A stretch of DNA of 64,000 nt, taken from positions 1-64,000 of the forward strand of contig NZ_SMLZ01000097.1 of assembly GCF_009711415.1 (NCBI RefSeq), in the 5' to 3' direction. Below the pieces are notes generated by a model. The model did no database searches, was not told the origin of the DNA, and saw nothing but the letters and a program-made list of their open reading frames with translations. Positions 1 through 64,000 of the stretch are shown piece by piece. Each line of letters starts with the position of its first letter. Positions within the stretch are counted from its first letter, which is position 1. The position numbers and the translations under genes are program-made. Origin of the DNA: Roseibium denhamense (GTDB lineage Bacteria; Pseudomonadota; Alphaproteobacteria; Rhizobiales; Stappiaceae).

Positions 1-319
1 TTTCGATCACCTTGATAGATTTATGACTCCAAATGGGGCACGAAATCAAGTTTCGAATCTTTCAAATTGATATAGATAATAATTCTTTTGAGGTTCATTT
101 TGCAGCGCAAAACGAAAACAAAGCAAATTCTTTGCAGCGCACAACTCTAAATGACCCGCTTCGATTGGCGCCATATGCAAGTCGATTGGCGCCTGTTGCG
201 AGGCCAATGTCCGATGCAGGCCCTAGATAAACCCTATGACGATTACCGCGCGGCTTTAAGCTCCGGGCTTTGACCAGCAGCTGATATGTCCGTGCCAGGA
301 AGAAGAAAGGGACCCGATC
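1..319. other. Intergenic region upstream of the DFR-like gene
   Basis: No convincing gene is seen in this stretch. It is AT-rich up to about 150, unlike the GC-rich coding DNA that follows, so it looks regulatory. It holds two copies of TTTGCAGCGCA (99-109 and 131-141) and two copies of TCGATTGGCGCC (161-172 and 182-193). A 65-codon open frame at 33-230 has no recognisable product and I treat it as chance. The promoter of the reductase gene at 320 should lie here, but I cannot place -35 and -10 boxes with confidence. Confidence 0.5.
161..193. repeat. 12-bp direct repeat pair, 21 bp apart
   Basis: TCGATTGGCGCC occurs at 161-172 and again at 182-193. The 21-bp period is two turns of B-DNA, so a dimer or two protomers could bind on one helical face. 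The pair sits about 130-160 bp before the GTG start of the DFR-like gene. A role as an activator or repressor site is inference. Confidence 0.45.
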
Positions 320-1375
320 GTGAACATACCCACAAGCACGCCCGTGCTGGTCACCGGCGCAACCGGCTATGTCGCCGGATGGATAATCAAGGATCTGCTT
401 GAGGCAGGCGTAACCGTTCACGCGGCCGTGCGGGATCCGGACAACGCGGACAAACTCAAGCATCTGACGGATATTGCCGCCGCGAGCAAGGGGACACTCC
501 GCTTTTTCAAGTCCGAGCTGCTTGAGAGAGGCTCGTTTGCAGACGCCATGAGCGGCTGCTCGGTCGTCTTTCACACCGCCTCACCGTTCACGCTCAATGT
601 CAAAAACCCGCAACGGGACCTCATTGACCCCGCTGTAAACGGAACCCGGAACGTTCTTGAAACGGCCGCTAGCACACCAAGCGTGAAACGCGTTGTGGTC
701 ACAAGCTCGTGCGTTGCCATTTACACCGACGCGATTGATTGCGCCAAGGCTCCGGGGGGCGTCCTGACCGAAGAAATATGGAACACAACGGCTTCGCTTT
801 CTTACGAACCCTACAGTTACTCCAAGACGATGGCGGAAAAGGAAGCCTGGAAAATCGCGGAAAAAAGCCCCGGCTTCCGGCTCGTGACCATCAACCCCTC
901 CCTGGTGATCGGACCGGCCCTTGCCAAGAAACCAACATCGGAGAGCTTCAACATCGTGCGCCAGATGGGTGATGGCACCGCGAAAATGGGCGCCCCGAAA
1001 ATCGGACTGGGGGTTGTCGATGTCAGGGACCTCTCAAAAGCCCATCTTGCAGCCGCCTTCCGCGACGACGCTGAAGGCCGACACATCGTGTCCGGTCACA
1101 ACACCAACATTTTGGAACTCGGCAAGTCACTGATTGAGAAATATGGCGACACGTATCCGGTGCCGCGCAAATCAGTGCCCAAATGGGCGGTTTGGCTGCT
1201 CGGACCGATGCTGAACGGCATCTCGCGGCGGTTTGTCACCAACAATGTCGACATCCCCTGGAAAGCGGACAACTCGAAAAGCAGGACAAGGCTCGGGGTA
1301 ACCTACCGGCCCTTGAAGGTCTCGATGGAGGACATGTTCCAGCAGATGATCGATGCCGGGACATTCAAGCGGTAA
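320..1375 (+). CDS. NAD(P)-dependent epimerase/dehydratase family reductase (dihydroflavonol-4-reductase-like)
   Basis: An extended short-chain dehydrogenase of 351 residues, usual for the DFR/aldehyde-reductase branch. The N-terminal Rossmann motif VTGATGYVAGW lies near residues 11-21. The catalytic YxxxK is the YSYSK segment, with an upstream SSC serine. The C-terminal half is the variable substrate domain. The likely reaction is NADPH-dependent reduction of a carbonyl on a small organic substrate, but the substrate cannot be read from sequence. I chose the GTG at 320, which follows AGAAAGGGA. The gene stands alone and converges on the livF-type gene downstream. Plant DFR itself is not implied: the bacterial members are broad aldehyde/ketone reductases. 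Confidence 0.8.
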   Translation: MNIPTSTPVLVTGATGYVAGWIIKDLLEAGVTVHAAVRDPDNADKLKHLTDIAAASKGTLRFFKSELLERGSFADAMSGCSVVFHTASPFTLNVKNPQRDLIDPAVNGTRNVLETAASTPSVKRVVVTSSCVAIYTDAIDCAKAPGGVLTEEIWNTTASLSYEPYSYSKTMAEKEAWKIAEKSPGFRLVTINPSLVIGPALAKKPTSESFNIVRQMGDGTAKMGAPKIGLGVVDVRDLSKAHLAAAFRDDAEGRHIVSGHNTNILELGKSLIEKYGDTYPVPRKSVPKWAVWLLGPMLNGISRRFVTNNVDIPWKADNSKSRTRLGVTYRPLKVSMEDMFQQMIDAGTFKR

Positions 1376-1416
1376 AAAGCTCCGGCGCAAATAGGCTGCT
1401 GAAACCTCGGGATGGC

Positions 1417-1449
1417 AGGTCAAACACCCAGATACGTCTGGGTGACCTG
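1417..1449. terminator. Stem-loop between convergent reductase and livF genes
   Basis: CACCCAGA (1425-1432), loop TACG, TCTGGGTG (1437-1444) is a perfect 8-bp stem, extended by AGGTC/GACCT with a small bulge. It overlaps the last codons of the minus-strand livF gene and lies about 50 nt past the stop of the + strand reductase. No strong U-run follows on either strand, so a termination role is weakly supported. Confidence 0.28.
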
Positions 1450-2109
1450 CTCGTCCAGAGCATCAAACCGCCCGCTCCAGACGCTTGTCCCGCGCTCGAG
1501 GATCACTGCCCGGTCAGCCACCCGGGCAAGCTCCTTCAGCGACTTGTCAATCACCAGGATCGACAACGCACCGGCTTGCCTCAAATGGGCAACCGCCGCC
1601 CAGATTTCCAAGCGGACCACCGGGGCCAGCCCTTCTGTCGCCTCATCCAGGATAAGCAAAGTCGGATTCGTCATCAGCGCCCTGCCGATCGCCAGCATCT
1701 GTTGCTCGCCGCCCGAAAGGGTCCGGGCTTTCTGGTGACGACGCTCTTTCAGGCGTGGAAACAGTGACCCGACACGCTCGAAAGTCCAGGAGCCCGGACG
1801 AGCCGCAGCCGTCAGGTTTTCAGCAACAGTAAGATCAGCGAAACACCGGCGGCCTTCCGGGACCAACCCTATGCCAAGGCGCGCGATTTTGTGGCTTGGC
1901 AACCTGCCAAGGTCCTGGCCTGAAAACCGGATGGTTCCGGCCGATGGCAGAAGCCCGCAAATGGTCTTGACGCATGTGCTCTTGCCCATCCCGTTGCGCC
2001 CCATCAGGGCAACAACTTCGCCTTCCCCAACCTCCAGGGACACACCGAACAGGGCCTGCACCGGGCCATAGGACGCCGTGACATTTTCAAGCGTCAAAAG
2101 CCCCGTCAT
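1420..2109 (-). CDS. livF: Branched-chain amino-acid-type ABC transporter ATP-binding protein (LivF family)
   Basis: One of two ATPases of an importer for branched-chain or other hydrophobic amino acids or carboxylates. At 229 residues it has normal LivF length. Walker A GRNGMGKST is at 37-45, the signature LSGGEQQ at 131-137 and Walker B LLILDEATEG at 151-160. It is the last gene of the operon SBP-livH-livM-livG-livF. Its ATG overlaps the TGA of livG (ATGA), indicating translational coupling. LivF is assigned because of its short C-terminus and its position beside the longer LivG-type ATPase. The substrate is set by the binding protein and is unknown. Confidence 0.88.
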   Translation of the reverse strand: MTGLLTLENVTASYGPVQALFGVSLEVGEGEVVALMGRNGMGKSTCVKTICGLLPSAGTIRFSGQDLGRLPSHKIARLGIGLVPEGRRCFADLTVAENLTAAARPGSWTFERVGSLFPRLKERRHQKARTLSGGEQQMLAIGRALMTNPTLLILDEATEGLAPVVRLEIWAAVAHLRQAGALSILVIDKSLKELARVADRAVILERGTSVWSGRFDALDEQVTQTYLGV

Positions 2110-2855
2110 GCCGCTTCCCCCAGATAGGCTTCCTGCACTTTCGGGTTCGCGCGGACCTCATCGACCGTTCCACTTGCAATGATCTCGCCATAGACAAGAA
2201 CGCTGATCCGGTCGGCAAGCGCAAAAACGGCATCCATGTCATGTTCCACCAAAAGGATCGGCGCCTCAAGGCGCAGGTCATTCAGAAAGGCGGTCATGCG
2301 TTTGGATCCTTCAGTGCCAAGGCCTGCCATCGGCTCGTCCAGAATGAAGGCCTTTGGCGACAGACTGAGAGCGAGGGCCACCTCCAGCTGCCTGCGCTGG
2401 CCATGACTGAGCTCTGAAACCAGTCTTGATTGCTGATCCAACAGACCGACCCGCTCCAGGGCGGACCGCGCCGCGTCCACGAGATCGGCCCGTTCCAGCG
2501 CCGGCGTGAACATGCGGAAGCCCTGTCCTTTTGCTCCCGCAGCGCCCAACACCGCATTTTCGAGAACGGTGTTTTCCTGGGCCAATGCCGAGATCTGGAA
2601 TGTCCTTGCCAGACCGGCGGCGGCCCGGGCATCCACAGACAGACCCGTGACATCTTGACCGTCAAACCGGATGGTGCCGCCATCGGGTCTCAAACCTCCG
2701 CAGATCTGATGGATCAATGTGGTTTTGCCAGCGCCATTCGGCCCGATAACCGCATGGATTTCGCCTGGCAACAGGTCGATGGAGATAGACTTGCTGACTT
2801 GAAGGGCTCCGAAGCTCTTCGTGAGGTTGCGCGTTTCAAGAACAGCATTAGCCAT
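2106..2855 (-). CDS. livG: Branched-chain amino-acid-type ABC transporter ATP-binding protein (LivG family)
   Basis: The second ATPase of the importer, 249 residues. Walker A GPNGAGKTT is at 38-46. The signature reads LSHGQ (149-153), the LivG variant of LSGGQ, followed by Walker B AFILDEP (169-175). The C-terminal PKVQEAYLGE segment (near 238-247) is the family tail, ending like most LivG proteins. The start codon lies inside the last codons of livM (8-nt overlap) and the stop overlaps livF, so the three genes are translated as a unit. It acts at the cytoplasmic face of the inner membrane with LivH and LivM. Confidence 0.88.
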   Translation of the reverse strand: MANAVLETRNLTKSFGALQVSKSISIDLLPGEIHAVIGPNGAGKTTLIHQICGGLRPDGGTIRFDGQDVTGLSVDARAAAGLARTFQISALAQENTVLENAVLGAAGAKGQGFRMFTPALERADLVDAARSALERVGLLDQQSRLVSELSHGQRRQLEVALALSLSPKAFILDEPMAGLGTEGSKRMTAFLNDLRLEAPILLVEHDMDAVFALADRISVLVYGEIIASGTVDEVRANPKVQEAYLGEAA

Positions 2856-3831
2856 GCGCTGTTCTCCGGGAACTGAGGGCGCCGATCAAACCGCCCTTTG
2901 CAAACAGGACCACGGCCAATAGCAACAGTCCGAGGAAAATCAGCCAATAGTCGGAAATGTCCCCGAGCGTGTGTTCAAGTGTCACGAACACAATTGCGCC
3001 AAGCACCGGCCCGTAAAGCCGTCCCGTGCCCCCCAGGATGATCAGGATCATGATCTCGCCAGACATTTGCCAGGAAAACATGGCCGGACTGACAAAGCGG
3101 TTCAGATCGGCGAAAAGCGCCCCGGCCAGGCCGGTGATTGCGCCGGATACGACAAAGGCAACCAGCCTCAGACGGAATGGATCAAGTCCCATCGCCCTGA
3201 CCCGGTCCGGCGATTGACGTGCCGCATTGAGGGCAAGGCCGAACGGTGAGCACGCAAGACGGCTCGCGAACCACAAAACGATGGCAAGCAGTGTCAGGCA
3301 AATCGCATAGAACTGAATCGGATCCAGCGTGTTCAAGCCAGGAAAGCCGTTCCTGACATAAATCGAAAGGCCATCTTCCCCGCCATACGCACTCCAGCTG
3401 ATCGCAAAGAAGAAGAACATCTGGCCGAAAGCAAGCGTGATCATGATAAAATACCCGCCGGATGTGCGCAGCGACAGGTAACCAATGATCAGGGCGGCAA
3501 AGGCCGAAACGATCACCGCCACCAACCAGATGACGGGCATCGACTTGGTGCCCTCGATGAGAAACGGCACTTCCATCAGCGGTGTGTACGTTTGCGCGTG
3601 ATAAGCCAGAAGCCCCATCGCATAACCGCCCAACCCGAAAAACACGGCGTGTCCGAGACTGACCAGACCGCCGAGCCCCAATGCAATGTTTAACCCGACA
3701 GCCGCCATGGCCAGTATAACAGTGCGGGTGGCAAGGGTGATCGTGAAGGGCTCATCCGTGACATACGCAAACAGCGGAATTGCAATCAGGCCTGCAAGCA
3801 CTAGGGCATTTAACGTTCGTTCCTGCATCAT
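2848..3831 (-). CDS. livM: Branched-chain amino-acid-type ABC transporter permease (LivM family)
   Basis: An integral inner-membrane permease of 327 residues with about 8-10 hydrophobic segments. The conserved LivM region GLGGLVSLGHAVFFGLGGYA lies near residues 52-71 and the NAARQSPDRVRAMGLDP loop near 202-218. That loop is the EAA-like contact with the ATPases. The start is the first of two tandem ATGs and overlaps the livH stop (ATGA). It pairs with LivH to form the translocation path. Confidence 0.88.
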   Translation of the reverse strand: MMQERTLNALVLAGLIAIPLFAYVTDEPFTITLATRTVILAMAAVGLNIALGLGGLVSLGHAVFFGLGGYAMGLLAYHAQTYTPLMEVPFLIEGTKSMPVIWLVAVIVSAFAALIIGYLSLRTSGGYFIMITLAFGQMFFFFAISWSAYGGEDGLSIYVRNGFPGLNTLDPIQFYAICLTLLAIVLWFASRLACSPFGLALNAARQSPDRVRAMGLDPFRLRLVAFVVSGAITGLAGALFADLNRFVSPAMFSWQMSGEIMILIILGGTGRLYGPVLGAIVFVTLEHTLGDISDYWLIFLGLLLLAVVLFAKGGLIGALSSRRTAHG

Positions 3832-4748
3832 GCCCGTGCTCCGAACAGGCCGGTCGGTTTCAGAACTAGGACAACCGCCATCAAGATGTAAATCGCCATG
3901 GATGCAAGAGAGGCTCCGATTGAGGTTGCGGCAGCGGGTTCTATCATTAGTTTCAGGGCTTCCGGCAAGAATATTCCGCCGAGCGTGTTTGTGAGCCCCA
4001 CAAGCAGTGCACCCAAGAAAGCACCCTTGATCGATCCGATCCCTCCAATCACGATCACCACAAACGCCAGAATCAAAACCGGTTCACCCATGCCGACCTG
4101 TACCGACTGGATTGCGCCGACAAGAGCGCCGGCGAGCCCTGCAAGCGCTGCTCCGAGCGCGAAGACCAGGGTGTAGAGACGGCCGATATCCACGCCGAGC
4201 GCTGCAATCATCTCGCGGTCATTTTCACCGGCCCGGATCTGAATGCCGATCCTGGTCTTTGAGATCAGCCAGAAAAGACCACCGGCAACGGCCAGACCGG
4301 CGCCAATCAGTACGAGACGGTAGAGCGGATATTGAATACCCCCCGGCAACGTCACCGGTCCCGACAAGATATCAGGAACATTGAGATAGAGCGGAAACGA
4401 CCCGAATAGCCAGCGGGTCCCCTCCGAAAAGATTAGGATCAGGGCAAATGTTGCGAGCACCTGATCCAGATGGTCTTTGTTGTAAAGCCGCCGGATCACG
4501 AGAACCTCGACCAAGGCTCCGGCAACAGCGGCCCCGGCAAGCGCCGCCATCAGGGCAAGCACGAACGAGCCCGTCGCCCCCGCAACGGCTGCGGCGCAGA
4601 ACGCGCCAATCATGTAGAGAGACCCGTGCGCCAGATTGATCAGGCCCATTACGCCGAAAATCAAGGACAATCCGGCTGCCATTAAAAACAACATGACACC
4701 GAATTGCAGGCCGTTGAGCACCTGCTCGGCGATCAATACCAAAGACAT
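3828..4748 (-). CDS. livH: Branched-chain amino-acid-type ABC transporter permease (LivH family)
   Basis: The partner permease of LivM, about 306 residues from the MSLVLIAEQ start. The open frame runs 11 codons further upstream, but those residues (APFLLHRVF) do not resemble the family start, so I use 4748. Many hydrophobic helices are present, with the LivH signature MAAGLSLIFGVMGLINLAHG near the N-terminus and the loop ENDREMIAALGVD as the ATPase contact. The gene follows the binding-protein gene after a 67-nt gap holding a strong stem-loop, and overlaps livM by ATGA. Confidence 0.87.
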   Translation of the reverse strand: MSLVLIAEQVLNGLQFGVMLFLMAAGLSLIFGVMGLINLAHGSLYMIGAFCAAAVAGATGSFVLALMAALAGAAVAGALVEVLVIRRLYNKDHLDQVLATFALILIFSEGTRWLFGSFPLYLNVPDILSGPVTLPGGIQYPLYRLVLIGAGLAVAGGLFWLISKTRIGIQIRAGENDREMIAALGVDIGRLYTLVFALGAALAGLAGALVGAIQSVQVGMGEPVLILAFVVIVIGGIGSIKGAFLGALLVGLTNTLGGIFLPEALKLMIEPAAATSIGASLASMAIYILMAVVLVLKPTGLFGARA

Positions 4749-4770
4749 GAAAACCCTGTGCAACAAGAAT

Positions 4771-4794
4771 GGCGCGGCCAATGCAGGCCGCGCC
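4771..4794 (-). terminator. Intercistronic stem-loop between binding protein and livH
   Basis: GGCGCGGCC (4771-4779), loop AATGCA, GGCCGCGCC (4786-4794): a perfect 9-bp GC-rich stem in the 67-nt gap. In the minus-strand transcript it is followed by AUUCUUGUUG, only a mild U-run. It more likely acts as a partial terminator or 3'-end stabiliser that leaves more binding-protein mRNA than permease mRNA. That effect is inference, while the hairpin is seen directly. Confidence 0.6.
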
Positions 4795-4815
4795 GATCTG
4801 AGAAATCTTCAAGAA

Positions 4816-5952
4816 TTACATATTGCATTCAGCCGCATAGGCGTCGGCGTGATCGCTCATGGCCGTTGCAATGATCTTGTTCGTGTAGACATCATCTTCC
4901 TTGATGACTTCCCGCACGAAGATATCCTGCACAGGATGATGATTGTTGCCGAAAGCGAAGTTGCCGCGCGTGGAGTTGAAGTCAGCCTCTTTCAAAGCAG
5001 CACGGAACGCATCGGCGTCCTTGACATCGGCTTTGCTCATCGCGGACAGCAACAGATTTGCCGTGTCGAACCCCTGGCTTGCATAAAGCGACGGTAAACG
5101 CCCGTATTCCGCCTTGAAGCTTTCCACGAACGCCTTGTTCGCCGGATTATCGATGTCCTTGTTCCACTGGCTTGTGTTCTTGACGCCAAGTGCGGCATCG
5201 CCCACAGCCTGCAGAATGCCCTGATCGAAGGAGAAGGCAGGCCCGACAACCGGCAGGTCAATGCCGCTATCAGCCAACTGCTTCAGGAAGGAGATCCCCA
5301 TGCCACCGGGCAGAAAGAAGAAAATGCTGTCGGCATCCGACGCCCGGATCTGGGCAAGCTCGGCGGCATAGTCGGTCTGCCCGAGCTTGGTGTAGATCTC
5401 ACCGGCAGGTTCACCGTCATAAAAACGCTTGTAGCCGGTCAGCGCATCTTTGCCAGCCGGATAGTTTGGCGCCAGAATAAAGCTGTTGTTATAGCCGGTT
5501 TCCTTGGCATAGGCGCCAGCTGCTTCATGCAGATTGTCGTTCTGCCAGGCTACATTGAAGTAGTTCGGGTGACAGCCCTTGCCCGCCAATTGCGACGGCC
5601 CCGCATTCGGGGACAGATAGAATTTTCCCTGTGCGGTCGCGGCCGGGACAACGGCCATTGCAAGATTGGACCAGATAATCCCGGTCAGGACATCCACCTT
5701 TTCGGACTGGATCATTTCATCGGCAAGCTGAACCGCGACATCCGGTTTGCGCTGATCGTCTTCGATCACGACTTCCAGATCTTCGTTCCCCGCCTGTTTG
5801 ACGGCAAGCATGAATCCGTCGCGGACATCAATACCGAGGCCGGCTCCCCCGCCTGACAGTGTTGTGATCATTCCGACTTTCACCGGGTCTGCAATTGCAG
5901 CGCCGGTCAACAGTGCCAGGCCGCTCACCGCGGCAGCTAGTGACTTCAACAT
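4816..5952 (-). CDS. ABC transporter periplasmic substrate-binding protein (Leu/Ile/Val-binding family)
   Basis: A periplasmic binding protein of the type I (LivJ/Peripla_BP_6) fold, 378 residues from MLKSLAAAVSG. The N-terminus is a Sec signal peptide with likely cleavage after AAIA near residue 22, and the mature protein starts DPVKVGMITTLSGGGAG, typical of the family. I use the start at 5952 because a signal peptide begins there; ten extra upstream codons (MGSRQRGPSS) would spoil it. It is the first gene of the Liv-type operon. Paralogues bind amino acids, urea or aromatic acids. The neighbouring tryptophan dioxygenase hints at an amino acid but does not prove it. Confidence 0.87.
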   Translation of the reverse strand: MLKSLAAAVSGLALLTGAAIADPVKVGMITTLSGGGAGLGIDVRDGFMLAVKQAGNEDLEVVIEDDQRKPDVAVQLADEMIQSEKVDVLTGIIWSNLAMAVVPAATAQGKFYLSPNAGPSQLAGKGCHPNYFNVAWQNDNLHEAAGAYAKETGYNNSFILAPNYPAGKDALTGYKRFYDGEPAGEIYTKLGQTDYAAELAQIRASDADSIFFFLPGGMGISFLKQLADSGIDLPVVGPAFSFDQGILQAVGDAALGVKNTSQWNKDIDNPANKAFVESFKAEYGRLPSLYASQGFDTANLLLSAMSKADVKDADAFRAALKEADFNSTRGNFAFGNNHHPVQDIFVREVIKEDDVYTNKIIATAMSDHADAYAAECNM

Positions 5953-6090
5953 GGATGAAGGTCCCCTCTGTCTTGATCCCATCCTGGCGCTCTTTCCGGC
6001 GCCGGTTATGAAATACCTTACTCATAGGATTTGCGTTGGGAAACCTGCAATTGGTTGAATGCGGTACGGATTTCGTGCCCCTCACGGCGG

Positions 6091-6948
6091 TCAAAGACGC
6101 GTCCTCACGTGCCAAAGTTCTGGGAACAACTCGACTTCGAGCATCCGCTTCAGATAGGAGACGCCGCCCGTTCCGCCTGTCCCGCGCTTGAAACCAATAA
6201 CCCGTTCCACGGTCGTGACATGGTTGAAGCGCCAGCGCCGGAAATAGTCTTCAAGGTCAACCAGCTTTTCACCAACCTCATAAAGCGCCCAATGCGCGGC
6301 GGGGTCGCGGTAAACCGTCTCCCAAAGGTCCATAATTTCTGGGACTTCCCTGTGGGGCTGGGAAGAAGGGTTATTGACGAGGTCTGCCGGGACAGTGAAC
6401 CCCTTCCGCTGTGCGAATGCCAAGACGGTTTGGTAGAGTGACAGTCTTGCAAGTTCCGCATTCAGCAAAGCAACGCCATCCGGATCGTGCTCATGCGGCC
6501 TGATCATCGCTTCATTGCGATTGCCCAGAACAAATTCGATCAGCCGGTATTGAAGAGACTGGAAGCCAGAGGAGAGCCCAAGAGCATCCCGGAACTGGGT
6601 GTAATCGCTCGGTGTCATTGTCCGCAGAACATCCCATGCGGAATTCAACTGCTCCATGATCCGGCTGACCCGCGCCAGCAGCTTCATGGCCTCCGGCATC
6701 CTGTCAGCGGAAATCGCCTCACGCGCAAGGTGCAATTCGTGAAGCATGAGTTTCATCCAGAGTTCCGATGTCTGGTGCTGAATGATGAACAGCAACTCGT
6801 CCGAAGCGGTTGAAAGAGGCTTTTGCGCGCTCAAGATCTGCGCCAGATCCAGGTAGTCGCCATAGGACATCTTGTCCGCGAACCGCATTTCTGCGCCTTC
6901 GTTTTCTGGATTATAGGCACCATCCGGCGGCTGCTTTGTCATGGTCAT
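6091..6948 (-). CDS. kynA: Tryptophan 2,3-dioxygenase
   Basis: A haem enzyme that opens the indole ring of L-tryptophan with O2 to give N-formylkynurenine, the first step of the kynurenine pathway. It has 285 residues, normal for bacterial TDO. The substrate-contact segment [11 protein letters not shown] is near 54-64 (H58), the haem-ligand histidine lies in [13 protein letters not shown] near 225-237, and the glycine loop GTGGTGG follows. ATG at 6948 is preceded by GGGAGGAAAA. Fourteen more codons upstream are open but lack an RBS. No kynurenine formamidase or kynureninase gene is in the window, so the rest of the pathway must be elsewhere. It could share a role with the adjacent amino-acid-type importer. 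Confidence 0.94.
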
Positions 6949-7197
6949 TTTTCCTCCCAGCCGGCTCCGCCAGAACAACCGATGCGGCAAAGTCCGATAA
7001 GCTTGCGATGAGACCGCTTTTTCGCCGGGCAGGACAATTTTGACAAGAGAAAGAAGAGTGGCTTGTAGAGCCTGCCTGAACCGCTCCCCTTAGCGGATAG
7101 TGTCCGAGGCATTTTGTAGAAAGTAATGGTGCGTTGCCCCGATCTGTGAAAGTCTTGATCTCGAATTTAGTGTGTTTCAGAAACGGGTTTTTGATTT

Positions 7198-10100
7198 ATG
7201 TCTATCCGCGCCAGCCTTTACCACCTGACGCATTACAGATACGACCGGCCCGTAACCTTAAGCCCCCAGATCATCCGGCTGCGGCCCGCCCCGCATAGCA
7301 GAACCAAGGTGCTGTCACACTCTCTGAAGGTTTCGCCGGGCGGCCATTTCGTCAATCACCAGCAAGATCCATATGGCAACTGGCTGGCACGGTTCGTCTT
7401 TCCCGAACCGGTGCGCGAGTTCAAGATTGAAGTCGATCTTGTGGCGGATATGACCGTCTACAATCCCTTCGATTTCTTTGTTGAGGAAACGGCGGAAGAG
7501 TGGCCGTTCGACTACCCGGAAGAACTTCGCGAAGATCTCAAGATCTACTTGCGGACCGAACCACTTGGCCCGCACCTCAAAGCTTTTCTTGAGAAGGTGC
7601 CCAAAGACAAAAAACGGATCACCGATTTTCTTGTCGACCTGAACCGCCGCGTGTCGGAGGAAGTCGGATACGTCATCCGCATGGAACCTGGTGTTCAGAC
7701 ACCGGAAGAAACCTTTGAGCGCGGCACCGGATCGTGCCGTGATTCTTCCTGGCTTCTGGTTCAGGCCTTAAGACAGCTTGGTATCGCCGCCCGTTTCGTG
7801 TCCGGATATCTAATCCAGTTGAAACCGGACCTTGAAGCGCTCGACGGCCCGTCCGGGACCGACCATGATTTTACAGATCTTCATGCCTGGGCCGAAGCGT
7901 ATATTCCAGGTGCCGGGTGGATTGGCCTTGACCCCACATCCGGACTGCTAACCGGGGAAAGCCATATTCCCCTTGCCGCGACCCCTCACTTCTCCAATGC
8001 CGCGCCGATCGTCGGCATGGCGAGCAACGCTGAGGTGGATTTCGCATTTGATATGAAGGTGGCCCGCGTCGCCGAGCACCCCAGGATCACCAAACCATTT
8101 TCCGATGAGGCCTGGAAAGACCTCAACCGGCTGGGAGAGGAGGTCGACAGGGTTCTGAAGCAGGAAGACGTGCGCTTGACGATGGGCGGCGAACCGACCT
8201 TTGTATCGATTGACGATTTTGAATCCGCTGAATGGAACACCGATGCTGTTGGACCGACGAAGCGGTCCAAGGCTGACATATTGATCCGCAAGTTGCGCGA
8301 CCGTTTCGCCCCCGGCGGGTTTCTGCACTATGGCCAAGGGAAATGGTATCCGGGCGAGAGTCTTCCCCGCTGGACCTTCTCGCTTTACTGGCGCCGGGAC
8401 GACAAACCGATCTGGCATGATCAGGATCTGATCGCGGACGAAGGCAGCACGGCAGACCCGAAACCATCCAAGGCAGGGCCTTCGGAAGCGGAAGCGTTGC
8501 TGAAGCAGATCGCCGAAAACCTGGATGTCCAGCCTTCTTATGTGGTTCCCGCCTTTGAGGACCCGGCGGTCTGGCTGGTCAAGGAAGCCAATCTTCCGGA
8601 CAATGTGACGCCTGAAAACTCCAAACTGGAGGATGCGGAAGCCCGTCACCGGATCGCCCGGGTCTTTGACCGCGGTCTGGCGACACCGGCTGGCTATGTT
8701 TTGCCGGTTCAGCCGTGGCAATCCAAATCAACTGAAAAACGGTGGCGCTCGGAGCGCTGGAGCCTCCGCCGCGACGCCATTTTCCTTGTTCCAGGAGACA
8801 GTCCGGTCGGATACCGCCTGCCATTGGAATCTCTGCCCCACGTTCCACCGGCGCAATATCCGTACACAAACATTGCAGACCCGACCGTACCGCGTGATCC
8901 GCTGCCGGAATTTCCGGCCGGACCAAAGGCTGACCGGCAACAGGACGTGGCCGAGTTCCGCGCAGGCGGCGTCATTCAGGAGCGCCGGGAGCAAGTTCCG
9001 CCGGATGCCGAGCTGAGCGGCGCTGCGGTTCGCACCGCGATGTCGATCGAACCCCGGGATGGCCGTTTATGCGTTTTCATGCCGCCGGTCGAACGGATCG
9101 AAGATTATCTCGAACTAATCGCAACGGTAGAACAGGCAGCGGCTGAACTTGACCTGCCGGTGCACATAGAGGGCTATCCGCCTCCGCCCGATCCGCGCAT
9201 GAATGTAATTCGCGTTGCCCCCGACCCTGGAGTGATTGAAGTCAATATTCATCCGGCATCCAGCTGGAAAGACTGCGTCGAGATCACGGAAGGCGTTTAT
9301 GAGGACGCCCGTCAGTCCCGCCTTGGCGCCGACAAGTTTATGATTGACGGTAAGCACACAGGCACCGGCGGCGGAAACCATGTGGTCATTGGCGGCGCCA
9401 CACCGCTTGACAGTCCGTTCTTGCGGCGGCCGGACCTGTTACGCAGCCTGGTCTTACACTGGCAGCGGCACCCAAGCCTGTCTTATCTCTTTTCCGGCTT
9501 GTTCATAGGTCCAACGTCCCAAGCCCCGCGCGTCGACGAAGCACGCCACGACGGCCTCTACGAATTGGAAGTCGCATTATCCCAGATCCATCGTCCAGGC
9601 GAAGGGCCTGCCCGCTTCCCGTGGCTGCTTGATCGGCTTTTGCGAAATCTTCTGGTCGATGTGACCGGCAACACCCACCGTGCGGAAATCTGCATCGACA
9701 AGCTCTATTCCCCCGATGGACCGACAGGGCGTTTGGGGCTGGTCGAGTTCAGAGGCTTCGAAATGCCGCCGGATCCGCGCATGAGCCTCGCCCAGCAGCT
9801 GTTGTTGCGGGCGCTCGTTGCAAGGCTCTGGCAGCACCCCCTGTCAGGCAACTTAACCCGTTGGGGCACGGTCCTGCATGACCGTTTCATGCTGCCTCAT
9901 TACGTTTGGCAGGACTTTGAAGATGTTCTGCAGGATCTGAAACACCACGGTTTCACCTTGCGGCCGGACTGGTTCGAGGCACAGGCCGAATTCAGGTTCC
10001 CGTTCTGCGGCGAAATCGAGATCGATGGCGTTCACCTGGAACTGCGCCAGGCGCTGGAGCCGTGGCATGTCCTTGGTGAGACGGGGGCGATCGGCGGAAC

Positions 10101-10545
10101 GGTGCGGTATACTGACAGCTCCACAGAACGGCTGCAGGTCAAACTCACAACCGCTGATCCGGACCGGTATCATGTGACCTGTAACCGGCGGCGTGTGCCA
10201 CTCAAGAAAACATCAATCAATGGTGTTTCCGTTGGCGGTGTCCGCTACAAGGCGTGGCAACCGGCCATGGCCCTTCATCCGGTCCATCCAGTCGACGCAC
10301 CACTCACTTTCGACATCTTCGACAGCTGGAGCGGCCGCGCCCTTGGAGGCTGTGTTTATCATGTGGCCCATCCCGGCGGCAGAAACTACGAAACCTTCCC
10401 TGTGAATGGCAACGAAGCTGAAGCTCGGCGTCTCGCCCGGTTTGAAGCGCACGGACATAACCCGGGCCTTTACCTGCCTGAAACAGAAATCACGCATCCT
10501 GAGTTCCCATTAACGTTGGATCTGAGGCGGCCGTCTGGCGTATGA
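7198..10545 (+). CDS. Large transglutaminase-like protein with C-terminal DUF2126
   Basis: A protein of 1115 residues. The N-terminal bacterial transglutaminase-type beta domain (about 1-100) is followed by a papain-like transglutaminase core with an intact triad: C180 (GSCRDSS), H229 (LHAWAEAY), D245 (GLDPTSG). The remainder, about 330-1115, is the DUF2126 region with conserved stretches such as [12 protein letters not shown] and GGNHVVIGG. The architecture is recurrent in proteobacteria beside circularly permuted ATP-grasp/alpha-E genes, which follow here after 21 nt. Comparative work on amidoligases predicts peptide-bond making or breaking for such clusters, but the substrate is unknown. 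No signal peptide is seen, so it is probably cytoplasmic. The Shine-Dalgarno is poor (AAACGGG about 10 nt upstream). Confidence 0.88.
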
Positions 10546-10566
10546 TGCCGCCATGAGGGCAAACTT

Positions 10567-12972
10567 TTGAGCGTTGAGGCGACGGCAGGACAGAACGATG
10601 GCGGCTATGGTCTGATCAAATCCTACAGACCCTACCCTGGCGTTTCGGACGAACTGATGGACCCGGATGGCAACATCCGGCCGGTGTGGCGTCCGTTCCT
10701 TGACCACCTTTCCAGCCTGACTCAAGAAGACATCACGGCACGCTTTGCACGCGGTAACCAGTATCTCAACGATGCCGGCGTGTTCTTCCGGCAATACGGA
10801 CAAGACGGACCCAATGAACGCGAGTGGCCGCTCAGTCATATCCCGGTCATCATCGATGATGGCGACTGGCAGACGATTTCAAAAGGTCTTGTGCAACGCG
10901 CGGAATTGCTCGAGCTGGTCGTCCAGGACCTTTATGGCTCCAACAACCTGATCCGCGGCGGGCACATTCCCGCCAGCTTGATCGCCAAGAGCCCGGAATG
11001 GCAGCGGCCGCTTGTCGGCATAAAGCCGAGATCGGGTCATTTCCTGCACTTTCTCGCCTTTGAAATCGGCCGTGGTCCAGATGGCACGTGGTGGGTACTG
11101 TCAGATCGCTCACAAGCCCCGTCAGGGGCCGGCTTCGCGCTGGAAAACCGGGTAGCGACCGGCCGTGTGTTCAACGAGTTCTTCGCAAAGGCTGATGTCC
11201 ACCGGCTGGCCGGCTTCTTCCGCCGTTTCCGCGACCACCTTCTTGATCTGCGCGGTGAGAGCGACAGCCGGATCGCGATCCTGACGCCGGGTCCCCTGAA
11301 TGACACCTATTTTGAACATGCCTATATAGCCCGGTACCTGGGCTTCATGTTGCTGGAAGGCGAGGATCTGACCGTTGAGAACGGCCGGCTGCTGGTGCGT
11401 ACGGTCGATGGGCTGCGGCCCTTGAGTGTGATCTGGCGCCGCCTCGACAGTGCCTGGGCTGACCCTCTGGAGCTAAATGAAAGCTCGCATATCGGAACAC
11501 CCGGTATCGTGGACGCGATCAGGCGTCAGTCTCTTACGATGATCAATGCGCTGGGCACCGGCATTCTCGAGACACGGGCCCTTCTGGCCTTCCTGCCGAA
11601 GATTTCAGAACATCTGCTTTCCGAGCCCTTGAGACTTCCAAATGTCGCAACTTGGTGGTGCGGCGAGGACAATGCCCGTGTATATGTGCGGGAAAATGCC
11701 GAACGGATGATGCTCAGCCCCGCGCTTACGACGGCCTTGCCGTTCTCCTCCGGACAAAAGGACTTTATCGGCAGGGCGTTTGAAAACGGCCAGCGCGCAC
11801 CGCTGGAAGCCTGGATTGACGAGCAGAAGGGCAGCCTTGTCGGACAGGAAGCCGTCACATTGTCGACAACGCCGGCCTATCAGGATGGCAAACTTCTGCC
11901 CCGCCCCATGAGCCTCCGCGTGTTCCTCGCACGCACACCTGAAGGATGGGAGGTCATGTCCGGCGGGTTCGCAAGGATTGGGCACTCGGAAGATGCCAGT
12001 GCAATCGCCATGCAGGCGGGCGGATCTGCCGCTGACGTTTGGGTTGTCGGCGGGAAAAAGCAGATCAAGGAAACCCTGCTCCATCAAACGGAATCTCCCT
12101 ATTTCAAGTCTCAGTCGGGCACACTGCCCTCGCGCGCAGCCGACAATCTGTTCTGGCTTGGGCGCTATGTTGAACGGGCGGAAGGGGCCGTGCGGCTGCT
12201 CAGGGCCTATCACGCCCGGCTAAGCGAGACGGACGATCCAGAAGCACCACTGGTCGCATTGACCGCAGACTACCTGGACCAGATCGGAGTTCCACCTGAC
12301 GGCTTCGTTCCAGACGGCCTTTGCTCCATGCTGCAGTCAGCAGTTGGAAGCGCAAGCAAGGTCCGGGACCGGTTCTCGGTGGACGGATGGCTTGCGTTGA
12401 ACGACCTTGCCCAAACGGCGGGCGGAGCCCAGCGCGCAATCCGCTCCAGCAGTGACGTTCCACCGGCGATGAGTCTTCTCTTGCGCAAGATCACAGGTTT
12501 TTCCGGACTGGTTCATGAAAACATGTACCGGTTCACCGGATGGCGCTTCCTGAGCATCGGTCGGGCCCTGGAACGGGCCAACCGGATGGCGGATCTACTG
12601 TCGGTTTTTTCGAGCACCAAGGCGCCTGACGGATCTCTCGAACTGCTATTGGAAGTGGGCGACAGCGCCATGTCGATGAGCCGCCGATACGCTGTTTCGC
12701 TTAACCGGGAAACGGTACTGGATCTGCTGGCCATGGACGAGCGCAATCCAAGATCGGTTCTTTATCTTCTGACTGAGATCAAGGATCACGTGGGGGTGCT
12801 GCCCGGCGCGCGGGAATACGGTCATCTTTCGGCCCTTGCCCGCTCCGTTCTCCAGATCCATACGAATCTCGCAATCGCAACACCAGATACGCTGACCACC
12901 GAGATCCTGGAGGACCTCCGGGATCAGATTTCCTACCTCTCGGTGGAGCTCACCGACACCTACATCCGCTAA
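10567..12972 (+). CDS. Fused circularly permuted ATP-grasp and alpha-E domain protein
   Basis: 801 residues. The N-terminal half (about 80-480) is a circularly permuted ATP-grasp domain (DUF404/DUF407 type) with the segments LLELVVQDLYG, FEIGRGPDGTWWVLSDRSQA and SHIGTPGI. The C-terminal part (about 505-800) is the alpha-E helical domain (DUF403), starting at LPSRAADNLFWLGRYVERAE. These are two separate genes in many genomes and fused here. ATP-grasp enzymes activate carboxylates as acyl-phosphates for ligation to amines. With two transglutaminase-like partners an amidoligase/peptidase module is predicted, with unknown product. The start is TTG at 10567 after GAGGG; a nearby ATG at 10553 runs into a stop after five codons. 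Confidence 0.87.
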   Translation: MSVEATAGQNDGGYGLIKSYRPYPGVSDELMDPDGNIRPVWRPFLDHLSSLTQEDITARFARGNQYLNDAGVFFRQYGQDGPNEREWPLSHIPVIIDDGDWQTISKGLVQRAELLELVVQDLYGSNNLIRGGHIPASLIAKSPEWQRPLVGIKPRSGHFLHFLAFEIGRGPDGTWWVLSDRSQAPSGAGFALENRVATGRVFNEFFAKADVHRLAGFFRRFRDHLLDLRGESDSRIAILTPGPLNDTYFEHAYIARYLGFMLLEGEDLTVENGRLLVRTVDGLRPLSVIWRRLDSAWADPLELNESSHIGTPGIVDAIRRQSLTMINALGTGILETRALLAFLPKISEHLLSEPLRLPNVATWWCGEDNARVYVRENAERMMLSPALTTALPFSSGQKDFIGRAFENGQRAPLEAWIDEQKGSLVGQEAVTLSTTPAYQDGKLLPRPMSLRVFLARTPEGWEVMSGGFARIGHSEDASAIAMQAGGSAADVWVVGGKKQIKETLLHQTESPYFKSQSGTLPSRAADNLFWLGRYVERAEGAVRLLRAYHARLSETDDPEAPLVALTADYLDQIGVPPDGFVPDGLCSMLQSAVGSASKVRDRFSVDGWLALNDLAQTAGGAQRAIRSSSDVPPAMSLLLRKITGFSGLVHENMYRFTGWRFLSIGRALERANRMADLLSVFSSTKAPDGSLELLLEVGDSAMSMSRRYAVSLNRETVLDLLAMDERNPRSVLYLLTEIKDHVGVLPGAREYGHLSALARSVLQIHTNLAIATPDTLTTEILEDLRDQISYLSVELTDTYIR

Positions 12973-12989
12973 CCAAGTAACCTGAACCC

Positions 12990-13868
12990 GTGCTGTACGA
13001 CATAACTCTCGAAATCGGCTACGAATATGCGAGCCCGGCCAATACGGGTCGCCACACCCTGCGCCTGCTCCCCGCCAATATTCCGGGCGAGCAACGGATT
13101 ATCAATGGTCATGTCAGTCTGAACCCGTCCCCGAACGAACGGCACGACCGGAAGGATTTTTTCGGTAATGAAGTAACGGATGTTGCGTATCGCAAACCTC
13201 ATACAGAGCTGCAGTTCAGGGTGAGGACCCGGATCGAGCGTACCGCCGCGCCAGTGGGTTTCGATATCTCGCCCGCCCTACCCGATCTGGCAAAAGAACT
13301 GGCAGGCATTCAATCGATCAGCCCTCTGGAACCGGTTCATTTTCTGGCGAGTTCACCGCGCCTTCCGCTTGATCCGGCGTTTGCCGCGTATTCGGCGGAA
13401 AAGACCACACCCGATATGAGTGTGATGAAGATAATTGAGGCAATCGGCAAGGCGCTTCACGAAGACATGAGCTTCGACGCGGACGCAACAACCGTCGACA
13501 CGCCGGTTCTCGAAGCATTTGAGAACAGGCATGGGGTTTGCCAGGATTACTCACACATCATGATTGCCTGCCTCAGGTGCCTTGGCATTCCGGCCGGGTA
13601 TGTAAGCGGCTTTCTGCGGACAATCCCGCCGGAGGGTCAGCCACGTCTGGAAGGCGCGGACGCCATGCATGCCTGGGTCCGGGCATGGTGCGGGATCGAA
13701 GGCGGTTGGATTGAATATGACCCGACCAATGCCCTGCGCGTCGGCCAGGATCATATCGTGGTCGGCTATGGCCGCGACTACGGCGATGTTGCTCCGGTCA
13801 AGGGAGTCATGCGGACGGCAGGCGGCCAGACCACCCATCAAAAAGTCGATGTCGTACCACTGTCCTGA
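12990..13868 (+). CDS. Transglutaminase family protein
   Basis: 292 residues, with an N-terminal beta domain (about 1-85) typical of bacterial transglutaminase-like proteins and a core with C184 (GVCQDYSH), H227 (MHAWVRAW) and D244 (IEYDPTNA). All three catalytic positions are present, so it is probably an active cysteine peptidase or transferase. It starts with GTG at 12990, 17 nt after the ATP-grasp/alpha-E gene, and is the last gene of this three-gene + strand operon. It shares family but not length with the 1115-residue protein. The duplication of transglutaminase cores in one operon is usual for this cluster type. Confidence 0.88.
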   Translation: MLYDITLEIGYEYASPANTGRHTLRLLPANIPGEQRIINGHVSLNPSPNERHDRKDFFGNEVTDVAYRKPHTELQFRVRTRIERTAAPVGFDISPALPDLAKELAGIQSISPLEPVHFLASSPRLPLDPAFAAYSAEKTTPDMSVMKIIEAIGKALHEDMSFDADATTVDTPVLEAFENRHGVCQDYSHIMIACLRCLGIPAGYVSGFLRTIPPEGQPRLEGADAMHAWVRAWCGIEGGWIEYDPTNALRVGQDHIVVGYGRDYGDVAPVKGVMRTAGGQTTHQKVDVVPLS

Positions 13869-13876
13869 AACAGGAC
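13862..13876. terminator. Short bidirectional stem-loop between convergent genes
   Basis: GTCCTG (13862-13867), loop AAA, CAGGAC (13871-13876), overlapping the stop of the transglutaminase gene and abutting the end of rbsD. TTAAAA follows on the + strand. The 6-bp stem is short for a strong terminator. Confidence 0.35.
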
Positions 13877-14287
13877 TTAAAACGGCACACCTGATCTCAG
13901 AATGATGTTCGCATAAGGCGTACACTCTCCGGTCCGGATAACCGCGCGGGCCCGGGAGGTGCGGGCCTTGAACTCCTCATGCGGCACGCGCACATGCTCA
14001 ATAGGCTTTCCCGTTTCAGCTGCCCAATGTGTAAGCCGGACCTCGATCTCCGTCGCCAGATTAGGCCCCGCTTCAGTCGCGAAAACAGCCTGTTCCACGA
14101 TCAGCTCCTGCGCGACCGCGTCCAGAACATCGAAAAACCGGGGGACGCCCGGCGATACCGCCAAATCGATGACACCAACATTATGCGGGATGGGAAGACC
14201 GGCATCACCAATCACGATCTCATCCGTATGACCAAGAGACGCGATCAGTTTGCTGACATGGCGGTTCAAAAGCAGAGTTCGTTTCAT
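13877..14287 (-). CDS. rbsD: D-ribose pyranase (RbsD/FucU family)
   Basis: Interconverts pyranose and furanose forms of ribose, making it available to ribokinase. 136 residues from MKRTLLLNRHVSKLIASLGH, with the family markers GHTDEIVIGDAGLPIP (about 19-34), an active-site His early on, and the C-terminal RTGECTPYANIILRSGV. I use ATG at 14287 because AAGGAAAG lies just upstream. The longer frame adds nine unrelated codons. No rbs transporter or ribokinase is adjacent. It instead follows the CofD-like gene by about 45 nt on the same strand, so its real substrate may be another sugar. Confidence 0.9.
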   Translation of the reverse strand: MKRTLLLNRHVSKLIASLGHTDEIVIGDAGLPIPHNVGVIDLAVSPGVPRFFDVLDAVAQELIVEQAVFATEAGPNLATEIEVRLTHWAAETGKPIEHVRVPHEEFKARTSRARAVIRTGECTPYANIILRSGVPF

Positions 14288-14331
14288 ATGGCTTTCCTTA
14301 GTCACGCCAATCAAGTGTTGCTGCTAAGTTT

Positions 14332-15543
14332 CTAGGTCAAGGAGATTAACGCCTCGCATAACGAAACAGGATCGTAGTAGGGCGCTGACTGGTCGGTTAC
14401 CAGATCAAGCTTCAAAATCGTCAGACCGAGTTCTCTCAATTCGGGAAAGTCGTCTGGCTCCGCATTATGGTCGACAAGGACAAAGTTCAACAACCGGTCG
14501 ACCGGACAGTCGGCGCCCGCATCCCGGCGCAAGTAACTCAGCAGCGTGTTCACCTTGTCAGACAAGCCCATCCCCGCGGTCTCGGGGTCGCTTCCAATAC
14601 TCGGCACAAACACTTTCGGAACTGTTCGTTTGGAGATCGCTTGGCCTACCCCTTTTGGCAAGAGGTTGGCGACCAGGCTCGTATAAAAGCTCCCTGGTGA
14701 GTAACACATAAGATCTGCAGATTGCATGAGCGACCGGTTGCGCTCTGGAAATGTCGAAAAAGCAGGCTGTTTGTCTGCAAGACCAGCGTTCAGGAAGAAC
14801 TCTTTGACGGGCGATGTTAACGGCGCGTGCTCTTTGCCTGTTAAAAGATGCTGGCCGATAATCGTCCTGCCGTTGGCAAGTTCAGCACCGAGGTGAAGGT
14901 TGTCATCGGTGACCGCCCGCACGATACCCTGTACGCCAACCAGTTTGGAGACCAGAAAGATAATCGGCTCAAGCTCCTGGCTTTGGTTGAGGTAGCCTCC
15001 TGCCAGAATGAGATTGCCGATGCTTGCACCGCGCAGATCAAAACTTGGCGGGCAAGCAGCGCGAAACACTCCGAGTTGGTTTTGGATGAGGGTCCGCATT
15101 GGCTGCTCAATCGCGCTGACCAATATGTGCGCGCCTGCGATCATACTGTCGAGCTCATCAGCCAGATTCGCTTGGCCTGCAGATTTTGAGAAGCGGTGCG
15201 TAAAAAGCCGGAACACCTCCGGGTGACCGAGCACGGTTTCATCTGCAAGCGCCATAAGCCGGCTACGCAGGTCGCCGATTGCCGGCATGTCGAAGGCAAC
15301 CCGCAAACCTTGGGAACTTCCCCCGGAATCAAACGGTGTTACGAGATGGATTGAATTATGCGTGTATCGTTTGAGGGTTTGTGAGACCCCATTGAGTGCC
15401 GACCCGCCGCTGAAAAACAACAAGCGCGGACCCAGCTTGGGATTGGACAAAGACCGCTCAATCCGGAACAGGTCCGGCATTCTGACAGCGCGCGTGATGG
15501 TGATATCGGACAAGGCCTGGATCCGGAACGGGACTGGGTTCAA
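14332..15543 (-). CDS. CofD-like phosphotransferase family protein (GAK-type CofD-related)
   Basis: 403 residues. The segment LLFFSGGSALNGVSQTLKRY (about 41-60), then THNSIHLVTPFDSGGSS, matches the nucleotide/phosphate-binding start of the CofD/YvcK family. The later SADLMCYSPGSFYTSLVANL stretch is also family-typical. It is longer than true CofD (2-phospho-L-lactate transferase of F420 synthesis) or YvcK, and resembles the CofD-related proteins of so-called GAK operons. No other F420 gene is in the window. Downstream is rbsD and upstream are a Dabb gene and a 2-glycerate-kinase-type gene. The start is uncertain: TTG at 15543 (AGGA nearby) keeps the N-terminal TRAVRMPDLFRIERS lead, and an internal ATG lies at 15480. 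Confidence 0.72.
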   Translation of the reverse strand: MNPVPFRIQALSDITITRAVRMPDLFRIERSLSNPKLGPRLLFFSGGSALNGVSQTLKRYTHNSIHLVTPFDSGGSSQGLRVAFDMPAIGDLRSRLMALADETVLGHPEVFRLFTHRFSKSAGQANLADELDSMIAGAHILVSAIEQPMRTLIQNQLGVFRAACPPSFDLRGASIGNLILAGGYLNQSQELEPIIFLVSKLVGVQGIVRAVTDDNLHLGAELANGRTIIGQHLLTGKEHAPLTSPVKEFFLNAGLADKQPAFSTFPERNRSLMQSADLMCYSPGSFYTSLVANLLPKGVGQAISKRTVPKVFVPSIGSDPETAGMGLSDKVNTLLSYLRRDAGADCPVDRLLNFVLVDHNAEPDDFPELRELGLTILKLDLVTDQSAPYYDPVSLCEALISLT

Positions 15544-15603
15544 TGTCCTAGCATGAGCGGGCGTCAGGACAAAATGCTTCCAAAGCAGACTTAGAGGCCG
15601 TCG

Positions 15604-15927
15604 CTATCCTTGCGCAGGCGAGCATTCAATATCGGCAACAAAGACGCCATCGATGCCCCCCTCACACAATTGCAGGATGAACCCGCTTGCAGTCACATGA
15701 TCAGGATGCACCCCATAGGCCTCGAGCGCCTCGCGTCCGGTCGCCGTGACCAGCAAGCCGTATTGGTACTTGGACGACAGGTTCTCAAAATCACGGTTGG
15801 GTCCATGGCATACGTCGATAAGGCCGGGCACTTTCCCGACAAGACCCGATATTAGGCCCATAGCCTTGTCGAGATATGCCGGATTTACGGGATCTTTGAG
15901 AGATAACAGAACGCAATGTTGAATCAT
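15604..15927 (-). CDS. Dabb (stress-responsive alpha-beta barrel) family protein
   Basis: A small ferredoxin-like-fold protein of 107 residues, beginning MIQHCVLLSLKDPVNPAYLD, with the internal pattern VTATGREALEAYGVHPDHV typical of Dabb proteins (residues about 61-79). Members dimerise; some bind small hydrophobic or polyketide-like ligands, and most have no known reaction. Its ATG overlaps the glycerate-kinase stop (ATGA), so it is co-translated with that gene. A 60-nt gap separates it from the CofD-like gene. Confidence 0.8.
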   Translation of the reverse strand: MIQHCVLLSLKDPVNPAYLDKAMGLISGLVGKVPGLIDVCHGPNRDFENLSSKYQYGLLVTATGREALEAYGVHPDHVTASGFILQLCEGGIDGVFVADIECSPAQG

Positions 15928-17213
15928 GGGTTTGGCGCCCCAATCAGTATGGCGCGAAAATCATTGACATTGGTGAGGGTCGGACCACAGACCACCTGAT
16001 CCCCAATCGCTTCAAAGAAACCGTGCGCATTGTTGTTCTCGAGCTGTGCTTCCGCAGAAAGGCCCTCTTGCGATGCCTTTGAAAGGGTGTGCGGACCAAT
16101 AATCGCCCCGGCGACTTCCGCGGCTCCATCAACACCATCCGTGTCACATGCAATTGCGTGAATACCGGGTGCCCCATTCAAGGCAAGGGCTAACGCCAAG
16201 GCAAATTCGGCATTTGGACCGCCAACACCGTCGCCCCGCCGTGTCACCGTAAGCTCTCCGCCGGACAGCAGAACGAGTGGTTTATCATTTCCTTTGCGTT
16301 CGATCTGGCGTTGCAGCGCAAGGTCGGCCTGCCGGGCTGCGACCTCCCGGGCTTCGCCTTCCAGCGCGTCTCCGAGCAACTCCACATCGCAACCGCTCTC
16401 TTCTGCAAGACGTCTTGCAGCTTCCAGCGATTGGGAAGGCGCGGCATAGATGCGATTGGTCACCCTGGACAAACGGATGTCGCCGGGAGGAACAACACCC
16501 GTTTGGCCGCCGAGAACCTCATCGACGGATGCAGGTACCTCAATGCCCCAGGTGCTGAGTATTTCCCGGGCGTCAGCTGCGCTACTTGCATCACCGACTG
16601 TCGGCCCGGACCCGATTTCCGCAGGATTGTCACCTGGAACATCCGAAATCATCAAGGACAGCATCGATGCCGGATAGGATGCTGCTGCAAGCTGTCCGCC
16701 CTTCACCTTGCTCAGGTGTTTGCGGACGAGGTTCATCTGGCCAATCGGCGCGCCGGATGAAAGCAAAGCCTGATTGACTGCCTGTTTCTCAGAAAGGGTT
16801 ATGTGACCGGCCGGCGCCGTAAGCAAGGCAGATGCACCTCCGGAGATAAGCGCAAGAACAAAATCGTCTTCCCCGAGACCGTCCACAAGCTCGATCATCC
16901 GGCTGGTCGCTTTTAACCCTGCTTCATCCGGGACGGGATGAGCCGCCTCGACAATTTCAATCCCGGTACAAGGACGTCCGTAGCCATAACGTGTGATCAC
17001 CAGGCCTTCGCACGGCCCCCATACCGCTTCCACGGCTTCGGCCATGCGGGCCGAAGCTTTACCAGCCCCTACGACAATAACCCGTCCATCCGGTTTTTCC
17101 GGCAGGTGACGGGCCAAGCTTTGCATGGGGTCTGCAACTTCGACCGCCTTGTCAAAAAGCGCGCGCAACAATTCTTCAGAAGACAAATTGAGATCCTCAC
17201 GAAAATCCATCAT
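15924..17213 (-). CDS. Glycerate 2-kinase / MOFRL family (GckA/TtuD-like)
   Basis: 429 residues, the usual length of class II glycerate kinases, which phosphorylate D-glycerate to 2-phosphoglycerate; TtuD homologues were first named hydroxypyruvate reductase. An N-terminal DUF4147 domain carries VVGAGKASARMAEAVE (about 46-61) and LALISGGASALLTAP. The MOFRL C-terminal domain carries GGELTVTRRGDGVGGPNAEF (about 318-337) and AIACDTDGVDG. First gene of the four-gene minus-strand run. Two tandem ATGs (17213, 17210) are possible starts and both have weak Shine-Dalgarno sequences. Confidence 0.88.
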   Translation of the reverse strand: MMDFREDLNLSSEELLRALFDKAVEVADPMQSLARHLPEKPDGRVIVVGAGKASARMAEAVEAVWGPCEGLVITRYGYGRPCTGIEIVEAAHPVPDEAGLKATSRMIELVDGLGEDDFVLALISGGASALLTAPAGHITLSEKQAVNQALLSSGAPIGQMNLVRKHLSKVKGGQLAAASYPASMLSLMISDVPGDNPAEIGSGPTVGDASSAADAREILSTWGIEVPASVDEVLGGQTGVVPPGDIRLSRVTNRIYAAPSQSLEAARRLAEESGCDVELLGDALEGEAREVAARQADLALQRQIERKGNDKPLVLLSGGELTVTRRGDGVGGPNAEFALALALALNGAPGIHAIACDTDGVDGAAEVAGAIIGPHTLSKASQEGLSAEAQLENNNAHGFFEAIGDQVVCGPTLTNVNDFRAILIGAPNP

Positions 17214-17374
17214 CTTTTTGACAGGAAGTGCGCATGCCTTGGCAAGGGCTCATGACCAGAAAACAGTCGCCCCTGCACTGGCGGTCTGTGCAGGAACACG
17301 ATTTTAGTCCGATACTGATGTCGGACGCACTATTGAAGCGTAACGCAAACACCCGATCAGCATTTGAGATCAAC

Positions 17375-17761
17375 ATGACGGCTCTGGAAAAAGTATTTGA
17401 AAACGCGATCCGGAATCCGGGCGACCCAGGTCATCTAATGGTGATCAAACCGGTGAAACGGCGTGTTCGGATCTACACAGGGGACGTTTTGATTGCCGAC
17501 ACGACCGCTGCGCTTCGGGTCATGGAGATCGGCCGCTCGGTTTACGATCCCGTCATTTATGTGCCAGAGCAAGACGTCTTGGTGGCCCTGGGAAACATCG
17601 AAAAATCGACTCACTGCCCGATCAAAGGCGATGCAAGTTATGTCAGTCTCGGCACAGTGGAAATTGGCTGGACCTATAAGAACCCAATTCCAACGTCTGA
17701 GATCCTGGCCGGCCACTTGGCGTTTTGGCCTGACAAAGTCCGCCTGGTCGAAGGCGCATGA
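17375..17761 (+). CDS. DUF427 domain protein
   Basis: 128 residues from ATG at 17375. The open frame extends 49 codons upstream, but those residues run antisense to the glycerate-kinase start region and do not match the family. DUF427 is a small beta-rich fold; the markers GDVLIADTTAALRVMEIGR and THCPIKGDASY are visible. No biochemical function is established for the family. It stands alone between two minus-strand operons. Confidence 0.78.
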   Translation: MTALEKVFENAIRNPGDPGHLMVIKPVKRRVRIYTGDVLIADTTAALRVMEIGRSVYDPVIYVPEQDVLVALGNIEKSTHCPIKGDASYVSLGTVEIGWTYKNPIPTSEILAGHLAFWPDKVRLVEGA

Positions 17762-17788
17762 GCGTCCGCCCTCGGTCCAATTTTCCTA

Positions 17789-18079
17789 TCAATCGCTCCC
17801 ACCTTTTGATCCGCGTGCTGTGGCTGCGACAAAACCAAAGATGCGATCCAGGATTGTCAGCCCAAGGAACACTGCCAGAAGCCCGATGAAAAACCGGAAA
17901 TCGCGGAGCAATGCGCCGAACTCGTTCAAAAGTGGCCCGGCGTCTTGCCCACGCGGTATCTGGCGCACACCGATATTGGCGTAGATCCAGGTATAATAAG
18001 CGGCAGCTGTTACGGCGCCGGTCAAAACGAGAGCAATGAGGATCGTCTGCACAGGCGGACGTTTGGGATGCTGGCTCAT
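17789..18079 (-). CDS. Small two-TM membrane protein, last gene of the Rieske operon
   Basis: 96 residues, no family recognised. Hydrophobic helices lie at about 10-30 (TILIALVLTGAVTAAAYY) and 63-82 (FIGLLAVFLGLTILDRIF). A polar loop of about 30 residues between them carries LLNEFGALLRDFR. The tail is basic, so both ends are probably cytoplasmic. Its ATG overlaps the stop of the 253-residue protein (ATGA), so it is translated with it. It is probably a structural subunit of the same membrane assembly, by inference from coupling alone. Confidence 0.75.
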   Translation of the reverse strand: MSQHPKRPPVQTILIALVLTGAVTAAAYYTWIYANIGVRQIPRGQDAGPLLNEFGALLRDFRFFIGLLAVFLGLTILDRIFGFVAATARGSKGGSD

Positions 18080-18837
18080 CTCAAGACCCTCGCCGTTGAA
18101 AGGTCCGCCTTGAACACCAGAAGATCGTCCAAGCGCTCCACCTCGCCTTCAAGCTCGATGTAGAGCGCGAGCAGGTCCCTGATCTCATCGCCCAGGAGAT
18201 TGCCGTCCTTGTCCGCCATCAGGAAAAAGTTGCGGCCTTCGACCGGACCGGTGGAGACGAAGACCGGTGGGATACCTCCGGTGATGCACAAATCGGCGCA
18301 GGCCTTGTGGGCTAGCCCCTGCCCTGGCCGCATGGCACCAGCGTAACACTTGCCGTCGCAGATTTCTCCGGCCAGTTTCCAGCGCCCAAGCGGCACGGCC
18401 TCGCTTGGCGTGAAGTTGCCCACGCCATCTTCCGTTGCCTCCACGTTGCCGACCTGGATCATGGTGAGCTCACCCCGGTTGACAGGAACACCGCGCAACG
18501 TGACGGGCGTCCCGGCATTGGCTTCCGCCGGGCCAAAGGCCCCGTTTTTTCCCTGACCGGACACCATATACGTGCGCGCTGCATTCTCACCGTCGCCGGG
18601 CACCCGGAACACCGGATAGGGCCTCAGCTCCAGTAATCCGGCCTGTTCAAAGCGGTTCCCCCATTGAAACCCGCCATTGCCCGGGTCGTTCTGCGTTGAG
18701 GAAAGCGCCAGGGCGGCCAATCCCATGCCGCCTGCAAAACACAGAGAAAAAACCAGCGCGAACACGGCAAGCGGTTTTGGAACAGCGTTCAGATAGCCAA
18801 CGAAAAATGGCGCGTCCTTGGTTTGTTTCCAGCTCAT
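18076..18837 (-). CDS. Membrane-anchored protein with a CX3C...CX3C motif, unknown function
   Basis: 253 residues. One N-terminal membrane anchor at about 22-45, then a soluble domain, probably periplasmic. A striking motif lies at 160-191: cysteines at C160 and C164 (CDGKC), H177, and C180 and C184 (CADLC), followed by ITGGIPPVF. Four cysteines and a histidine in 25 residues suggest a metal or disulfide site. I cannot assign the family. Start and stop overlap both neighbours by ATGA, placing it between the ferric-reductase/Rieske gene and the 96-residue membrane protein. A role in receiving or passing electrons outside the membrane is inference. Confidence 0.75.
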   Translation of the reverse strand: MSWKQTKDAPFFVGYLNAVPKPLAVFALVFSLCFAGGMGLAALALSSTQNDPGNGGFQWGNRFEQAGLLELRPYPVFRVPGDGENAARTYMVSGQGKNGAFGPAEANAGTPVTLRGVPVNRGELTMIQVGNVEATEDGVGNFTPSEAVPLGRWKLAGEICDGKCYAGAMRPGQGLAHKACADLCITGGIPPVFVSTGPVEGRNFFLMADKDGNLLGDEIRDLLALYIELEGEVERLDDLLVFKADLSTARVLR

Positions 18838-19901
18838 GCGCCCTCTCCCAGTATGACCGGCTCAACATGCGTTCCGGGCGGCAAGGCTTTCGGATCTAGG
18901 AGCACTGTGGATCCAATTAGCTTCAGCCGGTAGGTCGAAATCTTTTCGGTAAATGGTTCCGGAGCCCGCCCGTCGGCGAGGTTGTACTGATATCCATGCC
19001 AGGGGCAGGTAATGCAGCCCCATAACACTTTTCCTTCCCCGAGCGGTCCGTTCTGGTGGGCGCAGGCATTTGTGATCGCGGACAGCTTGCCGTCATACTT
19101 GAAGATCGCAACCCGCTCTTCTTCGGCGAGCGTCACCACCTTGGCGCAATCCTCATCGATCTCGTCAACTTCTCCGGCAATCACCCAGCCCGCTTCTTGT
19201 AGCGAAGCCCTGGCGGTCGCCTCGCCGCGTTCCCGCGCTGCTTCCATCCGTCCGGTCGCAAAATGAAGACCGCAAACCAGCACAACGCTTGCCGTGACCA
19301 CACTGGTGATGATCGGATCACCTGGTCCTTGCAAAGCGCCCAACGCGACATGCAGCACAACAGCCGCATAGGCGAAATAGATCGACATATGGAGTGCTTT
19401 CCAGAGTGGGGCTCCCAGAAAACTCAGCCAGAAATCATGGCTGGTTGCGGCCAATACAAAGAGAATCAAAAGGGCGCCAATGCCAAGAGCCTCGAACGGA
19501 AAGCCGAGGATCTGGCCGTAGCTTGTATTGGAAGACAGCAGAGCAACGTATCGGTCCGTTGGCGAGAAATTGAAGTACCAACCAAGCACATAATTGGCAT
19601 GGACTGCGGCAATCCCGGCCGTCATGACCCCGAAATGCCGCCGGTTATACAATAGCGGCAGGAAACGGCGGTCGAGCCGGGCAAGTGGTCCAATACATAA
19701 TATCATTGTGAGCATCAGGAACGCGCAGCTGCCAAAGGCGCGCATCCGTAGAACCGCACCATCGATCGGCTTGGTGACATCCTCAAATCCAGGTGCGACA
19801 CGGATATAAACGTAGAGATACAGCGCGATAGCGATCAGGAGGACCGCATCATAGATGATCTTGTTCCGGTTCCAGAGCACCGGGGTGTACTGAACACTCA
19901 T
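18834..19901 (-). CDS. Ferric-reductase-like transmembrane domain fused to a Rieske [2Fe-2S] domain
   Basis: 355 residues from MSVQYTPVLW. The open frame extends another 65 codons, but GGGGAGGGG stands just before ATG 19901 and the upstream codons belong to a separate 57-residue gene. Residues 1-215 hold about six membrane helices with histidines H101, H171 and H184 placed as in haem-b-binding ferric-reductase/YedZ domains. Residues 235-345 are a Rieske ferredoxin with C280-x-H282 (NACAHQNG) and C299-x2-H302 (CPWH). This makes a predicted transmembrane electron carrier with a cytoplasmic iron-sulfur head. ATGA overlaps on both sides show strict operon coupling. YedZ/MsrQ-type quinone-linked electron transfer is the nearest known analogy. 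Confidence 0.85.
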   Translation of the reverse strand: MSVQYTPVLWNRNKIIYDAVLLIAIALYLYVYIRVAPGFEDVTKPIDGAVLRMRAFGSCAFLMLTMILCIGPLARLDRRFLPLLYNRRHFGVMTAGIAAVHANYVLGWYFNFSPTDRYVALLSSNTSYGQILGFPFEALGIGALLILFVLAATSHDFWLSFLGAPLWKALHMSIYFAYAAVVLHVALGALQGPGDPIITSVVTASVVLVCGLHFATGRMEAARERGEATARASLQEAGWVIAGEVDEIDEDCAKVVTLAEEERVAIFKYDGKLSAITNACAHQNGPLGEGKVLWGCITCPWHGYQYNLADGRAPEPFTEKISTYRLKLIGSTVLLDPKALPPGTHVEPVILGEGA

Positions 19902-20071
19902 TGGTTCCCCTCCCCGGTTGCTGTAGCCCCTGCCGGCGCCTCTATCAGGATCGCCGGCCGGTCCGCAGGTGGGGTTTGCCGTAAGGCAAGGATGGCGAAG
20001 ACCGCAAGTGGCAGCGCAATACCAAGCACGGTCCAGATCCGGGCATGGGCGGTGCGATGGGCCCGTTTCAT
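19898..20071 (-). CDS. 57-residue single-TM membrane protein
   Basis: A short gene. ATG at 20071 overlaps the stop of the 73-residue protein (ATGA) and its TGA overlaps the ATG at 19901. It encodes MKRAHRTAHARIWTVLGIAL and onward: a basic N-terminus, one hydrophobic helix at about 12-31, then a proline/alanine-rich tail. No family recognised. Unbroken overlap on both sides and a sensible membrane profile argue that it is real despite its size. It could be a small subunit of the adjacent ferric-reductase/Rieske membrane protein. Confidence 0.7.
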   Translation of the reverse strand: MKRAHRTAHARIWTVLGIALPLAVFAILALRQTPPADRPAILIEAPAGATATGEGNQ

Positions 20072-20289
20072 GGCTGACCGCCTCGCGCGCGTTCAAGGCT
20101 GATCCATCTATACAGAACCAGCGGCCAGATAAGGCAGATGCCGGGGATCAGCAACGGACGGAAAGCATATGACCCGTTTGCGGAAGGCTCGACACGGTCA
20201 ATGCCGACAACAAGGAAGGCAGCCGCAACAACGCCCCCTGCATATAGATAGTAGCGGCCCAGCTCGATCAGAAATGCTGCTGTCTCCAC
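20068..20289 (-). CDS. 73-residue two-TM membrane protein
   Basis: Two hydrophobic helices, at about 4-27 (AAFLIELGRYYLYAGGVVAA) and 44-62 (PLLIPGICLIWPLVLYRW), with a short polar link and a basic tail. Small two-helix proteins of this kind occur as accessory subunits of membrane oxidoreductases, but I do not recognise a family. It starts 10 nt after the stop of the Rieske-ThDP gene, with GGGGGAAAC before the ATG, and its stop overlaps the 57-residue gene. The operon position makes a shared complex likely. Confidence 0.72.
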   Translation of the reverse strand: METAAFLIELGRYYLYAGGVVAAAFLVVGIDRVEPSANGSYAFRPLLIPGICLIWPLVLYRWISLERARGGQP

Positions 20290-20298
20290 TGTTTCCCC

Positions 20299-22275
20299 CT
20301 AAACAAGATCCGCGTCGGTGACGATTTCCACCAAGGATGGCCCATCATGGGCGATGGCTTCGGCAATCGCAGCATGGAGCTCTGCTGCTTCCGTGACCCG
20401 GTGCCCCTGTCCGCCGCACAAACGGGCGAAGGCTGCAAAGGACGGGTTGGTGAGGTTTGTCTCCCAGACCGGCCATTCGCCTGACCGCTGTTCTTTCGAG
20501 ATCTTACCGAGTTCGGAGTTGTTGAGAAGAATGTGCGTGATGTTCATGCCGTATTTGACGGCCGTGGTGAACTCCATCGCATATTGCCCGAAACCACCGT
20601 CTCCGGAGATGGAGATCACCTTTCGGCCTTTGTACGCGTCAAAGTCTTGTGTGGCACACCAAGCGCCCAGTGCAGCCGGAAGACTGAAACCAATCGAGCC
20701 GAGATATCCGGACATTAAAATCCGCTGGCCACGTGGCTCGAAGTAGCGGCCGAAGGAATAGGTGTTGTTCCCCACATCCACCGGAATGATCGCATCTTCC
20801 GGACACAGCTCCGTCAGCGCCTTGAAGACGGCCGCGGAATGGATCCCGCTTGTCCGCTCTTCTACAAGACGCCGTTCCTTCTCATCCCGCCAGATGGCCC
20901 AGCGCTCAGCAACTTCGACTGTTTGATCGGGTGCTCCGGCAGGTTTTTGCACCTGCCCAGAAACAGCATCACAGAAGGTGCCAATCTCTCCCCAGACCGG
21001 CAGCGTGACCGGATGAAACTTGCCAAGCTGCATCCGCTCGAAGTCCACCTGGATAATCGGTTTGTAGGGTGCGATGCCTGTGTGGTTCGAAAACGACGAT
21101 CCAAGAGAGATGATCAGATCCGCTTCATTCATGAACCAGCTGGCAATGGGTGTACCAGACCGGCCAAGGACACCTGCAGACAAGGGATGGGTATCTGGAA
21201 TAAGACCCTTTCCCTTGAATGTAGTCAGCACCGGTGCATCTAACTTTTCGGCCAGCGCGATGACTTTTTCCCGGACATCCTTTGCCCCGTAGCCGAGCAC
21301 GATGGCGGGACGCTTGGCACCATTGATCAGTTGAACAGCCTCGTTCAAGTCCTCGGACGACGGCGTAACTTCAACCCGGCTCAAACGGCCTTGCGGATGT
21401 CCGGCCTCCTTTTCGCTGAGAAGCGTCTGCACATCATCTGGGAATATCAGATTGGCGACATCCCGCTCTACGAGCGCCGTCTTGAGCGCCAGAGACATGA
21501 GCTCAGCATGTTTGGAGTTGCTAAGAACCGGTTGGGAAAACCTGGACACCGATTCAAACGCCGATTTCAAATCTATGTCCTGAAACGCCCCTGGTCCAAA
21601 GACCTGCGTTTGCACCTGTCCTGTCAGGGCTAGGACTGGTGCGCGATCCACCTTGGCATCCCACAGACCAGTCAAAAGATTGGTGGCGCCTGGTCCGGCA
21701 ATGGTCAGGCACCCGGCGGGTTTGCCTGTCAATTTGCCATAGGCGGAGGCTGCAAAGGCGGCAGCGCCCTCGTGCCGGATCCCGATATAGCCAAGCTTGC
21801 CCTTGGCCACCTGACGCCGGATGGCATCGGCAAGCCCAAGGTTCGAGTGACCGACCATACCGAAGATCCGCTTCACGCCCCAATTGACCATTGTCTCGGC
21901 CATGACATCTGTCACGGTGCGCTCGTGGTCGGGCTCCGGCTCGAGCCCCACGAAGATCTCGCCTCCCTCGACCTTCAGCGGATAAACAGTCTGGCCACTG
22001 TCCTCATGCCCACCTGGCGGTTTGCCGGTCAACGGGTCAAAATCCCATCCATGCCAGGGACAGCGGATCCAGCACTTGCCATCCGCACCCTTCTCAATGG
22101 AGCCTTCACCGAGAGGCCCACGCTGGTGGGGACAATGGTTTTCCATCGCCGCCCATTGACCATCGAAGTGGGACAGGCATATGGATGTGGTGCGCGCCGT
22201 AACCGTTTTGACGCGCCCTTCCGGTAAATCATCCACATTGCCGACCTTGATCCAGTCGAAATTTTGAGCGTCCAT
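20299..22275 (-). CDS. Rieske [2Fe-2S] domain fused to a thiamine-diphosphate enzyme (POX/acetolactate-synthase type)
   Basis: 658 residues from MDAQNFDWIK, ATG at 22275 with GGGAGGA seven nt upstream. Residues 1-112 are a Rieske ferredoxin: C48-x-H50 (HCPHQRG) and C72-x2-H75 (CPWHGWDF). Residues about 118-658 are a three-domain ThDP enzyme: catalytic glutamate E169 (RHEGAAAF), a central domain with VLGYGAKDV, and the ThDP/Mg motif GDG at 558 to NN at 585-586. The core looks like pyruvate oxidase or acetolactate synthase, and the substrate cannot be read. The fused iron-sulfur domain suggests that electrons from the ThDP intermediate leave one at a time, as in an oxidase or dehydrogenase, rather than a carboligase reaction. 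I know of no characterised enzyme with this architecture. Confidence 0.88.
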   Translation of the reverse strand: MDAQNFDWIKVGNVDDLPEGRVKTVTARTTSICLSHFDGQWAAMENHCPHQRGPLGEGSIEKGADGKCWIRCPWHGWDFDPLTGKPPGGHEDSGQTVYPLKVEGGEIFVGLEPEPDHERTVTDVMAETMVNWGVKRIFGMVGHSNLGLADAIRRQVAKGKLGYIGIRHEGAAAFAASAYGKLTGKPAGCLTIAGPGATNLLTGLWDAKVDRAPVLALTGQVQTQVFGPGAFQDIDLKSAFESVSRFSQPVLSNSKHAELMSLALKTALVERDVANLIFPDDVQTLLSEKEAGHPQGRLSRVEVTPSSEDLNEAVQLINGAKRPAIVLGYGAKDVREKVIALAEKLDAPVLTTFKGKGLIPDTHPLSAGVLGRSGTPIASWFMNEADLIISLGSSFSNHTGIAPYKPIIQVDFERMQLGKFHPVTLPVWGEIGTFCDAVSGQVQKPAGAPDQTVEVAERWAIWRDEKERRLVEERTSGIHSAAVFKALTELCPEDAIIPVDVGNNTYSFGRYFEPRGQRILMSGYLGSIGFSLPAALGAWCATQDFDAYKGRKVISISGDGGFGQYAMEFTTAVKYGMNITHILLNNSELGKISKEQRSGEWPVWETNLTNPSFAAFARLCGGQGHRVTEAAELHAAIAEAIAHDGPSLVEIVTDADLV

Positions 22276-22306
22276 GAAATCCTCCCTCAAAACTGATTGG
22301 CCCGGA

Positions 22307-23917
22307 TCAGGCCACCCCACCATAGGCGACACCGGAAAGATCCGCCATTTCCCGTTTCCAGGTGGTCAGATCCTGCTGATTGAGTTGGTTTAAATGCGAA
22401 TAGCCACAGGCCCGCGCCATCACCTGCATTAGCTCCACTGATGCCTCGAAGAAATTGGCGAGCTGACGGGCGGATTTCTCGATCACAAGCCGGTTTGCCA
22501 GATGCGGTTTCTGGGTCGCGATCCCGACCGGGCAATTGTTGGTATGACAGGCGCGCATGGCGATGCAGCCGATCGCCTGCATTGCGGCATTGGAAACGGC
22601 AATCGCATCCGCGCCCAATGCCATCGCTTTCACGAAATCTGCCGGCTTACGAAGGCCTCCGGTAATCACCAGCGAAACGTCGCTTCGGCCAGACGTATCG
22701 AGATGCCGCCGGGCCCGGGCCAGCGCCGGGATTGTGGGAACGGAAATGTTGTCCCGGAAGATGATCGGAGCAGCTCCCGTTCCCCCGCCGCGGCCATCCA
22801 GAATGATGTAATCAACCCCAACCTCCAGGGCCGCATCGATGTCCTTTTCAATGTGCTGGGCAGAGAGCTTGTAGCCGATTGGAATACCGCCGGTGCGCCC
22901 GCGTACTTCATCGGCGAAGTCCCGCACTTGTTCGCAAACGGTCCAGTCGGGGAACCGCGGTGGAGAAATCGCCGACTCGCCCTCGTTCAGGCCTCGCACC
23001 TCCGCAATCTTGCCCTGCACTTTAGACCCCGGCAAATGACCGCCGGTTCCGGTCTTGGCGCCCTGGCCTCCCTTGAAGTGGAATGCCTGGACCTTGTTCA
23101 GCTTCTCCCAGTCAAACCCGAAGCGGCCGGAGGCCAGTTCATAGAAATACCGCGAACAGGCTTCCTGTTCCTCCGGCAGCATGCCGCCTTCGCCAGAGCA
23201 GATGCCGGTCCCGGCCAGCTCCGCCCCGCGGGCCAGTGCAATCTTTGCCGGTTCGGACAAGGCGCCGAAGCTCATGTCAGAGACAAATAGTGGTATCTTC
23301 AGGTGAAGCGGCTTTTGCGCATTCGGCCCGATCACCACATCGGTCCCAACCGGATCATCATCAAGCAGCGGAAAGCGCTGCAGCTGGGCAGTCAAGATCT
23401 GGATATCGTCCCAATCCGGTAATTCCACACGCGGAACACCCATGGCATCGACTACGCCATGATGGCCGGTCTTGGACAAGCCGTCCTTGGCGTAGGACTG
23501 GATCAGCTTGGTGTAAGGCTCTTCCGTTGTACCGTGGCTGGGGTCAGCATAAAGACCGAGATAGTCATCGCGCTGGAACGGCTGCGGGTTGCCTTTGGCC
23601 CAGGCCGCGATCTCCTCCGCATCCACCAGCACTTCGTCGTCTTCGATCCAGCTGGTGAACTTTTTCAAGACTTCCGAGTTGTTATATTCAGAAACACCCG
23701 TATCAATGCGGTAGTCCCAGTAATGAACGCCGCAGATCAGATTGTCTCCGTCCACATAACCGTCGGACATCAGCGCCCCGCGGTGCAGGCACCGGCCGTA
23801 AAGCACCGACACTTTCTCATCAAAACGGACAATCACCAGATCGACATTTTCGACCAGTGCATATTGCGGTTCCCGGTCCGGCAACTCACCCCACTTGGCG
23901 ACGGTGTGTGCTTTCAT
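22307..23917 (-). CDS. Rieske [2Fe-2S] domain fused to glutamate-synthase FMN/[3Fe-4S] core
   Basis: 536 residues. N-terminal Rieske domain at about 1-105: C43-x-H45 (GRCLHRGAL) and C62-x2-H65 (CGVHYWDY). From about 140 onward it is the FMN-binding barrel of glutamate synthase with SFGALSEPAKIALARGA, GGQGAKTGTGGHLPG and DGRGGGTGAAP. The [3Fe-4S] motif C451-x5-C457-x4-C462 (CHTNNCPVG) is intact. The class II glutaminase domain and the GXGXG beta-helix of full GltB are absent, so ammonia from glutamine is not expected. GltB2-like stand-alone cores are known, but a Rieske fusion is unusual. A GGGGAAT Shine-Dalgarno precedes ATG 23917. It is followed after 31 nt by the Rieske-ThDP gene. Confidence 0.88.
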   Translation of the reverse strand: MKAHTVAKWGELPDREPQYALVENVDLVIVRFDEKVSVLYGRCLHRGALMSDGYVDGDNLICGVHYWDYRIDTGVSEYNNSEVLKKFTSWIEDDEVLVDAEEIAAWAKGNPQPFQRDDYLGLYADPSHGTTEEPYTKLIQSYAKDGLSKTGHHGVVDAMGVPRVELPDWDDIQILTAQLQRFPLLDDDPVGTDVVIGPNAQKPLHLKIPLFVSDMSFGALSEPAKIALARGAELAGTGICSGEGGMLPEEQEACSRYFYELASGRFGFDWEKLNKVQAFHFKGGQGAKTGTGGHLPGSKVQGKIAEVRGLNEGESAISPPRFPDWTVCEQVRDFADEVRGRTGGIPIGYKLSAQHIEKDIDAALEVGVDYIILDGRGGGTGAAPIIFRDNISVPTIPALARARRHLDTSGRSDVSLVITGGLRKPADFVKAMALGADAIAVSNAAMQAIGCIAMRACHTNNCPVGIATQKPHLANRLVIEKSARQLANFFEASVELMQVMARACGYSHLNQLNQQDLTTWKREMADLSGVAYGGVA

Positions 23918-23977
23918 TTTATATTCCCCAGCTAATGGCCCGCGGCTTGTTTTTGCGGTGCGTTGGCTAACTTCAGA

Positions 23978-25234
23978 TCAGGTCAAAACTTCCTTAGAAA
24001 CGTCTGGCCGCATGGGCGGCACCTCTTCCATCTCCGCCATCTTTTCTTTGGATTCCACGTGTGCGGCATACCACTTGGCAAAAGGTACGGCAGTCACTCC
24101 ATGCAGAACAGCGCTGATCCAAACTGCGTTGACGGCGAGATTTAGGAGTTGCTCGCCGATCTCATGGTCGATTTCCTCGACGATCAACAATGCGAACAGG
24201 GCTGTCGCAAGGCCACGTGGACCGAACCAGCCAAAGAAAACACGCGTGACAGGTCCCGCGTCCGTTCCCATCAGGGAAATCCAGATAGCCAAGGGGCGAA
24301 CGATAAAAAGGCTGATCAGGATGATGGCAAGCGTTTCAAACGACAAATGAGCAATCGCATTCGGCAACAAGGCCAGCCCAATCAGGAAGAATGCGCCCCA
24401 GGTCAGCATCTGGCCTTCGCCCTCGGTGAATTCGTAGATGAACCCGCAGTGGCCCTTAATGACGTTACCGAATAGGAGACCGGCCACAAAAGCGGAAATG
24501 AAGCCGTTGCCGTCAATCATGCCGGCCGCCAGATAGGCGCTGCCAGCCATTGCGAGCGCCCCAATGCCCTCGATCTGGACGGTCGTCATCCGATGTTTTT
24601 TGGCCAGGAGAAAGATCTTGCCACCGATCACACCAATCACGGCGCCCACCAAAGGCCCAAAGACAAGTTGTTTGGCTCCGAACAGGATCCAGTTGGTCGT
24701 ATCAGCGTGCATCATTTGGGCGGTCAGGCTGGCAAATAGCAGGACGACAGGCAGGGCCATGCCATCGTTGAGACCACTCTCAACAGTCAGGGCGCTTCGA
24801 ACCCGTTCAGGAACCTTCTTGTTGGTGACGACTGCCTGACCAAGGGCCGCGTCAGTCGGTGCCAGCAAGGCCGCGACAAGTGCCGCCACAACGACAGGAT
24901 AGGCGGATGTAAAGGGAAGTGCGGCAAGGGTTCCAATGCCCACGGACAAGGGCAAGCCGATGATAAGCATCCGGAACGGCCATTCATGATTTTGCCTGAG
25001 ACTGCGAAGATTGATCTGCGCAGCGTCGAGGAAAAGGAGCACGACCAGCGCGAACTCGGCCACAATGTGGAGCAATGCCTCGGCATCGTCCAAGGGCATA
25101 AAGCCGGTTTGCGCCATCAACAGTCCAAAGCCCAGAAAAAGCATCGGGGCGGTCAACATGCTGTCGGACAGTTTCTTCGCGAGCAGCGTATAGCCGACCG
25201 TGAACATGCCCAACATCAATAATCCTTGTGTCAC
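23978..25234 (-). CDS. Cation/proton antiporter (CPA1, NhaP-like)
   Basis: 418 residues, about 12 membrane helices, without the long cytoplasmic tail of eukaryotic NHEs. It carries the CPA1 transport core: AALLAPTDAALGQAVV (about 139-154, the TDP-type helix break) and LTVESGLNDGMALP (about 169-182, the ND pair that binds the ion). Na+ or K+ in exchange for H+ is the expected activity. It is the first gene of the minus-strand run and lies 60 nt before the Rieske-glutamate-synthase gene, so it may belong to the same transcript. The GTG at 25234 is a tentative start and an ATG at 25216 is an alternative. Confidence 0.85.
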   Translation of the reverse strand: MTQGLLMLGMFTVGYTLLAKKLSDSMLTAPMLFLGFGLLMAQTGFMPLDDAEALLHIVAEFALVVLLFLDAAQINLRSLRQNHEWPFRMLIIGLPLSVGIGTLAALPFTSAYPVVVAALVAALLAPTDAALGQAVVTNKKVPERVRSALTVESGLNDGMALPVVLLFASLTAQMMHADTTNWILFGAKQLVFGPLVGAVIGVIGGKIFLLAKKHRMTTVQIEGIGALAMAGSAYLAAGMIDGNGFISAFVAGLLFGNVIKGHCGFIYEFTEGEGQMLTWGAFFLIGLALLPNAIAHLSFETLAIILISLFIVRPLAIWISLMGTDAGPVTRVFFGWFGPRGLATALFALLIVEEIDHEIGEQLLNLAVNAVWISAVLHGVTAVPFAKWYAAHVESKEKMAEMEEVPPMRPDVSKEVLT

Positions 25235-25502
25235 GCCAAAACGCCCCTGTGTTGTTTCGGCAATCCTTTTCAGGACTTACGTAGCGTTTCAAATCATATG
25301 GTTATGACGATCATGTGTGAACTCTTTTATTTCACGATCCGCGAAACAGGCCGTTTCGTGACATGTGTCACACCAGCATCTTTTTTGGGCACATGAGGAC
25401 CGGCTTCCCGATTTTTTATCGCTCACAATGGGTTTACCGGGTGCATCAGGCGACCGCAGATCCGGCCAATAGCGCGACGGCAGAAGGACGCAATTCGCCC
25501 GA

Positions 25503-25516
25503 TTGATCTGCGTCAA
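25503..25516. promoter_or_regulatory. FnrL/FNR-type binding site upstream of bchE
   Basis: TTGATctgcGTCAA matches the FNR consensus TTGAT-N4-ATCAA at 9 of 10 fixed positions. It lies about 56-70 bp before the bchE ATG, a sensible place for an activator. FnrL activation of bchE under low oxygen is established in Rhodobacter; here the site itself is what is seen. Confidence 0.65.
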
Positions 25517-25535
25517 TTTTCTGAGACGATGAATG

Positions 25536-25553
25536 TGTCAATTTTAGTTGACA
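25536..25553. promoter_or_regulatory. PpsR/CrtJ-type operator before bchE
   Basis: TGTCA-N8-TGACA, a perfect form of the TGT-N12-ACA motif bound by PpsR/CrtJ, the aerobic and light repressor of photosynthesis genes. Arms extend to 9 bp each (ATGTGTCAA/TTGACACAT, 25533-25556) around a 6-nt centre. It ends 18 bp before the bchE ATG, inside the promoter or 5' leader, as expected for repression. Confidence 0.7.
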
Positions 25554-25571
25554 CATATAAGAGGTGATCCC

Positions 25572-27215
25572 ATGCGCATCCTGTTTGTTCATCCAAACTA
25601 CCACTCTGGTGGCGCGGAAATCGCCGGGAGCTGGCCACCAGCCTGGGTCGCCTATCTCTCTGGAAGTCTAAAGAAGGCTGGCTTTGACGATATCCACTTC
25701 GTCGATGCGATGACAAACGATCTGACTGACGAACAGATCGCTGCTGAAATCCGGCGCATTTCTCCAGATGTTGTCGGGGTCACCGCTATCACGCCGTCAA
25801 TTTATGCCGCTGAACGTATCCTTGAAATTGCCCGGGACGAACATCCGCATGCCGTTCGTGTCCTCGGTGGTGTCCATGCCACCTTCATGTACAAGCAGGT
25901 GCTGAGCGAAGCGCCTTGGGTGGATGTAATTGTCCGCGGCGAAGGCGAAGAGATCGTCATTGATCTCATGCGCACCATTGACGAGGAGCGCTGGCCGGAA
26001 GACCGCAGAAAAATCAAAGGGATTGCTTTCAGGGAAGACGACCAGATCGTTGCAACCCATGCAGCAGCGACAGTGAAAGATCTTGACGCGATCGAGCCGG
26101 ACTGGGACATCCTGGAATGGAACAAATACACTTATGTTCCCCTCGGCACGCGCGTTGCCATACCTAATTTTGCCCGGGGCTGCCCCTTTACTTGTTCTTT
26201 TTGTTCACAGTGGAAATTCTGGCGCGATTACCGAGTGCGTGATCCCAAGAAAGTCGTCGATGAAATCGAAAAACTGGTCACCGACCACAATGTCGGTTTC
26301 TTCATCCTTGCCGACGAAGAACCGACCATCAACCGAAAGAAGTTCGTTGAATTCTGCAACGAGCTGATAGCGCGCGGGCTGCCGGATAAAATCAAATGGG
26401 GCATCAACACCCGTGTGACCGATATCATGCGCGACAAGGAACTCCTGCCGCTCTACCGCAAGGCAGGCCTGGTGCATGTGAGCCTTGGAACGGAAGCGGC
26501 CGCACAGCTCAAACTCGACCAGTTCAACAAGGAGACCAAGGTCAACGATAACAAGGAAGCCATCCGGCTCCTGCGTGAGGCCGACATCTTTGTTGAAGCT
26601 CAGTTCATCGTTGGCCTCGACAACGAGACCGAAGAAACGCTCGAAGAAACTTACCGGATGGCCTGGGACTGGCAGCCCGACCTTGCAAACTGGGCCATGT
26701 ACACACCGTGGCCGTTCTCACCGCTCTTCCAGGACATCCGGGATCAGGTCGAAGTCTTCGACTTTTCGAAATACAACTTCGTCACACCGATCATGAAGCC
26801 ATCCGCCATGACACGCGGTGAATTGCTGAACGGCGTCATGAAGAATTACCGGCGCTTCTACATGCAAAAAGCGTTGTTCCATTACCCATGGCGCGGTACC
26901 GGCTTCCGGCGGCGCTATCTCCTGGGATGTTTGAAAGCGTTCTTGAAGGCGGGCTTTGCACGCACCTTCTATGACCTTGGCAAGGCCGGCTACTGGGGTC
27001 CGCAGTCCAAGGACAAGGTTCATTTCGATTTCGACGAGACACGCACCCTTGCAGAGGCGCAAGTTGCTGATTGGGAATCAGCAGCAGATCGTGCAAGCAG
27101 GGCGGCAGAACGCAGAGCTGCCATCCGGGCACAAGGCAAGGAACGCGCGGCTGAGCGTGCAGCGGCGGCGAAGGTATGCGGGGGTGGAACGCAACAACTT
27201 CCCGAAAATGCTTAA
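25572..27215 (+). CDS. bchE: Mg-protoporphyrin IX monomethyl ester anaerobic oxidative cyclase
   Basis: Oxygen-independent cyclase that forms the fifth (isocyclic) ring of bacteriochlorophyll, using radical SAM chemistry and cobalamin. 547 residues from [20 protein letters not shown]. An N-terminal B12-binding domain covers about 1-150. The radical SAM cluster motif is C204-x3-C208-x2-C211 (GCPFTCSFC). A C-terminal extension ends in an Ala/Arg/Glu-rich helix. ATG 25572 follows AGAGGTG; the eight upstream in-frame codons lie inside the operator. It is followed by bchJ with an 8-nt overlap. The upstream FnrL-like and PpsR-type sites predict expression when oxygen is low. It marks the organism as a bacteriochlorophyll producer. 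Confidence 0.95.
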
Positions 27216-27813
27216 AATGCTCAGTGCACCAAACACACCGGCTGGGGTGATTGGTCCAAACGCCCTGACCCAGTTTTTGGACCCGATTGACCGTCAATGC
27301 GGACCAGACGTCCGCAAGACCCTGTTGAAGACAGCCAGCATCGCAGCCTTGCCGGATATGAGTGGGCTCATTCCGGAAGGCCCCGTTGCCCGGTTTCATC
27401 AAGCTGTCCGTCGCACACTGCCGCACTTTGCCGAACAGCTCTGCCGACAGGCAGGCACCGGCACGGCTGACTATGTGCTTCAACACCGGATCCCCAAGCC
27501 CGCACAGTTTGTGCTGAGACACTTGCCGCCGCCCGTATCCGCCAAGCTGCTCGCCAAAGCCATTGCCCGCAACGCATGGACCTTCTCCGGATCCGGCCAA
27601 TTTCAGATTTCATCCAAGGACCCGCTGGTCTTGAAGTTGTTCGACAATCCCCTGATTGCCGGAGAGGTTTCGCAAGCTCCCATCTGCTTCTGGAACACGG
27701 CCGTCTTCGAACGGCTGTATCAGGTACTTGTAAACCCGGCGGCCCGGGTCAAAGAGACCAGCTGCATGGCTTGCGGCGATCCAAGCTGCGACTTTGAAGT
27801 AACTTTCCGCTGA
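27208..27813 (+). CDS. bchJ: Bacteriochlorophyll 4-vinyl reductase family protein (V4R domain)
   Basis: 201 residues from ATG 27208, which overlaps the end of bchE by 8 nt. ATG 27217 and GTG 27184 are alternatives. The C-terminal V4R domain ends in the cysteine pattern C-x2-C-x4-C ([11 protein letters not shown]), thought to bind zinc. BchJ was linked to divinyl-chlorophyllide handling in Rhodobacter, though the main divinyl reductase is now known to be another enzyme; BchJ is often regarded as a substrate chaperone. The bchE-bchJ order matches photosynthesis gene clusters of other alphaproteobacteria, where bchG usually follows. Here the next gene is unrelated and on the other strand. Confidence 0.88.
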
Positions 27814-27835
27814 GAAGCAATGATCTGGGAGACCT

Positions 27836-28576
27836 TTACTTTACCCGGACACTGTCAAGCGCAGCGATATCGCGTGCCGGCGGAAATGCCTCAGAGGCGA
27901 TTTCCAGTATCAGCTTCTTCCGGACAGCGGATGCAAATGTCTCGGCGTTATCGGCTGTGACAACAAAGGCGCCGGGACCACCTATGATTTCCGAAAAGAA
28001 GCGGTCTTCGAGGTTGTAGGACACCGGGCGGCCGGAACAATGTCGGCACAAAACCGCCAGGCCATTAATGACAATTCCGGAATTGACGACCGTATCCCGC
28101 GCTTCAGTGATGCTGGGACCGTTCCAGTTGTTGGCGCTGTCTGCCGACAGATCAATGACCCTGCGCAGCCCTGTGTATTCGTTCGTGTCGATCAGCTCTT
28201 TGCCCTTCAACAGCGCCGCTCCGATGGCATTGCGGCCAAAGGCCTGGCGCGGCGGTGCCATCAAGCGTTCGGCAAAAAGCTCGGCTGATTGCGGACCATC
28301 GATGACCATCCAGTCCACGACCACATCCTGGGAAAACATGTCGGCCCACTCGACGTAGGTAATCGCAATCTTTCCGTAAATGTTGCTGGTGATCGCATTC
28401 AGGACGCGCGGATCGGTGATAGCGTCCGCATATCCCTGCCGCTGAAACCTGATTTCCGCATCATCGATCGAACCTGTCGCATCGGCCAAGAGGACAAGCT
28501 CAAGATCAAGCTCCTCAGCCCGAAGCGGGGTCAGGGCAACACAACACCACAACAAAATTGACATCAGACACCGCAT
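27836..28576 (-). CDS. DUF1194 family secreted protein (vWA-like)
   Basis: 246 residues from MRCLMSILLWCCVALTPLRA, a signal peptide with likely cleavage near residue 20. A von Willebrand A-like fold is suggested by VLLADATGSIDDAEI (about 28-42, a DxTxS metal-site variant), FGRNAIGAALLKG and RRVIDLSADSANNW. The DUF1194 family is common in alphaproteobacteria, with no known role. I use ATG 28576 because GGAGGG lies just upstream; the longer frame adds 16 codons before the signal peptide. It sits alone between bchJ (convergent) and hemA (same strand, but separated by a terminator). Confidence 0.82.
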   Translation of the reverse strand: MRCLMSILLWCCVALTPLRAEELDLELVLLADATGSIDDAEIRFQRQGYADAITDPRVLNAITSNIYGKIAITYVEWADMFSQDVVVDWMVIDGPQSAELFAERLMAPPRQAFGRNAIGAALLKGKELIDTNEYTGLRRVIDLSADSANNWNGPSITEARDTVVNSGIVINGLAVLCRHCSGRPVSYNLEDRFFSEIIGGPGAFVVTADNAETFASAVRKKLILEIASEAFPPARDIAALDSVRVK

Positions 28577-28757
28577 GAATTCCCTCCGGCTGAGAGCATC
28601 GGGCGTTTCGTTCGAAACGCCCAAATTAGCTCGATCAGTCCATATTCGATCAGCTTTTGGCGGGAAATCTGGGCCGGCTCACCGCCTGCTGATCCAAGTC
28701 AGGACCATACGGGTAGCTAGGGCGGTATCAATTCAAAGAAACAAAACACGCTCAAAA

Positions 28758-28790
28758 CAAAAGTCCCGGCGCAATGCACCGGGCCTTGTT
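28758..28790 (-). terminator. Rho-independent terminator of hemA
   Basis: In the minus-strand transcript AAGgCCCGG - tgcattgcg - CCGGGaCTT (28761-28787) is followed by UUGUUUU. The stem is 5 GC pairs plus an outer AAG/CTT clamp with a mismatch between. It lies 29 nt past the hemA stop. Confidence 0.65.
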
Positions 28791-28815
28791 GCAAGTTCAG
28801 AGCGTCGGGCAAGTC

Positions 28816-30033
28816 TTACGCGACAGCCCGGGCTAGCGCACATTGTGACCAAAGGTCATTGATCGCATTTGCGAGATGCTCAATATCGGCAGCCGTATGA
28901 AGCGGTGTCGGCGTGAAACGCAGGCGTTCGGTTCCGACCGGTACTGTCGGATAGTTGATCGGCTGAACGTAAATGCCGTAGGTCTCCAATAGAATGTCCG
29001 AGATCCATTTGCATTTCTTCGCGTCGCCAACCATGACCGGCACGATGTGGCTCGGGTTTTCCATATGCGGAATGCCGCGCTTGTCGAGCGCAGCGCGCAC
29101 CTGAGCGACCCGGTCCTGATGCGCCTTCCGCTCGAAGGGGCTGTCTTTCAGGTGACGGATGGACGTTGCCGCGCCAGCTGCGAGCGCAGGCGGCAGTGCT
29201 GTCGTAAATATAAAGCCGGAGGCGAAGGACCGGATGAAATCGACCACTGTCTTAGAGCCGGCAATGTATCCGCCCATAACCCCAAAGGCCTTGCCAAGAG
29301 TGCCTTCGATGATGGTGAGACGGTCCATCAAGCCTTCGCGCTCTGCGACACCACCACCCCGGGGACCGTACATTCCAACCGCATGGACCTCATCGAGATA
29401 CGTCATTGCGCCAAACTTGTCGGCGGCATCGCAGATCTCCTTGATGGGCGCGATGTCACCATCCATGGAGTAAACACTCTCAAACGCGACAAGCTTTGGT
29501 GCATCCGGATCATCAGCCGCCATCAGGCGCTCCAGATCCGCAACGTCGTTGTGCTTGAAGATCCGCTTTTCGCAGCGCGCGTGACGGATGCCTTCGATCA
29601 TCGACGCATGGTTCAGTGCATCGGAATAAACAATCATGCCCGGAATTTGCGACGCGAGTGTTCCGAGCGCTGCCCAGTTGGACACATATCCCGATGTGAA
29701 AATCAGCGCGGCTTCCTTGGCATGCAGATCGGCCAGCTCGCGCTCGAGAATAACGTGATAGTGGTTGGTACCGGAGATGTTGCGTGTTCCGCCAGCACCG
29801 GCACCACACTTACCGAGGACATCCTGCATGGAATCGACGACTTTCGGGTGCTGGCCCATGCCAAGGTAATCGTTGGAGCACCAGACGGTAACGTCTTGAA
29901 CAGTTCCATCCTCGCGATACCGTTTCGCGCGGGGAAAATCGCCTGACATGCGTTCGAGATCTGCAAAGACGCGATAGTTGCCGTTGTCATGCAGTTTGTT
30001 CAGGCGCTCTTCAAGATACGCATTCACGTCCAT
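28816..30033 (-). CDS. hemA: 5-aminolevulinate synthase
   Basis: PLP enzyme joining glycine and succinyl-CoA to 5-aminolevulinate, the entry step to haem, bacteriochlorophyll and B12 (C4 or Shemin pathway). 405 residues. PLP lysine K248 in the TLGKAFG segment, D214 in LDEVHAVG, and the early [10 protein letters not shown] motif (54-63). ATG 30033 follows AGGGGA; 26 upstream in-frame codons are not family-like. The gene sits 3 kb from bchEJ. An FNR-like site is about 165 bp upstream of the start. Confidence 0.95.
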
Positions 30034-30197
30034 ACTCGGGTGTCCCCTCAATCCGCCAGACCGATGCCTAGCCGGTCTCACTTTAACTTTGCCCGCGCCG
30101 CGTCCTAACAAGCACCAGGCAGATCGGCAGGTCCGGACGTCTGCCGCTACTACCGAACCTTATAGTCATTCAAAACTGGATTACCACCCTGTACGCC

Positions 30198-30211
30198 ATG
30201 ATCAAGATCAA
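30198..30211. promoter_or_regulatory. FNR/FnrL-type site upstream of hemA
   Basis: Read on the minus strand, TTGATcttgATCAT matches TTGAT-N4-ATCAA at 9 of 10 positions. Oxygen control of hemA by FnrL is established in Rhodobacter sphaeroides. At about 165 bp upstream of the hemA ATG it would suit a promoter with a long leader. Confidence 0.55.
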
Positions 30212-30297
30212 AACACCCATGCGGCCAAACGTCATATCCCCAATTCGGCCGTCACAAATGCCAAAAAATTAATATGCGCGGCGCTCCTCCGCAGGGC

Positions 30298-30337
30298 TTG
30301 CACAATCGGAGTAAAACATGAATAGTGATTCATGTTT
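30298..30337 (+). promoter_or_regulatory. tetR promoter and 24-bp autoregulatory operator
   Basis: Possible -35 TTGCAC (30298-30303), 17-bp spacer, -10-like AATAGT (30321-30326). Over the -10 lies a perfect palindrome, AAACATGAAT-AGTG-ATTCATGTTT (30314-30337, 10-bp arms). A near copy sits before the binding-protein gene at 34281-34304. This placement rules out ATG 30318 as the tetR start, because it would lie inside the core promoter. Confidence 0.7.
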
Positions 30338-30359
30338 CAGGAGAAAGAGGGAACCGCAC

Positions 30360-30986
30360 GTGGGACCAGCAGCCGTCACACCAATAAACAATAAAGCCTC
30401 GTCCGGCGGTCTTCCCAAAACCGCACGGGGGGAAGCAACCCGCAAATCCATCCTCGATGCCGCCGAGCGTGTTATCGGTTCAAACGGCTACAGCGATGCC
30501 TCTATCGGCCAGATTACCCGCGAAGCCGGGGTCGCACAGGGGACATTCTACATTTACTTCAAGACCAAGGAACAGGTCTTTTCCGAGCTGGTCTTGGAAA
30601 TGGGCAGACTTGTGCGGCACAGGATTGCAGAAGCGACAGCCAATGTGCCCAATCGTCTAGACGCCGAAAAAGCAGGCCTGACTGCCTTTCTGGGCTTTGT
30701 TCAAGCACACCCGGATCTTTACCGGATCGTTCAGGAAGCGCTCTTTGTCGACCCGAAAGCCTATCGCGCTTACTATGAGTCCTTCGCGAATGGCTACATA
30801 GATGGCCTGAACACCGCGCTCCGCGCGGGCCAGATTTCACCTGGCGATCCCGAAACCCGCGCTTGGGCCCTTATGGGCGTTGCCAGAGCCCTCGGCGAGC
30901 AGCTCGTCGTTTTTAACACAAAGACACCGATACAGGATCTGGTCGAAACCGGGTTTGATCTCATAGCGAACGGTTTGAAACCGTAA
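30360..30986 (+). CDS. TetR family transcriptional regulator
   Basis: 208 residues from GTG 30360, preceded by AAGAGGG. N-terminal TetR helix-turn-helix at about 26-70, with SILDAAERVIGSNGYSDASI and the recognition part VAQGTFYIYFKTKEQVF. The C-terminal ligand domain is not informative. It starts an apparent operon with the enoyl-CoA hydratase gene 10 nt downstream. Its own operator and a matching one before the transporter operon define a local regulon of acid uptake and CoA-dependent breakdown. The inducer is likely the acid or its CoA ester (inference). Confidence 0.88.
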   Translation: MGPAAVTPINNKASSGGLPKTARGEATRKSILDAAERVIGSNGYSDASIGQITREAGVAQGTFYIYFKTKEQVFSELVLEMGRLVRHRIAEATANVPNRLDAEKAGLTAFLGFVQAHPDLYRIVQEALFVDPKAYRAYYESFANGYIDGLNTALRAGQISPGDPETRAWALMGVARALGEQLVVFNTKTPIQDLVETGFDLIANGLKP

Positions 30987-30996
30987 GGACAGACAG

Positions 30997-31770
30997 ATGT
31001 CTTTCGTTGGCCGTATCGAACAAGAGGGGGTTGTCTGGCTCTGGCTGGACCGCCCGCAACGTCATAATGCACTGATCCCGGAGCTTGTCCGCGATTTGAG
31101 ATCGAGCCTTGCGTGGTCGGCCGCCCAGCAACCAAAAGCCCTGGTTTTGACCGGTCGTGGCCGTAGTTTTTCAACCGGCGGAGACATTGCCGGTTTCATC
31201 GAACACGCGGCATCAGCTGAGGCCCTCTCAAGCTACGCCAATCAGCTTGTGGGAGGGCTTCATGACGCGATCATGGACTTGCTCAAGTTCCCCGCCCCCG
31301 TCATCACCTCGGTAAATGGGCCGGTCACTGGAGGGGCTGCAGGTTTTGTTCTGGCTGCTGACATGGTCGCCATGTCCGACAGCGCATTCATTCAGCCATA
31401 TTACAGTGAAGTCGGCTTCGCACCGGATGGCGGTTGGACCGCACTGTTACCCGAGCGGATCGGCACTGCAAAGGCTTTGGAAATACAGTATCTCAATCGG
31501 CAAATCTCCGCGCAGCACGCCGAGAGGCTTGGGTTGGCAAACATTGTCCGGCCGACTTTCGCTCTGGAAGACAGCATCAGGGACTGGCTCGACGACCTGA
31601 CACGCAGATCCGGACGCACCCACACGGCCACCCGGTCGAACATTTGGGACGCGGACCGGCTGACGGCGGTCAAACGCCGGCTCGATCAGGAACAGTCCAG
31701 GTTTCTTGACCTGATTACGATGCCGGAAACACTTCAGGGCATGCAGAGTTTCATTCAAAGGCGTGCCTAG
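30997..31770 (+). CDS. Enoyl-CoA hydratase/isomerase family protein
   Basis: 257 residues, crotonase fold. The oxyanion-hole segments FSTGGDIAGF (about 57-66) and NGPVTGGAAGF (about 108-118) are clear. A glutamate (YSEVGFAPDGG) occupies one of the acid/base positions, nearer to PaaG/isomerase-type members than to classic double-Glu hydratases. It may hydrate, isomerise or open the ring of a CoA ester. It follows tetR by 10 nt and precedes the acyl-CoA ligase, so it acts in the same catabolic path. Confidence 0.87.
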   Translation: MSFVGRIEQEGVVWLWLDRPQRHNALIPELVRDLRSSLAWSAAQQPKALVLTGRGRSFSTGGDIAGFIEHAASAEALSSYANQLVGGLHDAIMDLLKFPAPVITSVNGPVTGGAAGFVLAADMVAMSDSAFIQPYYSEVGFAPDGGWTALLPERIGTAKALEIQYLNRQISAQHAERLGLANIVRPTFALEDSIRDWLDDLTRRSGRTHTATRSNIWDADRLTAVKRRLDQEQSRFLDLITMPETLQGMQSFIQRRA

Positions 31771-31817
31771 GCGCGGATGCACGCGCTTCTACGATCAAGA
31801 GGGACTTGGGAGGACCG

Positions 31818-33359
31818 ATGAAGTTCCTGACGGACATGGCTGCAAAACGGGCCGAACTTGCACCGGAACGGATCGCCTTTATCGATCATGGTACGGGATT
31901 GCAGTACACATTTGCCGAAGTGAATGACCGCGCTGTCCAGCTTGGAAATCTGCTCCTGCAGCGCGGTTTGGCTAAAGGAGACCGAATTGCAGTTCTTTGC
32001 CACAATCACCCAGATTTTTTTGTTCTGCTTTTCGCTGCACAGAAAACCGGCATAGTCCTTGTTCCTTTGAACTGGCGCCAGCCGCTTGCCGAGTTGGAGC
32101 CGGTGTTAAAATCCTCCAAGGCGACTCTTCTGTTTCACGACGAGCCGTGCTGTAAATTGGCGTCTGGTCTAGTTGCACAGACGGGCATTGATTGCCTGAT
32201 GCTCGGTGCGGATGGGAAAACGGGATCGATCCTGGAGAGCCAGCCTGCCATCAATGATAAAGCACCCATCGGAGATGGCCGTATAGATCCGGACGCCCCC
32301 TGGTATCTTCTGTTCACATCAGGCACTACGGGACAGCCCAAGGCGGTCATTCAGACGGCCGGAATGGCCCTTGCCAACATGATCAATTACACTCAGGCAA
32401 CGGGCCTTGGGACACAGGAACACGGCGTCAACTTCCTCCCACTCTTCCACACGGCCGGCATCAACCTTCCGACGCTGCCCATTTTCTTGAATGGCGGCTG
32501 CTCGACTATCCTGAGGAAGTTCGATCCGGATACGGTCTTGTCTCTCATAAATGACGGCAAGGTCACATGCTTCTTCGGCGTTCCGGCAATTTATCAGGCA
32601 CTTGCACTTTCCCAGCGCATCGGGGAGACAGATTTTAAAACCGTTAGGTCGCTTGGCTGCGGGGGCGCACCGGTCCCCAAACACCTTTTGATAGATTTTC
32701 AAAAACGCGGTGTGACCATCTGCAATGGCATGGGCATGACGGAAACAGGCCCGACCGTGTTTTTGATGGATAAAGAAAAGGCTGCTGAAAAGATCGGCTC
32801 TGTTGGCAAACCTCAGATCCTCACGGATGTGCGGCTACAGGATCCAGCGGGCAGAGTTGTCGGCGGTGAGGGATCCGGCGAAATTCAGTTCCGCGGACCC
32901 AATATAACACCAGGGTACATGGACAATCCAAATGCAACGGCTGCAAGTTTCACGGCCGATGGCTGGTTGAAATCAGGCGATGTCGGGAAACGCGATGCCG
33001 ACGGCTACTACTATATCATCGACCGGATCAAAGACATGTACATCTCCGGCGGCGAGAACGTTTATCCAGCCGAGGTCGAGAAGGTTCTCGTAACTCACCC
33101 GGCCATTCTGGAAGCGGTTGTCATTGGTGTTCCAGATGAAAATTGGGGCGAGGTCGGCGCGGCATTTATCGTGCCAAGGCCCGGCTCCGATTTGAACACT
33201 GACGAGCTTCCGGACTGGTGCCGTCAGCACTTGGCACCTTACAAAATCCCGAAAAGCTTCACCGTCGACGGTGAGATGCCTCGGACGGCTGCGGGCAAGG
33301 TCCGCAAGAACATTCTCAAGGATGCCTTCCTCGCCAGCACTCCAGTCACTTCTGCCTGA
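31818..33359 (+). CDS. Acyl-CoA synthetase (AMP-forming, class I adenylating)
   Basis: 513 residues. Activates a carboxylic acid with ATP and CoA. The phosphate loop LLFTSGTTGQPKAV is near 165-178, followed by GMGMTETGP (A5 motif), SGDVGKRDADGYYYIIDR and the C-terminal catalytic lysine in RTAAGKVRKN. ATG 31818 follows GGGAGGA. The family covers fatty, aromatic and alicyclic acids and the substrate cannot be fixed from sequence. Neighbours (a Liv-type importer, hydratases, a hydrolase) suggest an imported small organic acid. Confidence 0.88.
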   Translation: MKFLTDMAAKRAELAPERIAFIDHGTGLQYTFAEVNDRAVQLGNLLLQRGLAKGDRIAVLCHNHPDFFVLLFAAQKTGIVLVPLNWRQPLAELEPVLKSSKATLLFHDEPCCKLASGLVAQTGIDCLMLGADGKTGSILESQPAINDKAPIGDGRIDPDAPWYLLFTSGTTGQPKAVIQTAGMALANMINYTQATGLGTQEHGVNFLPLFHTAGINLPTLPIFLNGGCSTILRKFDPDTVLSLINDGKVTCFFGVPAIYQALALSQRIGETDFKTVRSLGCGGAPVPKHLLIDFQKRGVTICNGMGMTETGPTVFLMDKEKAAEKIGSVGKPQILTDVRLQDPAGRVVGGEGSGEIQFRGPNITPGYMDNPNATAASFTADGWLKSGDVGKRDADGYYYIIDRIKDMYISGGENVYPAEVEKVLVTHPAILEAVVIGVPDENWGEVGAAFIVPRPGSDLNTDELPDWCRQHLAPYKIPKSFTVDGEMPRTAAGKVRKNILKDAFLASTPVTSA

Positions 33360-33371
33360 AATGAGTTTGAA

Positions 33372-33761
33372 ATGAACGCCTCTTCAAGATCGCCATTTAG
33401 CGCAACGTATTTTTGGACGCCGCGCCAATCAGACTTTGACGCTTTCGCCCAATTGTCCGGGGACGACAATCCCATTCATGTCGATCCTGAATTTTCCGCC
33501 AAGACCCGCTTCGGGCGGACAGTGTCTCACGGCATGCTGCTCTACACCCGCGCTTTCGGTCATTTGAAAGCGCTGTTTCCGACAGAAAAACACGCCTTTC
33601 AAAGCCTGATGTTTCCCAATCCTTCGTTCGCTGACGAAGAACTGGTCTTTCACTATTCGGCCGACGAAACCGACACCTCTTCGGTTCATGTGGAGGTGAC
33701 ACGAAAAGCGGACGGTCTGGTGACCTTGAGCGGCACTTGCAAAATCGGAGCGGTTTCATGA
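33372..33761 (+). CDS. MaoC-like hydratase, catalytic subunit
   Basis: 129 residues, single hotdog domain. Carries the (R)-hydratase-2 signature: LSGDDNPIHVDPEFSA with D and H of the catalytic pair (about D31 and H36), then FGRTVSHGML. It would add water across an enoyl-CoA with R stereochemistry. Its stop overlaps the start of a second MaoC-like gene (ATGA), which lacks this signature, so the two probably form a heteromer. It is 12 nt downstream of the CoA ligase. Confidence 0.83.
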   Translation: MNASSRSPFSATYFWTPRQSDFDAFAQLSGDDNPIHVDPEFSAKTRFGRTVSHGMLLYTRAFGHLKALFPTEKHAFQSLMFPNPSFADEELVFHYSADETDTSSVHVEVTRKADGLVTLSGTCKIGAVS

Positions 33762-34129
33762 CGTTGAAACTTGGCGACCGCGCCAACGTAACACGCATCT
33801 TCACATCCGGGGACATGGACCAGTTTTGCGCAATTGCAGGGACCGGAACCAAGCCGCCCGGCGCTGTTCCAGGTCCCCTGATCGGTGGATTGTTCTCCTA
33901 TCTGCTTGGCGTGGAGCTGCCAGGGCGGGGAACAAATTATCTGAAACAGGATCTGGAATTTTTGCCCCCTGCACCCATCGAAGAAGAGTTGACTGCCTCG
34001 GTCAAAGTCACGCGCATCCGGCCGGACAAGCATCTCGTAGATCTTAAAACCATCTGCCAAACGGCAAGTGGCGAGATAATCTGCCGGGGCCGCGCATTGG
34101 TCTATGTGGAGGATGTCGGCAAACTCTGA
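33758..34129 (+). CDS. MaoC-like protein lacking the catalytic motif (partner subunit)
   Basis: 123 residues from the overlapping ATG at 33758. Hotdog-fold features are present (GPLIGGLFSYLLGVELPG, NYLKQDLEFLPPAP, VKVTRIRPDKHLVDL), but the D-x4-H signature is absent; the matching place reads AIAGTGTKPPGAVPG. Non-catalytic partners of this kind occur in two-subunit hydratases. Seven in-frame codons further upstream exist, but the ATGA overlap is the better start. Confidence 0.78.
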   Translation: MTLKLGDRANVTRIFTSGDMDQFCAIAGTGTKPPGAVPGPLIGGLFSYLLGVELPGRGTNYLKQDLEFLPPAPIEEELTASVKVTRIRPDKHLVDLKTICQTASGEIICRGRALVYVEDVGKL

Positions 34130-34140
34130 GGCAGGGCAAC

Positions 34141-34187
34141 ACGCCCGACTTCCCGCAAAGGGACCGCTCGTCCTGGTGGGCGTTTTG
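34141..34187 (+). terminator. Possible terminator after the maoC pair
   Basis: ACGCCC (34141-34146) and GGGCGT (34178-34183) pair around a 31-nt loop that has its own TCCC/GGGA helix, and TTTT (34183-34186) follows on the + strand. The long loop makes it a moderate candidate only. Confidence 0.35.
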
Positions 34188-34279
34188 ACCTGCAATAAAC
34201 CTATCAGCCCATTTGCTTCCAGGCTTTTTCTTCAGCTATCCAAAACCACAGAAATACGGTTTTGAGCTCCGCGCAACCT

Positions 34280-34312
34280 TGACATGAATACTGATTCAGG
34301 TTTCATATAATT
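34280..34312 (+). promoter_or_regulatory. Transporter promoter with a second TetR operator
   Basis: TTGACA (34280-34285) is a consensus -35. TATAAT (34307-34312) is a consensus -10 but at 21 bp, longer than ideal; TTCATA at 17 bp is an alternative. Between them lies ATGAATACTGATTCA (34285-34299), which differs from the tetR operator core ATGAATAGTGATTCA at one base. Repressor bound here would block the -35/-10 spacer. Confidence 0.68.
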
Positions 34313-34401
34313 AATATGGTAAGCGACACAGCCGGTGCGCCATGTCATTGGGAGTGACAGGGTTTGATCGCGCAGCTTGCCCGACTCGGGAGGAAGATTT
34401 C

Positions 34402-35595
34402 ATGACACCACGCATTTCGCGCTGGCCGGCAGCATTCGCCGCCGCGGCACTTCTATTGACAGGCACAACAGCCGTCTTCGCAGACGACATTAAAATCGCT
34501 CACGTCTACGGGAAGACAGGTGCGCTGGAAGCCTATGCCAAACAATCGCACACCGGCCTGATGATGGGCCTCGAATACGCAACCGACGGCACGATGGAAA
34601 TCAATGGCCGGAAAATTGTTGTCATTGAAAAGGACACCCAGCTCAAACCCGACATCGCCAAGGCCGCGCTTGCGGAAGCCTATGGCGACGATGAGGTCGA
34701 TATTGCGGTTGGTCCGGTCTCGTCCGGTGTTGCCCTCGCCATGCTGCCCGTTGCCGAGGAATATGAGAAATTGCTGATAGTCGAGCCTGCAGTTGCCGAC
34801 TCCATTACTGGTGAAAACTGGAACCGGTATGTGTTCCGCACCTCGCGGAACTCATCACAAGACGCGATTGCAAACGCGGTTGCTCTCGGACAGGAAGGCG
34901 CCTCGATCGCAACACTCGCCCAGGATTACGCCTTTGGCCGGGACGGCGTCGCGGCCTTCAAGGAAGCGTTGAACGGAACAGGTGCAAATCTCGTATTCGA
35001 GGAGTATGCCCCGACCGACACCAAGGACTTCACGGCACATGCTCAGCGAATATTTGACGCTCTGAAGGATGAGCCTGGACGCAAGTTCCTGTTCGTCATC
35101 TGGGCCGGTGGCGGCAATCCGATTTCCAAAATACAGGCGATGGAACCGGGCCGTTTTGGTGTTGAAATCGCGACCGGCGGCAACATCCTTGCCGCTATGA
35201 AAGCCTACAAGGAACTTCCAGGCATGGAAGGCGCGACCTACTACTACTACGAAATCCCGGAGAACCCGATTAACGACTGGCTTGTGGCCGAACACTTTGA
35301 GCGCCATGGCACTCCGCCCGACTTTTTTACCGCAGGCGGCATGACCGCTGGTCTGGCAATCGCCGAAGCCATCAAGAAAGCTGGCTCAACGGAGACGGAA
35401 GATCTTATCGCGGCAATGAAAGGCATGGAGTTTCAAACGCCAAAGGGCAAGATGATGTTCCGGGCGGAGGATCATCAGGCACTACAGTCCATGTATCACT
35501 TCAAGATCAAGGTCGATCCCGATGTTGAATGGGGTGTGCCGGAACTTGTCCGTGAGTTGAAGATCGAAGACATGGAAATCCCAGTCCGGAACTAG
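34402..35595 (+). CDS. ABC transporter periplasmic substrate-binding protein (Liv/urea/aromatic-acid type)
   Basis: 397 residues from MTPRISRWPAAFAAAALLLT, with a signal peptide likely cut after AVFA near residue 28. The mature protein starts DDIKIAHVYGKTGALEAYAK, a type I periplasmic-binding fold of the kind that serves hydrophobic amino acids and aromatic or other carboxylates. ATG 34402 has GGAGGAAG seven nt upstream. It heads a second complete Liv-type importer and is under the predicted TetR operator. The neighbouring CoA ligase makes an organic acid a likelier ligand than an amino acid. Confidence 0.88.
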   Translation: MTPRISRWPAAFAAAALLLTGTTAVFADDIKIAHVYGKTGALEAYAKQSHTGLMMGLEYATDGTMEINGRKIVVIEKDTQLKPDIAKAALAEAYGDDEVDIAVGPVSSGVALAMLPVAEEYEKLLIVEPAVADSITGENWNRYVFRTSRNSSQDAIANAVALGQEGASIATLAQDYAFGRDGVAAFKEALNGTGANLVFEEYAPTDTKDFTAHAQRIFDALKDEPGRKFLFVIWAGGGNPISKIQAMEPGRFGVEIATGGNILAAMKAYKELPGMEGATYYYYEIPENPINDWLVAEHFERHGTPPDFFTAGGMTAGLAIAEAIKKAGSTETEDLIAAMKGMEFQTPKGKMMFRAEDHQALQSMYHFKIKVDPDVEWGVPELVRELKIEDMEIPVRN

Positions 35596-35610
35596 GAACG
35601 CATTTTCACG

Positions 35611-35647
35611 CTGGCCAGGGCACGTCACCATCAGACCTCCTGGCCAG
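35611..35647 (+). terminator. Intercistronic stem-loop after the second Liv-type binding protein
   Basis: CTGGCCAGG (35611-35619) and CCTGGCCAG (35639-35647) form a perfect 9-bp stem with a 19-nt loop. AACATTTTG follows. It sits 15 nt past the stop, in the 121-nt gap before livG. It probably trims or protects the upstream message (inference). Confidence 0.58.
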
Positions 35648-35716
35648 AACATTTTGCATGACCGCTAACGGCGTCAGATCGACCTGTTTGCGCGCCCTTT
35701 TTCGGAAAGAGATGCA

Positions 35717-36487
35717 TTGACGAAAGAACATCCGATACTGGAGACAGAAGGCCTGACGATCCGTTTCGGCGGACATGTAGCCGTGGATCAGGTTTCTTGC
35801 GCGTTCGACCGGGGTACACTCACGGCAATTGTCGGACCCAATGGGGCGGGCAAGACAACCTATTTCAATCTCATCTCGGGCCAATTGAGGGCAAGCGGCG
35901 GCACGGTCATACTCAACGGAGAAGAGATTACCCGCATGTCCGTTCCCGAGCGCACCAAGCGGGGGATCGGCAGAGCCTTTCAGCTGACAAGCCTGTTTCC
36001 GACCCTAAACGTCCGCGAAAATGTCCGCCTCGTCGCACAGGCCAAGGCCAGCAAGGGTTTCGACATGTTGTCCATGGCAAGCCGCCATGTCCATCTGATC
36101 GAACGCGCGGAGCACGTTTTGAACGAAGTGCGATTGATTGACCAGGCCGACAGTGTTGTGTCTGCCCTGCCCCATGGCGACCAGCGGAAACTGGAAGTCG
36201 CGCTCCTAATTGCTCTCGGACCCCAAGTGCTGATGTTCGACGAACCGACCGCCGGGATGAGTGTCGATGAGGTTCCGGTCATCCTGGAGCTGATCCGAAA
36301 ACTCAAGAACGATATGGACCGGACGATCCTGCTCGTAGAACACAAGATGGACGTCATCCGCTCGCTCGCGGATCGGATCATCGTGCTGCATAACGGCGCT
36401 CTTGTTGCAGATGGTGACCCTGCCGAGGTCATTGCTTTGCCGGTCGTTCAGGAAGCCTATCTCGGCAAAACGCCGGAGGCGGCATAA
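35717..36487 (+). CDS. livG: Branched-chain amino-acid-type ABC transporter ATP-binding protein (LivG family)
   Basis: 256 residues. Walker A GPNGAGKTT near 37-45. The signature position reads LPHGDQRKLEVA, the divergent LivG form, then Walker B VLMFDEPTAGM. The ending VQEAYLGKTPEAA is typical of the family. The start is TTG 35717 after GGAAAGAG; the nearby ATG 35712 meets a stop after two codons. The stop shares one base with the next ATG (TAATG). Confidence 0.87.
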   Translation: MTKEHPILETEGLTIRFGGHVAVDQVSCAFDRGTLTAIVGPNGAGKTTYFNLISGQLRASGGTVILNGEEITRMSVPERTKRGIGRAFQLTSLFPTLNVRENVRLVAQAKASKGFDMLSMASRHVHLIERAEHVLNEVRLIDQADSVVSALPHGDQRKLEVALLIALGPQVLMFDEPTAGMSVDEVPVILELIRKLKNDMDRTILLVEHKMDVIRSLADRIIVLHNGALVADGDPAEVIALPVVQEAYLGKTPEAA

Positions 36488-37212
36488 TGGCGGACCATCT
36501 GCTTTCTCTATCGGGCCTCCACACGCACATCGGCCCTTATCACATACTTCAGGGCGTCGACCTGGCCGTTCCAGAAGGCGGTGTAACAGTGCTTCTGGGC
36601 CGCAATGGTGCAGGCAAGACGACAACCTTGCGAACCATCATGGGGCACTGGACTGCCAGTCAAGGTGAGATCCACTTTGCTAATCACAACATCACCAAGC
36701 TGGACACCCCGTCCATCTCCCGCCGGGGGATCGCCTTCGTTCCTGAAGACATGGCCATCTTCACAGACTTAACGGTTGCCGAGAACATGAGCCTTGCGGC
36801 GGCAAACGGGCCGATTGATGCCAAACGTTTGGCCTGGGTTACGGATCTTTTCCCGCCGATTGGAAGCTTTTGGAATTCATCTGCCGGAACATTGTCGGGC
36901 GGTCAAAAACAAATGCTCTCTGTTGCCCGGGCAATTATCGAACCAAGACGATTGATCCTGATCGACGAGCCAACGAAAGGCCTCGCACCTGCCATCATCA
37001 AAGCCATGACAGACGCGCTACGGGAATTGAAGGAAACGGATACGACAATCCTGCTTGTTGAGCAGAACTTCGCAATGGCGTCCAGCCTCGGGGACACCGT
37101 CGCCGTAATGGATGATGGCCGGATCGTATTTGCCGGAGCCATGTCGGAGCTTACCGGTAATCCAACCCTGCAGGAGAAGCTCATGGGATTGAGTTTGGAG
37201 GTACATCAATGA
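36487..37212 (+). CDS. livF: Branched-chain amino-acid-type ABC transporter ATP-binding protein (LivF family)
   Basis: 241 residues. Walker A GRNGAGKTT near 38-46, signature LSGGQKQML, Walker B LILIDEPTKGLAP and the H-loop region replaced by LLVEQNF, as is normal in LivF. Coupled to the LivG gene before it and to the LivH gene after it (ATGA). It powers the same importer. Confidence 0.87.
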   Translation: MADHLLSLSGLHTHIGPYHILQGVDLAVPEGGVTVLLGRNGAGKTTTLRTIMGHWTASQGEIHFANHNITKLDTPSISRRGIAFVPEDMAIFTDLTVAENMSLAAANGPIDAKRLAWVTDLFPPIGSFWNSSAGTLSGGQKQMLSVARAIIEPRRLILIDEPTKGLAPAIIKAMTDALRELKETDTTILLVEQNFAMASSLGDTVAVMDDGRIVFAGAMSELTGNPTLQEKLMGLSLEVHQ

Positions 37213-38237
37213 GCGAGACGCTCATCAAACCCCGGATCGAAAAGATCCCCCTCACGGACCGGCTTACCCAGAAACTGCCAATACTGCTGGTCCCGCTTCT
37301 TGCAACCGCCGGACTTGTTGCCATCGGCAGCCCTTCGACCTGGCTGACATTGACCGTTGCCGGCCTTGCGATGGGCATGATGATTTTCATTATGGCGTCC
37401 GGCCTGACCGTGGTCTTTGGACTGATGGACGTGATCAATTTCGGCCATGGCGCTTTCGTAACTGTTGGCGCTTTCATCGGATTTAGCGTTTTGAGCTGGC
37501 TCGCCGGCTGGACTGCATCGCCAAGTGTACCCTTGAACCTCAGCGCAGTCGTTATCGCCATCTTGGCCGCAATGCTGCTGACCGCGCTGCTTGGATACGC
37601 CTTTGAGCGGGTCATTATCAAACCTGTTTATGGACAGCATCTGAAGCAAATTCTGGTCACGATGGGCGGCCTGATCGTTGCTCAACAGATGATCCATGTC
37701 GTTTGGGGGCCGGATGAAATGCATCTTTCACGGCCAGAGGCCTTGCAGGGCTCTTTCATCCTGGGCGAAGCCGCCATCGAAAAGTACCGCCTGCTTGCGG
37801 TGGGATTAGGCTTGGCGCTTTTCCTGTCCATGCGGCATGTTCTGAAACACACAAAAATCGGATTGCTTGTCCGTGCCGGTGTCGAGAATGGCGAGATGGT
37901 TGAAGCCCTGGGCTACCGTATCAGCCGCCTGTTCCTGATCGTTTTCATGACCGGGTCCGCGCTCGCCGGACTGGGCGGTGTCATGTGGGGTCTTTATCAA
38001 GAAACCATCACCGCACACATGGGCGCGGATATCATGGTGCTGGTGTTCATCGTCGTGATTATTGGCGGGCTTGGTTCGATCGAAGGATGCTTCATCGGCG
38101 CTCTTCTTGTTGGTCTTCTGGCCAATTACACCGCCTTCCTCGCCCCGAAAGTTGCCCTGATATCGACCATCGGACTCATGGTTGTCATCCTGATGTGGCG
38201 TCCGCAGGGCCTCTACCCGGTTGTCAAAGCGAAGTAA
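37209..38237 (+). CDS. livH: Branched-chain amino-acid-type ABC transporter permease (LivH family)
   Basis: 342 residues, longer than the first LivH because of an N-terminal extension of about 40 residues before the first conserved helix. LivH signatures: MASGLTVVFGLMDVINFGHG (about 60-79) and the ATPase-contact loop ENGEMVEALGYR. About eight membrane helices. The ATG overlaps the livF stop. Confidence 0.87.
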   Translation: MSETLIKPRIEKIPLTDRLTQKLPILLVPLLATAGLVAIGSPSTWLTLTVAGLAMGMMIFIMASGLTVVFGLMDVINFGHGAFVTVGAFIGFSVLSWLAGWTASPSVPLNLSAVVIAILAAMLLTALLGYAFERVIIKPVYGQHLKQILVTMGGLIVAQQMIHVVWGPDEMHLSRPEALQGSFILGEAAIEKYRLLAVGLGLALFLSMRHVLKHTKIGLLVRAGVENGEMVEALGYRISRLFLIVFMTGSALAGLGGVMWGLYQETITAHMGADIMVLVFIVVIIGGLGSIEGCFIGALLVGLLANYTAFLAPKVALISTIGLMVVILMWRPQGLYPVVKAK

Positions 38238-38246
38238 GGACAGGCG

Positions 38247-39308
38247 ATGCTGACACGACTTCTTTCAGGTGACATGCCGCGTAGCGGACTTTTGACCGTA
38301 CTTTTGCTGGGGATCCTTGTTTCACTTGCCTTCGCGCCCTTCCTTTTCCCGGGAACAAAGTCCTTGGAAACGGCCGCAAAGATCTGCATTTTCATCGTTT
38401 TGGTGGCAAGTTACGACCTTCTGCTCGGATACGCCGGGATTGTCTCCTTCGCGCACACAATGTTCTTCGGAATTGGTGCATATGGAACCGCTCTGGCGCT
38501 TTCAACCACGGGGCCAACCTACAGCTCAATGATCTGGGGAACGGCCGCAGGAGCCATCGTTGCGGGCATTTTCGCCCTGGCAATCGGCCTGTTCTCGCTC
38601 CGGGTGAAAGCAATCTTTTTTGCAATGGTCACCCTCGCAGTCGCCAGTGCATTCGCAGTTCTGATGTCCCAGCTGTCGTGGCTGACAGGTGGCGAAGACG
38701 GTTTGAACTATGGTGTTCCGCGGGAGTTTAAACCAGCCTTCAAGCTGATCGACGAGAAGATCCTTGACGTCCGGATCAACGGCAAGCTGCTGCTCTACTA
38801 CTTCGTATTTTTCGCCTCTGCCGCGCTTTTCCTGATCATGCTGAGGATCGTGAATTCGCCATTTGGCCGGACGCTCAAGGCCGTGCGTGACAATGCTTTC
38901 CGGGCCGAAGCAATCGGATACAAAGTTGTCTGGTACCGCACGACCGCAACGGTACTTTCAGCTGTTATGGCCGCGCTTGCCGGATCCCTGCTCGCCATCT
39001 GGCTCCGGTACACAGGCCCGGCCACGACGCTCTCGATGGAGATCATGATCGACATTTTGTTGATGGTCGTGATTGGAGGGATGGGAACTTTGTACGGCGC
39101 TGTGGTTGGGGCAACCATTTTCATTCTCGCACAAACCTACCTGCAGAACCTCATGGGCCTTGCGGAAACGGCAACAAGCTCAATTCCCATCGTCTCGACG
39201 CTGGTCGCGCCCGAACGATGGCTCCTTTGGCTTGGTGTTCTGTTCATACTGTCAGTTTACTTCTTTCCGTCAGGTATTGTTGGACGGCTTCGGGAAGGAC
39301 GTGCGTGA
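38247..39308 (+). CDS. livM: Branched-chain amino-acid-type ABC transporter permease (LivM family)
   Basis: 353 residues, many hydrophobic helices. LivM signatures: GYAGIVSFAHTMFFGIGAYG (about 65-84), the LTGGEDGLNYG loop and the ATPase-contact loop RDNAFRAEAIGYK. It starts 9 nt after livH. Its stop overlaps the GTG start of an alpha/beta hydrolase, so the hydrolase belongs to the same transcript. Confidence 0.87.
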   Translation: MLTRLLSGDMPRSGLLTVLLLGILVSLAFAPFLFPGTKSLETAAKICIFIVLVASYDLLLGYAGIVSFAHTMFFGIGAYGTALALSTTGPTYSSMIWGTAAGAIVAGIFALAIGLFSLRVKAIFFAMVTLAVASAFAVLMSQLSWLTGGEDGLNYGVPREFKPAFKLIDEKILDVRINGKLLLYYFVFFASAALFLIMLRIVNSPFGRTLKAVRDNAFRAEAIGYKVVWYRTTATVLSAVMAALAGSLLAIWLRYTGPATTLSMEIMIDILLMVVIGGMGTLYGAVVGATIFILAQTYLQNLMGLAETATSSIPIVSTLVAPERWLLWLGVLFILSVYFFPSGIVGRLREGRA

Positions 39309-40120
39309 AAGCGCCAAAGCTTAAGATCAAAGACACCGGAGCGGGACGGCCGCTGGTCATGTTGCATGGCTGGTCTTGTTCCGGCGTATTCTTTGCGCAA
39401 CAGATGACTGCTATGGTCAATGAAGCCCGCTGCATTGTTCCGGATCTACCCGGCCACGGAGAAACGGGGGGCGCGTGTCCACTGACCATAGAAGCTGCGG
39501 CAGATGACTTGCACCGATATCTCATCGATCAAGACATTGAGGATGCCATCTTATGCGGCTGGTCCATGGGCGCATTGGTTGCCTTTTCCTTGATCGAAAG
39601 GCATGGCGCAGGCCGCATCTCCGCGGTTGTTTCGATCGACATGTCGCCCAAAGTCTTGAACAGCGGGGATTGGCCGAACGGCACGCTGAACGGACTGAAC
39701 GACGAGGGCAACCAGCATTTCCTTAATGTGATGATTGCGGATTGGCCAAGGCTTCCCCCGCTCATCGCGTCGCGGCTTTACGCAGCCGATGGCGATACGC
39801 CTGCCGAACTGATTGCCTTTGCCCGAGACGAAATCCGAAAGGCGGACCCCGTACTTCTTCAACCGATGTGGCGGTCGCTTACCGAACAGGATTTCAGGCC
39901 ACTGTTGCAAAAGTTTCCAGTACCCTTGCACTTGGTGGCAGGCGTTCAGAGCCAGCTATACGGGCCGGGGGTCCAAGCATGGCATGCTCAGAATGTACCC
40001 GACTTTACGCTACATCCTTTTGCCAATTCGGGTCATGCGCCGCATTTGGAAGAACCGGATGCGTTCAACAAGTTGCTCTCGGCTGTCTTGAGGGACACTC
40101 CAACCGCGCAGAAAGGCTGA
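39305..40120 (+). CDS. Alpha/beta hydrolase
   Basis: 271 residues from GTG 39305, which overlaps the livM stop (GTGA). The alternative frame start at 39218 would overlap livM by 90 nt. Alpha/beta-hydrolase marks: HGWSCSG (oxyanion loop, 21-27), nucleophile S87 in CGWSMGALV, catalytic His in NSGHAPHLEEP. It resembles BioH and ester or enol-lactone hydrolases. It probably releases or opens the compound handled by this locus (ester, lactone or ring-cleavage product), but the substrate is unknown. Confidence 0.83.
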   Translation: MKAPKLKIKDTGAGRPLVMLHGWSCSGVFFAQQMTAMVNEARCIVPDLPGHGETGGACPLTIEAAADDLHRYLIDQDIEDAILCGWSMGALVAFSLIERHGAGRISAVVSIDMSPKVLNSGDWPNGTLNGLNDEGNQHFLNVMIADWPRLPPLIASRLYAADGDTPAELIAFARDEIRKADPVLLQPMWRSLTEQDFRPLLQKFPVPLHLVAGVQSQLYGPGVQAWHAQNVPDFTLHPFANSGHAPHLEEPDAFNKLLSAVLRDTPTAQKG

Positions 40121-40142
40121 GAGGCTTGGTCACTCTCTCGGA

Positions 40143-41204
40143 CTAACGAAGGCGCTGCTCAGTCTTTGCATCAAAGTAAAATGCGTTTTGCGGATCAAAA
40201 GCGACCGATGCACTCCCCTTTGAGACCGGAACATCATCGCCGTGGGTTTCGACAATGATGCGTTCTCCCGTCGAACAGACAAGGTACGTGTAAGACACCC
40301 CGCCGAGCTGTTCGCAAAGATCTACCTCCGCGCCCGATGCGCCAGCCGTCGCCGTCAGGTGCTGCGGACGCAGCCCAACCAGCACCTTCTCTCCCTTGGG
40401 AGGCAGCGTAACAGACGTTTCAGCCCTGAAATCGCCGAAAGCGGGCACAATCACGGCCCCTTCATCGGCAATCCCCTCAATGAAGTTCATGCTTGGCGAG
40501 CCGATAAAGCCGGCAACAAACTTGTTTCCAGGGTTTGCGTAAAGCTCCATTGGCGATCCGACCTGCTCGATATTGCCGGCCCGCAGCACAACGATCTTGT
40601 CCGCCAGGGTCATTGCCTCAACCTGGTCATGCGTGACGTAGATCATGGTTGCCCCGATATCCTTGTGTAGGCGGGCAATTTCAACACGCATGTCGACCCG
40701 CAGCTCCGCATCAAGATTGGACAGGGGCTCATCGAAGAGAAAAACTTCTGGCCCGCGGACGATGGCGCGGCCGATTGCAACGCGTTGACGCTGCCCGCCT
40801 GATAAGGCTTTGGGCTTGCGCTTAAGGTATGGTTCGAGCTTCAGAATTCGCGCCGCCTCGGAAACCTTTTCCTGAATTTCCGCCTTCGGGTGACCGGTCA
40901 TCTTCAGGCCAAAGCCCATGTTTTCTTCTACCGTCATGTGCGGGTAAAGCGCATAGGTTTGAAAAACCATCGCAACGCCGCGCTCTGCCGGATCCATCGC
41001 TGTTACATCACGCGCGCCAATCTCGATTTGGCCGTCAGTCGTTTCCTCAAGCCCGGCAATCATCCGCAGCAAGGTGGACTTCCCGCATCCAGATGGCCCT
41101 ACGAAAACGCAAAATTCTCCATGATCAATCTGGAGATCCACGCCATGAATGACTTCCAGATCCCCATACTTTTTGATCGCTTTCGTCAAAGTGACGCCGG
41201 ACAT
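40143..41204 (-). CDS. Sugar ABC transporter ATP-binding protein (UgpC/MalK/MsmK family)
   Basis: 353 residues from [20 protein letters not shown]. Walker [10 protein letters not shown] near 37-45, signature [14 protein letters not shown], Walker [14 protein letters not shown], then a C-terminal OB-type (TOBE) domain with [10 protein letters not shown]. This long CUT1 ATPase powers the importer encoded divergently at 42.1-45.3 kb, which has no ATPase of its own. ATG 41204 has GGGAG upstream. It lies 22 nt after the iclR stop, so regulator and ATPase are one transcript. Confidence 0.88.
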
Positions 41205-41226
41205 GAATTCAAACTCCCTGGAGTTT

Positions 41227-42006
41227 TTAGTTGGGGAACTGCCAATCCTGAACGGCCATGGCAATCCGGTTGGCTGTCTCGAGTAAGGCCGGGAGGGCCT
41301 GGTTCAATTCCTCAAGGCTCTTGCGCTGCGTGCTTGTTGTGATTGAGAGCGCCGCCAAGGGCCGCCCTTTGGAAGACAGGATTGGCGCTGCGACACACAC
41401 AATGCCGGGCTCATGTTCTTCCCTGTCATAGGCCACACCTTCGGCCCGGATTTGGTCCAGTTCAGCGCGCAGAGCGCACTCACTGGTGAGCGTTGCCGGA
41501 GTGTATTGGTAGAACGCTTGCTTCCGGATGATCTGCTCAAGATCGCCAGGCTCCTGGAAAGCCATGAGCGCTTTTCCAACCCCTGTGCAGTATCCGGGGC
41601 CGATTTTTCCAGCTTGCGAATACATGTCGATGGGATCGGCCGCATTCCGCTTGTCGACATATAGCACCTGCCCTCCATCGAGCTGTGCAAGATGGACGGT
41701 CTCTCCAACAAGTTCAGACAACTGGTCGATGTAAGGCTGTGCAATCGGGGCGATAGAACTCTGGCGCCATGCCGCATGGGCTAGCCGGACCAGACGAATG
41801 CCAAGGGAATAGGTTTGCCGCCCATCATCATAGGCAAGCATACCCTGACTGACCAACGTCTGCAGGAGCCTGTAGAGGGTCGCCTTCGGGTGAACACTGT
41901 CTGCAAGCAGCTCGGAAAATCTTACAGGCCGCCCAATCGACGCAACGCGGTCGAGAACGTCGATCGCCTTGCCGACTGTGCCGTCGCCCTGAGCCTGCTT
42001 GTTCAT
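41227..42006 (-). CDS. IclR family transcriptional regulator
   Basis: 259 residues. N-terminal winged helix at about 10-70 ([37 protein letters not shown]). The C-terminal IclR effector domain (about 85-250) has the GKALMAF and [17 protein letters not shown] segments. It is placed divergently from the galactoside transporter genes and probably controls both directions. The effector is likely a galactoside or pathway intermediate (inference). Confidence 0.88.
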
Positions 42007-42043
42007 GTTGCACTCCTCCCGATCCGTTTCTTGCGCCGGACTG

Positions 42044-42107
42044 TTGACAACTTAACCGCCCCAATCCAAAGTATCAATATACAAAACTAAGTTTCACATA
42101 ATGGAAC
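42044..42107. promoter_or_regulatory. Divergent iclR / galactoside operon promoter region
   Basis: A consensus-like TTGACA (42044-42049) faces the transporter operon, but no -10 lies at 17 bp; the nearest AT-rich stretch is TATCAATATAC at 42073-42083. GTTTC-N7-GGAAC (42091-42107) is an imperfect inverted repeat of the kind IclR proteins use. Both elements are tentative. Confidence 0.35.
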
Positions 42108-42123
42108 CACCAGGGAGGAAACC

Positions 42124-43386
42124 ATGCGTTCCATGTTGAAGACGTCAGCTGCCGCGATTGCCATTTTGGCAGCATCCATAAGCGGGGCTACAGCCGACAG
42201 CCTGTCAGGCGACCTCAAAATATTCCTAGACACATCAAACCCGGCGCCGCGCGCGACGATGGAAAAGGCAATTGCCGATTTCCAGGCGCTTCATCCGGAT
42301 CTGAACGTCGAAACAACGGTGATCGACCGGGAGGCTTACAAGACCCAGATCCGCAACTTCCTGACCGCAAATGCGCCGGACGTTGCGACATGGTATGCGG
42401 CTAACCGCATGCGCCCATATGTGGAAGCTGGGCTTTTTGAAGATGTTTCGGATTTGTGGGCAGAGCCGGAGATCGCAGAGGGACTTGCCTCAACAAAAGG
42501 CGCAATGACGATTGACGGCAAGCAGTGGGGCGTCCCCTACACGTATTACCAGTGGGGCGTTTACTACCGCAAAGACATCTTTGACGAACTGGGGCTTTCC
42601 GAGCCAAAGACCTGGGAAGAGGAAAAGGCCAACTGCCAGAAAATCATTGATGCCGGTAAAAAGTGCTACACGATTGGGACCAAGTTTCTTTGGACCGCCG
42701 GCGGATGGTTCGACTATTTGAACATGCGCACAAATGGCTTTGACTTCCACATGGACTTGTTGACAGGGAATGCATCCTGGCAGTCTGACGAAGTGCGCCA
42801 AACATTTGCCAACTGGCGCGAGCTGATCGACATGGGCGCCTTTATCGACAATCACCAGACCTACAGCTGGCAGGAAGCGCTGCCGTTCATGGTTCAAGGG
42901 GATGCAGCCGCCTACCTGATGGGGAACTTTGCAGTGGCGCCGCTACGCGATGCAGGCCTGACAGACGATCAGCTGGACTTTTACCAGTTTCCGGCAATCA
43001 ACCCTGATGTCGAAATGGCAGAAGACGCACCAACCGACACATTCCATATTCCGGCAAACGCCCAGAACAAGGAAGCGGCCCGCGAGTTCCTGCGCTACGT
43101 CGTGTCACCGGACGTCCAAACCTGGATGAACAATGGCGAAAACCTTGGTCAGTTGCCGGTGAATGCGAATTCTTCGGTCGACAACGACAAGTTCCTCGTC
43201 GAAGGCTTTGAAATGCTCTCGACCAATTCTCCAGGTGGTGTTGCCCAATTCTTCGACCGCGATGCGCCCGCAGAAATGGCAAAGATTGCCATGGAAGGGC
43301 TTCAGGAGTTCATGGTCAAGCCGGACAATCTGGACCGTATCCTGCAGCGGCTCGACCGCGCACGTGAGCGCATTTACGACAACTAA
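42124..43386 (+). CDS. Sugar ABC transporter substrate-binding protein (CUT1, MalE-like)
   Basis: 420 residues. Signal peptide MRSMLKTSAAAIAILAASIS with likely cleavage after ATA near residue 25. Type II extracellular solute-binding fold with LKIFLDTSNPAPRATMEKAI and the aromatic-rich sugar-site segment GVPYTYYQWGVYYRKD. ATG 42124 follows GGGAGGAAACC. The context of GH36 and GH42 enzymes suggests uptake of alpha- or beta-galactosides such as melibiose, raffinose or galactobiose; the exact ligand is inference. Confidence 0.88.
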   Translation: MRSMLKTSAAAIAILAASISGATADSLSGDLKIFLDTSNPAPRATMEKAIADFQALHPDLNVETTVIDREAYKTQIRNFLTANAPDVATWYAANRMRPYVEAGLFEDVSDLWAEPEIAEGLASTKGAMTIDGKQWGVPYTYYQWGVYYRKDIFDELGLSEPKTWEEEKANCQKIIDAGKKCYTIGTKFLWTAGGWFDYLNMRTNGFDFHMDLLTGNASWQSDEVRQTFANWRELIDMGAFIDNHQTYSWQEALPFMVQGDAAAYLMGNFAVAPLRDAGLTDDQLDFYQFPAINPDVEMAEDAPTDTFHIPANAQNKEAAREFLRYVVSPDVQTWMNNGENLGQLPVNANSSVDNDKFLVEGFEMLSTNSPGGVAQFFDRDAPAEMAKIAMEGLQEFMVKPDNLDRILQRLDRARERIYDN

Positions 43387-43406
43387 GCTCCGCACAACCG
43401 GAATGC

Positions 43407-43433
43407 GGACAGGGTGCCTTTCGCGCCCTGTCC
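43407..43433 (+). terminator. Intercistronic stem-loop after the sugar-binding protein
   Basis: GGACAGGG (43407-43414) and CCCTGTCC (43426-43433) form a perfect 8-bp stem with an 11-nt loop that can pair two more bases (GC/GC). It lies 20 nt past the stop, in the 105-nt gap before the permease. No U-run, so it is more likely an mRNA-end protector or partial terminator. Confidence 0.58.
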
Positions 43434-43491
43434 CTGCTTCAGCCAAACCATTGCATTGCAACACAAGCAAGCAGCATCAAGAGACGGTTTC

Positions 43492-44409
43492 ATGGCCCAA
43501 GCGTCACGCGCGGAAAGACGCCAGACATCCTGGTGGCACCAAAACCAGCAACAGCTGACACCCTGGCTTTTCCTTGCGCCGGGCATCCTGTTTTTCTTGT
43601 TTTATGTCATCTTTCCGATTTTCCAGTCTTTCAACCTGTCGCTCTATGAGTGGGACGGGCTTGGGGAGGCTGAGTTTGTTGGGCTCTATAACTACGAAGA
43701 ACTGTATTGGGACGATGCCTTTTACACATCGCTCAAGAACAACGTCATCTGGCTGGCGCTCTATCTGTTTGCGATACCGGCTGGTCTGTTCATTGCGTTG
43801 TTCCTGAACCAGACCGTTGTCGGTATCCGGCTCTACAAATCCCTCTTCTTTTTTCCATTTGTGATTTCGCAGGTGGTTGTGGGCCTTGTCTTTACATGGT
43901 TCTACGATCCGACTTTCGGTCTTTTGAATGCGATACTCGGCTCGGTCGGCATTCCCCCGGTCAACGTGCTGGGCGATGAAAACTGGGTCACAATCGGCAT
44001 CATTGTCGCGGGTCTTTGGCCTCAAACAGCCTATTGCATGATCCTCTACTTGACCGGTCTGAATGCTGTCGATCCGGAGCAGATCGAAGCCGGACGCCTC
44101 GACGGCGCTAAAGGCTGGCGTATGCTTTGGTACATTATCATTCCGCAGCTCCGGCCCGCGACTTTCATCGCCTTCGTGGTGACGATTATCGGGGCTCTAC
44201 GCTCCTTTGACCTGATCTCAATCATGACCAATGGCGGCCCTTTCGGTGCCAGCCGGGTTCTCTCGTTTTACATGTTCGAAGTCGCGCTTTCCGAATACGG
44301 CTTCAGAATGGGTTATGGCGCCGCCATCGCGGTTGTCCTGTTCCTAATCATGCTGGCTTTCATCGCCTATTTCCTGTGGTCGATGTACAAAGAAGAGAAG
44401 GCCCGCTGA
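43492..44409 (+). CDS. Sugar ABC transporter permease (CUT1, MalF/UgpA-like)
   Basis: 305 residues from MAQASRAERRQTSWWHQNQQ. Six membrane helices, with the first at about 23-47 (WLFLAPGILFFLFYVIFPIF). The EAA loop EAGRLDGAKGWRMLWYIIIP contacts the ATPase. The 26 upstream in-frame codons run back over the stem-loop and are not included. It pairs with the permease starting one base after its stop codon. Confidence 0.88.
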   Translation: MAQASRAERRQTSWWHQNQQQLTPWLFLAPGILFFLFYVIFPIFQSFNLSLYEWDGLGEAEFVGLYNYEELYWDDAFYTSLKNNVIWLALYLFAIPAGLFIALFLNQTVVGIRLYKSLFFFPFVISQVVVGLVFTWFYDPTFGLLNAILGSVGIPPVNVLGDENWVTIGIIVAGLWPQTAYCMILYLTGLNAVDPEQIEAGRLDGAKGWRMLWYIIIPQLRPATFIAFVVTIIGALRSFDLISIMTNGGPFGASRVLSFYMFEVALSEYGFRMGYGAAIAVVLFLIMLAFIAYFLWSMYKEEKAR

Positions 44410-44410
44410 T

Positions 44411-45259
44411 ATGTTTCCAACCCCTATCGAGCGCACATCGAGAACTTGGCAGGTGTCCTACCAGGCACTGTTGCCGCTGGCCCTCATCCTCTGGCTCTTG
44501 CCATTGATCGCGGTTGCGGTCTTCTCCGTCAAACCGGACTCAGACTTCGCACAAGGCAACTATTGGGGGTGGCCGTCTTCTTTCGAGGGGTTCACAAACT
44601 ACTCGCTTGTCTTCCTGCAGTCAGACATGCCGCAGTATCTTCTGAATTCCTTCAAGATCACGATCCCGACGGTCATTGGCGCGGTTGCCTTGTCCTGTAT
44701 GACAGGCTTTGCGCTCGGCATTTACAAGTTCAAGGCGAACATCTGGATCTTCTTCATGTTCGTGGCCGGAAACTTTGTACCATTCCAGATTTTGATGGTG
44801 CCGGTTCGAGATCTCACACTGCAGATGGGCCTTTACAACACAATCACCGGCTTGGTGCTGTTTCACATCGCATTTCAAACCGGCTTCTGCACCTTGTTCA
44901 TGCGCAATTTCATCCGGGCGCTTCCGTTTGAGCTGATCGAGGCTGCCCGGGTTGAAGGGATTCCGGAGTGGAAGATCTTCTGGTACGTGGTGTTGCCTCT
45001 GATGAAGCCGGCCATTGCCGCCCTGTCCGTCTTGATCTTCACCTTTATCTGGAACGACTACTTCTGGGCTGTTGTGCTGACCCAAGGTGTTGAGAGCCAG
45101 CCGGTAACTGCGGGCATAACATCTTTCAATGCACAGTACCGCGCTGCCTATCATCTCATGAGCGCCGGATCGATCGTGGCCGCTTTGCCGCCCGTTGCGA
45201 TGTTTTTCCTCATGCAACGGCACTTCATCGCAGGCCTCACCCTTGGTGCCGTAAAATGA
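44411..45259 (+). CDS. Sugar ABC transporter permease (CUT1, MalG/UgpE-like)
   Basis: 282 residues, six membrane helices, beginning MFPTPIERTSRTWQVSYQAL. EAA loop EAARVEGIPEWKIFWYVVLP near 176-195. Together with the preceding permease, the binding protein and the divergent ATPase it completes one importer. The stop overlaps the alpha-galactosidase ATG (ATGA). Confidence 0.88.
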   Translation: MFPTPIERTSRTWQVSYQALLPLALILWLLPLIAVAVFSVKPDSDFAQGNYWGWPSSFEGFTNYSLVFLQSDMPQYLLNSFKITIPTVIGAVALSCMTGFALGIYKFKANIWIFFMFVAGNFVPFQILMVPVRDLTLQMGLYNTITGLVLFHIAFQTGFCTLFMRNFIRALPFELIEAARVEGIPEWKIFWYVVLPLMKPAIAALSVLIFTFIWNDYFWAVVLTQGVESQPVTAGITSFNAQYRAAYHLMSAGSIVAALPPVAMFFLMQRHFIAGLTLGAVK

Positions 45260-47331
45260 TACGCACATGGCATCTCGGCGGTCACCAGCAAAGTCTTGTT
45301 CTGGCAAGCTTTCATAACCAGCTGCCGGAAGCAGTCTATTGGGGCCCACCCCTTCCAGAAACTGATAATCTGGAAATGATTGCGAATGCTAACCGGCAAG
45401 ACGTTACCGGCGGCATGCTGGACCAAAACCCTCCGCTTAGCTTGTCACCTGAAGTTTCCAAGACATTTCCAGGCGAAGCCGGTCACAGTCTGCGCGATAA
45501 AAACGGAAACAGTCTAGCGCCGCGTTTTTCGTTCCATGAGGAAGAAAACGCCGAGACCGGCGTAGCGCTCACCTTCAAGGACAGAGACCTCGGACTGACC
45601 TTGCGGTTCGCATTGGAAGTTTGTGGCAGGACATCAATTTTAAAGCTCGAAACAGAGTTGAAATCAGATGCCCCAATCCAAGCTGACTGGCTTGCAGCGC
45701 CAGTTCTTCCAGTGCCAAGCCAGACGAACCAGATGATCGAGTTTTCGGGCCGCTGGTGCTCGGAGTTCCAGACCCGGCGCCTTCCATTCGCACCGGGGGC
45801 GAGAACCCGTGATAACCGGACCGGCCGGACCGATCATGCGCATTTTCCAGGGCTCATTGCCGTAAGGCCTGGAACGACCAACACCTCCGGTGAGGCCTAC
45901 GCCTTTCATTATGGCTGGTCCGGCGGTCACAAGATGGTGGCCGAAGAGCTGTTTGACGGACGGCGGCAAGTTCAGTTTGGCCATGCCTCCAGAACCGGCA
46001 AGCCTGGAACACATTTTCAAAGCGCGCCCCTTTACGCCACTTACACATCGTCTGGTTTGAACGGGGCAGCGGTCTCCTTCCAGCGTTACTGCAGAACCGG
46101 CCTTGTGACGGCCGCACGCAATCCGCGCCCCGTCCATTACAATTGCTGGGAAGCGGTTTACTTCGACCATAATCTGCATGAACTGAAATCAATCGCAACA
46201 AAGGCGCACGAGCTTGGCGCGGAACGCTTTGTTCTCGATGACGGCTGGTTCGGGCATCGAGACGATGACACGTCTTCCCTCGGGGATTGGGTCATCGATA
46301 CCCGCAAGTATCCGGACGGCCTCACTCCGCTTATTGATCATGTGACAACGCTCGGCATGGAATTTGGCATCTGGTTCGAGCCGGAAATGATCAACGAGGA
46401 CAGCGAGCTTTTCAGGGCCCATCCCGATTGGGTGCTGGGACCGGCGGACCAGATCCGCGGACGGCAGCAATTGGTACTCGATATGAGCCGAAACGAGGTT
46501 CAGGACTATCTCTTTGCGCGCATAGCCGCCGTGTTGCAGGACAATGCAATTGGCTACATCAAGTGGGATCATAACCGGGTGCTGCCGGTCGCCGACGCTG
46601 CACAAGCAGAAGGCACCTACGCTTTGCTGGACCGGCTGCGGGCAGCATTTCCGGATGTTGAGATTGAAAGCTGCGCGTCGGGCGGCGGCCGTATCGATTA
46701 CGGGATCCTGCAGCGCACCCAAAGGGTCTGGCTCTCCGACAGCAATGACGCGCTGGAGCGGCAACGCATCCAGCACGATGCAGCGCTGTTTTTGCCCGGA
46801 GCAGTGACCGGGTCTCATGTCGGGCCACGAACCTGCCACACCTCTGGCCGGATGCTGGACATCCGCATTCGCGCCTGGACAGCCGCACAGCGGCACATGG
46901 GGTTTGAAATGGATCCCCGGGAACTGACCGATGAGGAGGCAGGCGTTCTCCGGAAGGTCACGAGCTGGTGGAAAGCCAACCGCGATTGGCTGATGCTTGC
47001 GGATATCCTGCGCCTCGACAGTTCGGATCCCGCCATAATTGCGGAACAGCATCTAGCGAAAGAGGGTGACCGGTTCACTGTGTTCGCCGCCCAGATAAAA
47101 ACCTCCGAGCAGGTATTGCCGCACCCCTTGCGCCTAACTGGACTGGAAGCAGGTGAGACATATCGCGTCAAACTCTTGAACCGCGAGGACGCGCCTGGTT
47201 TGTCCCGCGGCACCCCGCTTCTAAAAGCGGAAGACTTGACGGTGGGTGGTCAATATCTGATGAGCCACGGCGTGACTCTGCCATGGCGCTTTCCGGGGAC
47301 GATATGGGTGCTGGAAGGCCATAGAACTTGA
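45256..47331 (+). CDS. Alpha-galactosidase, GH36
   Basis: 691 residues, normal for the bacterial GH36 tetramers. An N-terminal beta-sandwich (about 1-290) precedes the TIM barrel. Nucleophile D438 lies in YIKWDHNR and the acid/base segment is WLSDSNDALER (D495/D498). EPEMINEDS and LDDGWFG are further barrel motifs. No signal peptide, so it hydrolyses imported alpha-galactosides in the cytoplasm, releasing galactose. Co-translated with the importer. Confidence 0.92.
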   Translation: MIRTWHLGGHQQSLVLASFHNQLPEAVYWGPPLPETDNLEMIANANRQDVTGGMLDQNPPLSLSPEVSKTFPGEAGHSLRDKNGNSLAPRFSFHEEENAETGVALTFKDRDLGLTLRFALEVCGRTSILKLETELKSDAPIQADWLAAPVLPVPSQTNQMIEFSGRWCSEFQTRRLPFAPGARTRDNRTGRTDHAHFPGLIAVRPGTTNTSGEAYAFHYGWSGGHKMVAEELFDGRRQVQFGHASRTGKPGTHFQSAPLYATYTSSGLNGAAVSFQRYCRTGLVTAARNPRPVHYNCWEAVYFDHNLHELKSIATKAHELGAERFVLDDGWFGHRDDDTSSLGDWVIDTRKYPDGLTPLIDHVTTLGMEFGIWFEPEMINEDSELFRAHPDWVLGPADQIRGRQQLVLDMSRNEVQDYLFARIAAVLQDNAIGYIKWDHNRVLPVADAAQAEGTYALLDRLRAAFPDVEIESCASGGGRIDYGILQRTQRVWLSDSNDALERQRIQHDAALFLPGAVTGSHVGPRTCHTSGRMLDIRIRAWTAAQRHMGFEMDPRELTDEEAGVLRKVTSWWKANRDWLMLADILRLDSSDPAIIAEQHLAKEGDRFTVFAAQIKTSEQVLPHPLRLTGLEAGETYRVKLLNREDAPGLSRGTPLLKAEDLTVGGQYLMSHGVTLPWRFPGTIWVLEGHRT

Positions 47332-47394
47332 GCGGTTTAGGCCGCAACAACAACACCGGCGCATAAGCTGGAGAACGTCGAACGGGAACGTTTT

Positions 47395-48159
47395 ATGTAC
47401 GCGAATTATCCGGATCTGAAGGGCGCATCTGTCTACATCACGGGCGGTGGCTCGGGCATTGGAGCATTCCTTACCGATGGTTTTCTAGCCCAGGGCGCAA
47501 AAGTGGCCTTCATCGGCCGGAGTGATGCCACCAGCTTTTGCGATACCATGGAACAAAAGCACGGCCGCCGTCCGCTTTTCCTTCATGGGGACATCACGGA
47601 CATTCCTCTTTTGAAGCGGACCATGGACGAGGCCGCCGAGGCTCACGGGCCAATTACAGTGCTTGTGAACAATGCGGCCAATGATCAACGCCATTCAACG
47701 GAAGAAGTGACGGAAGACTTCTGGGATTGGGCGCAGGCAGTGAACTTGAAGGCCTATTTCTTCGCCTGCCAGCATGTTGTGGCGGGCATGCGTGCTGCCG
47801 GCGGCGGATCGATTATCAACTTCACATCCATATCCTACATGATGGGCAATGCCGGTTATCCTGCATACACAACCGCAAACTCCGGCATCAACGGGATGAC
47901 CCGAAGCCTGGCCCGTGAATTCGGACCGGACCGGATCCGCGTGAATGCGATCGCACCTGGGTGGGTTCTGACCGACAAACAGAAAGAAATGTGGGTCACA
48001 CCGGAAGGTCTGGCTGCGCATTTGGACCGCCAGTGTTTGAAAGAGGAGCTTGCCCCGGAAGATATGGTTGATCCGGTCCTTTTCCTCGCGTCCAAAGCCA
48101 GCAAGGCAATGACCGGTCAAGCACTCGTTGTCGATGGCGGCGTCGTGGTGAGCGGATGA
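47395..48159 (+). CDS. SDR family oxidoreductase, probable sugar dehydrogenase with altered active site
   Basis: 254 residues, classical SDR. Cofactor motif TGGGSGIG near 16-23, NNAAN at about 90-94, catalytic S145 and Y158. The usual lysine of YxxxK is replaced: residues 158-162 read YTTAN, with N162 encoded by AAC where K is expected. From context the step would be galactose to galactono-lactone. Loss of the lysine should weaken or abolish dehydrogenase activity unless another residue compensates. The stop overlaps dgoK (ATGA); a 63-nt gap separates it from the GH36 gene. Confidence 0.82.
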   Translation: MYANYPDLKGASVYITGGGSGIGAFLTDGFLAQGAKVAFIGRSDATSFCDTMEQKHGRRPLFLHGDITDIPLLKRTMDEAAEAHGPITVLVNNAANDQRHSTEEVTEDFWDWAQAVNLKAYFFACQHVVAGMRAAGGGSIINFTSISYMMGNAGYPAYTTANSGINGMTRSLAREFGPDRIRVNAIAPGWVLTDKQKEMWVTPEGLAAHLDRQCLKEELAPEDMVDPVLFLASKASKAMTGQALVVDGGVVVSG

Positions 48160-49076
48160 CCAGCGGGGCAAAAGCATCCTGGATTGCAGCGGATTGGGGA
48201 ACGACCAATCTGCGTGTCTGGATGCTGGATGAAGTTGGGGGCATTGTTCATCACGCCTCTTCAGAAAAAGGTATGGGCAAGCTGGAACGCCGTGAATTCG
48301 AACCTGTCTTGCTTGACCTCATCGATCCGTTCTTGACACACGGCCAAAAAACACCGGTCGTCATCTGTGGAATGGCCGGTTCCCGGCAGGGATGGGCGGA
48401 AGCGCCCTACAGATCCGCTCCCTGTGGTCCACCATCGATTGAAGACGCAACAGCAGTGATCACAAAGGACGCGCGCATCGATGTTCGCATTCTGCCCGGG
48501 ATCAAACAGCTTGATCCTGCGGACGTCATGCGCGGGGAAGAAACGCAGATCGCCGGTTTTCTGGCTGATCATCCAGATTTTACCGGAACACTGTGCCTCC
48601 CGGGAACGCATACCAAATGGTGCGAGATCAGCTTCGGAATTGTGAAGCGTTTTCGAACATTTATGACTGGCGAGATATTTTCACTGTTGAGTGAACAGTC
48701 CGTCTTGCGCCATAGCCTTTCGAAAAATGCTCCCGATACTGAGGCCTTTACGAACGCGGTGAAACACTGTGTCCGGGAACCTGAAAGCCTTGCAGCCGAA
48801 CTCTTCGGCATCCGGGCCGGGAGCCTTGTCGCCGATCTTTTACCCGAAACCGCACGGAGCCGCTTGTCAGGCCTTCTGATCGGTTCGGAACTTGCATCGA
48901 TCACCAAAAACTTCAGCGTCCGTCGAGCGGTTATCCTTGGCAGCGACCATATTGCCCAAGCCTATGCGACAGCCCTGTCAGGGCTCGGTCACTCCCCTCA
49001 AGTAATGGACGCCAGCGCCATAACGCTGCGGGGGCTGACCCTCGCCCATAACGCTTACCGGAGGCTGCCTCAATGA
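48156..49076 (+). CDS. dgoK: 2-dehydro-3-deoxygalactonokinase
   Basis: 306 residues. Phosphorylates 2-keto-3-deoxygalactonate at C6. The N-terminal ATPase-fold motif AADWGTTNLRVWMLDE (about 9-24), GMAGSRQGWAEAPY (about 72-85) and CLPGTHTKWCEI (about 148-159) are DgoK markers. It overlaps both neighbours by ATGA. It feeds the aldolase encoded next. Confidence 0.93.
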   Translation: MTSGAKASWIAADWGTTNLRVWMLDEVGGIVHHASSEKGMGKLERREFEPVLLDLIDPFLTHGQKTPVVICGMAGSRQGWAEAPYRSAPCGPPSIEDATAVITKDARIDVRILPGIKQLDPADVMRGEETQIAGFLADHPDFTGTLCLPGTHTKWCEISFGIVKRFRTFMTGEIFSLLSEQSVLRHSLSKNAPDTEAFTNAVKHCVREPESLAAELFGIRAGSLVADLLPETARSRLSGLLIGSELASITKNFSVRRAVILGSDHIAQAYATALSGLGHSPQVMDASAITLRGLTLAHNAYRRLPQ

Positions 49077-49687
49077 GCCGGAACATCATTGCAATCTTGC
49101 GCGGGCTGGATCCACGAGAGGCTCTTCCAATCACTGAGGTGATCATCAACGCGGGCATTACCCGGATCGAAGTGCCTTTGAACTCGCCAAATCCGCTTAA
49201 GAGCATCGAGGCGATGGCGACCACATTCTCCAGCCAAGCAGAAATCGGAGCTGGAACGGTTCTTGAGATCGAACAGGTTCATCAGGTGAAGTCGGCCGGA
49301 GGCACCTTGATCGTGTCGCCCGATTGTAACCCGGACGTTATTCGGACCACCAAAGCCGAAAACATGAAATCGTTTCCAGGCGTAATGACCCCGACAGAGT
49401 GCTTCACGGCTCTTCGGAACGGTGCTGATGGTCTTAAGTTTTTCCCGGCGTCCTTGATTGGCCCCGACGGTTTGAAAGCCATTATGGCTGTTCTGCCCAA
49501 AGGCACCCCAACATACGCTGTTGGTGGAGCCGGGCCGCATAACTTTGCAAATTGGTTTGAAGCTGGCGCCACAGGGTTTGGAATTGGCACAGCGCTGTAC
49601 AAGCCAGGCGCGACCGCTGCGGATGTCAGCGAAAAGGCCGCACGGATCGTTGCCGCATACGATCAATCTGTTATGGCCGGAAAATAA
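49073..49687 (+). CDS. dgoA: 2-dehydro-3-deoxy-6-phosphogalactonate aldolase
   Basis: 204 residues, KDPG/KDPGal aldolase family, class I Schiff-base enzyme. Schiff-base lysine K122 in GLKFFPAS, with IEVPLNSPNP (catalytic Glu near residue 32) and GAGTVLEIEQV. Splits KDPGal to pyruvate and glyceraldehyde-3-phosphate. Its ATG overlaps the dgoK stop. Confidence 0.93.
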   Translation: MSRNIIAILRGLDPREALPITEVIINAGITRIEVPLNSPNPLKSIEAMATTFSSQAEIGAGTVLEIEQVHQVKSAGGTLIVSPDCNPDVIRTTKAENMKSFPGVMTPTECFTALRNGADGLKFFPASLIGPDGLKAIMAVLPKGTPTYAVGGAGPHNFANWFEAGATGFGIGTALYKPGATAADVSEKAARIVAAYDQSVMAGK

Positions 49688-49691
49688 GCAA

Positions 49692-50531
49692 ATGAACCAA
49701 ATCTTCGACGAGCGCCAATGCCTTTTGGGCGAGGGACCTTTGTGGCATCCGGAACGCCAGCAGCTCTTCTGGTTCGACATTTTGAACAACAGGCTGCTGA
49801 CCCTGGAGAAAGGTCAACCAAAGCAATGGCAATTCGATGAATTTGTCTCTGCCGCGGGATGGGTCACCCAGGATGCACTGTTGATCGCCAGCGAAAGCCA
49901 GTTGTTTCTTTTCGATCTTAACACCGGCCAGAGCCAAAAACTGTTCGAGCTAGAGGCTGACAATCCGATGACCCGGTCCAACGATGGACGCGCCGATGCA
50001 TTCGGCGGGTTCTGGATTGGCACAATGGGGAAGAATGCCGAGACGGGCGCCGGAAGCATCTATCGCTTTTACAAGGGGGAAGTGCGGCGGCTCTTCAAAA
50101 ACATCACAATTTCCAATTCCATTTGTTTTACTCCGGACGGAAGAGCCACTTATTTCGCGGACACAGCCACAAACGAGATCAAAAAGGTGGACCTGGATGC
50201 CGAAGGATGGCCGGCTGCACCACCAGAAACCTTCATTGATTTGACCGCTAAAAAGCTCAATCCCGACGGATCGGTTGTTGATGCGGACGGATATCTCTGG
50301 AACGCACAATGGGGCGCGAGCCGTGTTGCGCGTTACTCTCCTAAGGGCGAGTTTGTATCGGCGGTCCAATTTTCTGCCGAACAGGTTTCCTGCCCGGCTT
50401 TTGGCGGGCCAGACCTGAAGACGTTATTTGCAACGTCGGCAGCTGATGGGCTGTCAGGCACGGATGACGGGAAGACATTTGTTTATGAAGCCGGAATCAA
50501 AGGACAGCCGGAACATCGGGTGAGACTATGA
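49692..50531 (+). CDS. SMP-30/gluconolactonase family lactonase
   Basis: 279 residues, six-bladed propeller. The metal ligands are visible: the early Glu in LGEGPLWHP, the Asn-Asp of RSNDGRADAFGGFWIGT, and the Asp of VVDADGYLWNAQWG. In this operon it most likely hydrolyses galactono-1,4- or 1,5-lactone to galactonate. The start at 49692 is 4 nt after the dgoA stop. The upstream extension of the frame overlaps dgoA and is rejected. It overlaps the GH42 gene by ATGA. Confidence 0.88.
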   Translation: MNQIFDERQCLLGEGPLWHPERQQLFWFDILNNRLLTLEKGQPKQWQFDEFVSAAGWVTQDALLIASESQLFLFDLNTGQSQKLFELEADNPMTRSNDGRADAFGGFWIGTMGKNAETGAGSIYRFYKGEVRRLFKNITISNSICFTPDGRATYFADTATNEIKKVDLDAEGWPAAPPETFIDLTAKKLNPDGSVVDADGYLWNAQWGASRVARYSPKGEFVSAVQFSAEQVSCPAFGGPDLKTLFATSAADGLSGTDDGKTFVYEAGIKGQPEHRVRL

Positions 50532-52453
50532 CCGAAGCCCTCAAGCGCACACTCGGCACCTGTTATTATCCAGAACACTGGCCCGAAGAGATTTGGGAGG
50601 CAGATGCCAGGCGCATGAAAGACACCGGCCTCACTTGGGTCCGTGTCGGCGAGTTTTCCTGGTCACGCCTTGAGCCTGTACCGGGTGACCTTCATTTCGA
50701 GTGGCTCGACAGAGCGATCGACATTCTTGGGAAAGCCGGTCTGAAGGTTGTGCTCGGGACACCAACGGCAACGCCGCCGCGCTGGATGATTGACAAGCAT
50801 CCGGACATGGTCGCAGTTGATGCACACGGGAACCCGCGCAAGTTTGGCTCACGCCGTCATTATTGTTTTTCCCATGAAGGGTACAAACAAGAGAGCGACC
50901 GGATCGTGAAACTCCTGGCGGAGCGCTATGGCCGCAACCCTTACGTGGCAGCCTGGCAAACCGATAATGAGTATGGCTGTCATGACACGATCCTGTCTTA
51001 CTCGGACGCAGCCAGAACCGCGTTCCGTCTTTGGCTGCGCGACCACTATGGAACAATAGAGGCACTTAACCGGGCGTGGGGAAATGTCTTCTGGTCAATG
51101 GAGTACCGGTCCTTTGAAGAGATCGATCTGCCAAACCTGACCGTTACCGAACCCAATCCGTCTCACACTCTGGCATTCCGGCGGTTTTCATCTGATCAGG
51201 TCGCTGTATTCAACAAGCGGCAGGTGGAGACAATCCGCGCACATTCCAGCGCCCCAATCAGCCACAACTACATGGGGCGGATCACCGACTTTGATCATTT
51301 CAAGGTCGGGGACGATCTTGAAATCGCGACCTGGGACAGCTACCCGCTCGGGTTTCTGGAAGACCGGGTCGGCGCAGCGCCAGATCATCAACGCACCTAC
51401 GCCCGCCAGGGCGACCCTGATTTTCAAGCCTTTCACCACGATCTTTACCGGGCCGTTGGCAAGGGCCGCTGGTGGGTCATGGAACAACAGCCCGGACCGG
51501 TGAATTGGGCCCCTTACAATCCGGCGCCCACGAAAGGCATGATGCGGCTTTGGGCCTGGGAGGCCTACGCTCACGGGGCAGAAGCGGTCTGTTACTTCCG
51601 TTGGCGCCAAGCACCCTTTGCGCAAGAACAAATGCATGCCGGTATGCTGCGGCCGGACAATGCGGATGCACCTGCCCTGCAGGAGGCAAAACAAGTCGCG
51701 GAAGAACTGCGCAGCGCTCCAGATGTGTCATCGCCCCAGGCTCCGGTTGCCCTGATATTCGATTACGACGCGGATTTTGCATGGGCGGCCCAGCCGCACG
51801 GCGCCGGCCTCAGCTACTTCCAACTTGTCTTTGATGTCTATAAGGCGCTTCGCAAACTGGGTCTGTCTATCGACATATTGCGTCCAGAAACACGGGATTT
51901 CACAGGCTACAAGATTGTTGCAGCGCCTGGATTGATCCACATGCCGGAAGACCTGAAAAGAGCTTTGAGCGGATGCAGCGCGCAGGTTCTGCTGGGACCG
52001 CGAACAGGAGCCCGTGACAAGAACATGGTCATACCCGTCCCGTTGCCACCGGACATCCCAGGCTTGGATGTTACTGTGACGCGGGTCGAAAGCCTGCGGC
52101 CCGACATGCCGCTGGCGCTGAAAAAAAGCGGCACGGCCGCAGGGTGTTTTCGAGGCTATCGCGAGGAACTTGAAGGCGCCGCGGACATAGTTCTCGAATT
52201 GGAAAACGGGGAGCCGGCTGCTTTTTCGAACGGCCACATGACATATGTCGGTGGCTGGTGCGATGAGGAAGGATGGCTTCATCTGTTGCGCGACTTGTGC
52301 AAGAGCGCGCGGGTCCAGACCTTTGAGGTGTCAGGTGGCGTCCGCTGCCGGGATACCGATGGCACCCGTATTTGGACGAATTACGGCTCCGACCCCGCTG
52401 ACACTCCAGCCGGGCGGATCGAAGCCGCCGGAGTTTTGTTTGAAAACCTCTAA
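50528..52453 (+). CDS. Beta-galactosidase, GH42
   Basis: 641 residues, normal GH42 length. Acid/base E148 in QTDNEYG and nucleophile E319 in VMEQQPGP. A trimerisation domain follows at about 390-590 (APVALIFDYDADFAW). No signal peptide, so it cleaves imported beta-galactosides. It ends the operon and overlaps by 4 nt the end of the convergent DsbA-like gene. Confidence 0.92.
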   Translation: MTEALKRTLGTCYYPEHWPEEIWEADARRMKDTGLTWVRVGEFSWSRLEPVPGDLHFEWLDRAIDILGKAGLKVVLGTPTATPPRWMIDKHPDMVAVDAHGNPRKFGSRRHYCFSHEGYKQESDRIVKLLAERYGRNPYVAAWQTDNEYGCHDTILSYSDAARTAFRLWLRDHYGTIEALNRAWGNVFWSMEYRSFEEIDLPNLTVTEPNPSHTLAFRRFSSDQVAVFNKRQVETIRAHSSAPISHNYMGRITDFDHFKVGDDLEIATWDSYPLGFLEDRVGAAPDHQRTYARQGDPDFQAFHHDLYRAVGKGRWWVMEQQPGPVNWAPYNPAPTKGMMRLWAWEAYAHGAEAVCYFRWRQAPFAQEQMHAGMLRPDNADAPALQEAKQVAEELRSAPDVSSPQAPVALIFDYDADFAWAAQPHGAGLSYFQLVFDVYKALRKLGLSIDILRPETRDFTGYKIVAAPGLIHMPEDLKRALSGCSAQVLLGPRTGARDKNMVIPVPLPPDIPGLDVTVTRVESLRPDMPLALKKSGTAAGCFRGYREELEGAADIVLELENGEPAAFSNGHMTYVGGWCDEEGWLHLLRDLCKSARVQTFEVSGGVRCRDTDGTRIWTNYGSDPADTPAGRIEAAGVLFENL

Positions 52454-53115
52454 TCCGAAGTCATCAGTTGCTTGAGAATTGATGTGTAGTTTTCGACGCC
52501 CTGAGCGCCCGTAATGAGGTGCCTACGATCAAAGATGACGGCGGGGACGCCCTGTATGCCGTTCTGCGTCCAGAATGCTTCTTCCTGACGCACGTCATCA
52601 GAAAACCTCTGGTCCGCCAAAACCTTCAAAGCCTCTTCGCGGTCAAGTCCAACATCTCCGGCGATATCCGCCAGTATTTCGTCATCGTTGAGATCTTTCC
52701 GGTCCTGGAAATAGGCCTCGAATAGCGCCATTTTCAAGGGATGCTCTTTGCCCTCGGGCCCTGCCCAATGAAGCAGTTGGTGCGCCTTGAACGTATTGAC
52801 CATGCGCATGTCATCGGCAAAACGGAATTCAAACCCAAGGTCTTTTCCAACTTCGGAAAGCCGGTCGCGCGCGCCCTGGGACTGTTCGGCAGTCGACCCA
52901 TATTTGCGCATAATGTGGTCGCGAAGGTTCTCACCTGCTTGCGGCATATCGGGGTTCAGTTCAAATGGATGCCATTTGATCGCAGCGGAAATACCTGTCT
53001 CATGGATGGCTTGTTCAAGCTGCTTGAACCCGACAATACACCACGGGCAAACCACATCCGATACGATGTCAATTTGGAGCACGTCTCCCAAATCACTGTC
53101 AGATATCTCGGCCAT
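52450..53115 (-). CDS. DsbA family oxidoreductase (FrnE-like)
   Basis: 221 residues, thioredoxin fold with a helical insert. CPWC at C23-C26, IDIVSDVVCPWC opening and the cis-proline loop GVPAVIFD near 192-199. No signal peptide, so it is cytoplasmic, as are FrnE proteins, which have disulfide-linked roles in oxidative stress. It lies 23 nt downstream of the kefB-type gene on the same strand, which may add a thiol-redox function to that operon. Confidence 0.85.
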   Translation of the reverse strand: MAEISDSDLGDVLQIDIVSDVVCPWCIVGFKQLEQAIHETGISAAIKWHPFELNPDMPQAGENLRDHIMRKYGSTAEQSQGARDRLSEVGKDLGFEFRFADDMRMVNTFKAHQLLHWAGPEGKEHPLKMALFEAYFQDRKDLNDDEILADIAGDVGLDREEALKVLADQRFSDDVRQEEAFWTQNGIQGVPAVIFDRRHLITGAQGVENYTSILKQLMTSD

Positions 53116-53138
53116 TTCGAGTTCCTTTCCACCACTGT

Positions 53139-55028
53139 CTAAAGCGTGGCATCTCCTTTGGGCGGCGGGTTCCAGCCGCGTTCGTCACGGCCCTCTCCAG
53201 CACCTGCATGTTCGGCCCGCATGAGCTCGAACAATGTTGCCGACTGGGCCCGCATCGCATCGATATAAGACTTATCGACGCCGCCGTCATTGTAGTTGTC
53301 GCGCAGATTTTCCAGCATGTTGATATCGTGCTTGCGGAAGGCACGTGTGCGGGTCCGCGCCCTGAAAGGATGTTCCCCCAAAGCAATCAGGGCTCTTCGC
53401 CCGACTGCAAGCCCACTCTCAAAGGTCTCCCGTTCCGCGAGCAGGGCGCCAGCTCGTTCGAGCTCATAGACATGGTGGCGGTCCCGGGCACGAGCAAGAA
53501 TCTGTACCTTCGGGTATGTTTTTGCCACGTGCTCTACCACCATCAACTGTTTGTCTCGGTCGTCGAGCGCTGCAATGAAAAGATCCGCCTCTTCAAGACC
53601 TGCCGTGTGAAGGAGATCAGGCCGGGTGGCATCCCCGTAAAATGTCTTGATACCGATGCGGCCCAAATTCTCAATCGTTTGCGGGTCGTGATCCAGAATT
53701 ACGACATCGTAACCGGCCGTAAGCAGGAGACGTGAGACAACTTGCCCAAAGCGGCCCATACCTGCCACGACAACACGCCCCTTCTTGTCAATGACATCTG
53801 GTGCGCGCTCGGTTTGAATGACAACACGCGGCGCAATGGCTTTTTCGTAAAGTATGAATAGAGCCGGTGTCAAAAGCATGGACAATGCGACAACGAGGGT
53901 CATGGTTTGCAAAAGATCCGGAGGAATAACCCCTGTTCCGCCAGCAATACCGAAAAGGACAAAAGCGAACTCGCCCGCCTGGGCAAGGCCAAGGGCAAAC
54001 AGCCAGCGGTCTGCCCCTTGCAGTTTGAAGACGACCGCAAGCGCAAAGAGGCACAAAAACTTCACCAGCACCACACCAACGGCCAGCCCGGCAATCAAAA
54101 GCGGCGCTCCGAACAGCAAGTCAAAATCAATGCCCGCACCAACGGTCAAAAAGAAAAGCCCCAACAATAATCCCTTGAACGGCTCGATGTCACTTTCCAG
54201 TTCGTGACGATAGTCACTGTCTGACAAAACCACTCCGGCAAGGAAGGTACCAAGCGCGGGCGACAGGCCAACAAAGTCCATCAGAAGCGCGATCCCAATG
54301 ACGAGCAGAAGCGCAGTCGCGGTAAAAATTTCACGCAGACGCGCTTCTGCAATGAAGCGGAAAACCGGACGCAACAAGTGGCGCCCTGCGATAATGATCC
54401 CGGCAATCACGGCAAGGATGATCACAGCCTGTGCCCAGCCCGGCAGAGCAGCCAGCGCTTCTCCGCCATGACCGCCCCCATGAGCCTGGTCCCCGTGCTG
54501 GCCGCCCCCGTGATAGCTGCCAAGTGCCAGCAACGGCAGGACTGCCAGCATCGGGATGACCGCAATATCCTGAGTAAGTAAGACCGAGAAAGAACTCTGC
54601 CCGCCTGTGGTGCGCAGCCATCCTTTTTCATTCAGCGTTTGAAGAACGATTGCGGTCGAGGACAAGGCGAGGATCATTCCCAGTGCCAAGGCGGTCTGCC
54701 ACGCCAGACCCAAGGCAAGCCCGATCAATCCAAATACCGCTGTTGTTCCGGCAACCTGCAACCCGCCCAAACCGATCAACTGTTTCCGCATGTTCCAGAG
54801 CATTGCAGGCTGCAGCTCAAGACCCACCAAAAACAGCATCATGACAACGCCGAATTCTGCGAAATGCTGGACCTCGGTTGTTTCTGAACCAACCAGGCCA
54901 ATGACCGGGCCAATCACAACACCGGCAATCAAGTATCCGAGGACAGACCCGAGCCCCAACCGGTTCGCCAACGGCACCGCGATAACGGCCGCGCACAAAT
55001 ACACAAATGCTTCAGACAAAAGCTCCAT
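53139..55028 (-). CDS. Glutathione-regulated-type K+/H+ antiporter (KefB/KefC, CPA2)
   Basis: About 629 residues. Twelve to thirteen membrane helices at about 1-385 with the CPA2 core (MILALSSTAIVLQTL, GTFLAGVVLSDSDYRHELE), then a TrkA-N/RCK domain at about 400-520 (VVVAGMGRFGQVVSRLLLTA). The HGGGQHGDQAHGGGHGG loop is histidine-rich and unusual, and may bind metal. ATG 55028 (TGATG overlap with the kefF stop) has a better-spaced GGGAG than GTG 55031. It exports K+ and imports H+ during electrophile stress. Confidence 0.88.
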   Translation of the reverse strand: MELLSEAFVYLCAAVIAVPLANRLGLGSVLGYLIAGVVIGPVIGLVGSETTEVQHFAEFGVVMMLFLVGLELQPAMLWNMRKQLIGLGGLQVAGTTAVFGLIGLALGLAWQTALALGMILALSSTAIVLQTLNEKGWLRTTGGQSSFSVLLTQDIAVIPMLAVLPLLALGSYHGGGQHGDQAHGGGHGGEALAALPGWAQAVIILAVIAGIIIAGRHLLRPVFRFIAEARLREIFTATALLLVIGIALLMDFVGLSPALGTFLAGVVLSDSDYRHELESDIEPFKGLLLGLFFLTVGAGIDFDLLFGAPLLIAGLAVGVVLVKFLCLFALAVVFKLQGADRWLFALGLAQAGEFAFVLFGIAGGTGVIPPDLLQTMTLVVALSMLLTPALFILYEKAIAPRVVIQTERAPDVIDKKGRVVVAGMGRFGQVVSRLLLTAGYDVVILDHDPQTIENLGRIGIKTFYGDATRPDLLHTAGLEEADLFIAALDDRDKQLMVVEHVAKTYPKVQILARARDRHHVYELERAGALLAERETFESGLAVGRRALIALGEHPFRARTRTRAFRKHDINMLENLRDNYNDGGVDKSYIDAMRAQSATLFELMRAEHAGAGEGRDERGWNPPPKGDATL

Positions 55029-55645
55029 CACATCGCTCCCGTCTTGATAAGAAATTCATCCAAAACATCGCCCAGAAAGGGCGCCGCTGCCGCTTTCTCA
55101 AAATCCAGCCGATCAGCAACCAGTGCCTTGAGCAAATCGTCATAAGCATTCCGGTGGATATCAAGCTGATTGCCTTCTGATGCCCGCCCGGCGCCAAACA
55201 ATGCAAAGGGCGCAAGGTACCGCATGCCGCACAGGTGAGCAGTGGCTTCAAACGGAAGCAAAAGACTGCGCAGATCGGCGTGGTTCAGGCCGGCTTGCGA
55301 ATAGGCATCCGGTTTTGCACCTGCGGTAATCGCATTCATGAAGGTTTTCCCAGCTAGCGCCGTACCATGCTTTCCGTAAGCGAAGCCATGCTCCAGAACC
55401 AGGTCCTGCCACTCCTTCATAATCGCGGGCGCCGAGTACCAATAAAGCGGATGTTGAAAGACGATTACGTCATGCTCGACCAGCCTTTGCTGCTCCCTGT
55501 CCACGTCAATGTCGAAGTCGGGGTATTCAGCATAAAGATCGACCGGGGTAACGCCTTGAACGGCTTTCGCCGTCTCAAAAAGCGGACCGTTTATCTCGGA
55601 TCGGTCAGGCCTCGGATGCGCGTAGATAACAAGAGCTTTTGCCAA
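55028..55645 (-). CDS. KefF-like NAD(P)H quinone oxidoreductase (antiporter ancillary subunit)
   Basis: 205 residues, flavodoxin-like fold of the NQO/KefF/MdaB group. VIYAHPRPDRSEIN (about 6-19) binds the flavin phosphate; FQHPLYWYSAPAIMKEW is the family core. KefF subunits activate KefC/KefB and reduce quinones. Direct overlap with the antiporter gene supports that role. Divergent from the HxlR regulator. Confidence 0.87.
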   Translation of the reverse strand: MAKALVIYAHPRPDRSEINGPLFETAKAVQGVTPVDLYAEYPDFDIDVDREQQRLVEHDVIVFQHPLYWYSAPAIMKEWQDLVLEHGFAYGKHGTALAGKTFMNAITAGAKPDAYSQAGLNHADLRSLLLPFEATAHLCGMRYLAPFALFGAGRASEGNQLDIHRNAYDDLLKALVADRLDFEKAAAAPFLGDVLDEFLIKTGAM

Positions 55646-55948
55646 GGGACATTTCCGAAAGGGTTGACCGGAAACCGGTCCACAGCGGCCCGGTTACCAG
55701 TGTTCGACAACGCTGAGCTCGCAGCGCGATTAAGGTTTCAGAATGCTACGCCTTCTTCACATCACCTGCAAAACGCGCAGCGTTTTCCTTCAACAAGGTT
55801 TCTTCATCCGCGTCCCCCCAAAAGGCCGGTTACGCTTTGGCCCCGGCCACAATTGGCCAGGGCTTGAAGTCTGACCACAAATGAGAGATTAAGTTACATT
55901 ATTCAACTAGTATACTTTTTGTAACCTAAAGCCGGAGAGTGTTTCCAA
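55646..55948. promoter_or_regulatory. Divergent control region between kefF-type and hxlR genes
   Basis: 303 bp with no credible gene; open frames here are extensions antisense to kefF. The part near hxlR is AT-rich and holds the inverted repeats listed at 55893-55925. The rest is GC-rich and shows nothing I can name. Confidence 0.5.
55893..55925. promoter_or_regulatory. Probable HxlR operator
   Basis: GTTACA (55893-55898) and TGTAAC (55920-55925) form an inverted repeat, with the palindrome AGTATACT (55909-55916) between them. The element ends 23 bp before the hxlR GTG, so autoregulation is likely; control of the divergent kefF-kefB pair is inference. Confidence 0.5.
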
Positions 55949-56320
55949 GTGGCAGGGCGGGTTAAAACAGTTGGCAAACGACGCATCGTGCTAGAGGCCT
56001 GCACGGAGCCATGCCCGATCGAGCGCGGCATGCGCATTCTTGGAGGGAAATGGACGGGCTCGCTGCTGTGGCATCTCAAGGATGGCCCCGTACGCTTCAA
56101 CGACCTCGCCCGCATGCTTGGCGGTGCTAGCAAGAAAATGATTGCTGAACGGCTACGCCAACTCGAAGAGCGTGGTCTTATAACAAGGACCGTGGTGCAA
56201 AGTGCACCAGTGTCCGTGGAGTACGATATTACCGAATTTGGGGCATCAGCGCTCAAGTTCCTGGATGAATTGAAGGTTTGGTCAGAGAACCTTCCAAAAG
56301 ACCAACTGGTTTACAGCTGA
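55949..56320 (+). CDS. HxlR family redox-type transcriptional regulator
   Basis: 123 residues, winged helix. C22 in CPIERGMRILGGKW is the conserved HxlR cysteine that senses quinones or disulfide stress in YodB- and QorR-type proteins; C18 lies four residues before it. The helix-turn-helix is FNDLARMLGGASKKMIAERL (about 50-69), with the wing following RGLITRTV. GTG 55949 follows GGAGAG. Divergence from a Kef pair and a nearby DsbA-like gene supports an electrophile-response role. Confidence 0.85.
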   Translation: MAGRVKTVGKRRIVLEACTEPCPIERGMRILGGKWTGSLLWHLKDGPVRFNDLARMLGGASKKMIAERLRQLEERGLITRTVVQSAPVSVEYDITEFGASALKFLDELKVWSENLPKDQLVYS

Positions 56321-56334
56321 ACCTATGACCAAAC

Positions 56335-56364
56335 ACCGGCCGCAGATCAACGCTGACGGCCGGT
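56335..56364. terminator. Stem-loop between hxlR and iolG (convergent)
   Basis: ACCGGCCG (56335-56342) and CGGCCGGT (56357-56364), a perfect 8-bp stem with a 14-nt loop. TTT follows on the + strand and AAA precedes, so it could end both transcripts weakly. Confidence 0.45.
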
Positions 56365-56450
56365 TTGGATCACCTCATGGTACAGCTGCTTCTCGTCCTG
56401 AGGGCGACCAGGCCCGGATGCAACGCTATAGGAATTTAAGCTTGCGGATC

Positions 56451-57449
56451 TCAGATCTCATCGAGCCCGACGGCCCGTCTTTCTGCAACGGATTTTAGAG
56501 CCGCTTCGGCAAGCGCGAGCGCCCGCAACCCGTCCTCGCCATTGGGCGCCGGCGCTCGGTTGTTCACAATCGCATCCACGAATGCTGCGATCTCCGCGGC
56601 ATAAGCCTCTGTGTAGCGGGTCATGAAAAAATCATGTAGCGGCGGCTTCAGGTATCCTTCTGAAGTTGCCAGCTCGATGGAGACCGGACGCTGATTTTCG
56701 GCCGCGATTGCCCCCCTTGAACCATGTACCTCGATCCGTTGATCATAGCCATAGCTCGCACGGCGGGAATTGGAGATGCTGCAGTGCTTGCCGGAAACGG
56801 TGGTCAGCACGATTGTGGCACTGTCGTAGTCACCCAGTTTTCCAATTTGCGGGTCTACAAGAACGGAGGCAGTGGCGTAGACCGAGGCGATTTCCTCAGC
56901 CAGCAAATATCTCGCCATATCAAAATCATGGATCGTCATATCCCTGAAGATGCCACCCGACACCTGGATGTAGTCCGGCGGAGGCGCCCCCGGATCGCGG
57001 GACGTAATCTGGACCATTTCAACGTCGCCGATCCGTCCCTCTTCGATCGCATCCCGGACAGCCTTGAAATGCGGGTCGAAACGGCGGTTAAATCCAAGCA
57101 TCAAGGTCGCGCCAAGTTTCTCGACAGTGTTCAGACACGCCTTGACCCGCTCCAATGAAAGATCGATTGGCTTTTCGCAGAAAATGGCTTTGCCGGCATG
57201 CGCAAATTTCTCAATCAGGTCGGCATGGGTATCGGTCGGCGTGCAAATAACGACAGCATCTACATTGGTATCGTCCGAAACCTCATCGATTGCCGCAGTA
57301 CGGGCGCCATATTGATCCGCCAAAGCCTGTGCTGCGTCCGGAAACGCATCAGATACAGCGTACAGCTCGGCACCTGCAGTCGATGAGATCGCTTTTGCGT
57401 GCACTTTGCCAATACGTCCTGCGCCCAGGACGCCAACCTTGATGCCCAT
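56451..57449 (-). CDS. iolG: Inositol 2-dehydrogenase (Gfo/Idh/MocA family)
   Basis: 332 residues. Oxidises myo-inositol to 2-keto-myo-inositol with NAD+. Rossmann motif GVLGAGRIGKVHAKA (6-20), CEKPIDL with catalytic K93, FRDMTIHDFDMARYL with the Asp/His pair. Length and segment order match IolG rather than general Gfo/Idh sugars. Divergent from the rpiR-iolB pair. Confidence 0.9.
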   Translation of the reverse strand: MGIKVGVLGAGRIGKVHAKAISSTAGAELYAVSDAFPDAAQALADQYGARTAAIDEVSDDTNVDAVVICTPTDTHADLIEKFAHAGKAIFCEKPIDLSLERVKACLNTVEKLGATLMLGFNRRFDPHFKAVRDAIEEGRIGDVEMVQITSRDPGAPPPDYIQVSGGIFRDMTIHDFDMARYLLAEEIASVYATASVLVDPQIGKLGDYDSATIVLTTVSGKHCSISNSRRASYGYDQRIEVHGSRGAIAAENQRPVSIELATSEGYLKPPLHDFFMTRYTEAYAAEIAAFVDAIVNNRAPAPNGEDGLRALALAEAALKSVAERRAVGLDEI

Positions 57450-57513
57450 TTTCCGTCCTCCCGCTGACCGGCTGCCTTATAGACTTTCATCGGCATCCCG
57501 GATTAGAATAAAA

Positions 57514-57538
57514 ATTCCAAAATCATCTTCGTTGGAAT
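57514..57538. promoter_or_regulatory. Probable RpiR (IolR-type) operator
   Basis: ATTCCAA (57514-57520) and TTGGAAT (57532-57538), 7-bp inverted repeat with an 11-bp spacer, in the 114-bp iolG/rpiR divergent gap. The TTCC/GGAA cores resemble those of proteobacterial IolR sites. It is well placed to repress both directions. Confidence 0.55.
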
Positions 57539-57563
57539 GTGTCAAGCTTGAATAGCCAGAGCC

Positions 57564-58421
57564 ATGAATGACGGCCTTCCCAAAAGTTCCAACGGAACCA
57601 CTCCCCTCACAGTTGCCGCATTCTTTAAGCAGTTGGGCACACGAGCCGACCGGCTTCCGAAACGGCTGAAACAATGCGCCGACTTCATTGCCGCGAACCC
57701 TGATCGCGTCGCAGTTTCCACGGTTGCCGAGCTGGCCGAGGCCGCAGGCTTGCAACCATCTGCAGTGATGCGGTTTTGCAAAGAGATGGGTTTTGAGGGT
57801 TTCTCGCAAATGCAGAAGTTGTTCCGGTCCGACTATGCCCAAAATTGGCCGGACTATCCAACACGGCTGGCCCAGCTGCGGGATCACGGAACCGACAGTC
57901 CATCGGCGCTTCTGGCTGAATTTGTAGATGTGGGACGCGCCTCACTTGAAAACCTGCTGGCTACGATTGAACCCGTATCGCTGCAACAGGCTGTCGATGT
58001 TCTCGTGCGGGCTGACACCATTCACATGGTTGGCTTCCGGCGCGCTTTTCCGGTAACGGCCTATTTGGCATACGCATTTGAGAAAATGAGTGTTCCTGCC
58101 ATGCTTCATTCCGGTGTGGCAAACATCAACATGCAACCCCTTATTCGCCCGAAAGACGCGGTCATTGCAATTACGTTTTCACCCTACACGCAAATGACAC
58201 TCGACATCGCGTCAGAGGCGCGGAAAGCCGGCGCAAGTCTCGTTGCGATCACAGACGTGGTTACCAGTCCGCTCGCCAAGTTGAAGGCCACCCACTTGCT
58301 GGTTTCCGAATTGGACGTCGGTGCCTTCCGGTCGCTTTCGGCAAGTTTATCCCTCTCAATTGCCCTCGCCGTCGCGGTCGGGACCCAAAGAAACAAAGCG
58401 CAAGGAACCCATGATGGCTGA
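57564..58421 (+). CDS. RpiR/MurR family transcriptional regulator (IolR-like)
   Basis: 285 residues. N-terminal RpiR helix-turn-helix (about 15-90: STVAELAEAAGLQPSAVMRF) and a C-terminal SIS sugar-phosphate-binding domain (about 125-260: HMVGFRRAFPVTAYLAYAFE). RpiR-type IolR proteins repress inositol genes and respond to an inositol-derived sugar phosphate. The gene overlaps iolB by 11 nt and faces iolG, so IolR is the natural reading. Confidence 0.88.
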   Translation: MNDGLPKSSNGTTPLTVAAFFKQLGTRADRLPKRLKQCADFIAANPDRVAVSTVAELAEAAGLQPSAVMRFCKEMGFEGFSQMQKLFRSDYAQNWPDYPTRLAQLRDHGTDSPSALLAEFVDVGRASLENLLATIEPVSLQQAVDVLVRADTIHMVGFRRAFPVTAYLAYAFEKMSVPAMLHSGVANINMQPLIRPKDAVIAITFSPYTQMTLDIASEARKAGASLVAITDVVTSPLAKLKATHLLVSELDVGAFRSLSASLSLSIALAVAVGTQRNKAQGTHDG

Positions 58422-59217
58422 TCTTCTCGTCAAACCGGTTGGAACATCGGGAAAAGTCCATGACATCACACCGCAAAGCGCGCATTGGGGCTATGTCGGT
58501 TTTGGCCTCTATCATCTGCAGGCGGGAGACAAGGCTTCGGAACTGACTGGCGACCGCGAAGCCATCCTTGTCTTGGTTGAAGGCAAGGCAAACATAATCG
58601 CTGGTGACATCTCCTTTGGGGAGCTTGGAGACAGAATGAGCGTCTTTGAGCGGAAGAAGCCGCATTGCGTTTACGTTCCAAACGGCAGCAGCTGGTCCGT
58701 CACCGCGACAACGGCCTGCGTGGTCGCCGTTTGCACGGCACCTGGCAAGGGCAACTTCCCGGCTCGTGTGATTACGGACATCGGTCTTGTTGAGCGCGGC
58801 AAAGGGGCGAACACCAGATATATTCACCCGATCGCCATGGAGGAAAGCGATGTTGCGGACAGTCTTCTTGTGACGGAAGTTTTCACGCCGCAGGGAAACT
58901 GGTCGTCCTACCCGCCGCACCGGCATGATGAAGACAACTATCCTCACATGACCTATCTCGAGGAGACCTATTACCACCGCCTCAACCCCAAACAGGGTTT
59001 TGGCTTTCAGCGTGTGTTTACGGAAGATGGTGCGCTCGACGAAACAATGGCTGTTTCAGATGGCGATGTCGTGCTGGTCCCTAAAGGCCATCACCCCTGC
59101 GGAGCGCCGTACGGATATGAGATGTACTATCTGAATGTGATGGCCGGTCCGCTTCGCAAGTGGCGGTTTCAAAACCATCCAGACCATGACTGGATCGCAC
59201 AGCGTGATGCAGGTTGA
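58411..59217 (+). CDS. iolB: 5-deoxy-glucuronate isomerase
   Basis: 268 residues, double cupin. Converts 5-deoxy-glucuronate to 2-deoxy-5-keto-gluconate in inositol breakdown. Metal-site histidines in YPPHRHDEDN (about 169-178), then LEETYYHRLNPKQGFGFQRV and VLVPKGHHPCGAPYGY. Two tandem ATGs (58411, 58414), both preceded by AAGGAA. Other iol genes (iolC, iolD, iolE) are not in the window. Confidence 0.93.
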   Translation: MMADLLVKPVGTSGKVHDITPQSAHWGYVGFGLYHLQAGDKASELTGDREAILVLVEGKANIIAGDISFGELGDRMSVFERKKPHCVYVPNGSSWSVTATTACVVAVCTAPGKGNFPARVITDIGLVERGKGANTRYIHPIAMEESDVADSLLVTEVFTPQGNWSSYPPHRHDEDNYPHMTYLEETYYHRLNPKQGFGFQRVFTEDGALDETMAVSDGDVVLVPKGHHPCGAPYGYEMYYLNVMAGPLRKWRFQNHPDHDWIAQRDAG

Positions 59218-59235
59218 ACATCAACCCAAAACAAT

Positions 59236-59256
59236 CAGGCGCCATCTAAGCGCCTG
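59236..59256. terminator. Bidirectional terminator between iolB and the chemoreceptor gene
   Basis: CAGGCGC (59236-59242), loop CATCTAA, GCGCCTG (59250-59256), followed by TGTTCTT on the + strand and by TTGTTTTGGG on the minus strand. It suits both convergent genes. Confidence 0.6.
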
Positions 59257-59285
59257 TGTTCTTACATGCTCATCTGGCGACCCTA

Positions 59286-61706
59286 TCAGGCCGCCAAAAG
59301 AATATGATCATGCGGCAATGCATCGCTAAACTCCACGCCGCAACCAGATCCCGTGTGGCGGACAACGGTTGCTTGCAGACGGCTTCCATCCAGGAAATCG
59401 AGAGTTAATTTCTCGCCAAGCGGCAATTCGGACATGTCCATGATTTGGGCGCCAGTCGAACTAACATCGATAAGCTGCACGGTTCTCTTTTTTCCGTGAG
59501 CGAGTGTTATCGTGACATCCTCAGCAATAGCCTTTCGATCGGCCTTCCTTCGGTCTTCGACATCTTTGGTAACGCCTTCCAGGAATCGCTCAACTTCACC
59601 GGCCAGACTGTTGCTTGCGTCAGATACGAGATCAGCGGCCGAGTTGACAGCTGTCGCCTCCTCCGAGGTTTGCAGAACAGCTCCTGACACGGTTGTCATG
59701 CTACCGGCTGCATTGGTCGTGCTGTCACTCGCCGACTTGGCAGAACGCGCGATCTCCTGATTTGCAGCGCGCTGTTCCTCAATTGCTCCGGCAACAGATC
59801 CGGTCAGATCTCGGATCTCGGACACTTTTTCAGCAATATTCCCGATAGCTCCAGCCGCATCGCGAACAGAGCTCTGAATACCGGTAATCCGTCCGGAAAT
59901 CTCGTCCGTTGCCTTGGACGTTTGTTCTGCCAACTCTTTGACTTCGGAAGCCACCACAGCAAATCCGCGCCCGGCTTCACCAGCACGAGCTGCTTCAATT
60001 GTTGCATTCAGCGCAAGCAAATTGGTTTGCGCGGCAATATCCCGGATCAAGTTCACAACGCTACCGATGTGTTCCGCAGCTTCTGAAAGCGTTTGAACGT
60101 TTTCGTTGGTCGCTTCTGCGGCGGCTACTGTTTCCGCGACAATCCGGATCGTAGCCTCGGTCTGATTAGCAATCTCCTGAACTGTTGCCGTCATTTCTTC
60201 CGTGGCAGCTGCGACAGCTGCTACGTTTTCGGAGGCACTGCTTGAAGCATAGCCGGCGTGATCGGATTCCGATTTGGCATTCGAGGCCAGGTCTTCGAGG
60301 GTCGTTGCTGCTTGCTGCATTCTCTCCATTTGATCCCCGACCGTAGCAAGACGGTCCTTCATGACAGATTTGAAGTCACGAATCAGGTTTTCCAGAAATG
60401 CCTGACGTTGACGCTCTCGATCCCGCTCCCCCCGCGCATGAGCTTCAAGCTCCAACCTTTGAATAGCATTGTCACGGAAGACATCGACCGATTTGATCAT
60501 CTCTCCAATTTCATCTGCACGATCAGAGTTATCGAGTTCAATCTTTGTATCACCGGTCGCAAGGCTGTTCATCGCCGCAACCAGTTTGTTGATCGGCTGC
60601 GTGATTGACCGTGCAGCAAAGAACCCGGCCAGCGCAGCAACACCGAGCAGAACGGCACCGAACAACAGCATTCTGTTTCGCATTGCTATGACCGGCTCAT
60701 AAGCTTCAGCGTAGGCTTGCATAGCGACAATGGCAAAAGGTTGCCCCTGATACTCGAAGCGCAGGGCTTCAATATCGAGCCTTTTTCCGCGATGGAGGGA
60801 ATCGTACCCAAAGGCCTGTCCGTCTAAAAACGCCTCTTCAATGATCGGGCTTTCCAACCGAGTTGCAAGAATATCGTTCTGATCCGGGGTGTATTCTGTG
60901 TCATTGCGCATCAGGCGATCTTCGCCGATCAATGCCAGCTCACCCGTCTCGCCGAGCCCCAGGTTGTGGCGCATCAACGCATTAATCTTGTCGATCGGCA
61001 TTTGAAAAGCGAGCACTCCGATTGCCTGCCCATCAGCCTTCACCGGGTAGGCCATAAAGCTTGCGGGCGCATCGTAGCTCGGCCCGTAAGGCGCGAAGTC
61101 CTCGAAGGCAACAACGTGATGCTCCGTGATTTGCATCGCTTTCCGGAACACCTCTCCCAGATCGGATGACGCCCATTCCCCGCCACCAGCCTGAAAGTTG
61201 GTCGCGTAATCCAGCTCCTTGAATACGGAGTAAATCAGGTTGCCATGAGCATCGAACAAAAACACATCATAGTATCCTTCATCCTGTTGCAGCTCATGAA
61301 ACCAAGGATGGTACTTTGCGTGCATTGCATCGTACGGACTGCCCGTTTTGGCATCGTAAAGCTTGTCTTTTTCTCCCGTCGGATGCGGGTTCTCGTTGAT
61401 GTAGGCTCGTTGCAGCTCGCTTTTGAGATCAATGCCGTTAGCGGACATCTCTTGCCAAGCATTTGAAAAATCTTGAACGGCAGCAACAGTTCCAGGGTTT
61501 TCAGCAATCAGATTCAATTGCCGCTCAATAGTTTGAAGGTAATTCAGCGTCTCATCTGCTCCAACCCGTGCTGCTGCAAAAAGGCGGGCTTCAGTCAGTT
61601 GTTGGAGGCTCGCACTGGACGTCAGATAGCTCAACACCCCTATGCCGATGCCTACCGCCGCCGCGCACCCAACCACCAGAGCCGGTATTTTCTCTGAAAG
61701 CTTCAT
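59286..61706 (-). CDS. Methyl-accepting chemotaxis protein with C-terminal PilZ domain
   Basis: About 806 residues. TM1 at about 9-30, a large periplasmic sensor of dCache type (about 35-340) with [22 protein letters not shown]2 near 345-365, HAMP, then the signalling tip with [20 protein letters not shown]. The final 90 residues are a PilZ domain: RxxxR (RKADR) and DxSxxG (DVSSTG), the full c-di-GMP-binding set. The start is either ATG 61706 or GTG 61718. The receptor should couple flagellar chemotaxis to c-di-GMP level. The ligand is unknown. Confidence 0.88.
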
Positions 61707-61876
61707 CCTAGTCTTCACCCCGAATAGCTAGATGATTCGAGGATTGACGCTAAGGCAATTTTGCAAATAAACGCTTAAATGATGTAGATGGCATTATTGT
61801 TGAATATAGTTACTTCTTACAATAAACGCGAATGCATAGTGACTTTCCGATTTCGCCGGTTTTGACGCAGTTCTTG

Positions 61877-62785
61877 TCAGCCAGTTTGGGAACAGTCGAC
61901 CAGGGCACCACGATGACGGATCACGTGACCGGCCAATTTGGCACCTGCGTCAACGCTCTTATCGACATCGCCACTGGTAAGATGTTCTGCCAAAAACGCG
62001 GCATTGAAGCTGTCGCCGGCCGCGGTGGTGTCGACAATGCCGGATACGTTTGCGGGCTGGAACGATTTCTGCCAATCGTCTCCCGCGCAAAGGACATCTT
62101 CAGGCCCGTTCTTGACCACCACCATGGTTGCACCGGCAGACAGATACCGTTCGGCAGTGGCCGATGGAGCCGCGTCGCCGAAATGCGCGAGCTCATCTTC
62201 AAATGACGGCATGACATAGTCGCAAACAGACGCTGCCTCGGTCACGACTGAGCGCATGCTGTTGGCATCCTCCCAAAGCCGTGGCCGCAAGTTGGGGTCA
62301 AACGCGGTTTTTGTTCCGCCAGAGCGCGCTGATTTGAGTGCGTTCAGAAAGTTTTTCCGGCCATCCGGCGGAAGGATGGCAAGGGTAATCCCACTGAAAT
62401 AAACGAGCGACGTGCCGGCCATGGCTTGTGCCAGATAATGCGGATTATCTGCCAGCTGCCTTGCCGCTGATTGAGACCTCCAGTAAGCGAAGCTGCGTTC
62501 ACCATTCTCAAGCTGGATCATGTAGAGGCCGACCGACTGATCTTTCAGCTTCTGGATATGATCCGTGGTCAAACCGGAAGCTTCCAGGAACTCCAGCATT
62601 TGTCCGGAAATCGCGTCGGTCCCAATGGCGGTACAGTAGCTGACTTGCCAGTTGTCAGGCAGGCACCGCCGCGCGTACCAGGCTGTGTTAAGCGTGTCTC
62701 CGGCAAATCCCATCTGAAAGGTACCAACGCCGGTCGGAGCCATTTCAACCATGCACTCACCAATAGACATGAAGGTTGAGGGCAC
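61877..62785 (-). CDS. kdgK: PfkB-family sugar kinase, probable 2-dehydro-3-deoxygluconokinase
   Basis: 302 residues. GECMVEMAPTG opening, AGDTLNTAWYARR (about 29-41), FDPNLRPRLWED (substrate/ATP region) and DTTAAGDSFNAAFLAEHL with the catalytic Asp (AAGD). Closest by pattern to KdgK, which makes KDPG from 2-keto-3-deoxygluconate. GTG 62785 has AGGAG 8 nt upstream. Lies 145 nt after a CUT1 permease gene and a terminator, so uptake of a uronate or aldonate is plausible but unproven. Confidence 0.83.
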   Translation of the reverse strand: MPSTFMSIGECMVEMAPTGVGTFQMGFAGDTLNTAWYARRCLPDNWQVSYCTAIGTDAISGQMLEFLEASGLTTDHIQKLKDQSVGLYMIQLENGERSFAYWRSQSAARQLADNPHYLAQAMAGTSLVYFSGITLAILPPDGRKNFLNALKSARSGGTKTAFDPNLRPRLWEDANSMRSVVTEAASVCDYVMPSFEDELAHFGDAAPSATAERYLSAGATMVVVKNGPEDVLCAGDDWQKSFQPANVSGIVDTTAAGDSFNAAFLAEHLTSGDVDKSVDAGAKLAGHVIRHRGALVDCSQTG

Positions 62786-62903
62786 GGGTAAACTCCTGAT
62801 CGAAAATACAAAATACCGGCGGAAAAGCCATCAGAACACTGGCGATTAGCCTTTTAAATCCATTTAACATGTTGAAGGATGCAACAAAAGTCCGGATTGA
62901 AAA

Positions 62904-62931
62904 GCACGCCGCCACCCAGACCGCGGCGCGC
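62904..62931 (-). terminator. Rho-independent terminator after the CUT1 permease
   Basis: In the minus-strand transcript GCGCGCCGC, loop GGTCTGGGTG, GCGGCGTGC (one G-U pair), then UUUUC. It begins inside the permease stop codon. It separates the permease operon from kdgK. Confidence 0.72.
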
Positions 62932-63752
62932 TATTTGATCCCTGCCCTCATAAAACTCTGCACGAATTGACGCTGAAAAAGAAGGAACGCAATCAGCAAT
63001 GGCCCGGAGGTCATGAGCGTCGCCGCATTGATAACGGACCACTCGACACCGCTATCAATGGCGGAAAAAATACTGAGACCTACCGTGACCGGCCGGGTCT
63101 CAACCGAGTTTGTCACGATCAGCGGCCAGAGAAAGTTGTTCCAGTGGTGGCTGACCGAAACGAGCCCGTATGCAAGATAGGTCGGTTTGGCCAGTGGAAT
63201 GTAGACCTTCCAGAGCACGCCCAAGAAACTCGCCCCCTCAATCCGTGCAGCTTCATCCAACTCCTTTGGGATCGTCTTGAAGGTCTGGCGCAAAAGAAAG
63301 ATGCCAAACCCGGACGCGATGTAAGGCAGCGCGATGGCAGGAATTGTGTCGACCAGATTGAGCAAACGCATGGTCTGGTAGTTCTCGACCATCAGGATGT
63401 CGGGCATGACCAGCAGCTGCAAAAGCACGAGCACGAAAAGGATATTCCGCCCCGGAAATTCGAAGCGCGCAAATGCGTAGGCAGCCAGGGTGCACAGAAA
63501 AAACTGACCTGCGAGGATCATGGTCACTAGGATCACAGTGTTCAAAAAATACCGGGCAAAGGGCGCTGCATCCCAGGCCTTTGCGAAGTTCTCAAGTGTG
63601 ACCGGCGCGAAAAGCTCAAAGCGCGCCTCATAAGCAGCTGGGTGAAATGCCGTCCAAACCGCATAGGCCAGCGGCAGCACCCACAAAAGCGCCAAGGCCC
63701 AGGCGGCGCATGTGTTCAAGATGCGGTCAAACGAAAGGGATGAGGCGCTCAT
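62931..63752 (-). CDS. Carbohydrate ABC transporter permease (CUT1, UgpE-like)
   Basis: 273 residues, six membrane helices. EAA loop DEAARIEGASFLGVLWKVYI near 163-182. The WNNFLWPLIVTNSVETRPV stretch and start pattern fit UgpE/MalG types. The ATG overlaps the stop of the next upstream permease (ATGA). It is the last gene of an importer operon that enters from the right edge. Confidence 0.87.
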   Translation of the reverse strand: MSASSLSFDRILNTCAAWALALLWVLPLAYAVWTAFHPAAYEARFELFAPVTLENFAKAWDAAPFARYFLNTVILVTMILAGQFFLCTLAAYAFARFEFPGRNILFVLVLLQLLVMPDILMVENYQTMRLLNLVDTIPAIALPYIASGFGIFLLRQTFKTIPKELDEAARIEGASFLGVLWKVYIPLAKPTYLAYGLVSVSHHWNNFLWPLIVTNSVETRPVTVGLSIFSAIDSGVEWSVINAATLMTSGPLLIAFLLFQRQFVQSFMRAGIK

Positions 63753-64000
63753 TTGTAGTGCACCTTCCGGTCAAAAAAGAAGAATTGCCCGATCGCAAGC
63801 AAAGACAGGAGAACCAAGAGCGCAACGGTGAGCGTTGCCGCGTAGGCGGTTTCCCAAAACCGGAACGCCACTTCATAGATGTAAAACAGCAGGAGTGCAG
63901 ACGCGTTATCCGGTCCCCCATCGGTCAGAATAAAGATGTGGTCGACGAGGCGGAAGGAATTGATCACGGCATTTACGCCAACAAACAGTGTCGTTGGCAT
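63749..64000 (-). CDS. Carbohydrate ABC transporter permease (CUT1, UgpA-like), C-terminal part
   Basis: Cut by the window edge; only the last 83 or so codons are present and the ATG at the edge is internal. FRLVDHIFILTDGGPDNAS is the conserved TDGGP-N segment of UgpA/MalF-type permeases, followed by the last two membrane helices and the end FFFDRKVHYK. It couples by ATGA to the UgpE-like gene. Confidence 0.85.
   Translation of the reverse strand: MPTTLFVGVNAVINSFRLVDHIFILTDGGPDNASALLLFYIYEVAFRFWETAYAATLTVALLVLLSLLAIGQFFFFDRKVHYK

Follow-up and report, generated by a model that had tools for sequence, protein, structure and literature searches.

A ThDP enzyme and a glutamate-synthase-like protein, both fused to iron-sulfur carriers, recur as a pair in bacteria and haloarchaea, which points to a conserved, undescribed electron-transfer system. 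The pair is described here from Roseibium denhamense (NZ_SMLZ01000097.1), within a stretch of 64,000 nucleotides that was analysed as a whole (the window), in which it shares a gene cluster with a membrane protein that has a third Rieske domain. The reading we prefer, to which we give a probability of about one half, is a redox system of modular build whose enzymes would each have a [2Fe-2S] carrier of their own.

Organization of the gene cluster

Seven closely packed genes occupy positions 17789-23917 on the minus strand (Table 1). The original prediction had put the gaps between them at 31 nt or less; with ATG starts assumed for ThDPR and FRR, they are 31, 9, -4, -4, -4 and -4 nt, the last four being overlaps. 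The three Rieske fusions that it had placed in this operon are recovered by Pfam as Rieske+Glu_synthase, Rieske+TPP_enzyme N/M/C and Ferric_reduct+Rieske, but its list of members was incomplete, since it overlooked the gene for a cation/proton antiporter on the same strand, 60 nt upstream of GltR. All three fusions are likely held by a single transcription unit; a scan for promoters and terminators found sites no more numerous than in shuffles. The start of ThDPR is more likely the ATG at 22275 (658 aa) than the GTG at 22332 (677 aa), judging from a Shine-Dalgarno-like sequence ahead of the ATG and from a median of 660 aa for the frames of relatives. ThDPR residue numbers are nevertheless those of the 677-aa frame, counted from the GTG. 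The start of FRR is the ATG at 19901 (355 aa), not the TTG of a 420-aa frame.

Table 1. Genes of the cluster and the features of their products
Gene	Position	Strand	Product
NhaP	23978..25234	-	cation/proton antiporter, PF00999, 418 aa
GltR	22307..23917	-	Rieske [2Fe-2S] and FMN/[3Fe-4S] glutamate-synthase-like barrel, 536 aa, without glutaminase domain
ThDPR	20299..22275	-	Rieske and ThDP enzyme N/M/C domains, 658 aa from ATG
s73	20068..20289	-	small protein, two predicted membrane helices
s57	19898..20071	-	small protein, one predicted membrane helix
FRR	18834..19901	-	membrane protein of the ferric-reductase/YedZ type, six helices, Rieske domain at the C-terminus, 355 aa, PF01794 and PF00355
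p253	18076..18837	-	a single membrane helix followed by two predicted beta domains
s96	17789..18079	-	small protein, two predicted membrane helices

A gene starting at 25548, named BchE-like by reading, adjoins the operon in the window and in the loci L067 and L069, as would be expected if the operon were part of bacteriochlorophyll synthesis; this gene is matched in only 2 of 80 loci, however, 13 further Roseibium-type loci keep the operon order without it, and the Rhizobium and haloarchaeal stretches have no BchE-like match, so that such a role is rejected as extremely improbable. A downstream gene for a 429-aa protein of the glycerate-kinase type has a match in just one (L071) of the 80 named loci and is not counted as a member. 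Anti-phage defence was likewise rejected, with 0 of 10 proteins matched by PADLOC at E <= 0.001.

The Rieske-ThDP enzyme

Residues C67, H69, C91, H94, E188, F250, K610, E614 and Q615 are identical in all 97 ThDPR sequences aligned, a set made of 100 collected frames, less nine fragments or distant paralogues removed beforehand, with the window's sequence and five plasmid sequences added. The closest solved ThDP enzyme is PoxB, the pyruvate oxidase (pyruvate:quinone oxidoreductase) of E. coli (3eya, E 1.8e-66). Its E50, the ThDP glutamate, and its F112 correspond to E188 and F250 of ThDPR, whereas F465, a residue near the substrate, aligns with the invariant K610. The lysine in this position suggests that the substrate of ThDPR is probably not pyruvate, and we infer another 2-oxo acid. 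ThDPR differs from PoxB also in its N-terminal Rieske domain and at its C-terminus: the match stops at residue 527 of the 572 of PoxB and ThDPR ends five residues later, lacking the C-terminal part of PoxB that is presumably membrane-binding. The central domain, of relevance to a possible binding of FAD, is present (PF00205). The best NCBIfam model, PRK08611, scores 394.4 bits, below its equivalog cut-off of 742. The 2-oxoacid:ferredoxin oxidoreductases also couple ThDP chemistry to iron-sulfur clusters, but the likeness is one of function; ThDPR combines a pyruvate oxidase/acetolactate synthase fold with a Rieske cluster.

The glutamate-synthase-like protein

GltR shares with the large subunit of glutamate synthase the FMN/[3Fe-4S] domain (PF01645, E 5.3e-91) and the [3Fe-4S] cysteine triad, C451, C457 and C462, which is invariant in 20 of 20 aligned sequences. 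It differs in having a Rieske or CDGSH carrier ahead of this core and no N-terminal glutaminase domain, for which Pfam gives no match in the 536 aa, and it scores 139 bits against PRK11750, the cut-off of which is 1047. Glu_synthase is also matched elsewhere in the genome, more strongly in a frame of 1585 aa and again in one of 558 aa, which makes a housekeeping role of GltR improbable.

Preservation of the glutamate synthase core in a protein that is probably not housekeeping is what would be expected if electrons flowed into GltR, with those that ThDPR takes from its substrate driving a glutaminase-free, ammonia- or amine-dependent synthase of glutamate (or N-alkylglutamate) and the membrane unit serving as an overflow. 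No gene in the operon resembles an ammonia or amine source, however, Rieske-GltR is absent from 6 of 13 ThDPR genomes of the window's class, and sequence cannot tell the direction; we regard this alternative as unlikely.

The iron-sulfur carriers

The original prediction assigned the Rieske domains the logic of electron carriers, and this part of it holds up. The fusions are real and the ligands intact: the ligand pattern is found in 97 of 97 ThDPR sequences, 53 of 53 FRR frames and 64 of 70 GltR-type frames (76 less six short ones), the window's GltR showing C43xH45 and CGVH. Five of the other six GltR-type frames have CDGSH motifs and the last, in L107, has its first part in another frame. 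Two CDGSH motifs precede the GltR core in L152-L155, in L105 and on two Vibrio plasmids, and in L105 this type of GltR lies directly before a Rieske-ThDPR. Another chain of fused domains reads CDGSH, Fer4_19, CDGSH, Rieske and ThDP. Since CDGSH can stand in place of Rieske, the cores seem to need an iron-sulfur carrier. The C-terminal mononuclear-iron catalytic domain of Rieske oxygenases is absent by Pfam from all three fusions, which sets them apart from that family. The combination of CDGSH with Glu_synthase has been noted before (PMC5859297); the accessible text of that paper assigns it no function and does not connect it with ThDPR or FRR.

Alternatively, the Rieske and CDGSH domains may not carry electrons but sense redox state or pH, and so gate the enzymes and, less directly, the antiporter. 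Rieske and CDGSH clusters both have histidine ligands and pH-dependent potentials, ion-transport genes recur in the loci, and a sigma-factor gene lies nearby in 11 of 80 loci, adjoining ThDPR in L143. Such sensors are quite improbable, as chains like CDGSH-Fer4_19-CDGSH-Rieske before a redox-capable core look like wires and FRR belongs by sequence to a family of membrane electron conduits.

The membrane proteins

FRR has R87, H101, H171 and H184 in all 34 aligned sequences. In the YedZ/STEAP branch of FRD proteins, an arginine replaces the first haem histidine, a histidine follows 14 residues on, and a histidine pair lies 13 apart (PMC3591440). By this spacing alone, FRR fits that branch, with which it also shares PF01794 and the six helices. 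R88, H89 and H155 are likewise invariant and would be compatible with a second haem. The C-terminal Rieske domain sets FRR apart from YedZ/MsrQ, as does the presence of p253 and small proteins in place of MsrP; no molybdopterin protein is found by Pfam among the operon products, and FRR scores 31.8 bits against the NCBIfam model of MsrQ (cut-off 130). The predicted structure has six helices and a Rieske domain (pLDDT 79.5), although the best 50 Foldseek matches listed cover the Rieske part only and leave the membrane part structurally unsupported. Rieske is listed among the domains joined to FRD proteins in the 2013 survey (PMC3591440), in the accessible part of which no function is given.

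Neither Pfam nor NCBIfam has a family that s73, s57, p253 or s96 would match at E <= 0.1. In p253, residues D161, C164, M169, H177, C180 and C184 are invariant in the alignments. Its AlphaFold model (pLDDT 88.3) contains beta domains that bear a weak resemblance to OB folds, with 0 of 351 Foldseek matches at E <= 0.001 and the best, at 0.0097, to a single-stranded-DNA-binding protein; a sequence search of the PDB gave seven matches to designed or coiled-coil chains, with E from 0.49 to 4.5. In many relatives s73 and s57 form one protein of about 125 aa, and two of these fused forms have no match above cut-off. In 12 other loci p253 is followed by a gene of about 94 aa that seems to be the analogue of s96.

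Distribution and the two modules

The prediction that the three fusions belong together beyond chance is borne out by their distribution. In the genome of R. denhamense, a draft of 116 contigs with a completeness of 100%, six Rieske matches exceed the Pfam cut-off, three of them in the operon. Among 289 genomes of the window's class, the FRR module is found in 14, ThDPR in 13, Rieske-GltR in 8 and all three fusions in 7, from five families, far more than chance would give. Pairwise overlaps have hypergeometric P values of 2e-7 to 4e-10 in this one sample, and of 2e-6 to 8e-9 when the window's own genome is left out, relatedness being ignored in both. One genome (G123) has the three fusions on three contigs, implying that the association there is more than proximity. 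Gene order is also kept outside the window's clade, in line with the synteny that had been proposed as a check: of the 63 named loci with GltR, 48 have ThDPR as the very next gene and 12 have FRR-p253 in between. The antiporter, matched by phmmer in 39 loci, immediately precedes GltR in 36 of 56 loci with room for it; in a small sample of 21 genomes, it was found in 4 at E <= 1e-60, one being the centre genome.

The gene set splits into module A (antiporter, GltR and ThDPR) and module B (FRR, p253 and the small membrane proteins). Module A recurs in marine alphaproteobacteria, GltR and ThDPR occur together on three of four haloarchaeal plasmids, and a mycobacterial plasmid encodes ThDPR. Even near relatives may lack the genes: no match was obtained in three genomes of the same order as the window, and no ThDPR in one of its family. 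A sample of the phylum, in which at most two candidates were scored per genome so that misses are possible, gave ThDPR in 5 of 398 genomes, namely the window's own, one of its order and three of its class. The genomes of L023, L031 and L033 carry the GltR/ThDPR pair elsewhere than module B, and the genes beside module B in these loci are not used below as evidence for two systems.

The modules are separable. Module B occurs without ThDPR and GltR in 7 of its 14 carrier genomes (threshold E <= 1e-120), and an FRR match is absent from 21 of 41 searched genomes of unstated completeness, many of them MAGs, whose ThDPR locus has no FRR nearby. One obligate system of seven genes is therefore not supported, and the membrane path is optional. 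The same counts would suit two independent systems whose genes lie in one operon only in certain lineages: a cytosolic one of GltR, ThDPR and antiporter and a membrane unit of FRR with p253 and small proteins that serves other donors elsewhere. Where module B lacks the pair its neighbours differ, with no recurrent partner seen, and an SDR gene precedes it on two plasmids of Rhizobium. We consider two systems somewhat unlikely, since module B, rare as it is in the class, is present in 7 of 13 ThDPR genomes and 7 of 8 Rieske-GltR genomes, and since several different gene orders join the two modules, as though they had become associated repeatedly.

Proposed mechanism

In the modular redox system that we prefer, ThDPR would oxidatively decarboxylate a 2-oxo acid whose side chain probably bears a negative charge, and its Rieske cluster would give off the electrons singly. 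GltR, through FMN, [3Fe-4S] and Rieske, would connect two-electron chemistry at a site for glutamate, 2-oxoglutarate or the like with a one-electron pool, the same that ThDPR uses, and may either feed or draw on it. The antiporter would balance protons or cations. Where module B is present, the cytosolic Rieske domain of FRR may take electrons from the pool, presumably by contact with the other Rieske domains, and carry them over the membrane by way of haem b, with quinone or a periplasmic Cys/Met/His site in p253 as the acceptor. With only 21-35% identity among the three Rieske domains, a shared docking surface is at best conjectural.

More tentatively, and less likely than not, this may be an undescribed redox pathway common to Pseudomonadota, Actinomycetota and haloarchaea. 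A ThDP dehydrogenase of a new class and the glutaminase-free GltR, with Rieske/CDGSH wires, would act on metabolites one after another, oxidising for example glutamate to 2-oxoglutarate and this to succinate, and single electrons would pass, in some lineages via the Rieske-tailed YedZ-type protein, to a new periplasmic metal/thiol site, coupled to cation/proton exchange.

Significance

A search of the open-licence PMC literature found, among the titles and abstract openings listed, no description of the gene set or of a Rieske-ThDP fusion, in agreement with the original view that no system with these genes had been characterised; the plasmid records examined call the proteins just 'thiamine pyrophosphate-binding protein' and 'glutamate synthase-related protein'. 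A core that comes with Rieske in some proteins and with CDGSH in others offers a natural test of the role of the cluster in enzyme fusions. In two domains of life, enzymes built on the pyruvate oxidase and glutamate synthase cores seem to have been connected anew, to an iron-sulfur circuit. Should the reading hold, the metabolism of 2-oxo acids and of amino acids would be joined in a new way to a one-electron pool and, in some bacteria, to the periplasm.

Organization of the operon

The original prediction claimed seven genes at 17789–23917, and Pfam domains and gene coordinates agree in confirming them, all on the minus strand. Three encode Rieske fusions: GltR (Rieske and an FMN/[3Fe-4S] glutamate-synthase core), ThDPR (Rieske and a ThDP enzyme) and FRR (a YedZ-type membrane protein with a C-terminal Rieske domain). 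The other four encode predicted membrane proteins named by length (p253, s73, s57 and s96). The intergenic gaps are 31 and 9 nt, followed by four of −4 nt.

Genes of the operon and the antiporter gene beside it, in order of transcription
Gene	Position	Strand	Length	Domains or place
Antiporter	23978–25234	minus		PF00999; 60 nt upstream of the operon
GltR		minus	536 aa	Rieske + Glu_synthase
ThDPR	ATG at 22275	minus	most likely 658 aa	Rieske + TPP_enzyme N/M/C
s73, s57		minus	73, 57 aa	after ThDPR, before FRR
FRR	ATG at 19901	minus	355 aa	Ferric_reduct + Rieske
p253, then s96		minus	253, 96 aa	last two operon genes, after FRR

The operon holds three of the six Rieske domains above the Pfam cut-off in the draft Roseibium genome. 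Those of ThDPR and FRR are 35% identical and that of GltR is 21–23% identical to the other two, so the three are not recent copies. Just upstream (25548–30111) are BchE-like, BchJ/V4R-like and 5-aminolevulinate-synthase-like genes, named by reading; the BchE-like gene was matched in 2 of 80 ThDPR loci. Downstream (15924–17761) are a DUF427 gene (plus strand) and a glycerate-2-kinase-type gene (PF13660/PF05161, minus strand).

Co-occurrence and gene order

The gene set exists and is conserved. In an even sample of 289 genomes of Alphaproteobacteria, p253 has clear matches in 14 (E ≤ 1.1e-28), and FRR adjoins it in all 14; eight further genomes match p253 weakly (E 1e-5 to 8e-4), in seven cases through a frame of 138–164 aa. 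ThDPR is found in 13 genomes (E ≤ 1e-120; up to four candidates per genome scored), GltR aligned from residue 5 or earlier in eight (up to five candidates scored), and the GltR core alone in four more (E ≤ 1e-120). All three fusions are present together in seven genomes of five families (G000, G009, G096, G123, G143, G227 and G252); they lie on three separate contigs in G123 and are scattered across ~65 kb in G009. The only GltR genome without the full set, G074, is 67% complete. Hypergeometric P values, which ignore kinship, are 1.7e-7 for the FRR/ThDPR overlap, 8.7e-10 for FRR/GltR and 4.3e-10 for ThDPR/GltR (1.9e-6, 1.6e-8 and 8.4e-9 without the window's genome). Carriage is patchy, since the p253, ThDPR and GltR queries matched none of the three sampled genomes of the window's order and ThDPR had no match in one genome of its family.

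A ThDPR scan of the genome collection gave 464 relatives, of which the best 80 were analysed; these loci are therefore skewed to near relatives. Complete or partial GltR lies within the flanks of 63 loci, while 39 have the antiporter there, 37 have FRR and 36 have p253; many flanks are cut short by contig ends. The commonest orders are antiporter-GltR-ThDPR (15 loci), GltR-ThDPR (14), antiporter-GltR-ThDPR-FRR-p253 (13), ThDPR alone (10) and antiporter-GltR-FRR-p253-ThDPR (7), with eleven other orders sharing 21 loci. Among the 63 GltR loci, ThDPR follows GltR immediately in 48 and follows GltR-FRR-p253 in 12. Of the 56 loci with room for an antiporter gene before GltR, 36 have it immediately upstream. 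We take the gene set as two modules, A (antiporter, GltR and ThDPR) and B (FRR as a Rieske-tailed YedZ-type conduit, with p253). Of the 43 loci lacking FRR, 42 were submitted and 41 genomes searched; FRR occurs elsewhere in 20 and was found nowhere in 21, whose completeness is not given. A rival reading is that the modules are two separate systems.

Other neighbours include a DUF5996-like protein (15/80; one member tested, E 2.9e-5, just below the Pfam cut-off), a sigma factor (11/80; one member tested), a small membrane protein (10/80) and a zf-HC2-type protein (8/80; L143 relative tested). A Rieske-free ThDP enzyme gene and then a malic enzyme gene lie near the antiporter-GltR-ThDPR cluster of L082 (1963–5288), and a malic-enzyme-like gene, by reading, follows p253 in L023. 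A 75% identical ThDPR sits on a 5.3-kb contig labelled as a Nitrosomonas sp. MAG (L098), perhaps a binning error.

Beyond the class, the survey covered a plasmid collection and a phylum sample of 398 genomes, in which ThDPR was found in five, all of the window's class. Plasmid ThDPR (five records, E ≤ 1e-100) comes from Halorubrum, Halorarius, Salinirubellus and Haloferax (56–60% identity, Rieske part covered) and from Mycobacteroides (53%). GltR has seven plasmid records: Rieske-GltR on three of the four ThDPR-bearing haloarchaeal plasmids (62–64% identity), and the core alone, from residue 130 or 152, on two Vibrio, one Photobacterium and one Pseudoalteromonas plasmid. In Halorarius a sodium:proton antiporter weakly similar to that of the window (E about 1e-8) follows ThDPR, and the same 5 kb also includes GltR and a gene for a potassium channel; in Halorubrum ~17 kb separates ThDPR and GltR. 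The cation:proton antiporter encoded on the Mycobacteroides plasmid shows no detectable similarity to that of the window; the plasmid also encodes a flavodoxin-family protein that shares 44% identity over 200 aa with a ThDPR neighbour in G184. The plasmid matches to FRR and to p253 all come from Rhizobium (five records each). The haloarchaeal neighbourhoods (L159–L162) carry redox-stress-like annotations: mercury(II) reductase, peroxiredoxin, DsrE and dihydrolipoyl dehydrogenase.

Catalytic cores

The solved structure closest to ThDPR is E. coli PoxB. The PoxB residues E50 and F112 are kept as E188 and F250 (677-aa frame) in 97/97 sequences, whereas F465, which we take to be an active-site residue, is replaced by K610 in all 97 (95 distinct). 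The substrate of ThDPR is therefore probably negatively charged. GltR shares the [3Fe-4S] cysteine triad with glutamate synthase but has no glutaminase domain; a rival reading makes it an electron-driven synthase. Other Glu_synthase matches in the Roseibium genome are frames of 1585 and 558 aa and two weak ones.

The membrane module

The FRR model (pLDDT 79.5) has six long helices and a Rieske domain. Among the Foldseek matches listed only the Rieske part is aligned, which leaves PF01794 as the basis for the membrane core. R87, H101, H171 and H184, invariant in 34/34 sequences, fit the residue spacing of the YedZ/STEAP signature (PMC3591440); H89 and H155 are likewise invariant. From the charge distribution, both ends of FRR should be cytosolic. 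The p253 model (pLDDT 88.3) has one helix followed by a pair of beta domains that weakly resemble OB folds by Foldseek; its invariant D161, C164, M169, H177, C180 and C184 are a possible metal or thiol site. In many relatives s73 and s57 are fused into one protein.

Short, probably secreted proteins weakly resembling the C-terminal part of p253 (C...HxxCxxxC) are encoded in L017 (1393–1866) and L020 (1288–1713) near SCO1-like genes, identified by reading; a copper link is possible. A few kb or less from module B, L021 (1–3564) and L023 (3232–6140) encode a ThDP enzyme that lacks a Rieske domain and a CoA transferase (from annotation in L021, by reading in L023), perhaps an oxalyl- or hydroxyacyl-CoA-type partner. 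Radical-SAM-like genes, again by reading, immediately precede module B in L031 (6475–7569) and L033 (5445–6524), whose genomes belong to one family and have ThDPR and GltR on other contigs.

Exchange of carriers and proposed function

Two CDGSH motifs take the Rieske position of GltR cores in L152–L155 (Pfam-confirmed for L154) and on two Vibrio plasmids. In a MAG labelled Planktomarina (L105, 215–1744) such a CDGSH-GltR gene immediately precedes Rieske-ThDPR and so stands where Rieske-GltR would be. The ThDPR relatives of L143 and L144 have two CDGSH, Fer4_19, Rieske and ThDP domains by Pfam, those of L145 and L146 are alike by sequence, and that of L142 has CDGSH motifs ahead of its Rieske domain. 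The joining of one core to differing Fe-S carriers argues that selection acts on carrier function rather than on the Rieske fold. A rival reading gives the Fe-S domains a sensor role. In L143 (7505–13244) one strand encodes a sigma factor, a zf-HC2 protein, the CDGSH-Fer4_19-CDGSH-Rieske-ThDP protein, an FMN_red protein and an antiporter; the cluster may include a regulator of the core.

Surveys name the FRD-Rieske (PMC3591440) and CDGSH-Glu_synthase (PMC5859297) combinations, with no function in the passages concerned. The individual parts are variations on known kinds; for the whole set, no description or counterpart was found in the open-access PMC literature. In the mechanism that we prefer, ThDPR would oxidize the substrate, ThDPR and GltR would exchange single electrons and, where module B exists, the electrons would pass to quinone or to the periplasm.
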